Shown here in pieces: positions 1-64,000 of a DNA stretch of 64,000 nucleotides (positions within the stretch are counted from its first letter, which is position 1; each line of letters starts with the position of its first letter). The DNA comes from Rhizophagus irregularis (taxonomy: Eukaryota; Glomeromycota; Glomeromycetes; Glomerales; Glomeraceae), in contig NC_089450.1 of NCBI RefSeq assembly GCF_026210795.1, positions 2,046,001 through 2,110,000 on the forward strand, written 5' to 3'. The notes under the pieces were generated by a model. That model saw only the letters and a program-made list of their open reading frames with translations. It had not been told where the DNA came from and did not search any database. The position numbers and the translations under genes are program-made.

Positions 1-1024
1 ACTTTTTAGAATATTATTATTATTAAAAAAGGCTAGTGCTTGAGTCATAATTTTGGCTCTTAATGGTAATGCTTGATTTCGGAATCATGGTACGATAGAA
101 AATTGACAATACAGCATGAACATACTGTATATATATACTGACAATTTTTGTTCACTAAAATTTAAATTAGTCCATCATCATATAAAGATCTTTCATGATT
201 AGAAATTCAAATAATTATAAAGAATTTTCCAATAGTATACTGGTTTAAAATAATGAATTGGTTTAGAAATTTATATCTTAAGGCACTAAATTGATAAACT
301 CGAATCAATATCAATTCTATAACAACTAGCCCATTAATTTTCTATAAGAATGTAATAAAAAAAAGTGTAAAATTCTGATTGGAAGCGAACCTCACTATCT
401 CCATTTATGAATTACTTAACTAGTCAACTGTTTTAATCTTAAGAAGGTTTTGGATAATCGTCTAAGCGTTAAATCACGTGATTAAATATAATATGAGTGA
501 ACTAATTTTTTTATAAATTAAGATTAATATAAACTTGAAAATCATAAATAAGCATACCTTAGCCTGCTCTACAAGTTTACTTAAGGAAAAAAGTAGATTT
601 TGAATACTGTTTTTGACTTTACATATGAGCAAAAGATTTTTGCCGATCATATCCAAAAATGGATAGACAAAATGAAAAGTCAAATAAATCGAAAACGGAG
701 TCAGGAAATTATTTCCTTTTTGCTTAGAGCTAATAGTAAAATTTTTTTTGGATGCACTTTAACTATATATGAGACCTTTTCATTTTATTTACTGTTTTTG
801 TTTTATTTAAAAAATGTAACGTCCCCGTATTTCCGTTTTGAAGTATATTGTAATTCCATACTTGATTTATTATTATTAAAATTTTTTTTAAATAGTAAAA
901 AATTTTTTTTTATTTACTGTATATTTTTCTTTCACCAATAAAGATAAATTTGGCAAGATTCAGTTTTTTTCTTTGTCATTGTCATTAACGATTGTTTCAT
1001 TCAATATTTATAACAAGGTGTTTT
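1..1024. other. AT-rich intergenic, no supported gene
   Basis: No gene can be supported here. Open frames on both strands are made of Phe, Leu, Ile and Lys codons, start at TTG rather than ATG, and look like compositional accidents. The only distinct site is a perfect 10-bp ATCACGTGAT palindrome at 473-482, one of a recurrent set in this window. Confidence 0.5.
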
Positions 1025-1288
1025 ATTTGATGATTGTACCTTGTAATGGGCAACAAAACAGTACTCATTCAAAGCCTTCAAAAAGAAGGATAAATGACAA
1101 TTAAGGAGTATATTATTACTTTTCCGTTTCAGTTTCATTTTTTAAATTTAACACAAATTCTTCATAACTGCCCACAAAAGAAATGCGTATATAAGGTGTG
1201 TATACTTACAAATGATTTTATGTTACACAATCATAATCACAAAGAAGTTCTTTATGAAAACTATAAGGACTTTAAAGCTATATTATGA
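1025..1288 (+). pseudogene. Possible FLYWCH/FAR1-like zinc-finger fragment, frameshifted
   Basis: A 64-codon ATG frame at 1094-1288 ends in TGA. It contains a Cys-Pro-Gln-Lys-Lys-Cys pair followed about 18 residues later by His-Asn-His-Asn-His, which recalls the C-x-C...H-x-H layout of FLYWCH or FAR1-type DNA-binding fingers found in MULE-related transposons. Upstream, from about 1025, another frame reads plausibly (IVPCNGQQNSTHSKPSKRR) and runs into a stop, so the two parts would need a one-base shift to join. I read this as a decayed N-terminal piece. Chance similarity in AT-rich DNA is the main alternative. Confidence 0.35.
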
Positions 1289-4113
1289 TACAAACAGAGG
1301 TTTATTTTATTAGGAAAATAATTTTAAGCAAGGTAAAATAAAAACTTTTTAAGTAAATTAATTAAAATTTTTATAGAAACTCAATTGGGTAAAAACACAG
1401 TCTCATATTTTTTACTAAAATGTGAGATATTATTTGAAAATTAATAACATAAAAATATCAATAATAATAATTAACAATAAATTTTATTTGTTTTTTTTAT
1501 GTATGTGAAAGTCAAAATTAAATAATAAGGTCCCGATTTAATTGCTGCAAATTTTAAATATATGCGAATCTTAATCTAGAACCAATATATAATGATAATA
1601 TTATATGACGAACCTAAGGCTAAATGTATTGTAAATCTATATTAATATGTTTTTTTGTTCATTATTTCCTAATTCGTAATATACTAGATTTTTTTAAATT
1701 TGCCAAAACTTTATAGAAAGAGACAATAAAAAAAAAATTTTTTTATATGTATATAACGATGAATAATTTGTTGATTCGTATTATGTCGTTGTAATGTTTT
1801 AATAAATTTTCTATATTATTTGCATATTATTAGTTACAAGGAATATGATTCTTTGGTTTGATTTAGACAGTTAGATTCATATAGATTCATTATGTTTATT
1901 ACTTATTCGGTCAAAAAGAAAAGGACAAATTGAAACAAATTTGGACGCGTTTTTTTGGTTAATTCTTTATTAATTTCATTATCAAATTATCAAAATTTGC
2001 TTATTTAATCAGAATGTCAAAAAAGATTGATTGTAATAATTGCAATAATTGCGTGATTTGAAAGTAATTTCCATAATAATAAATTGATTGTTAATAAACC
2101 TTTCAAAAGTGTCATAGTGTTAAATTCGTGTAACCAAAAAAATAATGAAATATTAATATTATTTCACTAGTATTATAAACTTACCTTTTTGAGATTTATT
2201 GATTTTAACTTGTTATTTGTTACGGTGCACGATGCATAATAATTAATTTATTCATTTTTCTGAATTGGTTTGTACAAAGATTTTACGGCATATTGATCCG
2301 TAAAAATCGTTATTGAAATTGCCCAAATATGGTTATAAAAGGAAACCCCGCCCAATTTTTTTTTAACTCTTTTTGTAAGATATTCAAAAGTTAAAAATTT
2401 AATTGTGTTGCAACCAAATAAGAATTAAGTTTGATATTTTATTTACAATGGATGCGATCATAGCCAAATATTTAAAATAAATATGCATAATATAAATAAA
2501 AAATTTTTCAATTAATCCGAAATTTTATTTTTATTTTTATTTTTATTAGCTATGGAAAAAAAAAATATCGATTTTGGTAATTTGTGTACAAATTGCGCCA
2601 ATAGATACTAACCGGCTAACCGCTTATAGGTTAAAATAAGGAGCCAATCATAACTCATCACGTGATTATAAATTTAAATCGTCAAATATATATTAAAAAA
2701 TTTCGAACGCACCTAGAGACAAAATTCGCCACTTAGTTATTTATCCTATTTTTTTTTTACGCAACCATATATTTTGTCAAAATTGCTGCACCACAAAGTT
2801 TCTTAATTATGCAAACTGCGCATCAAATTTGCAGATTATGTTGTTTTTCATTTATTTAAAAGATATTCAACTATATTTTTAAATTAAAATATGTTTACAA
2901 TTATAAAACAAAACAAATGATGCTAATTTTTTAATAATCCAAAAATATGTTGATTTATTAAATGGAAAATAACAAAAAATCTAGTTGAATATTCAACCTT
3001 TTTAACTTAATAAAGGTTGTTTATTTTTATTAAAACAAAGTTTTAAAATGATCCTCACGCAACCATAAATCACGTGATTTTCGCACAAATTTTTTTTATT
3101 TTATTTAGAAAATATTAACACAGTCGTCTATATCTTAAAAATAAAATAAAATAATAACACGTCAAATCTACATTTTTATATTCTCAAAATTGTTTATGTG
3201 TTAATCTTTTATTCATGAACTTTTTACTTTGGAAGAACGCAAGATTGCCATTTTTACCGATCATTTTCTCCCGTTAAATAATGATACATCTCTTAAAAGT
3301 ATTAGGATTGTGTTCCAAACGACAAATTTTCTGATTCTCAGTTTTTAATATAGTAGTTCAAAATTTATTTATTTAATGATTAGCAAATATAATAAATGAT
3401 TTTTGGTCACTTCTATTTATTTACATCAGTTGTATTTTATATAAAAAGAAATCAAAACTTACATTAATGTATTATAAATTAAATCTTACATACTAAATAT
3501 TTACTAACTGACGGTTTATAAAATAATCATTGTTACTTGATTTTGTTCACTGGACCACCGATTTCACAGTCTAGTTCCTGTCCGTCGAAACCTATATATG
3601 CCGAAATATATTTGGGATTTGATATATGAAATATAGTTTCGGAATTTCCAAGCTATTTCGATTTCGGCACCCAAATTTAGACTATGTAACGCTTCGTTTT
3701 TTATTAAGTGATAGTATAGGAGAAAATGATTGGCAATCTACAATTAATTTTACGAGCTTTGTTATTAATAAAAAAAAATTTTTTTTTGGAATTTCGTGTT
3801 CTTTATTATACAAACTTTTTTAATGAGCAGAAAAAAACAGTATGCAGTAACTCTTTTGGCTAAGGAAATTATTTTAAAAACTCGCACTATGGGATATATG
3901 CATAAAACTATGCAAATATAAAAGATAAAAAAAAATTAAAAAAAAGCTAAACTAAAACTAAATAAAGGTTTAAAAACTAAATAAGAACCAAAATCAACTT
4001 ATTTTTGGTCAAAATGGTTCAAAAATAAATTATTTTAAAATTTGAATTAGCTGGAAATTTATGGTCGAAATCTTACGTTCCTCCATCATAGTAAAATCAA
4101 GACGTGGAACTTT
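1289..4113. other. AT-rich intergenic, no supported gene
   Basis: Nothing convincing as a gene. Two more ATCACGTGAT palindromes lie at 2657-2666 and 3069-3078. A TATA-like TTATAAAAGG precedes a short GC patch near 2332-2350, but no credible reading frame follows. A 65-codon ATG frame at 3626-3823 is slightly richer in GC but has no recognisable motif and ends in Lys/Phe runs. Confidence 0.45.
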
Positions 4114-4226
4114 AGCGACTTCAAACTTTGCAAGTGGCTTAGCCAGGATAATTAACTTTATCAGCGACTTCAAACTCTGCAAGTGGCTTAGCCGGGATAA
4201 TTAACTTTATCGGCGACTTCAAACTG
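4114..4226. repeat. 49-bp tandem repeat, 2.3 copies
   Basis: The phrase GCGACTTCAAACT recurs at about 49-bp spacing, each time followed by CTGCAAGTGGCTTAGCC and a GGATAATTAACTTTATC stretch. Copies differ by only a few bases. An ATCACGTGAT palindrome follows at 4262-4271. Confidence 0.85.
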
Positions 4227-6295
4227 ATCCTATTAGTTTACTATAAAATTTGCAAAATCATATCACGTGATGAGTAAAAAAATTGGTATTAACCGATTTT
4301 AGCGATAATTTGAATTTGTCCGCGATTCGTCTAATATTTTAAGTTTATAATTCTGTTAAATCGTATGATACACTCTGAATCGCCCCACTAATCCTAGTCC
4401 ACTAATATACATGTACGCACTTACATTATTGAATTATATAATGCATCATTAAATTACTAAATAAAAACAAACAAAAATGCATAGGCGATAAAAATTACTT
4501 ATTATATTATTAATATATGATTATCACGGGAAATGCCAAGAAAAAAAATGTACTACTTATGATTAACTATCTTGTTACTTTATATATGCGCATAAAAATT
4601 TTCGATTTCGTATGAAAAAAAAAGAAATTATTTTCTCTTTTTATATGGTTAGAAGTTTTCTTTATTTGATTCAAAAAAAAAGTGAAAAATGTTCACTATA
4701 TTATAGAAATCAGAGTTGCTAATAGTAATTCCCCTAAACGGTTAATTTTCTTTTAATAGAAAAAATGGATGAGTTCCAAAGAATAATTGATAATCATTTC
4801 CTTTTTATGCTGTTGTACGAAATAAATATAAATGACTACAACAATGAAAATAAAATAATAAAATGAAAATTTATTTGGCAAACGTTTCAACATATGACAA
4901 ACACAATTTCATTCAATAAATTAATCAAAAAGAAATCATTCAAAGAACGCCTAAAATTATAAATTCAGTATATCATTTTATTTTACCAAGAGCAGTCATG
5001 ATGACTCATTGGTTTCAACCGGATTTAAACATTTTATCCTTTTAAATTCTTATTTTATTATTGCAAAGCCTTTATATATTCTAATTTAATTTGTAAGCTG
5101 ATAGAATAAAAAAAAAATTTTTTTGTTCCGATTTCAAAATTCACATTATATGGTACTGTATATGAATCAATTGAATCATATACAAATATTTTCCTTTCAT
5201 AAAAAAAAAAAATTTTTTACTATACTGTATACGCGAATTTATTTAATTATACTAATTTAGCATTTCATTTTCTTGAAAAATTATATTGTATGGTTATGAA
5301 ATTTTACCGCCCTCTTTGAATTTTTATTTTTATAAATTGATAAAATTGATTATGTTACGTAACAACAGTATTATAATGTATCATTATTACCGCCCAACGC
5401 CTCATTCGTGATTTCTTCAAGTGCAAAAAAATTAAAAAAAAATAAATATATTTATTTTTCTTTTATATCCAAATGAAAATAAATTTTTACTCACTTTTCG
5501 TAATTATAATTATACAATTTGAAAATTCAATGTTATTGTTTAATATCTCGTATTATATTTAATGTTTATGCGCGTCTATTGCATGAATTATTCTGAAAGT
5601 GAGGTGAAAGAAACTTCGAGAATTTAAATTACCATAGTCCCGCCGTAGCCAAATGATTTCGGTTCGGTAAATCGTGGAACCGATACTACTGGCCTGATAC
5701 TGAAACTGTGTAACTGCGGTTCGGCTCGGTATTTACCGAAACCCTGAAACACATTAAACTGTCATTGTGTCAGGCTGACGGGTCAGGCTGACTGCGCCAA
5801 ATAGAAACGAAAAAAAAGCGAACTTCACGCTATATAAATTTTTTTTAATAAAGCGACAGCCTCTGTTCGCGTGATAATTTGATACATCCAATAAGAACAT
5901 CTCTCAAAGACAAAAAAAAGAGACGAAAAAACCAATATTTTTTTCTTAAAAATATTCTAATTAAAATATTATTTATTATATTACTTTTATAATAAGAACA
6001 TTTAAAAAGTAATTTTTTAAATTTATATAATTTATATTAAATTTAATAAACAAATATAAAAAAACTATTTTTAAAGAAAATAATTTTTTAGTAAAAAATG
6101 CTAGTTATTTCGTCATGAATATTTGAGCCAGCTTGATAAAATTAATATCTAAGTAATTTTACACTTGCAGAAAGAGTCAAGACTTGTTCTATACTAAAAC
6201 TAAATTGTAAAGTGAAAAAAAAAATCGATTATGCACGGCATTATAATTCTATACAAAATTTTTCATAGTTTAGAGAATATTCAAGCTATCATCAT
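4227..6295. other. AT-rich intergenic, no supported gene
   Basis: No gene. A short GC-richer patch at about 5640-5760 contains CGGTTCGGTAAAT on one side and its approximate inverse ending in TTTACCGAAACCC on the other, which suggests a small decayed inverted-repeat element. No target duplication could be identified. Confidence 0.4.
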
Positions 6296-6584
6296 GGCGG
6301 ATTTATGAAATACCCCAAAATTTGTCCGTCATGTAATTAAATAAATATTTGACAGCATTTTAGTCACCAAGTTTCTATTTAAGTCCCAAATTTATTAGTG
6401 AACAGTCAAATATGAGCTTTAAAAAATTTTTTTGTACCCCAAAATCTTACGTCTAACCAATTTTCCCATTATCTAACCAATTTTTCCAGTGTTAATAAAG
6501 GCGCGTCATTATTTGACATTTTTTAGGAAAAAAGCTTAATTCCCGAGGGTGCAGCAGGGTTTTGCCAAATTTCATAAATCCGCC
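6296..6584. mobile_element. MITE with 16-bp perfect terminal inverted repeats
   Basis: The ends are GGCGGATTTATGAAAT (6296-6311) and its exact reverse complement (6569-6584). The 289-bp interior is AT-rich and non-coding. Superfamily is unassigned because no clear target-site duplication is visible. Confidence 0.75.
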
Positions 6585-9500
6585 GCAATGTCTAATATTT
6601 GAATAGTTCCATACATACTGAATAACTTTACTTAGTCTTCTTAGACCTTGTTTCAATTAGCTAAAGTACTGAAATTATGCTATAAAATTGAAAAATAAAT
6701 GTAGAACAATAATTTCATTAATAAATATCTGTTTTCACAAAAATTTAAGAAATATTAATAAAAACTAATATGTGTGGGTTCATACTCTACTTAGTTTCCT
6801 TACATTTGACTAAAGTGAATATTATAATCTATTAAAAAAACGCGTATAATAACAATATTCTATATTTAAAGTTTTTAAAATATTTATTCTTAAGCAATAT
6901 TTTAGCACGAGAGTGATGTTTGATCGTTGTCTGCTGCGCCACCAACCTGCGTATGATATGTGACACTCAAGCATCACATCTTACGTGATTATATTTCTAG
7001 ATTTTCGATATAATAGGATAACGTAACTTATAAACTCAAACGGAATAAACCGAGGATGAAACACTCTTTAGTTTCACGGAAATTTGTTTCCTTTTGAGTT
7101 GTACAAATCTGTCATACTCTACGGTTTTTTCTTGTTGTATTTATCGAGTAAATCAAAAAACCGAACGGATAATTGAATTTCCTATCTACCGATTTACCCT
7201 TTAACAGTAAGCATTTGTTTTTGTATAGTTACAATAAAAGCCGTAAACAATGGTAATCTTAATAATAATTATTTGTCAAACATTCAAACTTATGTTTTTC
7301 AAATTAATGCCCAGAAATTGATCATTTTGATATAATAATACGATTCATGTATCAGTATCATATGATGTCTTAGTAACCTAACCTGAATCTTCGTGCTTTC
7401 ACATGATGTGAAAATTTTTTATCATGTAGGTAGATCTTTCCAGAATTTTTTGTATTTAAAATCTTGGTATTTTTCATTCAATAAATGTTGCACAGTTATT
7501 TCTTGAAAGTTTTAAGATGATTATGGTTTTAAAGTAAAATAATTATTTTTAACATATTATAAAAAAATTTTGCAATCGGATCTCATGAATGCTTTTACCG
7601 TTAGATTCGAAGAACTTTTATTTATACGTTCCTAATTGAATTCTGAATTTATGTTTTTGTAAATTGTGATACTAAATCTTTTTTTTTTGTTGCGATTATT
7701 ATAATCTCCTTTATATAAAATTAAATGTATACAAACACAATTTTTGGGGTCTTCTTACAATTTTCAATTAATTTCAAATAATTTTGGTATTATTTTATTA
7801 CACAAAATTATTCTTTTTTGAAAATAATAGTTTCATCAAATTACCACAAATGAAATTATTGATTATTTCACATAATTGAGGTTTTTTTTTAATTGTTCAA
7901 GTTTCAGATGTTAAACGGAATTGAATTCAATAACTCTTTAATTGAACTAAAAAAATTTTTTTGCTTATCTTGATACGCAGTATAAATATTTACTAAATGA
8001 TCAGTGACACAATGATCAGCAGGCGTAATTCTTTCAACTCGTATTTTAAAAAGAAAAAGAACAAAAAAACTTTTTTTTTATTTGGATAAATAATGAACAT
8101 TCTAAAAGCATTGAATCGATATCCAGATTGGCCTACTTAAAGTAAATATTTCTTCTATGCATCCTTCTTGCTTCTTATTAAGTCAATGGGCCGAAAAATT
8201 ATGAACTATAAAAATTTTATAACACTCCCCCTGAATTAACCCAATTTTGCGATCTTGTGGATCTTGTGGAACGTTGCTTGAAAGTTGAAACACAATTCCT
8301 AATTAAAAGCTACAAAAAGTATTAATTGAATAGGTAAGTTTTATATTCATTATTTTATTTTATTTTTCAATACGTAAAAATATATTTTTATTAACATACT
8401 ATTTTTTGAATCATTGTTTAAATTGTGGCACAATCTGCATGTGTAACGTATAAAATTTTTTATAGCCTCTCGATCATATAATAAAGTCATTACAAGTTCT
8501 TTAATTTATCCGCTACTAAAACAATGTATGAATTTTAATATCTGATATGGAAAGTTGAATAAAGTGGTCTATTGTTGTACAAAGTACAAACTTGATCGGT
8601 ATGCGCGAGTGTTGATCTGCCCGCAGATCAAAATGATTGAATATTGATAAAAAAAAATGTTTTTATTTCTTCAAGTCGGAGGAAGAAAACTTTCTTATTT
8701 AAGTAAAAGATTATCTAACAAGTTTAATCTTTTTTTTTAATATAAATTCTTTCAGTTTTCTGTGGGAATAAAAGTCGGAATTGAAATTCCAAAGGATCAG
8801 TCATGATGTAACACAAAAAAATTTTAGTACTTATTACGTTTTAATGTCCATTATATACTCAAGCATACTAATGTAATTATTCTATTTATATTATTCTATT
8901 TATAATTAGTATATAACATCAAATTAATTCATAAAATTGGATGATAAGGCTGCTCATTTTGGTGGCTCATATACAAATGTAGAAGAATTAACGAAACAAT
9001 AACAATATTATTATGGATTAGTCTTATCCCTATCGTAATTTGATTCCATTATTTAATTTGTAGAATTAGAAAGTTAGTTTTAAATACTTGCTTAAGATTC
9101 AGAATTATCGACGAAATCTATTCTTATTATGTTTTTTAAAAAAAAAGAATGTAAACCGCAAAGGGAAATAAGACTTTCACGGAATGTTCTCTTAATTTAG
9201 TAATATACGAATGACCAAAGTGGAATGAATTTTATAAAAAGGTCAATCACTTATAAAAAGGGCAGTAATTTACCATATAATATATTTTCATTTATGATTA
9301 TATTTTAAGTACGTTATTGTTATTTGTATATATCTAAAAATGTATGTAATTAATTTCCTTTTCTTTTTCAAGAACTCCTTATTTCTATTCAGTTTTTTTC
9401 AATAAATATTGATTGTTTGACCGCTTTGTTTGATCTCTGCCTCGGAGTTGGTTATATTTTTTTTTCTTATAATAAAAAAATTTTTTTTTATTTTTCCCTT

Positions 9501-9717
9501 ATAACAGAAAAATTTTTTTTTATTATTATTACAATTTGAACAATCTGATCTGACTATTAAATTCGTCGGTTTCTTATTCCCGAAATTTGTTACATTAAAT
9601 TAGTTCTTACAAAATTTTTCCCTGTTTGCCTTATTTTACTTTTTAGGGATTAGAATTGTATAAAAATTGCTTAACCATATTCAGTAAAATTTTGAAAGGA
9701 AAATTAAACGTAATGTA

Positions 9718-9918
9718 TCAAAACATCCCTTGCGCAATTATGAAATAAAAAGGTGTATTCTTTCTCCCTAAATTTTTGTTCGTGTAAGCTTCGTGTGTAA
9801 GCAAGCACCACTTCTTATTTATCTCTATCAGATCAATTAAACTTTCTTGTCCAATATTTTTCCCATGCAAATTAGTTTTAATAATGGTATTTGTTTGAAT
9901 CTTATAATAAAATAACAA
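9718..9918 (-). pseudogene. Possible decayed coding exon inside the duplication
   Basis: A 66-codon minus-strand frame, opening with TTG rather than ATG, contains IDLIEINKKWCLLT. In copy 2 (about 63250-63440) the related reading is LDLIATNKKWCLLT, then the two diverge through indels that are not multiples of three. This is either an old coding piece no longer under constraint or a chance open frame in a duplicated block. I cannot name a family. Confidence 0.25.
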
Positions 9919-10170
9919 AATTAATTAATTTAATGTTTTACAACATCTTTATGTATATAATAACGTAAATTTGATAGACGCAGTCCGCAGTTTTTAACGT
10001 AATACAGTAATACATTTTCAAAACCGCAGTATTGTTCGTTCTGGTTCGTGTTAATACTTAAGAATAATTACATACGTTTCTAATAAATCTAAGCGAAGAA
10101 GTAAAAGATAATAATTCTTTGAATTCTAAATATGTATATGATCAGAAATTACAATGTGAATTACTGCGTA

Positions 10171-10317
10171 GATGTTAGATCCGGTATTCGATACTCGAAT
10201 TTAAATCCAGATGGAACGAAGAAAACCGGATTTATCATGTCTAGATAACCGAAGGAACCCCGGATATAAATCCGAAGGATTCGATATAAGTTACTATAAA
10301 ATAAATCCGGTTCTAAA
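10171..10317. mobile_element. 147-bp MITE with target duplication and empty site
   Basis: Flanked by direct repeats TACTGCGTA at 10162-10170 and 10318-10326. The inner ends TTAGATCCGGTATT and AAATCCGGTTCTAAA are approximate inverted repeats. Copy 2 of the duplication reads straight through TACTGCGAAATTCAAT at 63841, a ready-made empty site. An 8-9 bp duplication suits a hAT-type insertion. Confidence 0.8.
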
Positions 10318-10352
10318 TACTGCGTAAATTCAATAAACGCTCATGCACGAAA

Positions 10353-10451
10353 TTCTACCCACGTGACTGTTACATTATGAGGTAAAAAAAAAACTGTCCA
10401 GGCGGAGGATGTGACGCGAGGTGACAAATATTTTGGGTCACGTGGGTAGAA
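10353..10451. promoter_or_regulatory. 15-bp inverted repeat carrying CACGTG, upstream of INTS9
   Basis: TTCTACCCACGTGAC at 10353-10367 is repeated as its exact reverse complement at 10437-10451, with 69 bp between. Each arm contains a CACGTG E-box, the core site of Cbf1/Pho4-type bHLH factors in other fungi. It sits 190-290 bp before the INTS9 start codon, so it could be a paired activator site. It could equally be the ends of a small mobile element. Confidence 0.5.
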
Positions 10452-10483
10452 ATAGTCCTGAGGGGTCCAGGTTCTTTGTCTTT

Positions 10484-10493
10484 ATATATAAAA
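10484..10493 (+). promoter_or_regulatory. TATA-like element of INTS9
   Basis: TATATATAAA lies about 150 bp before the proposed start codon at 10644, just after the CACGTG pair and before a GC-richer stretch that may be 5' UTR. Position is plausible for a fungal core promoter; AT richness makes chance matches common. Confidence 0.4.
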
Positions 10494-10643
10494 TTTAAGC
10501 TGGGGTGTCACGCTTTTAGTTGTCGTGCTACAGTTGTAATCGTTACACCTGCATTGTCATACGTTAAAAATAATATAAAATCAGATCTGCCTTAAAAAAA
10601 TTCTTTTAAACGTTATTTATCTATTATAATAAATTATACCAAA

Positions 10644-13376
10644 ATGAAATTGGTAATTGTTTATTTTTATATCAGTGAATTAAATTAATTAAACTGATTA
10701 TTATTATCATTTTTTAAAATTAGCATCCGTTAAGTCGTAACTTAAGAAGAAATTGTTTTTTAATCAAATTAATGCAAATGAATATATTAATAGATTGTGG
10801 ATTAGATACTTCTTACTTTTTAGAATTTCCACCTCGTGATATTATCGGGTCAAAAGCACAACAACATGCATCAGTTTCTGTTGAAGTTTCTTCCAATATA
10901 TCAGATCATTCGGATCATACATCATCTTCTAATGATGCTATATTAGAAAATAAAGAAAATGATAAGAAACGTCGTAAATTGGATCATCTAATTGATTCAA
11001 CTGGTGATGGTAGTGGAGGTGCAGGTGGTGGAGTTCGTCGGCGTGGTCAATTTTTAGTGGAAACTCCTGAATTTAGTAGCATCGATTGGAATATTATTGA
11101 TTTCATATTTATTACCAATTATAATCATATGTTAGCTTTACCTTATATTACTGAATATACTAATTTCAAAGGAAAGATTTACGCTACAGAGCCTACAGTT
11201 TTATTTGGACGGTAAAATAATTTTTAAATATCAAAAATTATTGAATCTAGTATATTTATTTATTTATCATATTTTTTCTTTTATAGACAGATGATGAAGG
11301 AATTGGTGCATTTCTTTGGTGATAGTGTACTTAAAAGTCGAACACATTCACAACCTGGATCTACGAATATTTTTACCGGTGTCACTGCAGACTGGAATGT
11401 TGCACGATCTTTATATTCAATAGCAGACATTCAATCTTGTATTGATAAAGTAAGACCTGTAAGATTTGGTGAACATCTGGTGAGTTTCGCTGATACACAT
11501 ATTTTCAGTAATTTTTTTTTTTAATATAATTCTAACATACTCAATAGAATTTATATGAACTCGAAGTTACTGCATATAGTTCAGGTTATTGTCTTGGTAG
11601 TGCTAATTGGATGATTGATTGTGGAGGTGAAAAGGTAACTTAACATTAAAGATATGGATATGTTACTTAATTAATTATTTACTTATTATAAGAAAAAAAT
11701 TGAATCTTTTTTAATAGATTAGTATAGTGTCATCATCATCCACGGTACAAAATATACATCCTTTACCTTTTGATGAGACGGTATTAAATAATGCTGATGT
11801 TATCATTCTTAGCGACTTGCGTGATAAGGATGGAGCTAGATTTGAAACCATTCTTATTGAAATTGGAAATTGTGTTGGTACGAATAAATATAATTTAAGT
11901 TTAGCATGATTTAATAACATTCTTTTAAATATTATAACTAATTAATTAATAATTATAATTATTAGCCAACACTCTAAAAAATAAAGGAAATGTTTTATTC
12001 CCCTGTACGATGAATGGAATTATTTTTGATATAATAGGTTTTTTGAGTCAACATCTAAGGGCCGTAGGATTACGTGGTATTCCCTTCTATGCAGTATCTC
12101 CTATAGCTGAGGAATCCCTCAAATATTCTAATATATGTGGGGAGTGGTATGTTAATTAACTGGGAAAAACTTCGATAAATGATCATTTTTCTGAAAAATT
12201 TTTTATACAATAATTGATTGATATTAATAATGGAACAAGAACCAGATATTTGTTAATACTATCTTTATGTCATTAGGATGTGTACCGAGAGACAGCAAAA
12301 AATGTACTTGCCAGATAATCCGATGCATCATCAAGACATGATTGAGCAATCGTTATTATATTATGCATCTAGGGCTGATAGTTCATTACAGGAAAAATAT
12401 CAGGAACCATGTGTTGTCTTCGCTGGACATCCGTCATTACGTAGTGGTGCAGCCATTAATTTCATTAGAAAGTGGGGAAATAATTCAAACAATTCAATAA
12501 TATTTACAGGTTTGTACATTGTAATAATTATTATTATATTACTTTTTCGCGTGATTAATTAATGAAAAATTTAAAAAGAATCCGAGTATGATTGTGAGGA
12601 GGCGATGTCAGCGTTTGAAGGTTTACAAATAAAACCTATATATCTTCCAATTGACATTCGATTAACAATCAATGAGGTAACAAATATACTGAGAGAAAAG
12701 AAACCTCAACATGTTTTGATTCCTCAAAAGATTATAAAAGAATCGGGAAATATAAGGCCAAATTTACCGAACTCATTGATTACTTTATATGAGTGTTTAG
12801 ATATCGTTAATATTTCTATTAATTCACAATTTGTCAGGACTGTTATGACAGAAAATGTAAGTTTGATGTTTAATAATTATTTACACATGATTTGTCTGAA
12901 TTCTCTAATAAAATAGTTTTATTGTTATTTAAGCTTGCTTCAAATATTGAATTGGTTAATCTTGGAAAAGATTCGCTAATAGCATCATTGAATGGAACAC
13001 TTAATATTCATAATACAAAAACATCATTAACTTCAGCGGAAAATCAATTAAATCAACAAAGATATGTTTGTGGGGAATTTGATGTCTCAAAACTTATTAA
13101 TGAATTAACTGAACAAATAGTAAGTTTTTAAACAAAATAAAATCTTTATTTTTTTTAATAATAAAATATATTAATAATTTTCTTTAATTTTATTAGTATG
13201 GATGTAGAATAGATGAATTTGAAGAAGATAAGAGAAATTCAAGTTATAAAATTAGTTTAATATCCCCAAAAGCAACGATTTATTTGAATAATGAAAATTT
13301 TAAAATTATTACAACTGATAATCAAACTAGGATTAAATTGACAAAGATCTTGATCGAACAATTAATCGTATTATGA
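10644..13376 (+). CDS. INTS9: Integrator complex subunit 9 (ten exons, about 664 aa)
   Basis: INTS9 pairs with the endonuclease INTS11 in the nuclear Integrator complex, which cleaves nascent snRNAs and promoter-proximal transcripts. Exons: 10644-10652, 10724-11211, 11287-11479, 11548-11634, 11718-11877, 11966-12146, 12277-12509, 12579-12856, 12934-13119, 13197-13376. All introns are GT-AG and all phases agree, giving 664 codons plus stop, close to the human 658 aa. Matching landmarks are ILIDCGLD (about residue 24), [65 protein letters not shown] and [11 protein letters not shown]. Where active family members have HxHxDH this protein has [10 protein letters not shown], so it should be catalytically dead, as INTS9 is. 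A Ser/Gly-rich insertion with KKRRK (about residues 50-110) may be a flexible nuclear-localisation segment. Exon 1 (MKL, 9 bp) and the intron-8 acceptor are inferred; CPSF100 is the alternative but fits less well. AATAAAG at about 13399 may be the poly(A) signal. Confidence 0.9.
12161..12210. mobile_element. MITE fragment inside INTS9 intron 6
   Basis: TGGGAAAAACTTCGATAAAT, then GATCATTTTTCTGAAAAATT, then TTTTATA, matches the middle and right end of the CCTATAAAA-type MITE at 37719-37828. Intron 6 is 130 bp while the other internal introns are 69-88 bp, so the fragment accounts for the extra length. Confidence 0.7.
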
Positions 13377-15227
13377 GATGGTATTATGAGATGTATTAAT
13401 AAAGTAATTATTTTTGCGAGAAAAAGAATTTCTCATAGCGCAACAAAATTTTAAAAATTTTATTCGTGAATATGATACACTTATCGGAAATAAAAAAAAA
13501 CACGGAATAAAATTTTTTATATGCAGCCGAACTCCGAACTGGGGGACAAATTTTTTTTTTCTAAAATCAATTTTTTTTTTTGGAAATCTTAGATGTTTAT
13601 AACTAACATAAATGGTAGATTACAAGCAAAATTTGACTAGACATTATGCAGATGAATAATTTGTTTGTTGATAATCAAAAAAATTAGAAATTTATATAAA
13701 AGAATGAATGGAGTTGGGGAAATGGGGAAATGGGGCTTTGATTACACTTTTAAAACTTTCTTTACGTGTAAAATTCATTTTATATACGACTTGGATGAAC
13801 TTTTTTTATTTTATTTTGATGTTTAACCCTACGAACTTTTTTTTCTACTTTTTTCATTTATTTTCAGAGTTTTCTTTAAAAATGACAATCTACTACTGTA
13901 AAATAGTTAATAAATAACTTATAAATATATTTAATATGTCTTTATTTTGAACGAACGGTACGTTATCAGGTATTCAGACTATTTTTTGCCACTGTTGAAA
14001 CTTGATATTAGATCTCTAAAATGTTTGATGTTTTTACGGTAAGAAAATAGGTTACGCACACATAATATTAGTAAAAATTCTAATATTTTATAATAATATC
14101 TATATGTTTTAATAAATCAATGGTTTAAAACTTTCTTTATATTATTTATTTGATGGGGAATAGTCGAAAGACTGTCTAGCATTAGGAATACTGTTGTGAC
14201 CAATAGAAATTAATGTTATCAATACTAATCTCAAGATAGATGTCTCATTAAAACATCGGTTATATTAAAATCCGCATATTCCAAATCGATTAAACAATAA
14301 ATGCATTTATTTGGTAATTATTAATAAGTAATTGTAATTAAAAAACGCAAATCATTATTTATATAAGTAATTAATAATATATTTGTGGGTTAATTTATAA
14401 TATAGATTTGATTATCTACGATGATAATATAAGTCGATTTGTTTGTTATTATTGAGGCATCCCAGGTAAAGCTAGTAGTATATTATTTTATTTTATTCGA
14501 AATCACACGAATCACACGGTAAAAATGTAAAAAAGGCTAGGACAAAATACATCATCATGTTGAATCTTTAATTTGATGGAGGGCTTAATAGATTTCTCTA
14601 AAAGATTATTAATATAAATAAAAAATTTTTTCTTTGGAATAAAAAATTTTTTTTTATATATATGAAAAGATATAGTGCATGTTGTGTTCACCTATGGATG
14701 ATACACGCCAAAAAGGCAATTAAAATAATTTACTCATTAGTAAAAGGAATTTTTTTTGGCTGGGGTTATGAATTAACATAATTTTTATTTTATTTCTTAG
14801 ATTTACTCTGTTATCATCTTACATTACTTCAAATTCAAAATTTACTGGTGTATTACTGCGGTTCTTTCTTTTTTTTTAAAAAAAAAAAATGAAGTGTGAT
14901 GGTGAGTTCTACGGGATGTAATTGAAAGTCAGATTGATATTAAAAGTAGTCGAAATTAGTGAATTGAAATATACTGTAATTGATACGTTTATATTGTTTA
15001 TATTTTCACAATTTCACATATTTCTCTGTTCTATAAATTAATTATTTACATAATAAACATTTATCGAGTCGAAGATCATAGATAAAAAAATTTTCATTGA
15101 TAAAATAATGACTTCATGACTTCATAAATAAATTTATTATTATTAACAAGAGGTCATTTTCATGGGGGAGCTTGACATACTTTTGAAAGATCTTTTAAGT
15201 GGAAGTTATTGTAAAAAAAAAAAATGA
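13377..15227. other. Intergenic, no supported gene
   Basis: The INTS9 3' flank shows a 13-bp tandem duplication (GTATTATGAGATG) right at the stop codon. Beyond that the DNA is AT-rich with poly-T runs and no convincing reading frame or element. Confidence 0.5.
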
Positions 15228-15855
15228 CCAGTGATGGGAGACAAAAAGGAGTGATAGAAGATGAAGAGGAGTGATGGGAGACGAAAAAGAACGATGGGAG
15301 GCGAAAAGGAGTGATTGAAAGATGAAGAGGAATGATAAGAGGCAAAAAGAAGTGTTGGGAGACGAAAAGGAGTGATGGGAGACGAAAAAGAGTGATGGAA
15401 AGATGAAGAGGAATGATGGGAGGTAAAAAGAAGTGTTGGGAGACGAAAAGGAGTGATGGGAGACGAAAAAGAGTGATGGAAAGATGAAGAGGAATGATGG
15501 GAGGTAAAAAGAAGTGTTGGGAGACGAAAAGGAGTGATGGGAGACAAAAAGAAGTGATAGGAGACGAAAAAGAGTGATGGGAGACGAAAGGAGTGATGGG
15601 AGACGAAAAGGAGTAATGGAAGATGAAAAGAAGTGATGGGAAGATGAAGAGGAGTGATGGGAGACGAAAAAGAACGATGGGAGACGAAAGGAGTGATGGG
15701 AGACGAAAAAGAGTGATGGGAGACGAAAAAGATTGATGGGAGACGAAAAAGATTGATGGGAGACGAAAAGGAGTAATGGGAAGATGAAGAGGAGTGATGA
15801 TGGGAGACGAAAGGGAGTAATGGAAAGTTGAAGAGAGACGAAAGGAGTGATGGAC
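15228..15855. repeat. Minisatellite of about 20 bp with an 81-bp higher-order unit
   Basis: Units resemble GTGATGGGAGACGAAAAGGA with variants containing AAGATGAAGAGG. In the stretch around 15340-15530 four units form an 81-bp block repeated with almost no change (AGTGTTGGGAG at 15351, 15432 and 15513). Because 81 is a multiple of three, the minus strand keeps a Ser/His/Pro-rich frame open for over 100 codons; I take that as a by-product. Purine-rich on the plus strand. Confidence 0.95.
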
Positions 15856-15857
15856 CT

Positions 15858-16075
15858 AATAAAAAACGTTTTTGCGACGTTTTTTGTTAAAATAATTAAA
15901 AACGTTTGTGAAAACCATTTTTTTTATAAAATTATTATTAAAGAAACAGTTTCGCAATGTTTTCTATTAAAACAATTAAAAAATGTTGCGAAACTGTTTT
16001 TTTTATTAATAAAAAATGTTTTCGCAACATTTTTTTTGTTAAAATAATTAAAAAATGTTTCAAAATATTTTTTTA
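15858..16075. repeat. Diverged direct and inverted repeats
   Basis: About 218 bp built from alternating versions of AAAAATGTTTCGCAAC-like and GTTGCGAAACATTTTT-like blocks separated by TTAAAATAATTAAAA. It directly abuts the minisatellite and could form several alternative hairpins. Confidence 0.7.
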
Positions 16076-16310
16076 TTAATCACTTATTACATGTTAACAC
16101 AACATTCTTTAAAAATAAAAAATTTTTTTTTTTGTGTTATAATGAATTGTGAATTTGCGGTTGAAGTGTTTTTTTTAAATTTAGTGAATAAAAATGATCA
16201 ACAAAATTAAAATTCTACCAAAAAACCTACAATTTGATGGTTAAACTTAATATGACATAAAAGTACCACAGGAAGCTCTAAATCACAAAATTGTGGTTTA
16301 AGAATTCTGT

Positions 16311-16387
16311 CCCTGTCCTGTCCTGTCCTGTCCTGTCCTGTCCTGTCCTGTCCTGTCCTGTCTTGTCTTGTCTTGTCCTGTCCTGTC
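16311..16387. repeat. (TCCTG)n pentanucleotide microsatellite
   Basis: About fifteen tandem TCCTG units, with three TCTTG variants near the 3' end. It is one of the few pyrimidine/GC-richer stretches in the window and is likely length-polymorphic between strains. Confidence 0.97.
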
Positions 16388-17440
16388 TAGTACTATTAAA
16401 TAAGTACTATAATACTTCCGGAAAAAAATTGTGCAGATCATGCCCATATTTTGATAATGACAAACTAACATTGGCCGATCAAATTGCTAATACCAAAAAT
16501 AGGATCAACAAATTTTCATACCAAATCTAATCTGATCAGCAAATTGAATTCCAAATTTATTTTTGATTTCATTTAAACATTATAATGGTGTTAAAATTAA
16601 AATTAAAATATTTTTAGTATTATTACTATTTTATACAATTTTATTCAATTTTATTCTCAGAGATTTGTTTTCATTCATAAGTGATTCGGGGTTTATTCCG
16701 AGGGCTAAAAAATTACTAGGGTGATAAAATAAAATTGACCCCAAATAAAAGGTTTAAATTTAGTTTTTAAAAATTTTCACATCGTTTTGTTTATTTTGTT
16801 TATATTTACTATAAATAATTTCTTTAATTTCTTTTAAAACGTTTAGTTCTCCCAACTGAGCAGTTTGTCAAAGAAAATTAGTTACATTTATTTTTTTTTT
16901 AATACAAAAATCTCAGCCAAATTTTTTTTTACCGCTTGTTCAAAGTTTTCAAAGTTAGAACCCATGTTTCTAAAGGAAATTCTAATTACTTATGACTACT
17001 TTGAAATAAATGGAAAATAATTTTGGTAATTAAATGAACGTAAAAAATGGATTTGTAACACATAGTAATATGATTGTGTCTTTATCGCTCAAAAAAAAAT
17101 CGTACTTTTTCGCTTGTTATTAATTCGTTAGGTAATTTTTTTCCGGATTATTCATTTTTATTACATCCGTGAATATTAGTACAAATTTAATTATCATTCA
17201 CTAATATATTTTTATCTACCGAATATTTAAAATAAAGTAACTATATATCTTTCTTTCATCCTTTTCCCTTTTCAGACACTGGTAATTTTGTCACACCGAA
17301 CTCTGAGAAATATGATCTTCAATTTAAAATTTCCTTTTTTATATTTCCTTTCAAGTGGTTCTAAAATAGGCTAGATAAAAAATTCAACCCATCAATTTGT
17401 TGTCCCTGAGTCGGGTCCGAGTACTTCCTTTAATTTTTTT
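16388..17440. other. Intergenic upstream of the F-box gene
   Basis: No gene supported. AT-rich with several A/T runs. The last 130 bp, from 17441, is probably the promoter and 5' UTR of the gene at 17582. Confidence 0.4.
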
Positions 17441-17450
17441 TTTTATAAAA
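17441..17450 (+). promoter_or_regulatory. TATA-like element of the F-box gene
   Basis: TTTTATAAAA lies about 135 bp before the start codon at 17582, a spacing similar to that of the TATA-like sites of INTS9 and of the minus-strand gene at 57.4 kb. Confidence 0.35.
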
Positions 17451-17581
17451 AGAGCCGTTCTGAACAAAAATACTTATTTTATTGACCAAAAAAATTTTCA
17501 TATTTATGTTTTTATCTGTATCGTTTTATCGAAAATTAAGATTCTCAATTTTGTGCTACAACCATTACCTAATTTATTAAA

Positions 17582-19453
17582 ATGCAATATTTTCAGAATT
17601 TTGAATATGAAATTAAGATAAATATATATAAATACATAGACTTCCCACTTAATTTGGCATTAACTTGTCGAAACTGGTCTGTAATTTCGAAAGATGCTTA
17701 CGCCAAAACAGAATGGTTGCTAGTGCGTTATGGAAAATCTCATGCATTATTCCAAGCCGTGCGATTGGGCCCTACTTTTATAGATATCCCAGTATGTAAG
17801 ACATTAATTACGAGAAAAGTTCCAATATCAAGATATTTTATTCAAAGGTTACTTATGCATTTTGGAAAATATGATCAAAAGTTGATAGAGCTCAAAATAG
17901 AGCATAATGTCGGTCAACTTGATGCGGATAGAATTCGCGCTTTCCAACAAAAAATCAAATCACCATGGGCGAGCAATTTACCCATATTCGTGTTCACTTA
18001 TCTGTTAGATGAAGGGTACAAACAATTAGCAAATATGAACGAGACCTTACCATCAAAGGGTAATGATATGGAATTATTCCACTTCCTCTCCGCAGGCCCT
18101 CACGTGATAAATTATGCTCCCGGCATGTTGAGAAAGAATTTAAAAGATATAGAAGATTTGATTTTAAATAAACGGTTCGTTCCATTTCCTCCTAGACCAA
18201 AAGCGTATCAATTAGATTTAAATAGCGATCCACATATTCATCAACAACCAATTCCTGAGGAATATCCTTCCAAAGATGGATTCGAAAATAATAGACAGCT
18301 TAACGTAATTGCGAGAGGAATTCTTATTCATCCGGACTTAGTGAACTTATGGAAACAAATTGGTTATTATGAGATTTGTAACGACGTTAATGACTTGGTC
18401 ATGCAAGGAGCACTTCTCATTCTATTCCCACCAACTCCCGCATCCGACTGGTCTTGCCCATCCATTGAAATGGTAATTTCACGCCTTGCTGAACTTATAA
18501 ATCTAGGTTTCTCATTGAAAGATAATGTTATAATAGATGCACTCCATATGTTTGAGCATCGATTAGATGAAATAGGAGACATCCTGTGGGACGCTTTCCT
18601 TGCAATTCGATCAGGTGAAAATGTCTATTCACTCGCCCTTAAATTTTTCAGAGAAGCTTTTAAACCGGAAAGAAACTTAAAGAAAGATGACCTACTAAAT
18701 TTCCTTAAATCCAAATTTGTTTATCATGAACAAGTTATAAAGCAAGTCGTTAAACAATATTTTATAGAAGAAAAAATGAGCGATATTACGTTAAGAAGAA
18801 AATCTTTAATACTGTCACCAAAAATTTATCAATATGTCCTTAGAACTTATAGTAAGGATTCCGAGCTCACAGTTATTTGTTTTGAGGACATCCTTACTTT
18901 AAGAATCTATATTGACAGCCCCCGAAATTTGGAAGAAATATCGACTTGTACCCGAGATTCCATCATTTCGGTTTTCGATTCATATATTAAAGAAAATGTA
19001 CTATTTAAACCAAAATATTTGGATTTATTACAAAAAGCGACTAGTTTAGAAATAATTAAACCTTTCTTCGAAATTTTCCTTCCGACCATCTTTGGAATGA
19101 AGCCAACTAGCAAGAGAGGGAAGTCTACTCCTAAGAAAAGAAAGAAGTTAACAGATGAATTAGTTGTTCCATGGGTGAAAAAACTTGAACAGATCGATTC
19201 ACTTAATCGAAGCAATCATGGAGAATTATCAATTAATTTCAGAGAATATTTTATGAGCTTTTGCAAAAGGCTGGAGAGCGAAACTACATACCAAATCAGA
19301 GAAGAGAATTTTTTTGTGGCGATGAATAATTATCATAATGATCTAAATCAACATAAAAAGCAAAGACGAAATGATAATCAAACAGATCAAGATGTTAACA
19401 TGAACATGAACTTTAATGATACTCCGGACTTTTTCCGAAATATATTTAATTAA
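17582..19453 (+). CDS. F-box-like protein, intronless, 623 aa
   Basis: Residues about 5-45 (FEYEIKINIYKY...NLALTCRNWSVISKD) fit a diverged F-box: a short helix, the LALTCRNW core and a trailing helix. That would suggest a substrate adaptor of an SCF ubiquitin ligase, but no Skp1 contact can be shown from sequence. The remaining 550 residues have no repeat pattern or catalytic motif I can name and look helical. Two basic clusters, KRGKSTPKKRKKL (about residues 505-520) and KKQRR near the C-terminus, resemble nuclear localisation signals. The tail is Asn/Asp-rich. Base composition is less AT-rich than its surroundings, the frame is unbroken and there is no intron, so it looks like a living gene. 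I recall similar long F-box-like proteins as an expanded set in Rhizophagus; that is memory, not a search. Confidence 0.85.
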   Translation: MQYFQNFEYEIKINIYKYIDFPLNLALTCRNWSVISKDAYAKTEWLLVRYGKSHALFQAVRLGPTFIDIPVCKTLITRKVPISRYFIQRLLMHFGKYDQKLIELKIEHNVGQLDADRIRAFQQKIKSPWASNLPIFVFTYLLDEGYKQLANMNETLPSKGNDMELFHFLSAGPHVINYAPGMLRKNLKDIEDLILNKRFVPFPPRPKAYQLDLNSDPHIHQQPIPEEYPSKDGFENNRQLNVIARGILIHPDLVNLWKQIGYYEICNDVNDLVMQGALLILFPPTPASDWSCPSIEMVISRLAELINLGFSLKDNVIIDALHMFEHRLDEIGDILWDAFLAIRSGENVYSLALKFFREAFKPERNLKKDDLLNFLKSKFVYHEQVIKQVVKQYFIEEKMSDITLRRKSLILSPKIYQYVLRTYSKDSELTVICFEDILTLRIYIDSPRNLEEISTCTRDSIISVFDSYIKENVLFKPKYLDLLQKATSLEIIKPFFEIFLPTIFGMKPTSKRGKSTPKKRKKLTDELVVPWVKKLEQIDSLNRSNHGELSINFREYFMSFCKRLESETTYQIREENFFVAMNNYHNDLNQHKKQRRNDNQTDQDVNMNMNFNDTPDFFRNIFN

Positions 19454-20265
19454 TTATTATGCAATTTTGAGTAATTTATCTTTGGTAAGTTAAATAACTT
19501 TTCTCTTAATTTTATTATGCCAATTCAATATGGAAAATGCAACGATAAAACCAGATTTATTTTTCGATAAACAGTTTAAGAATACATTTATTATAAGATT
19601 TATAAATATAAAAAAAAGAACAGTATCAAATTTAACCATCAAAGTCACCAAGTCAGGTGAAGACACATTTTTTAACGGAACTACTTTTCATTATTTATTT
19701 TATTTTTCAATTCAATAGTTTATATGTCATTGTAAATTTTTATATAGACAATAACAAAAAAAAAAATTTTCAAAATTAGAAAGTTTATATTAATAATGTA
19801 CAATATATTTTTATTTAAGCCAATAAAAGATATAATTTGAAAATTTTTTTTTTTTATGTAAATATATAACAATCCCTACCTAGTAAAAATTTGTTTTTTA
19901 AAAATCAGTATTTTTTTAATATACAGAAGTATTTTTATTTTTTTTTAGAGTTTAAAATAATGTGAAACCATCCTAGAGTTTACTTTATAATTAATATTAT
20001 ATTTATATATATTTATATATTATTAACCAAATAGTCTAATGCCGGCGGGGGTAAAAATATCGGACCCATGATAAGCTCATGCCACTCAAGAACATACCTA
20101 GTAATTTTAACAGTTTTTTTATATAAAATATTTAATTTTTAACGTGTTATTATATAACCAATACATAGGCTGCATAATAATAATTTTTATCTGATTGACG
20201 GAACACTTCATGCAATTTTTATAATAAACTCCAATAATTTTAATATTATGCTAAGTACATAGCAT
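19454..20265. other. Intergenic after the F-box gene
   Basis: The stop codon is followed by AT-rich DNA with several T and A runs. A 62-codon ATG frame at 19530-19718 has no motif and is probably 3' UTR or chance. No element ends were found. Confidence 0.4.
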
Positions 20266-20369
20266 CCCTGTAAAAAAAGTCGAATTATTTACATTTTCCG
20301 TGAATGGATCCGTGAAAGGCTCATATTTACTGAGTTTTTACAGAAAAAATGGATAAAATTTTTATTGTT
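20266..20369. mobile_element. CCCTGTA-type MITE, internally deleted copy
   Basis: Begins CCCTGTAAAAAAAGTCGAAT and continues in the reverse orientation of the element at 22494-22668 (shared ATTTACATTTTCCGTGAATG, GATCCGTGAAAGGCTCA). The part between the end and ATTTACATT is missing, so it is a deletion derivative. Confidence 0.75.
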
Positions 20370-20400
20370 TTATATCAATTCGTTTGAACAAAAATCACTT

Positions 20401-20774
20401 CAGTTTTGAATGATCCTCAAACATACGATAATGGTGATAGCCTTCAAACTCATGATGGAAGAGAATCCGCTACCATTCCAAATCCTCAAACGCATGATGG
20501 GAGAACATCCATTATTAATCTTCAAACGCATGATGGAAGGTCATCTTCTAGTCCACCTTTCTCCAATCATTACGCAAAAATCACCAATTTTGAATGATCC
20601 TCAACTTATGATAATGGTGATGGTCATCAAAGTGATCAAACTCATGATGAAAGAGAATCCGCTACCATTCCAAATCTTCAAACGCATGATGGGAGAACAT
20701 CCATTAATCCTCAAACATATGGTTGGTGGGTATCTTCTAATCGTTACTCCTCTAATTATTATGCTATGCATTAG
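20401..20774 (+). pseudogene. QTHDGR-repeat protein fragment, frameshifted
   Basis: Two tandem DNA units of about 187 bp each encode QTHDGR-like motifs (LQTHDGRES, PQTHDGRTS, LQTHDGRSS). Unit 1 ends in TGA at 20595-20597. Unit 2 has lost one base early on (CAACTTATGAT for CAAACATACGAT), so its repeat frame is shifted relative to unit 1 and continues to TAG at 20772-20774. There is no ATG in the repeat frame, and a MITE lies 30 bp upstream, so the 5' part is missing or disrupted. I do not recognise the parent protein. It could be the last exon of a repeat-rich protein, since TTCAG at 20399-20403 is an acceptor-like site. Confidence 0.55.
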
Positions 20775-21344
20775 TTAAGATGATGAAGAAATGGGGTATA
20801 CAAGATAATTCTAATGGTGAATCTCTCATCGTCATGAATACACTTTAAATGCAAAAATGAATAATTGGGAATATTAAACTTAATTTGTATATTAGGAAAT
20901 AATAACTTGTGATAGTTTTTTATGATATAATACAGCTATTTTACTTCCTTATAGGTTAGTACTAATATAATCGCGCAGCTATGCAAACGGTACGATTAAC
21001 AACCCATTTTGTAATAAGATATATTCTCTATACTTGTATCGTCTTAATTGATGCTTAAAGACTAATGCAACCTTAATGTCAACTTGCTATATTGTAAAAA
21101 AATTTTTTTTTATTCAAGTAATAATCATGGAAAATATATTACTAATCTCCGTGGAGAAGTTTTCGTTATTAAAATGCGTTATAAACAATTGATTAAAACA
21201 ATATAACATACCGATAATGGTTCTGATTGTTCTCTCCATGATTAATTCCATTATAAAAAAAAGTCTTAACTTATAAAGGCTAACTTCGGCTTTAAAAAGT
21301 AAATCAAGAAAAAATGCTATATTGGCCTTTGTGAATCATAAAGG
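20775..21344. other. Intergenic, no supported gene
   Basis: AT-rich with an AnTn tract near 21100. No frame or repeat I can support. Confidence 0.4.
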
Positions 21345-21354
21345 GACAAAAATT

Positions 21355-21425
21355 TATGGTGATTATTCCGGAAGATTCCGGAAAGCCCGGGAAATTTCGG
21401 AAAGCTCAGGAAGGTTTCGGAAAAT
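21355..21425. repeat. Short TTCCGGAAAG-type minisatellite
   Basis: About six degenerate units of a 10-12 bp motif (ATTCCGGAAG, TTCCGGAAAGCCC, TTTCGGAAAGCTC, GGTTTCGGAAA) in tandem, just upstream of a strong hairpin. Confidence 0.65.
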
Positions 21426-21436
21426 TTGTATTATTT

Positions 21437-21511
21437 ATTTCATGGGGTGATGGGAATATTATGGTTTTTTTCCCGAAGGGAAAAAAACCATGATGTTCCA
21501 CACCATGAAAT
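21437..21511. other. 75-bp near-perfect hairpin
   Basis: Arms of about 36 bp pair around a 3-base GAA loop at 21475-21477. The inner 14 bp (ATGGTTTTTTTCCC) are perfect and the outer ATTTCATGG also matches, with a few mismatches between. It may be a tiny palindromic MITE or a transcribed hairpin; nothing here decides which. Confidence 0.7.
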
Positions 21512-21958
21512 AAAATTAGATATTTTACCCATGCTTATTTTGGCTCAAGCTAAAATTAACAAAAATAGCCATCCGATTAAATATAAATCGTTCCCACGGT
21601 TTTAGTAACTAACTGATAACTCCTTAAAAAATATATCAGGCGCGGTCTTTTCCGCGGCCGAAAATGCATTTGTTGCATGTATTGTTATTATGAGTTACGT
21701 AAATCCCATTTATTAACTTGCAAAGTCCGCTTATATTGTGATTCTAATTACAAATTTTCTTTCATCTATTTTATTTGCCCAATTAAGAAAATAAGAAAAT
21801 TGACGATATTTTTTTTTTTGAAATTTCTATATCAATTCGTTTACTTTAAAATTTTTTTTATTTATTATTGTTCAATTGACATCTAAAATCAATAGAATAA
21901 GTTTTTTAACGACTTAAAATTAAATATGTTCTATAGAAATAATACTTTTAGGATTGAT

Positions 21959-22123
21959 TATGGACTATTTATTATTTAAATGGCGTAGATCGTTATACAA
22001 TTTAGGTACACCCTATAATGTGGCGTACCTCTATGACCCCTGTATATGGCAAATCATTAAAGGAAAGTTCCGAATTAATTAATTTAATTAAGAAATATTC
22101 CGCTAAAAACTTTAAATAAAACG
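21959..22123 (+). pseudogene. Possible hAT-transposase fragment, frameshifted
   Basis: From the ATG at 21959 one frame reads MDYLLFKWRRSLYNLGTPYN then VAYLYDPCIW, resembling the A-x-LDP segment of hAT transposases. About 22060 the better reading moves to a neighbouring frame (ESSELINLIKKYSAKNFK, ending TAA near 22121). Joining them needs a frameshift, so this would be a dead fragment. The family call rests on one short motif. Confidence 0.3.
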
Positions 22124-22236
22124 GCAATACCCATTGTATAAGGAAGATTTCATATTTTTTACGTTAGACTTTTTACAATCTTTTTAGTTCATAAGGCGTT
22201 AGTGCATCTCAACTAATTATGATAAAATTCGTATTA

Positions 22237-22443
22237 TTATGTAAAATATCTTATTAAAAAATAACATTCTAATAGCGAAATGCTGCATATTAGATTTCTT
22301 TTAAAGAATTGTCCATCCCTTATTAGATTTAAAATAGCCATATTACCTGACTCATACACGTTAGAACGGTCTAAGCCTTTCCTTTTTTTTGATATACAGT
22401 GTGTTACCTTAGGTCTCTTATTTTTATTTTTGTGAAGAATCAT
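22237..22443 (-). CDS. Short hypothetical frame, 68 aa
   Basis: Minus-strand ATG frame with a Lys/Arg-rich first half (HKNKNKRPKVTHCISKKRK) and a hydrophobic second half. No motif is recognised. It lies between a transposase-like fragment and a MITE, so it may be another remnant or a chance frame. Confidence 0.2.
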   Translation of the reverse strand: MILHKNKNKRPKVTHCISKKRKGLDRSNVYESGNMAILNLIRDGQFFKRNLICSISLLECYFLIRYFT

Positions 22444-22493
22444 TAGGGCAGTGACATATTTTAGCTAATATTAGTTTCATAAGGAGTCTTACC

Positions 22494-22668
22494 CCCTATA
22501 AAAAATTTTATCCGTTATTTCTATAAAAACTCCGTAAAAGTGAGCCTTTCACGGATCCATTCACGGAAAATGTAAATAATTTGTTAAATTCCGTGATCTA
22601 AGGCGGAAATATGAGGCTTTTATGGAAAAAGATGGAATATAAAAAACGGATCGACTTTTTTTACAGGG
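22494..22668. mobile_element. CCCTATAAAA/CCCTGTAAAA MITE, full-length copy
   Basis: Ends CCCTATAAAAAATTTTATCC and, inverted, CCCTGTAAAAAAAGTCGATC. The interior holds TGAGCCTTTCACGGATCC. Closely related copies are at 38204-38388 and 20266-20369, with a diverged relative at 56294-56495. Confidence 0.85.
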
Positions 22669-25600
22669 ACCCCCCACCCTAAGATTTTTTTTAACCAATT
22701 ATACATATAATTAATTTTGTGTCACATAAGATTTTCATGACCCTTATTCATAGTTTTATTTTTGATTAATGTAATTTTAAGGAAAATATTATGAAAAATA
22801 TTACTTTGTAAAAAAGTTTATTGTGATATAAGATATTAGGTATGAAATGTATCTATCTCAAGAAAGATACGTATTTTGATTAGATAAAAAAACAAATCAT
22901 AAATCTTTTTGATAATCATAAATGATCTCGACTTAGTAATTAATTTGTGAAAAATGTTTTTTTTTATTTATTAAAATAGTATTACAGTATTTTAAAAGAG
23001 AAAAAGAGATTCATTATATTAACTAAAATTTAAGATGATCAAAAATTGTCATTCATGTTTAAATATTATTTTATTATATGAACCTTAGATATTTCGGTAG
23101 TGTACAATTTCTTGTTTAGTTTCAAAAATTCTTACTTGAGCAATATCTTAGAGACACGGCTGGAAAAATATTTTCGTTTATTATAATGATAACATTGTTA
23201 ATTCATTATCTGAAAGTTTTATTTACAAAATATTTTGATGATCGTAAATCTCAGATCTGGCTGTCAGTATTCAAAAAATTTGAAGAATAAGTGGTAGTAT
23301 TTTTTTTGTAACAATTAATTTAGTCGTCTTAATCGTTAAGGAAAATTAAATTTAAGGGGTACATTATTATTGCCAAGAATATACTGTATGTAAGTAGTTT
23401 TCCAATCATATGAATAATAATGATACTTTCAGCTTAAATAAATATTACATAATTAAAGCTGCAGTTAATATGAAAGAGGCCGATTTAAGTAATTAAAAAT
23501 TCAGTAAAGTAATAAACTTATCGATGTATTATTATATAAATTGGTATCTTTACATATAATAATTACGATTATAAATTGATTATATAACCAAAAATTTTAT
23601 ATTTGTAGTTACCCGCACATGAATAATAATAAACTTAATATGCTGTAACATTTGCTATATTCGTAACCTTCAAAGAAAGAAGCTAATAATTTATTATCAT
23701 GTAGTCTGTTCACGACATTGGTGCAAATTGGGTCTCGATCAACAGTAAAATAATATTATGTAAAAAAAAATTTATATATATATATTCTTTCAATTGACAA
23801 TCATTCGACGATACATTCATACATAATTCATATTTAATTTAATGCATGCACTTCGCTTCCGACCGAATTTCGGGCAGTGCCGAATGTTACACTGATCAAG
23901 CGATCACGTTTGATTTTTATCTCAACCTCGCTAATGTCCGATTGATTACAAAAAATTTGAATTTTTTTGATTTTATCATTTATCCCACGATTAAAACTCT
24001 TCTATTCGTGAAAAGACTTTTTCAATTGACCAAATAAGGAAATTAAGCGCATTAACCCTATTTAAACTGCTACATAATTTGAAATTTACTATTGAACATT
24101 ATAATATTCATCTTTGTGTAATTTCTTTAAATAGGAGGTTATAAAATGCAAGCATATGAGTTCACAATAACCGAAATGACGATTAGATGCAGTTTAGGCG
24201 CAATGAAAGGATTACAAATAAAACTAAGTTGTGACCAAATTTTAATTAGTAGTACCATATGACTATATGACTTTGTGAATTCACCCAACGTATTAAGTCG
24301 AAGATGTTGATTATAAAGATTGTATTACTCTAATACTTTTTTTTTTACGCCAAATCATTTATTATAATTTTGATTTTTATAAAAGCAAACCGAATGTAGA
24401 TAAATGTAGATACCAAAAAATGCTTTTAATAAAAAAAAATTTAATATATAACAATCGGGTTTAATTAATCACGCGTTCCGTTATTTCGGAGATAAAGTTT
24501 TTTATTATATATATTTTAAATTAAATATTTTCTGAAAAAAGAAAAATAAAAGCGCGTATAAATTTTTTTTTTTTTTGTGTAATATAAACAAGAAAGTATA
24601 AAGGGGTGTTTGTATCAGTTAATAAAACTTACGTAACATTTGAATCATGAAAGAGACGCCAACGGAATTAGACAGGATTTTTCCTTTTACGAACTTTTTA
24701 TTTATTAGTTAAGGAGTCATTTTATATTGCAAAAGATAGATCATAACAGTTAAGTAAGGTTTCGTCCGTTTTATTGAACGACTTTGAACCTTGATTGAAT
24801 TTAAATTTGGTTTAGTTACCGTAGTAATCGGAAAACAACCCTCATTTAATGATATCAATGAGATTCCAAGTTAGTCTATTTAAAGAGTTTTTTTTTTTCA
24901 CGGAGTATTTATTACTATTTTCGTAATGATTCTTTCTTTTAGAACCTCCGATAATTTTGCAGCCGATAATGGGTATATTCACATTAAATTGTGAACTTTT
25001 ATATGGCAATCCTATTCGCAAATAAATAAGTAGGTGATTATTGATTTGTGTGACAAACCATTTTTTTTGTTGTTTCAGTTTTAGGTTTTTTTCGTTAGAA
25101 GATTCTTCCCTATGAATAAAACAAATAAAAGTGAAAGAAACATTTTATAAAAAAAGTAAGCGTATAAATAGATGATTGCGATAGAGTATGATTGTTATCT
25201 AAAAATTTTATCCATGAGATGCACCAATTAGGAGCTCTTGTTATACTTATCAGTCGAACAATATTATAGTTATTGGATAAGCATAAAAAAAATATCCAAA
25301 AAAGGTTACTCTTCTGATTAATAATTGTAATAAGCTTAAAATAAAGTTTAACTATTTTGTGTTACATTTTATTTATGTAAACTATATTAAAAATATTCAA
25401 ATAATAAACATTTAATTAAATTAAGGATGTTATTTACACGTACTTTGTATCACTCTGCGTAGATCATAATATTAATCCAAAGAATCATATTCATTAGGCC
25501 GAATAGTTGCATATATATATATATATAATCACATGATTTAATATAAAAATTTTGTGAACGAAAGTTTGCAATTCATATGGTGTATAAAAAATTTACATTT

Positions 25601-26371
25601 AAAATTTTTTACATATGTAAAATAAAAGCGCTCGTCCACAATATTTTAAAAATTTATGAATATCTAAAGGTTTTATCTGTCTGACCTTAAATTAGTAAAT
25701 TTAATGGGATCAATGGAATATTTTTTTTTGAACCTTGACTAAGATTTTTTTTATCCCAAGAAAAGTGATCAGTTTGATTAACTATGTGTAGACAGTAAGA
25801 CAGGAGGTATAAAATACATTGTATTAAAAGGTTAACCATAATTAATTAAACCCGCTCGCCCATAAGAAGCCCACCCTTCGTAAATCGTAACTTTGACTAA
25901 GAAAGTTATGCACACACGTGACTGTATGTAATTTGTCATGTTATCCAGAGGCTTAGGATTTTTTAGTGGCGAAAAATGTTTCGGACGCGTGTAGATTATG
26001 TATATTTGATTACGTAAGCGTTTCGTTCTATGATCATACTTCTTTTAACTAAAGGTGAAAAATTTACCTTTACGCATATCGCATGTAACATTTATGTAAA
26101 ATGATCGACACGTGCTGTTCATTTAGATAAAAAAATTGATAATCTATTTTGATTGTAATACATACAGAAATTTAAGACAAAGTTATTTAAATTCTTTCAA
26201 ATAAACTATCTTACTACTAAATTCAGATAATTCAACTTTGCAGAAACCTTGAATTTTTGCGAGGTATCGTTACGTTGTTACTAAAACATACATAAAATAT
26301 ATTTAGGGTAATGTGACGATCCTTTTTTTTTAATGAATTGTTCCGACGTTAATCCAGTATCGCAATATATA
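22669..26371. other. Long AT-rich intergenic stretch, no supported gene
   Basis: Holds A/T runs, a (TA)n stretch near 25510 and two CACGTG sites (25915, 26109). Two short ATG frames were considered: 23846-24037, in a slightly GC-richer patch, and 24146-24262 (38 codons, MQAYEFTITEMTIRC). Neither has splice partners or motifs that would support a gene. Confidence 0.4.
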
Positions 26372-26578
26372 ACCCAGAAAAATTCTTCGATCACGTGATC
26401 TGTTTTTATTTATCACATCGTCACACCCTGTCCGAGTTTCACTGTTTATATTTATCTGAGGGACTTGGATTTTTTCAAGTAGATGAAATTCTATTTGTCA
26501 CGTTTTATTCATCACATCCTAAATCTTCGATCACGTGTCAGTGCTTAACGCCGGCCGAGTTCGAAGAATTTTCTGGGT
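26372..26578. mobile_element. 207-bp MITE with CACGTG near both ends
   Basis: Ends ACCCAGAAAAATTCTTCGAT and, inverted, ACCCAGAAAATTCTTCGAAC, about 18 bp matching. A 12-bp palindrome GATCACGTGATC lies at 26389-26400 and another GATCACGTG at 26530. About 60-100 bp of one end recurs at 62390-62491, and a fragment with TATTTATCTGAGGGGCTT recurs near 49400. Confidence 0.8.
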
Positions 26579-26799
26579 GCCGTTGGGGTAGTTGTATCGC
26601 AATAGGATTTCACATGACATTTAGGCTGTACCAAAACAATTCTTTTTATAATATTGTTAATTCATCAAAAATATATATAGAAAAAGCATATTATAGGTAT
26701 TGTCACAGTATTTTAAAAATATCAAAAATATCTTAAAATTTCGGGAAAAGCTCCTAGTATTTATATATCATGTGATATGCCACCAGTTCGATCTTTTTT

Positions 26800-27215
26800 A
26801 ATATGAACTTCTTTTTTTTAAATTTTTTTTTAACTTCTTTCACTCGCTTTTTTCTTTTTAAAATAAACTTTTTTTAACTTTCTTTATCTCCCCTTTCACT
26901 TGGTCTTTTTAAATAATTTTTTTTAACTTTTTAACTCCCCTTTCACTCGCTTTTTTCTTTTAAAATAAACTTTTTTTAACTTTCTTTATCTCCCCTTTCA
27001 CTTGGTCTTTTTAAAATAATTTTTTTTTAACTTTTTAACTTCCCTTTCGCTCGCTTTTTTCTTTTTAAAATAAACTTTTTTTAACTTTCTTTATCTCCCC
27101 TTTCACTTGCTCTTTTTAAAATAAACTTTTTTTACTTTTTTAACTCCCCTTTCACTCGCTTTTTTCTTTTTAAAATAAAATTTTTTTAACTCACTTTTTC
27201 CCTCCATTATTTCTA
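26800..27215. repeat. Pyrimidine-rich tandem repeat, about 102-105 bp, roughly four copies
   Basis: Each unit contains TCTTTATCTCCCCTTTCACT, TTTTTAACTCCCCTTTCACT and CGCTTTTTTCTTTTTAAAAT. The phrase TCTTTATCTC starts at 26881, 26983 and 27088. The plus strand is almost entirely C/T/A and the minus strand reads as Lys/Ser/Glu-rich low complexity. Confidence 0.9.
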
Positions 27216-27461
27216 TTTCACTTCCTTTGTTTTTCCCTTTGTTCCTTGTACTCTTTTCTTTCCTTCTTTCATATTTTGTTTGAAAAAAGAGTTGGAAAGT
27301 ACCCATAAAAAAAATCAAATTCTGTAACATTATAAAGTTTTATTTTTATTTTTTTTTAGGTGGCTTCTGGACGTGACATTTCATAAGTTTTTAAAGAACT
27401 CTTTTTTCTTAAACATTATTTGATTTATTTCATAGATTTTCTACTTTTTTTATTTTAATTA

Positions 27462-27802
27462 TTATTTTGATAAAACGTTCAAACATTTATTACACTTCTT
27501 GCTTCTCTTCTCTTTAGACAGATTGTGTTTCAGTATTTGGTTGCATGAAATCCTTTTTTTGAATATTTCGGTTTGCTTTCTTTTAGATGAGTCTAGGCAC
27601 GCGGAATTTAGTTGGATTATTTCGTTTTTAGGCAGCCAGTTTTTTGATCCCTGGATCTCCTTAGACATGTTGGTTTTTTGGTAATATTTTTTTCTTTTTT
27701 AATTTGTTTATATTAACAAACAGGTATTCATACTTCATTATTTTTTTCCTTAGATAACCTCTTCTGGTTTCTTTTTACAGGATTTGGGAAGTTTTTTTTC
27801 AT
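27462..27802 (-). CDS. Putative two-exon small basic protein, 88 aa
   Basis: Exon 1 (27802-27734) begins MKKNFPNPVKRNQKRLSKEK and ends in phase 0 at a GTATGA donor. Exon 2 (27659-27462) starts after TCTAAG and reads EIQGSKNWLPKNEIIQLNSA through to TAA. The 74-bp intron matches the lengths seen in INTS9. The product is Lys/Asn/Ser-rich and has a Cys-rich C-terminus (KKCNKCLN). No family recognised. The acceptor lacks a good pyrimidine tract, and exon 2 is also open from its own ATG at 27668, so a single-exon 68-aa version is possible. Confidence 0.35.
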
Positions 27803-28017
27803 TTTTCTTTAATATTATTGACGTCTAAATGAAATAAAATGAAGAAGAAACTTGGTTGCAAGGAAATAGAAAGAAGAGAGTAGTGCAATAAAGTTTATGA
27901 TAAGTGAAGTCATTAGTAAGATTGGAAGCATATTTTGTTGAACTACTACCAAAAAATAGAAGTGGGGGAATAGCAGGAAGAAAGTAGAGAGGAGAGAAAA
28001 GAGGTAATAATATAATA

Positions 28018-28203
28018 ATGGATACATCTATTCATCTATTTGAAGGGAGCAAAAATAAAATCAATAACTTCAATTCTTTATCTGCAGGCGTATCTAAAGA
28101 GATCAATCAGGTGATACCTTTGTCCAAATCAGGTTCCCACCTTGTTATAGTTGTGTCACCAGGGGCGCAATGTCAACGGAAATTTAGTACGTTGATCGCT
28201 TAA
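28018..28203 (+). CDS. Short hypothetical frame, 61 aa
   Basis: ATG frame with balanced composition (MDTSIHLFEGSKNKINNFNS at the start, SHLVIVVSPGAQCQRKF near the end). Slightly richer in GC than its flanks. No domain recognised, and a TCTGCAG acceptor-like site at about 28082-28088 inside it hints it could be part of a spliced gene. Could be chance. Confidence 0.25.
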   Translation: MDTSIHLFEGSKNKINNFNSLSAGVSKEINQVIPLSKSGSHLVIVVSPGAQCQRKFSTLIA

Positions 28204-29057
28204 AAATCCGCGGTTATCCAATTATAACAAGAGGAAAATAATTAATTTTTACATTAGATAATATATTTATAATGTTGGTGCTGTATTTTATATAATAAAT
28301 ATATATGTTAATAACAATTATGATAACAATGTGGCATTAATTTTACAATACAGCATTAAATTCTCAACAATCACAATACGATGTCTTTAAGATTCGTGTA
28401 ATAATATAGTGATAACATTGTAACGATACTCAATGATGTGCATTATTTTTACCGTTACTTAATGGTAAGTGTGTTTCGTGACATATCATTATAGGAATAT
28501 AAACTGGAATAATATTGGTGTTTTGTTGATACCGTATCAGCATCATATTAACATCGGGAAAAATTTTATAGTTTCTGCAAAGAAGTGTAGGCAAGGACTC
28601 AGCCACTCAGGTACTGGAATATGCCATTCATTGTATGCTAAGGATTTTTATATTGTACATTTAAATATTACAATTTTATGAATTCGGTAAATATCGGAGA
28701 AACAATCTTTATTTATGTTAATTACTACTTTATAAAATTGCCTTAACGATTTGCCTTCATAATTTGACTATTTAAAGCTTTAATTACAAATTTTACGCAA
28801 TTGTGCAGTACTTTTTATTCTTCTGATTTGTTGAATTAATCGATTGCGCTGATAAACAACGCCTGGAGTTTTACTATTGTCTTTAGTTCATTTTATCCAT
28901 TTTTACTTTCATTCACGATTTAATATTTTGTTAGTTGCTCTAACTCGTTTGTTTTATAGTTTGATTATTTATAATTTGCATATTAAATCCTACGTAATTG
29001 TGCAGTATTTTATTCATTAATTTAATCGATCGTTATCTATCTAATTTTTTTATAAAT
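28204..29057. other. Intergenic with a diverged direct repeat
   Basis: Segments at about 28766-28850 and 28962-29030 are related (shared ACGCAATTGTGCAGTA / ACGTAATTGTGCAGTA and nearby TTTAATCGAT), a diverged tandem duplication of about 200 bp just ahead of the gene at 29058. No other structure seen. Confidence 0.4.
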
Positions 29058-29363
29058 ATGACCTCAGATTTTCTTTTTCTCATTATATTAAATTATCATC
29101 TTCAACTCCTTTATATAAAAATGCCATTAAATAATTACAGAAATTTAATTTCATTTATTGATTTTAATAATGATATTGTTCGTAGACGTCATCAAAGAAA
29201 CATGAATAGAAGAATTAGATGTAGAATTATTAATAGAACATATAGAAGATATATATCTACCAATAACGCAAATACATTTTCAAATCTAATTACGCAATTA
29301 CCATTGCAAATTACGAATGATCCGTTTACAAATCAATTATTTAATGGGGGTTTCTTCCCTTAA
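29058..29363 (+). CDS. Small Arg-rich protein, about 101 aa
   Basis: The first in-frame ATG is at 29058; a second at 29121 would give an 80-aa product starting MPLNNYRNL. With the earlier start the first 20 residues are hydrophobic (DFLFLIILNYHLQLLYI), which could be a signal or membrane segment. The middle is strongly basic (RRRHQRNMNRRIRCRIINR) and the tail is Asn/Thr/Leu-rich ending NGGFFP. TATTTATAATTTG near 28965 could serve as a TATA element. No domain recognised. The dense Arg block is unlike chance AT-rich translation, which favours a real gene. Confidence 0.45.
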   Translation: MTSDFLFLIILNYHLQLLYIKMPLNNYRNLISFIDFNNDIVRRRHQRNMNRRIRCRIINRTYRRYISTNNANTFSNLITQLPLQITNDPFTNQLFNGGFFP

Positions 29364-29576
29364 ATAATTTTTAATATAGTAAGTATGATTATATTACTTA
29401 TTTATAACTCTTAATTTTAACTTAATTTTAACTGTCTTATTTTTAAACATGGGCAGATTGGTGATCGACATAAACCGTAAAATAATATATTAGGCAATTT
29501 AATATATATATATGTGTGTATATATATAATTTTTTATAGAATTTAATGAAAAAGATTCAAAGTTATAGAGGTGTAA

Positions 29577-29722
29577 AGATACATCAATTTTGAAATATGA
29601 ATTTATTATAAGACGAATTTTAATCACAATTGTTAAGCTTATTAAGTTTTCAATTTACATCAATGTTGAAATATGAATTTATTATAAGACGAATTTAATC
29701 ACTTATTAAGTTTTCAGTTTCC
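29577..29722. repeat. Tandem duplication of about 75 bp
   Basis: ACATCAAT(T/G)TTGAAATATG followed by AATTTATTATAAGACGAATT occurs twice in a row, the second copy missing about 12 bp (CAATTGTTAAGC). Confidence 0.85.
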
Positions 29723-29953
29723 ACCAACAATATATGATCATGTGCCAATACTTTAACCGACAAACTTTCTATATAGAAATTGTAATTAAAATATTTTATT
29801 ATGTCCTAATATAAAGATCACACTATACATTTTTTTTTATACTTATTGGATAGCTCTATTAATGATATACTATATGTAATAAATAAATATCTCGTCATTA
29901 AAATCATTAAAATAGACTATAAATAAACTTGTGGCTAATTTTATATATAAAAA

Positions 29954-30093
29954 CTTATTGTACAGGTCTTTATAGGCAATACTTTGCTGTTTTCGATTTC
30001 AACAATTTGACGGCCAGATTATTCTATTAACGTGGCACAAACTAGCCTGCGAAATGGCTTCAATCGAAAACAGCAGAGCATTGCTACAATAAG
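29954..30093. mobile_element. 140-bp MITE with CTTATTGTA ends
   Basis: CTTATTGTA at the left and TACAATAAG at the right, with a second matching block TGCTGTTTTCGATT / AATCGAAAACAGCA inside each end. The centre is GC-richer (GACGGCC ... GTGGCACAAACTAGCC). TATATA sequence flanks both ends. Confidence 0.75.
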
Positions 30094-31244
30094 TATATAG
30101 TATATTATTACTAAATTCATAATTCCAAGCATTCAACAGCATAAGGTACTACTACTATATAAAAGTTAAAAAAATATTTATGGTGCACATGACGATGTGT
30201 AATTTGCATAATTATCTAAAATTAAATGCATAAATCATCAATAGCGGTTTTATTTATAATTCAATAAAGATTACGCGTATTATAATCACAACAGTTTTAT
30301 TTTTGGAAATTTTCTTTGTTTTAAACGCTTGCATAATTTTATTGTTCTTTCTCTTAAGATGTTATTACGCGACTTACAATAAAAGTTACAAAACGTATTC
30401 ATCCGCTGATTCAAAAATCATATTGTAATTAACAAAAAGGGACGTGTAGCACGATACGCCAAAGTTACATTTAAATGATAAAACGTCTACTTTATTTTAT
30501 TTATGGGGGTTAGTCTTACAAGTTGAAAGAGTATGGAAAGTTATATTCCGATTTTTAAAATTTTTTTTAAGTGATTATATATAAAAAAAAAAAAATTTTT
30601 TTTTTATACCATAGTTTGCTGTATGAAGTAATAATAGTGTAAATAATGAAAAAAGTTTCCATTTTTATAACACAGTATTCTTTCAATCATGCTATAAAAA
30701 TAGATATCATTATTCTATTTTACCTTTTTCGGTTTATAGAGAAAAATCCCGTTTCTTAAAATTGTTATTACCGAACATCTTTTTGTGAAAATAACATTCA
30801 ATTATGCTTTAAATTCATGATTTTCATATTCATGGAAAAGTCCTTTTTATTGAGATAAACGGTAATTCTCATATACACGCTCCGATTACGTTTTCTTCCG
30901 ATTCAGTATATTATAATGATTATTACTATTAATGCAATATAAAATAAAAAATTCTTAATTGAATTAATATACAATTTTCGATTCACGAGAATTGTTCTTT
31001 ATTATTCCTATTGTATAAATTTGAATAAAATGATTCTAGATTCTTTATTGTCCATAATAATTTTTGCCCTTTGTATGGTTTTTTTGTATAGTTAAGGATT
31101 ACACCTTTGAAGGACATTTTTGTCAACATTTATTTATATGGTAAATAAAGAAAATGAAATAAAAAATAAAATAACCTAAATATTTTTTTCGTATGAAGAT
31201 ATTAATAAATAAAAATTTTTTTAGTAATTTGTGCATTAAGGCGG
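30094..31244. other. Intergenic, no supported gene
   Basis: AT-rich; contains one of the longest AnTn tracts (about 30583-30606). No frame supported. Confidence 0.45.
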
Positions 31245-31377
31245 TGTGGCGTTTTGTGTGATCAAATTATAGACAATTCGGGTGAAATCACAATCAACCA
31301 TGTACATATAATAGCCGAGCCCCGGGAATATCATACAAATTTACATATTTACATGTGATCTGCATCTTAACGCCACA
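31245..31377. mobile_element. Small inverted-repeat element, 133 bp
   Basis: TGTGGCGTT at the left end is exactly inverted as AACGCCACA at the right. The interior is GC-richer than its surroundings (GCCGAGCCCCGGG). With only 9 bp of inverted repeat and no clear target duplication this is a tentative MITE. Confidence 0.45.
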
Positions 31378-32458
31378 ATAAACAGGGGAATGGTACACAA
31401 TAAAATTACATTATCGGACAATTATTATCTGTTATATTGGAAAATAAATTTATTTGACATATCATGACGGGCTTTGAGTACTTATTTATATACAAATTGT
31501 ATACTAGTCGATCATTAGTGTAAGTCAAATTTAAAGACATGTTTCTAAAAAACTTCCTTGGAGCCCTCTTATGGGATTTATTCTAACCTTTCTCGCTGTT
31601 CTTACCTAACCTAACTTTAATGTCAATGATAATTATTATATCGGGGATGCCCTGTAATATATAAATAGGTCAAGAGATCGGCACAAATAAATTTATTTCA
31701 GGGCCTAATGTCGCCTGTCATTATCCAAAAAAGAGGAAGATTTTGTTTTTATGTATTGTATTGTTCGGCTCTGTACATTATATCATGTGATACAGCTTTG
31801 TTTTTCTCAAACCAAAAATTTTTCAACTCATAATTTCATTTATTTTTCATGAAAAATAACAAATGAAATTAACAGTGGCTTAACAAATATTTTCCAGTAG
31901 CATTAATTAAGTTATTATATAACCCATTATCTTCTTCAGTTGATACATCATATAATATCTAATTATTCGATTATATGTATTCTAATTATTACGCTCAGAA
32001 AATTAATATCAAGACAATATATTTGTTGACATTTATTACAGTTTAATTGCTTAACACCTTAACACTTTCTCTATAACTATAAATTCAGATGATAGTTTGA
32101 AATAATTATTTTTCTAATAGAAAGATAAAGAGTAACAATTAGTAGTATTTTCATATTAAAAAAAAATTTCCAAGTCCCCAGAATAATTATCAAATTGAAG
32201 AACAAGTTCACTCTGTGACAAAATTATTCCTAATCCTGAACCCCTTAACTAACCTAAATTCTAAAGAACTGGCATATAAATCTGGTTACCATTTTTTCCG
32301 GGGACGCTATTACATATTATAAATTACGTGTTTATAGATCAAAGGAATTTTTCAAAAATTTGATATTTCGCAGAGTCGATTTAGGGTAACCAATCAAATA
32401 TTTAGAATTTTCACTTGAAAATTTTCATAAAGTTAAAACAAAAGATGACCAAATTCTT

Positions 32459-32695
32459 TCATGACTTTTTGAAGTCTTTGAATGATAAAAAAATTAACTG
32501 AGATGAAACAGAATAGAATGAATTTGCTGGACTTATCTGAGAAGGAACAAAAATAAAGTCTGCCACGTAGGAGGCATTCACATTTACTAAATTATCTAAT
32601 AATGCTTCATACCTATATATCCAAACTGATTGATGAGTTAATTGCCCTTTCAATGAAAGGTTATTCCTTTGGATAGATCTAAAACTGTACGACAT
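32459..32695 (-). CDS. Short hypothetical frame, 78 aa
   Basis: From ATG at 32695 the minus strand reads MSYSFRSIQRNNLSLKGQLT and later VNASYVADFIFVPSQI, ending in TGA. Composition is mixed rather than low-complexity, but no motif or splice partner is evident. Confidence 0.22.
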   Translation of the reverse strand: MSYSFRSIQRNNLSLKGQLTHQSVWIYRYEALLDNLVNVNASYVADFIFVPSQISPANSFYSVSSQLIFLSFKDFKKS

Positions 32696-33344
32696 TCTTA
32701 TTAACAGACTCTTCAATTTTTTTTTTTCAAGGCTATTAGTCCAGTCTTCTTATATACATTATAAAGAAATGAATTTGAAACTTTCGTTCAAAGTAAAAGG
32801 CTATATCTGATTTTACGTATATAGACTGACTATTAAGAATTTTGATAGTATTGTTATTAGTTGATAATCTTTTTACATCGAGATATAATACAAAAAAATG
32901 GAGACGAATAACAACATTTTATTATCATTAAATGGGCATTTAACACTTAGTAGCAGCAATAAACGATAACCATATAAGACTATTTTTTTGGTTAACAATA
33001 ATCCCTGCACTTTCACTCAACATTTTGATCTAAATGTTATCGATAAGGAAATTATCATGCAAGAAACAAAGAAAAATAATAAACTTACACGTAAAATTTC
33101 CGATCAAATTGACAACCAAATTAATGATTTAAGAGTTGATTCATAAAAAAGTTAAAGAAGAAGAGATCGGAGATGGAAGACTTGTGCGAGATTTTGAAAT
33201 CTTGGGATGCAATTAGAAATCAAATCGATTTCGAAGATTCGATTTTCGACTGGCTCTAATCTAATTGCCGTCTGATTAACTATTATTTACTCAATATTGC
33301 TTGATTCGCTCAAATTACGTACTTGACCTTAAGATATGTATTGC

Positions 33345-33430
33345 CCCTATAAAAAATTTTCTAGAAAATTGATCATATGTCGGAGTTTTCGGAATAAAAA
33401 CTAGAAAATGATCATTTATCGGAGTTTTTC
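33345..33430. mobile_element. CCTATAAAA-type MITE fragment (AAATGATCA family)
   Basis: CCCCTATAAAAAATTTTCTA followed by two inverted copies of a TGATCA(TT)TATCGGAGTTTT block. Related to 37719-37828, 39716-39764 and the fragment in INTS9 intron 6. Confidence 0.7.
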
Positions 33431-36400
33431 ATGAGGTTGCACACGTTGTCATGAGACGATTGGACAGTAGATCATTGTATGGAAAATATACATGTTACTA
33501 GATGAAGAATAATAACTGTAATGGGTGGGTCATCGATTGTGAATAAATTTTAAAGTATTACAAAACATTCTCAAAACTTGTTAGAATTCTTGATAGATAG
33601 TAAATAAGTCTTTCTATTAAGTATCTTATAATTAAAAAAAATTTTTTTTTTATTCGGCCCCCAACAATTCTAGAATCAGGTTATGCACGGAACTTTAAAT
33701 CATAAATAAAATATTTTTTTTATTTATATTATTTATATTTGATTAAGAATTTAAGAATTGTATTTTTTTGAGTGTAATCGATAAATCTTACCATTTTTAT
33801 TTACTGTATGTTATCTGTGTATATTTAAGATATATTATGAGAAATTTTTAATTTTTGCTTGAAGTTTTCACTTAAAGAGATTGATAAAATTTATCCATCA
33901 ATCTTTTATGAGCCTGATCGAGCTTTTTTTAATCTAAACTATAGATATTTTTTCATAATAAAGACTATATAATATATATTTAATTTATTCGGGTTTTGAT
34001 CAATAGAAAGGATATACTGTACATGTAACTCTAATCCTTGCAAGGATAAATAAAGCTTGATTTTATTGACTATTTTTTTATAATAAAGAATTCAACTGTA
34101 ATCATAGTAGATCAATACTGATATATGAATCAACAGATGAAGATAATCAAATTTTTTTACATTTAAATAAAATCACTTTTATGTTTGGTATCTTTTCTTT
34201 TTGTTTATTCATTTTTTAAATGAATTTACAAGAATGTCTTATCATTTGTCTATTATAGTTTCAAATTTGGTACGGGCTAAATTATTATTTTTTTCGCATT
34301 AAATTTGGAATATAATAAATATAACGTACTTAATGTGTTTGCAAACATATTATCATGCAAAGGGGTTCCAGATGAGTTTCATGTTAAGGAATAAACAGGA
34401 AGAATGCAACTTTGAAACTGGCATTTTTTCGGAAAATTTCCGGTAGTTTTAAAAAAAATTTTCTTATATTGTCAATTAAAAATTAATTTACTCAATTTAT
34501 ATTAAGCTTCAAAATATTTACTAATTCAAAATTGATGATACTTTCCTAATTTGGTAAATTTTTAAATTTTAAATATTCTATATATATTATTCTTTGTCGA
34601 CCTAATATCTCTTATCTGCGATCACGATTATACAGATAAACAGCTAAATGTATTTTATCTACAGAATCACCAAATTATGATAAATAACAAACTACAAATA
34701 ATCTCCGAGGCAGTTTATTAATCGATTTTCTGCTATATCTGCTATATCGTTGTGCAGATAACTATGCAATTAATGTTCCACCTACTTCAATTGGATTTAC
34801 ATATTCATAAATTGTATGTATGACAAAGAATATATCTACTAATAAAAATCCAAGATATTGAATTTTAGGTGCGATTCGTGGTTCATATCACTCGAAAAAA
34901 AGTTATAACGATAAATAACATTTATTTTTATTTTTTTCTTATCAAATTCGAAATAAAAATCTTTCAATATTCTTCACGGTAGCATTTGAAAAATTCACCG
35001 ACAGAACCAACTATTCACCTTAGAACTTCCAAAACATAAATTGTTCTTCACTTGCTCGGGTTATAAAGTTGAGTCGTTCAACTTTGTGAAAGCCTGAAGG
35101 GCAGCTCTGTTGATTAATTGTATATAAAATTTACGTATTACATTTAGTTTATCGCTAGCCATTTTTCTATGCACCGTATACTGTGAGTTACAAATTTCAG
35201 GGTTAACTTTGTAACACCATTAATTGCTATTATGAATAAAATGCTTGTAAAGTAATCAGAAAAATGTTTATATATAATGTCTGGGTAAAAATATATTCTT
35301 TAAATAATAAAATCAATAGAAAATAGAACCATTTTTTCGAGTGAAAGAGGGGGGCGAATACTTATGCATCGGGGACTATGGCCCGCAATATAAAGTGACT
35401 TTTCCTGTAATAAAAATAATAAACTCGGAATAATATATATATATATATATAAAATTGAAACTTACTACTGTAAATAAACCCCTATTCTTTTATTATTGTC
35501 ATACTGAAAAAAACATCTTTTCACTAATACGATTTTTCGTTCGGTTATTACAGTGCCATTACTGAATGAGATTTAGGTTAAATAGAAATAAAATTCAATA
35601 TTATGGTCATTATCTTTTTTTTATAATTAAACCCCGTTTTTTTTTTTTGAAAGAAAAAAGGAAATTTTTTATTTCAAAAACTTCCGAAACTTTTTTTTTT
35701 ATAATATGTGATACCTATATTAAATAACCATTGTTTACATTATTCAAAAAATTTTTTTTAAAGTTTGTAAAGATGAAATTTTTTTTTTTTCGCGTTTAAT
35801 GACTTTGTTTCTTTAGAAATACGAAGAAATTTTTGAAAATCAGTGTGACCGTGTAAAATATTTATCCATGGATTATCATAAGGCCGAAATTTGCAGATAT
35901 TTCATTATATAAATGACAATAAAGTTTTATAACACTGTATATACCGTATTTTTATATATATATATTGCAGTCTTACTGATATAGTATTTTGGCTTTGATT
36001 TATTTAAACTTGTTTCATCAACTTATGAGTATCGGTAATAATTTATCATAAAATTTAAAATAAATATTTTTTTTCGATGATAACAGTTAGTAACGAGAAG
36101 AAAATGGTTAAGTATATTATAAAATAATTACAATCGGAAATTATGATCTTATGTCCGTTGATGTTAATAAAACCAAATTTTTTTCAGATTTACATTTATT
36201 TTTAGTAAATCAATGAACGGAAAAAAAGACAAAATTATTCCGGTTACCTATTTATTTTTTAAAAGACACCTTTTAAAGTTTATCAACAAAGAACAACATC
36301 TAATTTTAGTTAAGAAACAATAAAGACATTTTTAAATTATTGAAGAATCTTGTGCAAATCACTTATTATTTATCGATTTATCGAAGAGATGGCGGATGTT

Positions 36401-36687
36401 TCATTGTTTTTTTTCCTTTTTCGTTATTGTGTATGGCGGATTACGTACAATTTATGTTATTATTATTAACAATACTAGTAGTTTAAATTGTTTTCTGTAC
36501 AAAATACAATGTGATAAGTAACTTTTTTTTCCAGAAAATTCCACCAGGATGTGTTACGACTGTTACGTTGTGACAACTAAACTTCGCCTTAATTCTGCAG
36601 CTAACACAAATTTAGTAATTGTCGAAACAAAATATTATTACTGTAAATACGCAAGAATAAATAAGCAATAGTATGAATTAATTTTAT
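33431..36687. other. Long AT-rich intergenic stretch, no supported gene
   Basis: Contains AnTn tracts (about 33638-33655), a (TA)n run near 35430-35450 and several homopolymers. No reading frame longer than about 60 codons. A small hairpin (AAAGTTGAGTCGTTCAACTTT) lies near 35066. Confidence 0.5.
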
Positions 36688-36892
36688 TAATCCCCTGTCG
36701 CACTAAGTGTCACTCATGATCACCTTCATACTAATTTTTAAAAATTGCGAGTGATTAGCTGAGTTTATAAATGACCGGGAATCTTCGTTTAGTTATTTCC
36801 CGGTCTTATATAGATAGCCGGGAAATTACTAATTTTAGTTTAAAATAGTTAAAATAGTTAATATTTAATGAGTGACACGCTCCAGGGGATTA
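36688..36892. mobile_element. MITE with TA target sites, about 200 bp
   Basis: TA-ATCCCCTG at the left and CAGGGGAT-TA at the right, with further inverted matching of AGTGTCACTCAT / ATGAGTGACAC. The centre has a GACCGGGAA...TTCCCGGTC hairpin. TA flanks suit a Tc1/mariner-derived element. Confidence 0.75.
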
Positions 36893-37718
36893 CCCTATTA
36901 TTTCCAACTCCCCATGAAATAAATAATACTAATATTATTAAATAATTAATAATTTTGCATAAAAAAGTAAAAAACCGCACAAAAAAATCATTTGCCCAAT
37001 AATTAGTTTGCACTCCTAAACTCATTTTAATTATTTTAATTGAAAAACTTCGAGTCTTCTTTTTATAACAATTATACTTATTAACCTAAACAAAATTAAT
37101 AACTTTTCGTTAGAAATGTAAAATCATATGTAATTTTCTTGATCTCAATATTTTAATCACAAGAGAAACCCTTTAAAAAAATTTTCATGTAAAAACTCAA
37201 TGAAATTAGAGTGTTAGATTGTTAATTAAATTAATTAAATTAACGCTTAGTTCGTACAGTCCATCTCTCGCATGTACACCTTCCGTAAATACACGCTCTA
37301 GTTTAATCCTAAACAATATAATTTACTTTCTATAAGTGCGCACACACACTTCACTATATATGTCTATGTCCCAAGAAAGTACACTTATACTAAATAAAGT
37401 TGAATACCGCAACGCGGTCATTTAATTAAATAAAACTATATGTGAATTTTTATCATATTAAACTATAATTAACTATAACCTTATAATAAATTTCTACTTC
37501 TGACAACTTTAAACTCTTCCTATTATTTATGTTCCAAATCCTGCAAAAACATTTATCTCTTTCGTGTAACAGATCGGGTTTCCAAAAAAAAATTGTGTTT
37601 CACGTCTCGAAAATAATAAAGTAATACCTTCGGATATATCTATGTAAAATCGCTCTGTTACAGCATTTTTTTTACTAGGTTATTGTATATTCATTTAATT
37701 TATTATATATATTCTTTC

Positions 37719-37828
37719 CCTATAAAAAAAAAATTCCGGGAAAAACTCCGATAAATGATCATTTTTCTAGTTTTTATTCCAAAGAAACTCAGACACGTGA
37801 TCATCTTTCTGAAAAAATTTTTTATAGG
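37719..37828. mobile_element. CCTATAAAAAA MITE, 110 bp, full-length copy
   Basis: CCTATAAAAAA at the left end and TTTTTTATAGG at the right. The inner ACTCCGATAAATGATCATTT and its approximate inverse form a second inverted pair. This is the best-preserved copy of the family also found in INTS9 intron 6. Confidence 0.8.
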
Positions 37829-38203
37829 ATTTGAATGTTAATTAAATACAAAGTTCTTAAATTTTTAAGATTTCGATGTGAAAACGGTTCAAACCTTTGA
37901 TTAGATAAGATTGGAAAAGAAATTCGTGTTCAAAAAAGAGAACGAAAAAAAAATTTCACGCTTCAAAGATAAAACAATCCCCATCATTTGGAGAAGAACT
38001 CGCATCAAACCTTTCTAGTAGTTGTATACTAGGTAATAAATGAAGTTAAAATAGATTTATTATCATTTATTATTTTATACGCAATTACGTATAATGAAAT
38101 CGACACTTATTGCCATATACTGTAATTTACGTGAAAAAAAAAAATTTCAATAATAAATTTTATATGGGTCCACAAATAGTTTTAATTTAATTAATTAACC
38201 GCT

Positions 38204-38388
38204 CCTATAAAAAATTTTATCCGTTATTTCTGTAAAAATTCCGTAAAAATGAGCCTTTCACGGATCTATTCACGGAAAATGTAAATAATTCGATAAATTC
38301 CGCGATATAAGGTTATTAATTCCGGAAATATGAGCCTTTTACGGAAAAAAGATGGAATATAAAAAACGGATTGACTTTTTTTACAGGG
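38204..38388. mobile_element. CCCTATAAAA/CCCTGTAAAA MITE, second full-length copy
   Basis: Closely matches the element at 22494-22668 along its whole length, including TGAGCCTTTCACGGATC and the end GACTTTTTTTACAGGGG. That right end, a T-run followed by CAG, has the form of a splice acceptor and lies just before the putative exon at 38402. Confidence 0.85.
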
Positions 38389-38401
38389 GCGCTCACTCCA
38401 G

Positions 38402-38848
38402 CGTTGCACGCGTAACTGTATATTGTATAATTATTATTCTTTATTTGTACGTACTGATCATCCCGACCACCTAACTAGCGATTTTATTGAATTTAAGTCA
38501 GATCTAGAAATCATAAGGCATTCATATGAAAATAACATATATGTCTCAAAATATTATGATGATCTGTTTGTAAAAAAAATTGTACACCCGATCATCTATC
38601 TAATTTTAAATTCACTATTGTAAAATAATCCAATGTTCTATTTAAAAAAATATATGTTGCTTAATTTGTTATTTTTTCCCTTATTTCTTTTGTTTAGTTA
38701 ATGAATGATGATGATACAAATATGAGACTTGATACAAACAAACCTTCCAACTTCTACGATACAGAAGATAAACACCAAATAGCATTATACAGTACTTTTC
38801 GTTTTCATATTTATACATATAATTGCAATAAAAAGAAATGTTTTTCAT
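38402..38848 (+). CDS. Partial two-exon gene candidate, 5' end unknown
   Basis: One frame open from about 38402 to 38570 reads TDHPDHLTSDFIEFKSDLEI and NIYVSKYYDDLF, then meets a phase-0 GTAAAA donor. After a 128-bp intron ending in TTCTTTTGTTTAG, a strong pyrimidine-tract acceptor, the next exon (38699-38848) reads LMNDDDTNMRLDTNKPSNFY and ends in TAA after CNKKKCFS. There is no ATG at the start of the first part; the MITE at 38204-38388 lies immediately upstream. I recognise no family. It may be a surviving 3' part of a gene. Without splicing, the first frame continues to a stop at 38623. Confidence 0.3.
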
Positions 38849-39219
38849 AATCAATGTAAGAATTTGTTAAATTTAAAATTGTTATATATTTGAAATATAT
38901 CATGATGATTAAGAAATGAACGTGTAATATTATGTACTTCCTAATTTCTTATGACGTCATTTTTTTAAAAAATACCACGTGATTGTGATTGAACCCGATG
39001 ACTAAAATACTCGCATACTCATCCGTTACCAATGTTGAATTACAAAAGTATTCATATATATAGTAAAAGAATGACATAAGAAGATGATATTTCGGACTTA
39101 ACTATTTAAAATCCCATTTATTTTGAATCACAACTTTTCAAAATCGCGAAATTAATTTATTCTTATTCATTCATCAGTTATTTCATATACGCTGGATATG
39201 TTGCCGCTTTATATAATAT

Positions 39220-39352
39220 GGGACTGATCTAGAAAATCAAGGTAAAAGAATTTTTTGGTTAAACTTTGTATTTTAATCTAGTCATATCAAAAAAGTATAA
39301 TGTAATAAAAATCTCAATTTTGAAAAAATATTCTCTAATCTAGATCAGTCCC
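39220..39352. mobile_element. 133-bp MITE with 14-bp perfect inverted ends
   Basis: GGGACTGATCTAGA at 39220-39233 and its exact reverse complement at 39339-39352. ATAT-containing sequence lies at both sides but the exact target duplication is unclear. Confidence 0.8.
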
Positions 39353-39715
39353 CATATGATGTTTCATACATTTAGAATGGTGAAAAATCGGTAATCATTA
39401 GTAAGTGATATTTGGAAATTATTAGTATGTAGAAAATGCCAAGTTGTCGCTGCATGTTCCAGAGAATGTTTAACGGGATTTACTACGAAATCCCAGAATC
39501 TCATTATAATGCTAACCCATAATCCCGAAAATTCAAAATTCCGACACTCATTATCCCGACACTTAATACCTTCATGAATACAAAAAATTTTAAAAAATAA
39601 TGCCAAGCCACTCCCATAATACTTCGTAATCGTTGTTTTATTAGGAATCACTGGTGATTCAGCCTTAAGTATAGTAGCGATGCCTCACCGAAAACTGCGA
39701 CTTTCACGCCAAATA

Positions 39716-39764
39716 CCCTATAAAAAAGTTCTGGTAAAAACTCAGATAAATGATCATTATAGGG
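39716..39764. mobile_element. CCCTATAAAA-type MITE, 49-bp deletion derivative
   Basis: CCCTATAAAAAAGTTCTGGT through ATAAATGATCATTATAGGG. It keeps both ends of the family of 37719-37828 with most of the middle lost. Confidence 0.7.
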
Positions 39765-42700
39765 AATATTGCAATTATTGATTTTTTTTTAATTAACTAA
39801 AAAAAGAAATTCTGTACTACTAAATAAATTATAGAGATACTATTAGACCCACAGTCTGTGTATATCCCTTCAGATCAAATTATAGATAAAAATAAAACAC
39901 CATCACATGTTGATCAACATTAATTGAAATATTTAAACACCGTCATTTTCGCGTTCGAAATTCAAAAGAAAAAGAATTTTTTTATTATTTCTTTTTATAA
40001 CTTTACAAAAATTAGTTTAATTTTTGAAAGAAGAAACAAATCTCTTTTTAACAACTCAAAAATTACCTTAATAACCCAACGCATTAATCTATCTATAGTT
40101 ATAAATATTTAAAGATACATAATCTTGTTTATCCAATAAGATCTATAATAAAATAAATAAGAATCAGTACTTGTTAATATTATATAGTCATAAAACTTAT
40201 TTACATTTCAAAATAACGTTAAACTTACTGGCAAGAACTTGATGTTATTAATAAATATTTTCACTCAAATAATCCCAGTTGTATCTTTTTCTTCGTTTCC
40301 AGTTTATTAAATAAATAATTTGATCAGTTCCAACTAAATCGAACCAGTGATAATATAAAATAAAAAAACGAAATTTATTTTTCTAACTAATAACTAATTA
40401 TTATAAGTATTATTAAATTCAGTTATTTAAATATTAATAAAAAATTTATTAATTTTTAATAAAAACATTAACAGTTAATCTTCGAAATATTTTTTAAAAA
40501 AATCTTTACATATTAATAAAGATATTTTTAATTGTTACTTGACTTTTGCGACTTATTAATAAAAAAAGGTTAATTTTTTTTTAAAAAAAAAGATATTAAG
40601 TGTTGGTATAATGAGTGTAATGAGTGTCAGGATTTTTAAATTTTCGGTTTTGGGATTCTGATTTCATCGGAAAATCTTTGTTATGTTACACGAAGAAAAT
40701 TTTATCCGTTCCAAAACAACGATTATTTAATCCGTTATTAAAAACATTATAATGAAATAATTGAGGTATCAAAAATGCCGTTTATTTGACTTTAAATTTA
40801 TCATAAAAGGCTTTTTGGAGTGAGAATTTTTTTTTTATTTGGACTACTAGAATTTTACTTTGGTGTCGCTAATAAAAAAAAAAATTTTTTTTTATATGTA
40901 TTATTTTAAAGTCAATAAATTAAAAACGTAATTGCTTTATTCATTCATTCATTTATTCATTCATTCATGAATTTATTTACTTTATTCAGTCACTTTAAAT
41001 AAAAATTATAAATTCAAATGCTTAAATTTAATTCCTTTACGCGATATTTTAATTTAGAATATTATACCATGCTTATACAGTTTTATTACCCCCGAAAAAA
41101 ATGATATAATGACGTGTTCCGATATATTAAATATATTAAAAATAACAAACTGACGAAATCGGTTAAACGATATTGAGTGTGATATATACCTCCGATGTTG
41201 TATAGTATAGTTGACGAAAATCTATACAGTATAGTTTTTTTAGTTTTTTTATACTATACTATACAACATCGGAAGTATATATCATACTCAATAACTATAC
41301 TATCTGACGAAATTAATATTTCATTTTCTTTCAGTTGTTCACATGAAAAAGATCAGTACGTGCATATTGCAGATCTAATCAGTTTTAGATGATGAATTAA
41401 AAATTTAATTTTTAGCCAAGTACCCGATTTGTACAATCAAAAAGAGTTATTATACCTAATGGTAAATGCCAGCATTTTAATTTGTTGTAAATTAATAATT
41501 TAAATTTCTTTCTTTTTTATGTTCGAAAAGAAAAGAATTTTAAATTCATACCGATAAGTGGCGACTATGAACTAAAAGACTAAAAGAAAACATAAACTAT
41601 AGAACATATAATTGATTAAGCGATTCCATTATAAAAATTTTTAATAGTCTTAACCATAAGAGATGGTGCTCATTTAGCGAAAAAAGATTAAAAGTGTTTC
41701 AATATGCGTTATTATCTTTAAAAAGACGACCAAACTTTATATACACGATAAACGTTTATTATGTAAAATAACCGTCACTTTTTTTCTTTCAAAGATTCAC
41801 TTTTTTAAGAATTATTAATTTGTAAGTTGCGCATGACAAAAATTTTATTGTTATAAATTTTATCGTTAATCGGGTTACGTTATTATAACGTCCCGTTACA
41901 TAGATGTAAAATTTGAATGTAATTTTGAATGCGAAATTTCATAGGATTGTGAGACACCACGCTATATCACACTACTTTTGTATATTTATGTCTATTTGAA
42001 ATTTTTTTATTTATAGATTATACGCCAGGTTTTACTTTTTACCATAAATCGTATAAATTAAAAATTAATTATCCCTTAAAAAGTTATTACCACGTTACTC
42101 ACGTAACATATGACTTGTTGACTACGCCAAATTATTAATTAGTGCATAAAATGCCGATGAAATCATGAAGTAAGAATTAAGCAAAATTCCTAACTCATTT
42201 TACAGTGTAATGGTTGTAACTCTAAAATTTAATGGATGGTACGATTTGATAAAATAAAAAAAAATGGGCTGAAATTTTTAGCGTAATATCACGTGCTAAT
42301 TCTAAGTCCCTAATTAAAACCATCCTCTACTATAGAAAAGTAAAAAGTAAAGAGTATTAAAGAAGTCAATTTTAGCTTCTTTCAATGTTTATCTTCGAAA
42401 ATATCTTTGTAAATAAGAAACTACAGAAGAGTAAAAAGAAGTTAGAACAAGATTTTGTTAAGAAAAAAAATAAGAGAAATAGAAATAGAAAAACAAGCTT
42501 ATAAATAAAAAAAAATTTTTTATTATAAGTTTATAACTATTCATACAACTTATAAAATGACCTACCCTAAGTTAGTTGGTGTTGACTATGTTACATGGGT
42601 TAAAACGGGTTTTATATTAAGTTTTTTTTTTGTCTTAGGTAAAAATTTTTGCAGATTCACCTGATATAAAATCCCGTGTATGCTGATCAATTTGACATAA

Positions 42701-43841
42701 TATTTTACTATGTAATTGCGATAAACAAAACAAACTGAATGGGCATATTATTTATCCCCCTTTTCTTAAAATACAAATGTGGGTGCATTATTTAGGATTT
42801 CTTTTGTTAAAACATTGTAAGTTTATTTATCGAGTATTAACTTTCCTTCTTTTTAAATGTTTCTTTTGGTTTAAACACTTCTTTCTTTAGGAATATTTCT
42901 TTTTTTTTGGAGTTGGCATTTTAACTTTTGTGTAGTCACTGTAGTGTTAGTTGTATTGCAATGTTAAAATTTTAGATTTTCGTTTAAATGAAATATTTAA
43001 TAAATTGGTAATCTACAAAAAAAAAATAAAAAAGGAAAATAAACTTTTTGAAGTTCTTTTTTATTTGCAAAATTTAAATTTTGTTAAAATGTTGATAAAA
43101 CATTTTTCGCGAAACGCGCAATAAAAAAAATAAATGTTGCATGTGCTAGCTGTGCCAAGAATCCCTTAAAAGAGGAAAGGCATTTTAAAGTTTTTTTTCC
43201 AAAGAAAATGGACGAAATATTTTAAAGTAATAGCGCAGAAGAAAAAATAAGTGAAACTTACCACATTATTAAAAGAAAATACTAAATTAAAGTATAAGAG
43301 AGGTGCTTTCAAAGATAAGGGGCGTAAGTTTTTTTTAAAATAAAAGGTCAAAAGAGAAAAGAGCGAAAGTTTTGTGTAAAAATAAAGTGAGGTTATATCG
43401 CGCCACTGTCACGTGGAGAATGGAATAAGTAAATAAGTAACGTCGTGTATCGTATCTATCATTGTTGTACGAACTCGGCAGAAATATAAATTCGTCATGT
43501 TCACCTTTTTGTTTAAGATTGTCAACCAGGAGTAAATTTTTATTTGTCAACCGCTAAATTTTGCTCCGGCGAATTACTAGTGTAATTCGAGCCATTATTT
43601 TAAAGATTTAATAATAAATATAATTCAAAGTTTGCAAATTTAAAATTAGTTGTTAATTAAAATTGAAAGCAATAGTTACAAATATTATTCATTACAATGA
43701 TTAAACAAATAAATTAACCATCACAATTAACCAGCAGTGCATGTTTTTGTTACTTTCTCGATTTTCATGAGAATTCTCCAATAGCGCACCTGCTATTGTC
43801 TGATAAAGCAGTATTGCGCCTCAATGGAAGACTTAATCCTT
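39765..43841. other. Long AT-rich intergenic stretch
   Basis: Apart from the inverted repeat at 41171-41293 no gene is supported. Other contents: an (ATTC)n run at about 40940-40970, an AnTn tract near 40870, and CACGTG at 42290 and 43410. A minus-strand frame at 43335-43550 starts at TTG, loses all character in its second half and was not accepted. Confidence 0.4.
41171..41293. repeat. 40-bp inverted repeat, near perfect
   Basis: TATTGAGTGTGATATATACC / TCCGATGTTGTATAGTATAG (41171-41210) is inverted at 41254-41293 with about two mismatches, around a 43-bp loop. Possibly a small mobile element or a stem-loop. Confidence 0.8.
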
Positions 43842-44199
43842 TTATGTGCTACACGACCCTTCATCAACGGCCTTCTTGAGTGCTTCTTTAAAAACACTTG
43901 AAATTTTTCCATATAGATCTCTAATTCGCCTTGCATTTAAATCACCACGAATTTGAAACACAATACCGTTTGTCATGCTACATGATCTCCTTGAGTTGTT
44001 ATAAAGGCTGCAACCATGTTTGGGTTCATCTGCATATAATTATCTTTAAACCAACGAATAGGAACAAGTTTAATGTTAAATTTGGTAAGTTTGGTCATTT
44101 CTTACCAGGATTATCAAAGAAAAAAAGTTCTCTTGATAGACCAAATTCTTCAGGAATATTAATATTATTAAAGGATGGTGGCGAAAATAGTTCGTTCAT
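43842..44199 (-). CDS. Putative two-exon protein, 93 aa, unknown function
   Basis: Exon 1 (44199-44106) begins MNELFSPPSFNNINIPEEFG and ends one base into a codon at a GTAAGA donor. The 76-bp intron ends TATATGCAG. Exon 2 (44029-43842) reads DEPKHGCSLYNNSRRSCSMT, later DLNARRIRDLYGKISSVFKE, and stops at TAA. Donor, acceptor, length and phase all resemble the INTS9 introns. Composition is varied and soluble-looking, with a basic, helical C-terminal third. I do not recognise a family. The two exons lie in different frames, so this gene is invisible to a single-frame scan. A plus-strand frame over the same DNA (43931-44230) lacks such support. Confidence 0.5.
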
Positions 44200-44875
44200 G
44201 TTAAAAATGTTGAAAGAAAAAGGAATTTAATATGGTTTTTACTAAAGGAGTGAAACGAACAAGAAAGAAAGCAGTAAAAAAAAGATCTGATAGATAAACT
44301 ATTTGATCAATAATATTTAACTATTTAATCAATGTGGCACATGGATAAGCGGCTAATGCAAGCCACCCATGTGATCAATTTAAAATATACCTTAAATAAA
44401 TAAATAAATATATAAAAATCCATCAGCCTATTCTTACCACTCCAAGAATAGGATGCTATATAAAACTATCGCTTAACGTGAAATAATTATAGTTACTAGA
44501 AACCCTGGAATAGGTTAACTATATATTCATAAATCACGTGTTATATATGACTAATTTTTTCTTTTAGTTAATTCCGGTCTTGTTTTCATTATAGTTTCGG
44601 TACAATTATTGTTTCATATTTTGTTAAATTATTTTGAATATCTGAGGATTAATTGATATACCTTGTAATCTTTAATATCATATAATATATAATTCCGGAG
44701 TTCTCGAAAAATTTAATGTTTTGTTTTTTTTTGTATGTCAGCCGGTATGTAAAATGCCAGCTAGCTGAGCCGCAGAATATAACAGATAAATTCAAAAAAA
44801 ATAATACTTTATTTAAAAATTATTATATATTACAATTAGTAAGTTACATTGACAAATATCATATGAACAATATCT

Positions 44876-45011
44876 GGGAGCATCCTTAACTTACGCATCA
44901 TGTGTACGATATTAACGTACGCACTGACCGGAGTTAAGTTTAACGCTATCACGTGCAAGTGCATAACTCTGGTAGGATGTACGTAGCACGGTGCGTACGT
45001 TAAGGGACCTC
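44876..45011. mobile_element. hAT-like MITE, first of an adjacent pair
   Basis: 136 bp, ends GGGAGCATCCTTAACTTACG and, inverted, GAGGTCCCTTAACGTACG. Flanked by CAATATCT (44868-44875) and CAATATCA (45012-45019), a 7-of-8 target duplication as expected for hAT. Contains GCTATCACGTGCAAG. Confidence 0.85.
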
Positions 45012-45032
45012 CAATATCAGGATCTCTAAATT

Positions 45033-45185
45033 GGGCGTCCTTAACGTACAGTAGGGGTGTACAATATTAACGTACAAACTGGCCCGAGTTTAGGAGTTAT
45101 GAACTTGCACGTGATAGCGTTAACGTTAACTCCGGCCAGTTCGTACATTAATATCGTACACCCCACTGTACATTAAGGAATCCCC
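45033..45185. mobile_element. hAT-like MITE, second of an adjacent pair, opposite orientation
   Basis: 153 bp with about 50-bp inverted ends (GGGCGTCCTTAACGTACAGT / inverted GGGGATTCCTTAATGTACAG). Flanked by perfect 8-bp target duplications TCTAAATT at 45025-45032 and 45186-45193. It shares GTTAACGCTATCACGTGCAA-type sequence with its neighbour 21 bp away, in inverted orientation. Confidence 0.9.
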
Positions 45186-45409
45186 TCTAAATTTTCCGCT
45201 CCGCAGAAATATTCAATACTTCAAAACTTTAATTCGGGTCAAATTTAGCATTACCGGCCAGAATTAATTAAGTTACATGCAGCCGTTTCAACAAGTAAAA
45301 TAATATGCAAGTAATAACTTGAAGTTCACCCAATCCTAACAATATATATAATACTACACAAGTGGAATTTTGGTCATTTGAGAATAATTTTAATCCCTAT
45401 CGGACCATT

Positions 45410-46215
45410 TTCCTGAAGTTAATTACCTGAATGCCAATTTTTCGAACTGGGCATTTCCCTGAATATCCAATCTCCCGAATCCCTGTTTCCCGAATTCCAA
45501 TCTCCCGAATCCCTGTTTCCCGAATTCCAATATCCTGAATTCCAATATCCCGAATTGAAAATGTATTTTTTAAAAATTTATTGGTAGTTTATAAATCATA
45601 TGGAATAAAAATGAAAATAATATTACAAACCACTAATCAGGATTTGACTAATTTCCGCTAAATAATACAAATATTTTATTCATTATTAAAGGAGAAAAGT
45701 TTCTCGGTATAATAATTTTTCAGTTACGTATGGTTGATCAGTTAGTTTTCTTGACATATCGAAGTGTTATTTTTAAACTATGATTACATCCCAATTTTTT
45801 AAAGTGAGACATTCTAGTTGAATGAACTTTTGAATGCATTTTGTATAATAAACAAATTACATCGATCATTGTTTTAAGACATATACATATAATTTATTGA
45901 TTAGTAAGTGCAGGCGATATGATAGTTACTTTTTTTGCACGGGATTCTACTATTTATGGATATGAGCAAGTTATTAAATTTAAAGATTATCATAATGATG
46001 TAAAATTTAATGATCTCTTATTTAGCAATTCTACAAATATTATTGTTTACAAAATTTAAAACCAGCAATTTATGGGATTCATGGATATTGGAATTCAGGA
46101 GATAGAGATTCGGGAAATTGGATGTCTCAGGAAATGTTCAATTTCAAAAAATTGACATTCAGGTAATTGATTTCGGGAAAAGCATATTCAGGAAGATGCC
46201 ATTTGGGAAATCAGA
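45410..46215. mobile_element. Fold-back element with TCCCGAATTCC-repeat arms, about 800 bp
   Basis: Left arm (about 45410-45555) contains CCTGAAGTTAATTACCTGAA and reiterated TCCCGAATCCC / TCCCGAATTCCAAT units. The right arm (about 46070-46215) is its diverged inverse (ATTGGAATTCAGGAGATAGA ... TTCAGGTAATTGA). The roughly 500-bp middle is AT-rich and non-coding. Confidence 0.75.
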
Positions 46216-46360
46216 CTGTAACCATATTTAATATAAACTGAAAGATTTTATAAATAACTCTTAAATATTGACAATTTTCCAAATTTTGAAAAAAAAAATT
46301 TCGTAAATTTATATATATACTTTGTTTCTTTTCTTTTTTTTTTTTAAAAAAAAAGGAAAC

Positions 46361-46746
46361 TTAAGACCAATCCGTGAGAAATCGGAATTATTTTAATAAT
46401 AAATTTTGGGGAAATATCATTTCTATAACTCAGCATCTATTGGAAGTAAGAAATATAGCTCGTTAAATTCGTCTCACTGAGACGAATTGAATGGTAGTAA
46501 TTTTATCTCAATCGAGCGAGAAATCTTATAATATTTTTCTGAGGTCCAAATCTACTGGGGACAAAAATATTATAAAAAATCGTAAATTTTAAAGAATTGA
46601 TTTTTTGAGCTTATAGGAAAGTGTGAAAAAATTCTTGAAACTTTGCCAAAAGAATTTATTTTATAATATATTTTAATATTTATTACTTATCTATATAGCC
46701 CCTACAGATAAAAATACATAGCCGATTTCTCGTGGATCAGAACTTA
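46361..46746. mobile_element. Inverted-repeat element with internal 23-bp palindrome
   Basis: TTAAGACCAATCCGTGAGAA-ATCGG at the left is inverted at the right as CCGATTTCTCGTGGATCAGA-ACTTAA. Inside, AATTCGTCTCA-C-TGAGACGAATT (46466-46488) is a perfect palindrome around one base. Confidence 0.7.
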
Positions 46747-46864
46747 ATTTAATTTTTCCACTTTTCTATATTAAATAACCGTAAAATAATATGCATTACT
46801 CCAATATTATATATTAAGAGACTCAAAGTCTCAAACTACTCTTAAATAAATAATCAAGAAAGAA

Positions 46865-47005
46865 ATGGTATGCAATTCTCGCACAGATGGAAGAAATACA
46901 CATGAAGAAACTGCAAAATGGATGTTAGAATATTTATTCAAAGAAAATCTCGTAGCTCCAATTTTCATAGGAATAATAATTAGTTCTTACAACAATTTAA
47001 TTTAA
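46865..47005 (+). CDS. Short hypothetical frame or first exon, 46 aa
   Basis: From ATG the frame reads MVCNSRTDGRNTHEETAKWM then LEYLFKENLVAPIFIGIIIS and stops at TAA. The first half is polar and unusually varied for this region. It could be a first exon whose donor lies inside the frame (for example GTAGCTCC after ENL), but no downstream exon was found. No family recognised. Confidence 0.3.
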   Translation: MVCNSRTDGRNTHEETAKWMLEYLFKENLVAPIFIGIIISSYNNLI

Positions 47006-50000
47006 TTGAAATGTAAAGTATAAATAAATAGCATTATACGCTAATAATGTGGCTTCATTTTGAAAACAATATCGCTCCCCAAATCGGCAAATCGCAGTTA
47101 CTGTAAAATTTTGACAATATAGTACAGTATCATCGTCTTAAGGCATTATAAGGATGGGTCGGTAATTTCGGTAGTCTAGTACCATGATTGTGTGAGAATT
47201 TTTATAGATGATGTGCGCAATATACTTTGCCATATTACTAAGCAGAGCGAATTTCAAGGTCATGTGCGGAGCTCACATTCCGCACATCCAATTTTGAACA
47301 CTGCCGCCGCCCGTACAACAATTGATTATTTATATTTATACATTATAAATTGCTTGAAATTTATTTGAACCATATAAAATAAAAGATTTTAAAATTCCTT
47401 TGCTTACTTACAAATATTCCATTTTGGTCAATGATTTAAATGACTTATTGTCATTGACTTTTCAAGACACTGATTTTGTGCATATAAATAAAATTATTAA
47501 ATCATAAAATGAATTATACTTTTAAGATTTTTCGTTAAAAATATGATTCGTTCATCACTACACGTAACGAACTCCTGTTTGTTATTCGTTGAATGAAAAT
47601 ATCGGAGTTTATTTATCATCTATTTATTTTATATTATTTAGTTATCCTTGTGGACATATTTGCTTGCAATACAAAATGGAATAAATGAAGATAAATATAG
47701 TCAATGATAGAGTTTTAATTATAAAAAAATTTTTTAATATAGAAAAAAATTTTTTTTATATATATGATGAAAATATTTGTCGAGTAAATAATATAAATAA
47801 ATAAACAAGGGCCTTATCTTTATCTTATCTTCGCCAAATTAAAAAATTTTAAATTTACCCCTTGTACTTTAGAAAAATTTATCATTATTTCATACAGTAA
47901 CACAACAAAAATGTATTGAATTTTACTTGTTTAGTCGTTTAGTCTGCCTGTGCTATATTGTAATTTGTACGTAACTTTAGCGCGTCAGATTAATAAAATC
48001 TTCTTTTTTTATGTAACATTTTTGAAACAAATGAAAATTTGCCATATAAACAAAGTAAGTTACCTTAATTTAACTGGATGTATAACTTGTATTAACTCTA
48101 AATTCGTGTAACAAACATATAAAATTTTTCGTACTGGTCAAACCATTGTTCAATAGTATATTCCTCATTCTAACTGTGGCTTTCTGCAAGATGTTTAATA
48201 TCGCCAAACTTTGTTTGACAGCTGATCTAGATCGACGGAATCCATCAATGTTTAAAACTTTAAATTGTAAAAAATATTTTTATTTTTTCAAATAAACTCT
48301 AAGAAAATTTTATGAGATAATGAGAAATTAAAATTATTATTATTATTTTTTTTTATAAAGATGAATACATACAAGGTATAGTTTGTTAAATTCTCTTACA
48401 TAAACTAATTTGATGAATTTACAGTAGTAGTTCAAATATTATGTCGTGGAAAATTCGAAATACTTAAAGATTTGCAGGCAAACATCTAAAAACGGCGGCG
48501 AGGAGCGAACAATTTTGAAGATAGCTATCTAAATTATTTGGAAACTAAACCTGAATTGGGAAAGCAATCGTTTCTAAGATCTAACATCTGGAAAAAGAAT
48601 CGAGAATTTAAGAACAAAGTTTAAAAACTTTATAAAATCGAAGAGTTTTTCGCTTCTTTGATTGCTGAGCCGCACCAGTATTAAATTTACCACATATTGA
48701 TAGTTTATCTGATCATAAAAATTAATAGTTTTATAATAATATTCGGTACATTTGAAATATTTATTAATAGTTGTACGCAGGGGTTTCAATAAGGTGGTAC
48801 GCAAAATTACGCCTTACGCTCAATAGCCCCTACTTATCTGTTATGATTTTTTTCATTGGTTAATGTTATTATTACAAATGCACAATATTTATATTATCAT
48901 AATGAATTTATTGTATTAGTATAATAAAAAAAAAAATTATTATCGTACTGTAATACATAGATTCTATGCTAATATGCAAACCTTATGAAAAAATCCTGTT
49001 AAAATACCGCAATAGGTTGTACGCAAATCAAAACCTTTCTCTAACGGCGACATAATAATATGCTTTATCCTTCTTCATCAGATTAATTGTGTCGCCACAA
49101 TCCAAAACTGTTCGTAAAATCATGAGAAAAATATTCATTTTCGTAACGTTAAACTAAAACAATTAATAACAGCAAATAATAATATAATAATTCGATTTTT
49201 GATTCGATGATTTATAATTACATCATACTAACAAATATCTTAACTATAAATAGTTAAAACATACTATTTATGATTTATGACGTAACTCAAATGACATTGC
49301 GCTGGTCTGAAATCTGTGCCGAATATATTAGAGTAAGGGGTGATGTTTAGCGTCATTTAGCGTCACATGATCACGTGCAAGCCCGAGTTCCAAAAACACT
49401 ATTTATCTGAGGGGCTTAGTTTTTTTTTTGTGGTCCAAAACTTATTTGTCACCTGTTATTTGTCACCGAACTCGGCGTAATTTTTTATCTCCGATTAAAA
49501 TTTTCAAAAAAAAATACGGCACATTTTATGGTTTAAACTTTAATAGAAATAACTTGATCCTTCAGTTGAATGAATTTGTCCAAGGAATAGGTAATAATTT
49601 ATCGGTTAGTTACGTCATAATAGCTTATCAGCTTACGTCTAGAAATACCCGAGTCTTTATGAGAGTATGCTCAAAGGGGATACTCTGCTTTAGACAGTGC
49701 TAGATAGAATTGATTATTTTCTATCTGAGATGAGGTTATAGCTTGTTTGCAAGTTTATGATAGGTGGTTAGACAATTAACCTGGAAATGATAGATTATGA
49801 TGGGAATAATAGGCAAAAAAATAAGTATACAATATATTAATAGACGGAATAATTGTTCTGATGTTCATCGTGTAAATTTCTGAATTTTAATTATAAATTC
49901 AGCCGGAGGTAAGAAAATTTGATAAATTATGTACAAATTCAAGTTTTGCAATTAAAATAGCGAATCATTAGGTAAAAAAATTTGTTATATTTAACTGGTC

Positions 50001-50039
50001 TTTCAAGTCATCTCAAGGATGATTTTAATACGGGCAAAA
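47006..50039. other. AT-rich intergenic, no supported gene
   Basis: Contains AnTn tracts near 47737-47755, a CACGTG at 49372 and, at about 49340-49480, a fragment related to the MITE at 26372 (TATTTATCTGAGGGGCTTAG). Both strands near 48490-48804 have open frames that overlap each other; neither could be preferred, so neither is called. Confidence 0.4.
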
Positions 50040-50260
50040 AGAAAGGACAAACTTGGATAATTATTTGTAGCGATGAATAATTATTTAAAGGAGATGGGAC
50101 AAGATAGGTTTTGGCGACGGTCTCATGAAAAATATGATATAGAATGTCTTATACTGTAAAGTCTGGTCAAGTAGGAGTGATGATTTGGGGTTGTTTATGA
50201 AAATGGATTTGCTCCCTTGGTTATAATAGAGGGGAAATTTACTGCTAAGATTATATAACA
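50040..50260 (+). pseudogene. Tc1/mariner transposase fossil, N-terminal part of DDE domain
   Basis: Joined across frames, the plus strand reads CSDE, then RFWRRSHEKYD, then TVKSGQVGVMIWGC (about 50151-50196) and ENGFAPLVIIEGKFTAK. This follows the Tc1 order SDES...W-R-R...TVKHGGG-VMVWGCF...G-LVFI-G. There are several in-frame stops and at least two frameshifts, so it is dead. The reading resumes at 50536. Confidence 0.75.
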
Positions 50261-50322
50261 AAGCTCTAGCTAACTAGTTACTAAATAGTTGTGGGGGGAT
50301 AAGAATTAATTGCTCTACGAGA

Positions 50323-50493
50323 CTATCTAAATCCCACTGCCGACTCATAAACAACTTTCACCCATCTACCCGATGGACTACCGGAAGACGTATCAACCTT
50401 AATAACGTTTATAGATCTTTCATTAATGCGAGTATAATAAGATTCCTTATCTAATTCACGTTCAATAGCAATCACTAACTCCTTTAATAGTGT
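50323..50493 (-). pseudogene. Unidentified 56-aa coding-like fragment inside the Tc1 fossil
   Basis: The minus strand is open for 56 codons with strikingly protein-like content: ELVIAIERELDKESYYTRIN, then VIKVDTSSGSPSGRWVKVVY, ending ESAVGFR and TAG. Base composition is clearly richer in GC than the surroundings. There is no ATG at its start. It lies between two halves of a Tc1/mariner fossil on the other strand, so it is probably an inserted or captured exon. Family not recognised. Confidence 0.35.
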
Positions 50494-50535
50494 TTAGAAA
50501 ATTATTTATTAGAATATGTGCGATGAAAAATATTA

Positions 50536-50745
50536 TATTCAAAATAATACTTATTCATATGGCAAGGTTGGCTAAAACTTGGAAGAATAAACCTTGACAC
50601 GCTTAGATAGAGCCTGGAACTTAGCATGTATGGGATGTATTATACTGGAAAGGAAGGGTCGGATACATCATCCATTGCCAGAGAGTAAAGAAGAATTATA
50701 GCAAATCCTCAGGAGTTGCGCAATTATTAGATTTGAATCTTTTGG
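50536..50745 (+). pseudogene. Tc1/mariner transposase fossil, C-terminal part
   Basis: Across frames the sequence gives FKIILIHMARLAKTWKNK (compare the family's Q-DN-P-H-A---K-W segment), then HVWDVL (from the N-P-IE-VW block) and HHPLPESKEEL. The catalytic Asp region is damaged and there are multiple stops. Together with 50040-50260 it represents one degraded transposase interrupted by about 275 bp. Confidence 0.75.
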
Positions 50746-51130
50746 AGTGTTAAATATTGATGATCATATATAGTAAAACCTTGTTAATAATATGTCAAGT
50801 AGCGACAGTCATAGATAATAATAGTAGTTCAACCAAGTATTAATAAAATTTTAAGATTAGGTTTTAAATATTTCTGAACAAATTTGATGCAGTAATTAAC
50901 GAGAAAATTAAGTTTAAAAAATGCCGTTATTTTTAGAAATATTGTAACGCGCTTGCAATTAAATGTTAATTTACAAAATAGATCGTTAATGGATTTAATG
51001 TGCTTCCTTTATCCAAATTCTATGCTTTTTGACGTTAGATTCATTCTTATCCCGACTAGTACGTGATGAATCACGACTTTTTTGTTTAACTGACTTTTTT
51101 TTATCAACACGTTACATTTAACTGATGAAT

Positions 51131-51598
51131 GGTATCCGGACTTTTCACCGAAGTCCATTTTACTAAACTCATTTCGCCGAAGAAATTTCGGTGAAGGGAT
51201 GTTTCACTGAAGTGCCATTTCCCCGAATGGACATTCTACCGAATGGCCAGGACATTTCGCCGAAGATATGAAAATTTTCTTCTTTTTATAAGACAACCGA
51301 ATTATTTACACACTAAAAGTTGCGTTTGTATATTTTATTTTAATTACAGTAAAGGAAAATTAATTTTATTTGACAATTTCATCGTACTCATCAATTTTCC
51401 AAAACATTTTTATTTTCTTGTAAGGAATTAAGTAGTATTTTTAGCGAAATTTCCTTCGACAAAATGAACGATTCGGGGAAAAGTATTCAGCGAAATGTCT
51501 ATTCGACAAAACGTCCATTCGACGAAATATCCCTTCCCTCCGGCGAAATGACCTCGGCGAATTGAGTTTCGACAAAATAGACTTCGGTGAAACGTACC
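51131..51598. mobile_element. Fold-back element with CACCGAAGTC arms, 468 bp
   Basis: GGTATCCGGACTTTTCACCG-AAGTC at the left is inverted at the right (GACTTCGGTGAAACGTACC). The arms run about 150-170 bp and are full of TTCGCCGAA / TTCGGCGAA blocks. Open frames over the arms on both strands are by-products of these repeats. Confidence 0.8.
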
Positions 51599-53886
51599 GT
51601 AACCGTAACGAGTCAACCAATTTAAATTATTTACAGTAATATTTGAGTATAAGGGTTCGTTATATCTAGGGTTGATTGTTTCAGGCAGTTATTTAATTGG
51701 TTTGGTTAAATTATTATATAAAAAAAAATTTTTTAAATAAATGTATAAAAAAAAAGAATATTTACTTTAAAACTTGTACATTTAATCATGACTAATTTTA
51801 TTAGCGAAGCCGAAAAATTCTTTCATATGGATTTTTTGGCGCAAAGTTTATTATCGATTTTTTTTTTTGGTGATGATTATCATGTAACAATACCAAAGAA
51901 CAAAGGTAAAAAAATTTTTTTTTTTCTTATTATACCCCACAATTTCAGTCACCAATGATTTCTTTTAATTAGAAAAAATTTACAAATAAAAAGAAAGCCA
52001 CCAGATATTTTCTTGAAAGAAAAAAGGAAATTCTTTTTTTTTTTCAAAAATAAATATACCTTTATAGTGAAATGATTGAAAAAAAAATTTTTTTAACAAT
52101 GAACCAATAATTATAAAGCTAGATTTTCAGTTTTTTTCGGGAAATTTATTGTGAATCTCATTAAATTCACACGTAAAACTTTCGTAAAACTTTAATTTAA
52201 AAGAACCCTTGAATTATCATACTAACATATGAAGTGCTGATGGCTTATCGTTTATTTAAAGGAAAATATTTAGAAATGTCTCAATTCTCGAACGATATGG
52301 CTTAAGAAACTTTGTAAGTCAATTATTGTCCTTTATATATAAAGATAATTTTAAAAAGAATACTGTATATGTCATCGGAGATAATAATCTGTTTCCGCCG
52401 ATCAGATTTAGAAATGAATATGGACATTGGCTAAATTAATTATTAAACTATTCATCGGGATAAAATATAAAAAGTAAAAAGACTTATATTTATTGTTTAA
52501 TTCCCAACTATTGTTTTATTATCTATCTATACGAGAATTGTATTATATAATTTTTTATTTATTTATAGCGTAACGTACATTTACGAATTTTACCGTAAAT
52601 CGTAATTTGAATGAAATCTCATGATTTAAAGTTAACAAAAATTTGTCGCACAGTCATATGACCAACCTTAAACATCGGCCTAAATTATCTAATGACTGTA
52701 CCAACGATGATCTCCTAATTTGAGCCGTTTTGGACATGGCCTACAACATATCCAAATTATTATTATTACAGCGTCAGAGCGCTGTAACAAGTTAGAAGAA
52801 AGAGTGCGTTCATCACGTGTTAATTTTTAACAATTTACAATTTTTCTAATTTAGCACAGAATGTACATGGAAATTATTCATAACATAATTTTCATAGCAT
52901 TAGTTTGGAGCAATAGCTAACTTTGGCACAAAATGTACTTTTTTCAAATATAATCGTCTACTGTGGTTTAAATAAAGTTGTTAGTCCAGAATGTTTATTT
53001 TAATTGGATAATATTCATTAAGATTTAGAAGTTGAAGTTCAGGAATTTAGAGATCAAGAAATGAATATTGAATTTCTGGTTAAATATAAAATGAATTAGA
53101 GAGGTTGGGATGATTTTTCGTAAACTATTGATCCTTTATACCACATTTCTTTTTTTTTCATGAATTTTTTTTTCTAAAATCTTGTTAACACGTCATGCTA
53201 ACAACAAATTCAATTTGTTAGAAAAGTTGATATTATAGCACTAAAAAGAATCACCAAATTATACGTACAAAGAACTTTGAAATATTTGGATCATAATACA
53301 ATGAATTGTAGCATATTTAATTGTTTATGAAGTAAAAAAAAAATAATTAATAATGAAAAACAATTTACGTTTACAAGTAGTACTTCTACTGGGTCAAGTC
53401 GGATCAGGGTTTGAATATATCAAAGAAAGGCCCATAATTTATTCGGGTCTCATATTTTTGTAACTCGAACCTTGTCTTAACCAGAGTATAATTTAACATG
53501 TGTAATCTGAGTTAAACTCGAACATTTAAGAAAAATGTTATTAAGAAAGAGTATTATCAATATTAATATCATTTTCATTTGATCATTGGTTAAAGAAAAA
53601 AGTGGATTAGTGATTAGCTTCCATAATTTGCAAGTTGTAGCATTTACTATTTAGTAAAGGGAGAATTTATTCTAATAAAACTATGTGAAGTTATCACAAA
53701 ATATCACAAAAATAACCGGTTGACAAGTAGGACCGACTAGCTAAAATAATTTTTCACATGCTTTTTTAGTTAATAATGACAGATCAGACAGATCAGCAGG
53801 AATCAGCCGATTGTTAATTGCATTAAAATCATATGTGCAGTATACTTACGTAAGATTAAATAAAACTTTACATGGATTAGAGATTA
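51599..53886. other. AT-rich intergenic, no supported gene
   Basis: A/T runs (AnTn near 51720, 51910, 52078) and one CACGTG at 52814. A chromodomain-like phrase (NIEFLVKYK) with an in-frame stop soon after lies near 53070, too short to call. Confidence 0.4.
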
Positions 53887-54285
53887 TTATTGCTGTTTTC
53901 TAATTACTGTGATCTAGCATTATTTAATAAAAAAAAAATTTTTTAAGAAAACATGTGAAAATAAAAATTTTATTGCATTTTCAAATAAAGGAGGTATGAT
54001 TATAAGCTAAAAATTATAATTTTAAGAAAAAATTTTCAATTTTTAAATAAGTTTACTTATAAGTAACTTTTTAAATTTTGTGTAACAAATCGGTTTTAAA
54101 AAAGTTATTTATAAGCAAACTTATTTAAAGATTGAAAATTTTTTCTTAAAATTATAATTTTTAGCTTATAATCATACCTCCTTTATTTGAAAATGCAATA
54201 AAATTTTTATTTTCACATGTTTTCTCAAAAATTTTTTTTTTTTATTAAAAAATGCTAGATCACAGTAATTAGAAAACAGCAATAA
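53887..54285. repeat. 399-bp near-perfect palindrome
   Basis: The left arm starts TTATTGCTGTTTTCTAATTA and includes TTGCATTTTCAAATAAAGGA, and the right arm repeats this in inverse with only scattered mismatches and small indels. Arms are about 185-190 bp around a short centre (ATTTTGTGTAACAAATCGG) near 54086. No flanking duplication could be seen. Possibly a palindromic MITE or fold-back transposon, or a structural rearrangement product. Confidence 0.92.
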
Positions 54286-54587
54286 GTCTTTTTCTAAGTT
54301 TTCTTATTCATTAATTATTAGTAACAGGTGAAAAACATTAGTGTACGTAGTATGATGCATGATTTAGCCATCCATACTTTTATATATACGATTTGTACAG
54401 TGATCACCTATATTTTGCATTAAAGTTTAAATTTAAATCATATGACAGCTGAGGCTTAGCAAATTTTATTCTTTTTGCAATATGCAGAAACTAAACAAAC
54501 AAATAGTGTTATAATATAAAATATTTCTTTTTTTTTTCTCCAACAAATTAGTTTTCTTCGGGCAACTATTATTAAGAGAGTTAATAT

Positions 54588-54773
54588 ATGAGTCGAACTA
54601 TGTTGAAATTTGGACGAAATGCACCAAAAAGTTGTCATTTGATATCATCGTCACCCGATGCACAACATGTTCCTATGCATGTAGAATGTTTGTTTTTTGA
54701 AAATCAAAATATTTTAAACTTAATTGTTATAAATTTATTAAAACAAGCAATTTGGCATTTTTATTATGTATAA
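54588..54773 (+). CDS. Short hypothetical frame, 61 aa
   Basis: ATG frame reading MSRTMLKFGRNAPKSCHLIS then SSPDAQHVPMHVECLFFENQ before turning Ile/Leu-rich. The first 40 residues are more protein-like than the average open frame here. No family, no splice partner. Confidence 0.25.
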   Translation: MSRTMLKFGRNAPKSCHLISSSPDAQHVPMHVECLFFENQNILNLIVINLLKQAIWHFYYV

Positions 54774-56293
54774 ATATAAATATATCCTCACTATTTAAAA
54801 AAATTATTATTATTTAACAATGATTCTATAATTATTTCATTCTGCAGGAACACACATATACCCATGTATTTATATTAGTTTAAATAAATACTACATTTAT
54901 TCTCGTCTTTTTTATTTATTTATTTATTTTTTTGAAATAATCAGGAGACTTTATTTACGTGTTTCCGTTTGAAAGTAATTTATGTCATACTGCATAGATT
55001 CATTATCGCGATTACATTTTCTAGAAACGAAAAAATGAAAGTAAAAAAAAGAAAACCATTTTACACAACGTTACTTTTATTTTCTTAATATATACAATTG
55101 TACGAAATATGATTATTTAATTTTCTTTAAAAGAAAGAACTTTCATGAACAATCAAACAATCATAGTTATTGTGCTGTGAAAAATTTTTATTTGTTAACC
55201 TTAAAAAGAATCATAAAAAAAAACGCCAACCGGAATAAAAAGTTTTTTAATATATTACTTTGTATTTATTCGGGTAAATTTTCATTTACTAAAAAAATTT
55301 TTATTTATACGTTTTATTGTTAAAAAAAAAAAAAAATTTTGAATTACAGTTATTGGCAGCTATAACGTTTATATTACGGGTTGAGTGAAAGGTGATTATT
55401 TATGTATAATTGTATGATTTCTGCATAATAAACGGCAATACTCAATAAATGAAAAATAGTAAATACTATTAAGCCGAATTAGTAACTTAATAGGCCAAAT
55501 CAATTTAGTCTTAACCCGCTTTTACGCGTAGGTTTATTGTAGTAAGTTAGGTTAGGTAAATTTACATTAAAGTTTTACATATAAAAAGAATTTTAACTAA
55601 GAATTTACCGTACTTAAATAACTTTGTTGGGCTGTTATAACAATACCGTATATTCTAACTTAATCGCTAAGTCGTTTATGTTATTTATTTATTTATTTAT
55701 TATTTGTTTATTTATATTTAAGGGTTCTTGGCTAGAATTACCGTGACGCATAATTCTGCATAACGCGGGCCAGTTTTTGAACGGATTCCGTCAATAGCTA
55801 AATAATTAAAACCAATGTTTTTGATTTTTAATTATCATCATATTAGTATCATATTTTCTAATTCAAGAATTGAAAATATAAATGACAAATCTTTTTTTTT
55901 TACTAGAATAAAGCTGTCCTATATTATTTAAACATCTCTAGATTCTGAAGAATAGACAAAGATCAGTAATTCCAGCTGGCATTATATAATTTCGGAACTG
56001 AAATGATGATACACACGACCTAATTAGTAATAATAATTTTCACAAATTTGATTATTATTAAAATTATTGTAATTAGAAATTCGCAGTTGAAGAATTTCGT
56101 ATACCATCGTGTTTCTTGATTTGTATGACTATGCAACCTAAAATGTGCGTAAAGAATAAGTGTATTTTTTAATTTCTCCGAATTGAAACAAAATAATATA
56201 TATATATTTCTTTTTTTGTGTAAAAAAATATGTACTAGTACATTCGGGAATAATTTCTACTTTAATAAAAGTTATAATACATCATTTTAATCT
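54774..56293. other. AT-rich intergenic, no supported gene
   Basis: (TTTA)n runs near 54905-54932 and 55680-55705 and an AnTn tract near 55325. No reading frame or element ends supported. Confidence 0.5.
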
Positions 56294-56495
56294 TCCCTAT
56301 AAAAAATTTTTATCCAAATATTTCCATTATTTCTTCGTGGTTTTCGTAAAAATTCCGTGAAAATGATACATTCACGGATATCCGTGTTAGAGAGATAAAA
56401 TTTCCATGATTTAGGCTATAAATTCCATGAAAATGATACATTCCCGGATATCCGCGTTTAAGGCTATAAATCCCATGAAAATGATACGAAATAAG
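56294..56495. mobile_element. Diverged CCCTATAAAA-type MITE with internal tandem repeat
   Basis: Begins CCCTATAAAAAATTTTTATC and contains three tandem versions of CCATGAAAATGATACATTC-type sequence with CGGATATCCG. Related to the family at 22494 and 38204 by its end and by GTAAAAATTCCGTGAAAATG. The right end was not located exactly. Confidence 0.6.
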
Positions 56496-57368
56496 CCACC
56501 AAACATACTTAAAAAATCTCTCTGATAAATTATCAAATGTTCGTACGCGAGGTAACCAACGTATTATCTCCATATCTTTTCAGCATGTTATAAGTAAATA
56601 ACATCCCAATTGCTTTTTCTCCGAATTATAAAAAGTGTCCTGATAAAGAAAGGATTATTAAATGTAATTATTTCACGCATATTAAAAGAATCAAAAAATA
56701 ATTAATATAGACGCTTAAATTTCAGTTGAAATCGAAGCCTTCCTCCTTTTATATAAAAATATAAAAATAAGTCGCATACTTTTTTTACAGTTTATATATA
56801 CTGTCGCAACTTGAAATCCCTAATTTATACACATATAATTAATACTGTAGAGCACGTTACATAAATTATTACATTCTCTTATTACTAAGGCGACACAACA
56901 TTAAAAAATTGGTTCTCATAACCGCCGACCTGGTTTTAAAAAATTTACAGGAAAATTTTGTTAATATTAATAATTAGCAGGTTATTCAAAGAAAAAAAAA
57001 AAATTTTTTTAAAATTTGGGACTACCAGTCTTACCTCACAAATTTAAATAAAAATACCGACCGCCAAACCAATTTTTTAACATTATGTCGCCTAATATTA
57101 TTGATTAATTGTATCAAAAAATTAGATTATTATAACAAAATGAAACCTTATTAAAGAATAGAATCAGTTAACGACACTTTTCTCTGGCGTGCAATTTGAT
57201 AGTCACGTGCATTACTGTATCATATCAAAATATACAAAAATTTTTATTTATAAAAATATTGTACATATTTTAAAATAGAAAATATATAATAAGAATAACG
57301 ACAATGTTCAGTAGATAATATTCTAATTTAAATAAGTGGCTTACAGATGAATGGATGTCATAATAATG

Positions 57369-58232
57369 TTAATTACCATAATTATTATAATTTACTTGAT
57401 TATTATTATCCTGTTGAGAACTATAAGATTGATCAAATGGAAGAACAAAATCTGTATTACATTGTTGAAAATTATTAGATGTATTAGAGTTTGTCATACT
57501 TTCATAAATATAGTAATCTTGAATAAATCTCTTATGTAAATTATAATTATCTTCATGAACATTTTTTGGTACCAAATAATGAATTAAATCTTTTTTCAAA
57601 TGAAGTTTGAGATTTTCCTGATGTCTAATAGAAAATTCTTGTTTTTGATGTTCACATTTAATGAATTCAATATTATAAATAACTTTATTTAAAAATTGAA
57701 ATATGAATGTATGCGGAACCATTTCACAAGTTACTCTATAAATCTTCTTAATTTCAGGTAGTTCATGATAAAATATGTAAATGTTGTTAGGTTTAACATA
57801 ATTATCAATCATGTTATTATCAGTATTGCTTATTAACTGAGACATGCTTTCAAAGGAAAATGATATTTCTTTGCATATGATATGATATATTTGGAAATCA
57901 TTGCATGGCGTATAGAAAAATGAGTATTCGCTCATAACTTGAGGATGAGCTAATAAAGATGAATGAAGTACCTGATGGTCTTGCATAGGCTGTAAGATAT
58001 AATTTGAAGCCATTGCTTGATCATTCATATTTAATAGTGTAGGTGGTGTAGTAAATAGGGTGGTAATAGGATCTATTGCCGATACTTGAGACAAATTGTC
58101 AAGAACGACTGGGATATCTTGTACATTATTTATATTTGATGAATCATTATATTGAGGATTAAATGAAGTATTTGTAGTATTTATGAATGGAGGATAGTAA
58201 ATAGTTGGTTTATTAATAAATTGTGATTGCAT
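57369..58232 (-). CDS. Hypothetical protein, 287 aa, low-complexity ends
   Basis: Single-exon minus-strand gene starting ATG CAA TCA. Residues 1-110 are Asn/Pro/Thr/Gln-rich and probably disordered (ILQPMQDHQVLHSSLLAHPQ). Residues about 112-235 look like a folded core with alternating hydrophobics: FQIYHIICKEISFSF, then a repeated theme IYRVTCEMVPHTFIFQFLNK, which resembles an internal duplication of a Y-x-(V/I)-x-C-x-E unit. The last 35 residues are Gln/Asn-rich. No catalytic or known binding motif is visible. The unbroken length and structured middle make it a credible gene; function unknown. A and T-rich flanks and a TATA-like site upstream suit an independent gene. It lies 460 bp from copy 2 of the duplication. 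Confidence 0.75.
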   Translation of the reverse strand: MQSQFINKPTIYYPPFINTTNTSFNPQYNDSSNINNVQDIPVVLDNLSQVSAIDPITTLFTTPPTLLNMNDQAMASNYILQPMQDHQVLHSSLLAHPQVMSEYSFFYTPCNDFQIYHIICKEISFSFESMSQLISNTDNNMIDNYVKPNNIYIFYHELPEIKKIYRVTCEMVPHTFIFQFLNKVIYNIEFIKCEHQKQEFSIRHQENLKLHLKKDLIHYLVPKNVHEDNYNLHKRFIQDYYIYESMTNSNTSNNFQQCNTDFVLPFDQSYSSQQDNNNQVNYNNYGN

Positions 58233-58364
58233 ATTTTAATGTATGAAATATGTATGCGATAATAAGTTTTATTTAAAATATAGAATTAAATATAATAATA
58301 ACGAATATGTTTTTTTTAAAAAAAATTAATACAAAAAAGTGAGGAGGAGAGAGAAATCGGACTG

Positions 58365-58377
58365 TTATTTATATAGC
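58365..58377 (-). promoter_or_regulatory. TATA-like element of the 57.4-kb gene
   Basis: On the minus strand GCTATATAAATAA lies about 135 bp before the start codon at 58232, matching the spacing of the TATA-like sites of the other two main genes. Confidence 0.45.
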
Positions 58378-60116
58378 GTAAGAGAATATATTGTTACATC
58401 GTCGCATCATGAAGCAGAACATTTATTAAATGAAAAGCTTTTTATTTTATCGGAAAAGAAAGGTTTAAATCGGGTTAGTGCTTTACATTTTAGAAACAAT
58501 AGTATATAATTGTTAAAAATAAAAGAGCAATACTTTTAAAAATTCTAAAAAAAGCAATATATACTCAGAGAATTGATATTTATACAGTGTATATAAAAAA
58601 AATCCAGCTGTATACGCGATATTTTAGATTGATGACCATACCAAATTTAGTAACTCGGATATAAAAATTTATCCGTTCGTAACAGAATCTAGATGTTTTT
58701 CATTCAATAAATGTTGCACATGTTTCTTTAAAATTGTAAAAAATGTTACTCTTTCCATATATAGAATTAAAATTCGGAAAAATTAGGAAGAACTAGAACT
58801 CAATTTCGGAAAAATTAGGAGTTTATAAAAAATATTATAAAAAATTTTATAATCGGATCTTTAATAGCTTTTTCCGTTACTTACATTCGAAGAACTTTTA
58901 TTTATGCGTTCCTAATTGAATTCTAAATTTATGATTTTATATATTGTGATATTAAATCTTTTTTTTTTGTTGCGATTATAATCTCGCTATATAAAATTAA
59001 ACGTATACAAACACAATTTTTGGGGGCCTTCTTACAATTTTGGTATTATTTTTTACACAAAATTATTTCAAAAGAAAATAGTTTCATTAATAAATGAATT
59101 ATTTCACATGTTCGTATCTATTCAAGTTTCAGATGTTAAATGAAATTGAATTTAATATTTAATTGAACTAAAAAAAATTTTTCACAATGACAAACATTAC
59201 AATCACACAATGATCAGCTTGGCGTAATTCTTATATTGAGTAATCTTTCAAATCACATTTTTTAAAAAAAGATTGGCCTACTAAAGTAAATATTTCTTCT
59301 ATGCATCCTTCTTGTTTCTTATTAAGTCGGAAACTATGAACTTTAAAAATTCTACAACACCCCTAAATTAGCCAAATTTTGCGAACGTTGCTTGAAACAC
59401 AATTTCTAATAAAAATTAAAAGCAACAAAAAGTATTAATTGAAATATTGAATGGGTAAGTTTTATATTCATTATTTTTATTTTTTGCGAACTCAATACAT
59501 TCAATGCATGAAAATATGTTTTATTAAATTATTTTTATTGTTTAAATTGTGGCTAAACCTGCATGTGTAACGTAAAATTTTTTATCATATTTACTGTATA
59601 ATAAAGTCATTATAAGTTCTTTTAGTTTATCCGCTATTAAATTAATAATTTAATATCTGATATGGAAAGATGAATAAAGTGAATCTATTGTCGTACAAAG
59701 TACAACTTGATCGGTATGCGCGAGTGTTGATCTGCCCGCAGATCAAAATGATTGAATATTGAATTAAAATAAATAAAAAAAATGTTTTTATTTCTTCAAG
59801 TCGGGGGAAGAAAACTTTCTTATTTAAGTAAAAGATTATCTAACAAGTTTAATCTTTTTTTTTAATATAAATTCTTTCAGTTTTCTGTGGGAATAAAAGT
59901 CGGAATTGAAATTCCAAAGGATCAGTCATGATGTAACACAAAAAATTTTTAGTACTTATTACGTTTTAATGTCCATTATATACTCAAGTAGACTAATGTA
60001 ATTATTCTATTTATATTATTCTATTTATAATTAGTATATAACATCAAATTAATTCATAAAATTGGCTGCTCATTTTGGTGGCTCATGTACAAATGTAGAA
60101 GAATTAACTAAAAAAA

Positions 60117-60253
60117 TACCGTATTCATCCGAAAATAAGCAGCAACTTTTGCACGTAATGTAGGCCAAGATTTAGTAATGCGGGCCAGAAAATGCCATAA
60201 TTCCGCCATGTTGCTTATTTTCGGGGGTTGCTTATTTTCCGATGAATACGGTA
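60117..60253. mobile_element. 137-bp MITE with TA flanks
   Basis: TACCGTATTCATC(C)GAAAATAAGC at the left and GCTTATTTTCCGATGAATACGGTA at the right, about 27 bp inverted. TA at both ends suits a Tc1/mariner-type target. Copy 1 of the duplication has no insert at the matching place (about 8998). Confidence 0.88.
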
Positions 60254-60784
60254 ACAATATTATTATGGATTAGTCTTATCCCTATCGTAATAATTTGATT
60301 CCATTATTTTAATTTGTAGAATTAAAAAGTCAGTTTTAAATACTTGCTTAAGATTCAGAATTATCGACGAAATCTATTCTTATTATATGAATAAAAACCG
60401 TAAAAGAGAAAAAGACTTTGTCACTGGCAATTTAATGAAGGGTATTTTTATTTGTGAAATGGGTGGAAATTTATTTCGCGCGTTAGAGGTTGGAACCGAT
60501 TAAGGTTAATCGATTAATTAATCGATTAAGTCGGTTAACCGATTAAGGTACCTCAAAAATCGGTTAATTGAATAATTTAACTGAATAATTTAATCGATTA
60601 ATTAATCGATTAATTAAATCGGTTAAAAATGCAGAAACAGATATTTATTTTTTTATTACATAGTTATATAGATTTACGTAAAAAAAATAAAAAATTTAAA
60701 TTGATTTATTTTAAGTAAAACTTTATTAAAAGTGGCTATTTAACATGGATGAATGTTGAAAGTATTGAAGAATCTTTATCTGAG

Positions 60785-61644
60785 TAGTGTTTGTATCCGG
60801 ATATCATTCGGATAAATAAATCCGTCTCCGTTAAGAATTTTCAAATCCGGTTATCTGATAAAATATTTTTTACAAATCCGGGTATTCATCCGGATTAATC
60901 CGTGATCTTCGTGGATGTCTAACAGGTCATTAGCGAGTTTATACCCAGATAAAATCCGTGAACTTAATATAATTTATGCATATATCATTCATTTAATATT
61001 GTATAATAATTTGTAAATATAAAAAAAATAAAATTTATCTCAAAAGCATGAATTTATTTGTGTAATTTATATAAGGTATAGTTTAAACATCAATAGGAGT
61101 AGTAGTTACTTGTTGAGCTGGAGGGTGAATATTAGCAAAATGGGGACTATTCCGTTTTAAGAACATAACACGACTATTTCATTCGTGTTCTCTTAACAGT
61201 TAAAAGATTTCCCGCGTCTGAGAACAGTCGTTCTGAGGGAGTAGATGCCGCATTTGGAGAGGGAGAAGTCAAAAAAGAAGTAATATCGCTTTAGCGCTGT
61301 GTCATACTGGAAAATGGAGTATTACAGATGACGATAAGCAAGATAAAAAGTGGTTTAACGCGTTTTAGTATTTTTATTACTTGGTGATTCATGTGGCAAA
61401 ACATTGGACATTGAGACAATTATTACTACATTGGCAGATTGGCATTTAATATTTTTTAAAATGTATTGATCTGCTAACATAAACGGATATCCGGATAGAT
61501 TACATAGGTTAACGGTTTATATCCGGAGGATCCATTTAGACTAAAATTGTATCCGGATAATGTCAACTCAAAAAAACCTTTATCTGGATACCCACTTCTT
61601 ACCGTTAATACAACCGGATTTGCTATATCCGGATACAAACACTA
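60785..61644. mobile_element. hAT-like element, 860 bp, nested inside the outer one
   Basis: Ends TAGTGTTTGTATCCGGATA and its exact inverse TATCCGGATACAAACACTA (19 bp). Flanked by TATCTGAG (60777-60784) and TATCTGGG (61645-61652), 7 of 8 matching. ATCCGGAT-type blocks recur inside both ends. It contains a broken hAT transposase C-terminus, so it is a deletion derivative of an autonomous hAT. Confidence 0.9.
61083..61304 (-). pseudogene. hAT transposase C-terminal dimerisation domain, frameshifted
   Basis: The minus strand reads SPSPNAASTPSERLFSDAGN then LLTVKRTRMK and a stop. In the neighbouring frame it continues RVMFLKRNSPHFANIHPP to TAA at 61083-61085. SERLFS-AGN followed by FLK-N is the signature of the hAT C-terminal dimerisation region. 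One frameshift separates the two halves and a stop lies a few codons upstream, so it cannot make a transposase. Confidence 0.88.
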
Positions 61645-61778
61645 TATCTGGGTCGCCAAAGCTTGCATCTTCTAGCTAGTACTACAATTTCTAAAAGGTC
61701 GTCATTTTTTGAATCAACAACTAGTAGTAAGTAGTCAGCAGCAGCAAACAAAAAATCAAAGGATATTGCTTCCTATTG

Positions 61779-61891
61779 GCGATCATCCCTTTACCAGCAT
61801 TAGGATGATGGCATTTTGGGCGGAGTTACATTCATATTCTTAATTCTGCCCAAGTTCCATCCTAATGCTGGTAAAGGCAGGCGATGTATAG
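61779..61891. repeat. Small inverted repeat inside the outer hAT-like element
   Basis: CCTTTACCAGCATTAGGATG-type sequence at about 61788-61807 is inverted as CATCCTAATGCTGGTAAAGG at about 61858-61877. The intervening GGGCGGAGTTAC...TAATTCTGCCC extends the stem. Possibly a third, still smaller insertion. Confidence 0.7.
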
Positions 61892-62389
61892 TATTTTTTT
61901 ACGCTATTTATAAATATTTTTTGTAATTAAGTGTTTGTATAAATAAATATATTTCGGACATTAATTATGTTATGTGATAGTACGCAGGTTAAAATTTGTA
62001 AAATTTATTATATTTTAATCGGTTAATTAGCCGATTAATTAACCGACTAATTAATCGATTATTATTCGATTATGGTAGCTGGTTAATCGATTATTAACCG
62101 GTTAAGGTTTTTTCGGTCGGTTCCAACCTCTACCGCGCGTGAGATGTAAAAAACGCTTTTTTTTTATAATTATTATTAACGCAGTGCCGATTTTAGACGG
62201 ATTGGCAATTAATTTAGTAGTATACATGTCTTATTGAATTATTTAAAAAGTAAAGATGGCAGTAATTTATCATAACCGGATATGGTTACTTTGTGTTAAA
62301 TGCTAAATCTGAATGATTTTCATAATTTTCGTTGTGTTTGTAATATATCAAAAATCACCTGTCTATTCAGCCGCTGACACGATTTGGGC

Positions 62390-62491
62390 GTGACAGTTTA
62401 TTAAGTGACACATAGGATTTCACCTAACAGTAAATGGGGTGACACATGTGATAAATAAAAATAAATCACGAGATCGAAGAATTTTCTGGGT
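62390..62491. mobile_element. Fragment of the ACCCAGAAAATTCTTCGA MITE
   Basis: Ends ATCGAAGAATTTTCTGGGT and, read inverted, matches about 60-100 bp of the left part of 26372-26578 (TTTTTATTTATCACAT, GTCAC). The opposite end is not clear. Confidence 0.65.
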
Positions 62492-63864
62492 GTTTGATTA
62501 GTAATCATTTGATTACACGCAAAAAAAAACTACATAGTAATATTAGTACAAAATGTAAAATAAAAAAATTTATATAGTCACAATAGCTATAATTCAATGA
62601 ATATCAGATATTGTTTAATAATTTTTATAAATTGTCTTTTTTTCAAATAATATTAAATTCACATTTACTTTTTATTGTATACATAGATCCCATAACGGAT
62701 ATTATATATTTAATATATTTTTGGCTTAAAAGAAGTATTTATCAAATTATTGTATACTTACTACGCCTTATGTACACGTCCACCGATATGAAATTATTAT
62801 ATTTAAAACACAAAAAAGTATGTTTATTGTATCATATTAAAAGATATGAATGTATGTAATTAATTTCCTTTTCTATTTCATAGAAACTTTATTTATCCCT
62901 TATTTCTTTATTTCTATTCAATTTTTTTTTCATAATAAATATTGATTGTTTACGGAGTTGGCAAAAAAAAAAAAATTTTTTTTTGTGTTTTTTCTTATAA
63001 AATTTTTTTTTTATTTTTTTTTCTTATAACAAAAATTTTTATTTTTATTATTACAATACTACTATTAGATTTCGCGGTTTTCTCCCCGAAATTTGTTAAT
63101 TGTTACATAAATTAATTTATACATAATTCTCCTTGTTTTCCTTATTTTACTTTTAAGGATCTAAATTGTTTAAAATTAATAAAAATATTATTATAATTGT
63201 CTAACCATATTCGTAAAATGTTGAAAGAAAAATTAAACATAATGTATTAAAACATCATTTGCAATCACGAAATAAAAGTTGTATTAGAAGGAAATTCTCC
63301 CCTTGACTTTTCGTTAGTGTAAGCAAGCACCACTTCTTATTTGTCGCTATCAGATCAAGAAAAAATTTTAAGTCAAAACTTTCTCGGCCAATATTTTTCC
63401 CATGCAAATTAGTTGCAAAATTTTAATAGTGGTGCTTAATAAATGGATAAAAAAGTAATATAATTAAAAAAAAATGAAATTAATGTTCCACTACATTCAA
63501 CGTAATATTGATAAACCGCAGCTTTTTTATGTAACACAAGCCAAAGTCTGAACTTGTAATTCGAATAACCGGAGTTTGATTCGTTCTCTTTGTGTCTAAT
63601 TTAACTGAATAGATTTCTAGTATTATATATTAAATTATATTAACTATAATTGTTTTCTTTCCAATTTATTGCTATGATTGCCAAATTGTTTCAATTGTCA
63701 TAAGCTTTAACAAATCCATAAATTTTTTTTTACCTTTTTTCTTAACGTTAATACTAAAAATTACTGATAAGTAGTACAGTACATTTCTAATAGATTAAAC
63801 GAAGAAGTATTTGGATTATAATTTTTGAATAGAAAAAATTTACTGCGAAATTCAATTTCACGTG

Positions 63865-64000
63865 AGATGAAGTGTAAATATCAAGGGCACGTGATTCATG
63901 TGATTTGGCTGTGGTTATGATATCATTCATTTCAACGTTAACTCTAAAGATAATCTTTCAGCCATAAACCAACCTTCCTAATCAATACCTAATCCTATGC
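63865..64000. other. Window end, beyond the duplication
   Basis: No gene or element. It holds a CACGTG at 63888 and no visible similarity to the INTS9 promoter that follows copy 1, so the duplication stops before that promoter. Confidence 0.4.

Follow-up and report, generated by a model that had tools for sequence, protein, structure and literature searches.

The occurrence of Integrator outside animals is not in itself new, since plants and some protists have Integrator-like subunits as well. In animals, INTS11 is the cutter of the complex and INTS9 its inactive partner, with INTS4 holding the pair and linking it to INTS7, as stated in passages of a 2022 review and of a structural study (PMC9006982, PMC7980224). 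The excerpt of the latter gives NYHC as motif 2 of human INTS9, and the authors of the structure term the protein a pseudoenzyme (PMC7980224). In the available part of the review, Integrator is described as metazoan-restricted, and the metazoan snRNA 3′ box is given as GTTTN0-3AAARNNAGA (PMC9006982). Among the matches listed in the open-licence literature we recognised no report of a fungal Integrator or of a fungal 3′ box. Moreover, the main text of the article on the Rhizophagus irregularis DAOM197198 assembly, in the portion available, describes 32 chromosomes and uses neither the word Integrator nor the word snRNA (PMC10234402). Database annotation of these fungal genes may well exist already. 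The window analysed here, a whole stretch of 64,000 nucleotides, carries an INTS9 gene that is itself an ordinary orthologue, its fungal setting being less ordinary. The initial annotation had guessed a host from Glomeromycotina, and rightly so, the host being R. irregularis, of a genus which we take to belong to that group.

The INTS9 gene of the window and its decayed duplicates

Rebuilt from the window letters, the predicted INTS9 coding sequence spans 1995 nt in ten exons (10644-13376, forward strand) and encodes 664 residues plus a stop, with nine introns of 68-130 nt, all of them GT-AG, and no frameshift across the 664 codons, which reproduces the ten-exon model of the initial annotation (Table 1). 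The least certain element is the 9-nt exon 1, which our home-made gene finder omitted, starting instead from an internal ATG. This exon is favoured because the N-terminus MKLHPLS was aligned by HMMER with MKLYCLS/MRLYCLS at INTS9 residue 1, and because exon 1 and its GT donor are present in seven of the eight aligned decayed copies described below (identical at nine of nine positions in six, at eight of nine in one), the eighth lacking this region. A search with Rfam at gathering score gave no match over the window. A repeat at 10064-10307, directly upstream of INTS9, recurs near one of the decayed copies (copy d; L006 111-370, 80% identity).

Table 1. Features of the predicted INTS9 gene (window coordinates).
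Feature	Position	Strand	Basis
TATATATAAA, possible INTS9 TATA box	10483..10492	+	sequence reading; role inferred
Exon 1 (MKL), 9 nt	10644..10652	+	gene model; MKL..LS aligned to INTS9 residue 1; kept in 7/8 decayed copies
Exon 2, start of metallo-beta-lactamase domain and low-complexity insert	10724..11211	+	gene model, Pfam, HMMER
NYNH, degenerate motif 2 (HxHxDH position)	11117..11128	+	gene model, HMMER alignment
Exon 3	11287..11479	+	gene model, HMMER alignment
Exon 4	11548..11634	+	gene model, HMMER alignment
Exon 5	11718..11877	+	gene model, HMMER alignment
Exon 6, beta-CASP domain	11966..12146	+	gene model, Pfam, HMMER
Exon 7, beta-CASP domain	12277..12509	+	gene model, Pfam, HMMER, genome beta-CASP search
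Exon 8	12579..12856	+	gene model, HMMER alignment
Exon 9, C-terminal region	12934..13119	+	gene model; HMMER alignment to one INTS9 chain stops here (residue 584)
Exon 10, C-terminal region to stop	13197..13376	+	gene model; no Pfam match

Two Pfam domains are recognised in the window protein, metallo-beta-lactamase at 38.4 bits (cut-off 27) and beta-CASP at 40.2 bits (cut-off 27.7). When HMMER was run against all solved chains, the top two were INTS9 (E = 4.9e-99 and 3.9e-93), clearly separated from the best chains of the CPSF73 type (9.1e-14), INTS11 (4.6e-11) and CPSF subunit 2, or CPSF100 (2e-7). In a tree of 12 rows and four beta-CASP families, in which the yeast CFT2 row (CPSF100-type) was flagged as a long branch, each family formed a single group and the window protein fell with INTS9 at 100/100 and not with CPSF100, so that the identity first proposed for the gene was upheld. 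At the HxHxDH position (residues 135 onward, window 11117 onward) motif 2 is lost and the protein reads NYNH, a site aligned by HMMER to NYHCMMALPY and NYLNMLALPY of two INTS9 chains; the active-site replacement seen by the initial annotation is thus a degenerate motif 2. For the last 80 residues, where a putative domain for dimerisation with INTS11 would lie, Pfam gave no match, and the printed alignment to INTS9 stops short of them at residue 584, although its envelope reaches chain residue 650.

The window protein has 89 matches in the genome, and related places were counted from 30 of these match rows, chosen to span all of them, with pieces less than 2.6 kb apart being merged. This gave 19 INTS9-related places: besides the window, its chromosome holds 11 more (nine of them at 2.87-3.07 Mb), and seven lie on other chromosomes; the places outside the window (L004-L020) lie on contig C22, mostly at 2.87-3.07 Mb, and on C5, C7, C8, C10, C11, C13 and C15. 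All eight copies that were aligned carry frameshifts and stops; each has between 2 and 29 indels in its coding sequence, of which between 2 and 22 have a length not divisible by three. The remaining places are known from partial matches only, and the window gene is the only intact copy seen. Intron positions persist in the eight broken copies, most with GT and AG kept, and on this ground an origin as retrocopies was rejected. Several copies start near window 10488 or 10540, which raised the idea of capture by a mobile element; as the similarity of some copies extends into the flanks of the gene, this is disfavoured relative to plain segmental duplication. One copy is apparently split across opposite strands (L004 and L005). 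Between the window gene and the two youngest aligned copies, non-coding sequence has the highest rate of mismatches, and among codon positions the third has the most (in copy d the four rates, for codon positions and non-coding sequence, are 0.9, 1.5, 3.2 and 5.2%), a bias that fits descent of the copies from a gene under constraint; the four rates are almost level in the oldest aligned copy. The genome beta-CASP search revealed extra copies for INTS9 only, although it caught just two INTS9 copies and is a weak test for other genes.

Two other readings of the gene have to be weighed against this background. CPSF100 and INTS9 have a common fold and are both inactive beta-CASP partners, which could make the window protein a divergent CPSF100 acting in mRNA polyadenylation; we give this practically no credence, given that a separate CPSF100 is present in the genome (matching the solved CPSF2 chain at E = 4e-172), a finding that together with the weak match to the CPSF100 chain and the tree excludes this identity, already refuted at the sequence level. 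It is also very improbable that the window copy is another dying duplicate in an organism without a working INTS9, as the 18 other related places and the uniformly broken aligned copies might suggest: its nine introns and 664 codons are intact, and its mismatches to the two youngest copies are those expected for a constrained gene.

Further Integrator subunits in the genome

The R. irregularis genome searched comprises 146.7 Mb in 32 contigs, and the beta-CASP search returned seven matches: INTS11 (C19), CPSF73 (two, C10), CPSF100 (C19), the window gene and two decayed INTS9 copies. Models came from the home-made gene finder, whose training was partly on INTS9, INTS11 and CPSF73, with CPSF100 outside the training set; by these models and the tree, CPSF73 and CPSF100 are genes of their own, distinct from INTS11 and INTS9. 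The INTS11 model (623 residues) presents the catalytic motif HFHLDH, matches INTS11 at E = 1.4e-243 versus 1.2e-101 for CPSF73, and carries IntS11_C over the cut-off. The INTS4 model (815 residues, E = 1.2e-105, INTS4_C 127.9 bits) aligns from residue 12 to 807 with chain residues 142-959 of 963. Both of the partners that the initial annotation had proposed to seek in the same genome are therefore present, and the search for further subunits recovered INTS7 (E = 9.4e-34 to its solved namesake, INTS7_N 211 bits), INTS2 (E = 7.4e-49 to its solved namesake, 303 bits, covering only profile positions 426-1041 of 1050) and INTS3 (Ints3_N 204 bits). In the raw genome searches with Pfam, INTS2, INTS4 and INTS3 exceeded the cut-offs and INTS7 appeared as three collinear pieces below its own; once gene-modelled, all four exceeded them.

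These matches indicate that the cleavage module of INTS4, INTS9 and INTS11 is encoded, together with INTS2 and INTS7. INTS3 is weaker evidence for Integrator because its animal counterpart also occurs in a DNA-repair complex. The subunits sought were INTS1, 2, 3, 4, 7, 8, 9 and 11. Domains of INTS1 (PF12432, PF22929) and of INTS8 (PF25756), which belongs to the phosphatase/shoulder module, found no match in the genome, but these are weak probes for which no control gave a signal, and absence is not implied. If vertically inherited, the cleavage module of this arbuscular mycorrhizal fungus would have been present in the common ancestor of animals and fungi, and its absence in other fungi would then be a loss.

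A downstream box and an upstream element at snRNA genes

Rfam located seven U2 and three U1 places, from which the six U2 over the gathering score (one internally deleted) and the three U1 were used, all nine found without recourse to the box. In each of them AGCGGGTT(N0-2)GGG starts 9-17 nt past the 3′ end given by Rfam, and CCCATAAT lies upstream at -54 to -69. The independent cases are fewer than nine, because four U2 genes cluster in less than 8 kb, in both orientations (C3:4768382-4775702). Two U4 loci, found via the box search, named by Rfam and left unnamed by the earlier searches, show the box at a distance of 13 nt from the RNA, and neither has an exact CCCATAAT upstream. U1 and U2 are different RNAs that share one downstream element: without the box, 15 of 18 comparisons of their 3′ flanks give an identity of 37-58% across the aligned columns, and the three higher values (0.70, 0.70 and 0.83) are taken as an effect of gapped alignment in short AT-rich stretches. 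The metazoan 3′ box consensus was found within 80 nt at none of the 11 snRNA loci. Altogether, the U1/U2 elements look like a 3′ box plus a PSE, the arrangement served by Integrator in animals, the sequence of the box being different. At another locus (L055), a U1-like fragment (TTGCTGACATTGCACAGC, by eye) is followed by its own box and is probably a truncated U1 copy.

Genome-wide, AGCGGGTTN{0,4}GGG occurs 141 times, versus 25 for the reversed pattern, part of the excess coming from dispersed repeats with AGCGGGTTCGGG units and with AGCGGGTTGGGCCC. In one of these repeats (e.g., C1:1431374-1432506 and C3:4740298-4741430), AGCGGGTTCGGG units are spaced by 36 nt and an AGCGGGTTGGG lies some 1 kb away from them. 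The box sites examined came from 40 stretches with 42 matches, seven belonging to one repeat type and 35 others. At 20 of the 35 non-repeat sites CCCATAAT lies 100-300 nt upstream, where base composition predicts 0.0039 per site (about 0.14 in 35); on the opposite strand it was found at none of the 35, and upstream of none of the seven repeat-type matches. These 20 sites are not independent, because many are copies of a few families.

Eleven unannotated box loci could be aligned (L037, L040-L042, L044, L049, L054, L056, L059, L061 and L062), with CCCATAAT 187-192 nt upstream in nine, at 153 in another and without an exact match in the last. This family has no Rfam match at gathering score and is a candidate new small RNA. 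A conserved structure for it was dropped, as covariation is weak (two-sided changes in 5 of 42 pairs, with the covariation term at just -0.2 kcal/mol) and part of the predicted pairing overlaps the box. Box sites also occur in arrays (C5:1701628-1718198 with 16 sites, C11:2501289-2504860 with four, C13:4908541-4910729 with three), spaced mostly by 0.7-1.3 kb, the C5 array holding both orientations within 17 kb; seven matches were retrieved from these arrays, six of them preceded by CCCATAAT at 100-300 nt, and the five of 16 C5 sites viewed match no Rfam family. In permissive mode, Rfam named none of 16 box-bearing stretches convincingly, its best match having E = 0.076 and 27.6 bits versus a gathering score of 70. 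Further box loci have RNA-like bodies (L039, L053, L058, L066, L043 and L065), three of which, L039, L053 and L058, have a CGTATGGTTGG stretch in common. The box can serve as a query for further small RNA genes.

A proposed fungal Integrator and its relation to described systems

We hold with high confidence that the window gene is the R. irregularis orthologue of INTS9, the sole intact copy seen, and most likely the inactive partner of INTS11 in an Integrator cleavage module. INTS9 has lost, and INTS11 has kept, motif 2 of the metallo-beta-lactamase/beta-CASP fold; with INTS4, the two would form a module docked via INTS7 and INTS2. We infer that these proteins assemble into a fungal Integrator, which would cut the nascent pre-snRNA near the AGCGGGTT element, with AGCGGGTT(N0-2)GGG, common to the U1, U2 and U4 loci examined, as the putative signal setting the cut. 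Chances are about even for a broader proposal, in which R. irregularis would keep an snRNA-type system lost in better-known fungi, in which Integrator would read a new 3′ box (AGCGGGTTNGGG) and a PSE (ATCCCATAATT) would lie upstream. Beyond U1, U2 and U4, this system would drive a larger set of unannotated small RNAs, as the 20 of 35 non-repeat sites with CCCATAAT upstream suggest.

The snRNA 3′ ends of budding yeast are made by RNase III. Another nuclease could likewise make them here, with INTS9, INTS11 and INTS4 working mainly in premature termination at mRNA genes, a role that exists in animals according to part of the 2022 review (PMC9006982). The difference between the fungal element and the metazoan box would suit this reading, which we nevertheless regard as quite unlikely, since the element starts 9-17 nt past three different RNAs, as expected of a cleavage signal, and is accompanied by a PSE-like element at U1 and U2. 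Position and sequence alone do not distinguish an RNA from a DNA signal, and two unannotated box-bearing families have T-runs immediately before the element, so that it might be a DNA-level terminator or a factor site unrelated to Integrator. Such a site is unlikely, since U1, U2 and U4 are normally products of RNA polymerase II and this genome has retained the Integrator cleavage module. Should the element be instead an Integrator cleavage signal, the fungus and animals would use different words for it, with the same complex reading both. As the element is shared among snRNA genes, 3′ end formation of snRNAs in such fungi becomes directly testable.

Compared with metazoan INTS9 (7sn8_I and 7bfp_A, which we take to be the fly and human chains), the fungal protein is alike in length (664 versus 654 and 658 residues), in its MKL..LS start, in domain order and in the loss of motif 2, with 41% identity over 353 columns to a segment of 7bfp_A. 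It differs in a low-complexity insert at about residues 45-115, in the final 80 residues, which remain outside the HMMER alignments, and in the motif itself, NYNH in the fungus versus NYHC in the human protein. Like the metazoan Integrator, the fungus has INTS11, INTS9, INTS4, INTS2, INTS7 and INTS3, whose orthology is established by sequence comparison, whereas weak probes made of single domains detected neither INTS1 nor INTS8. The downstream element shares with the metazoan 3′ box a position soon after the U1, U2 and U4 RNAs, but its sequence, AGCGGGTT(N0-2)GGG, is another. The DUSE of Dictyostelium has the letters CCCATAA. Like the upstream element described here, it precedes small RNA genes by about 60 nt, and in groups 1 and 4 it has a run of three C (PMC7919456). 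Unlike the DUSE, the upstream element described here belongs to a fungus; at U1 and U2 it is seen together with a downstream element.
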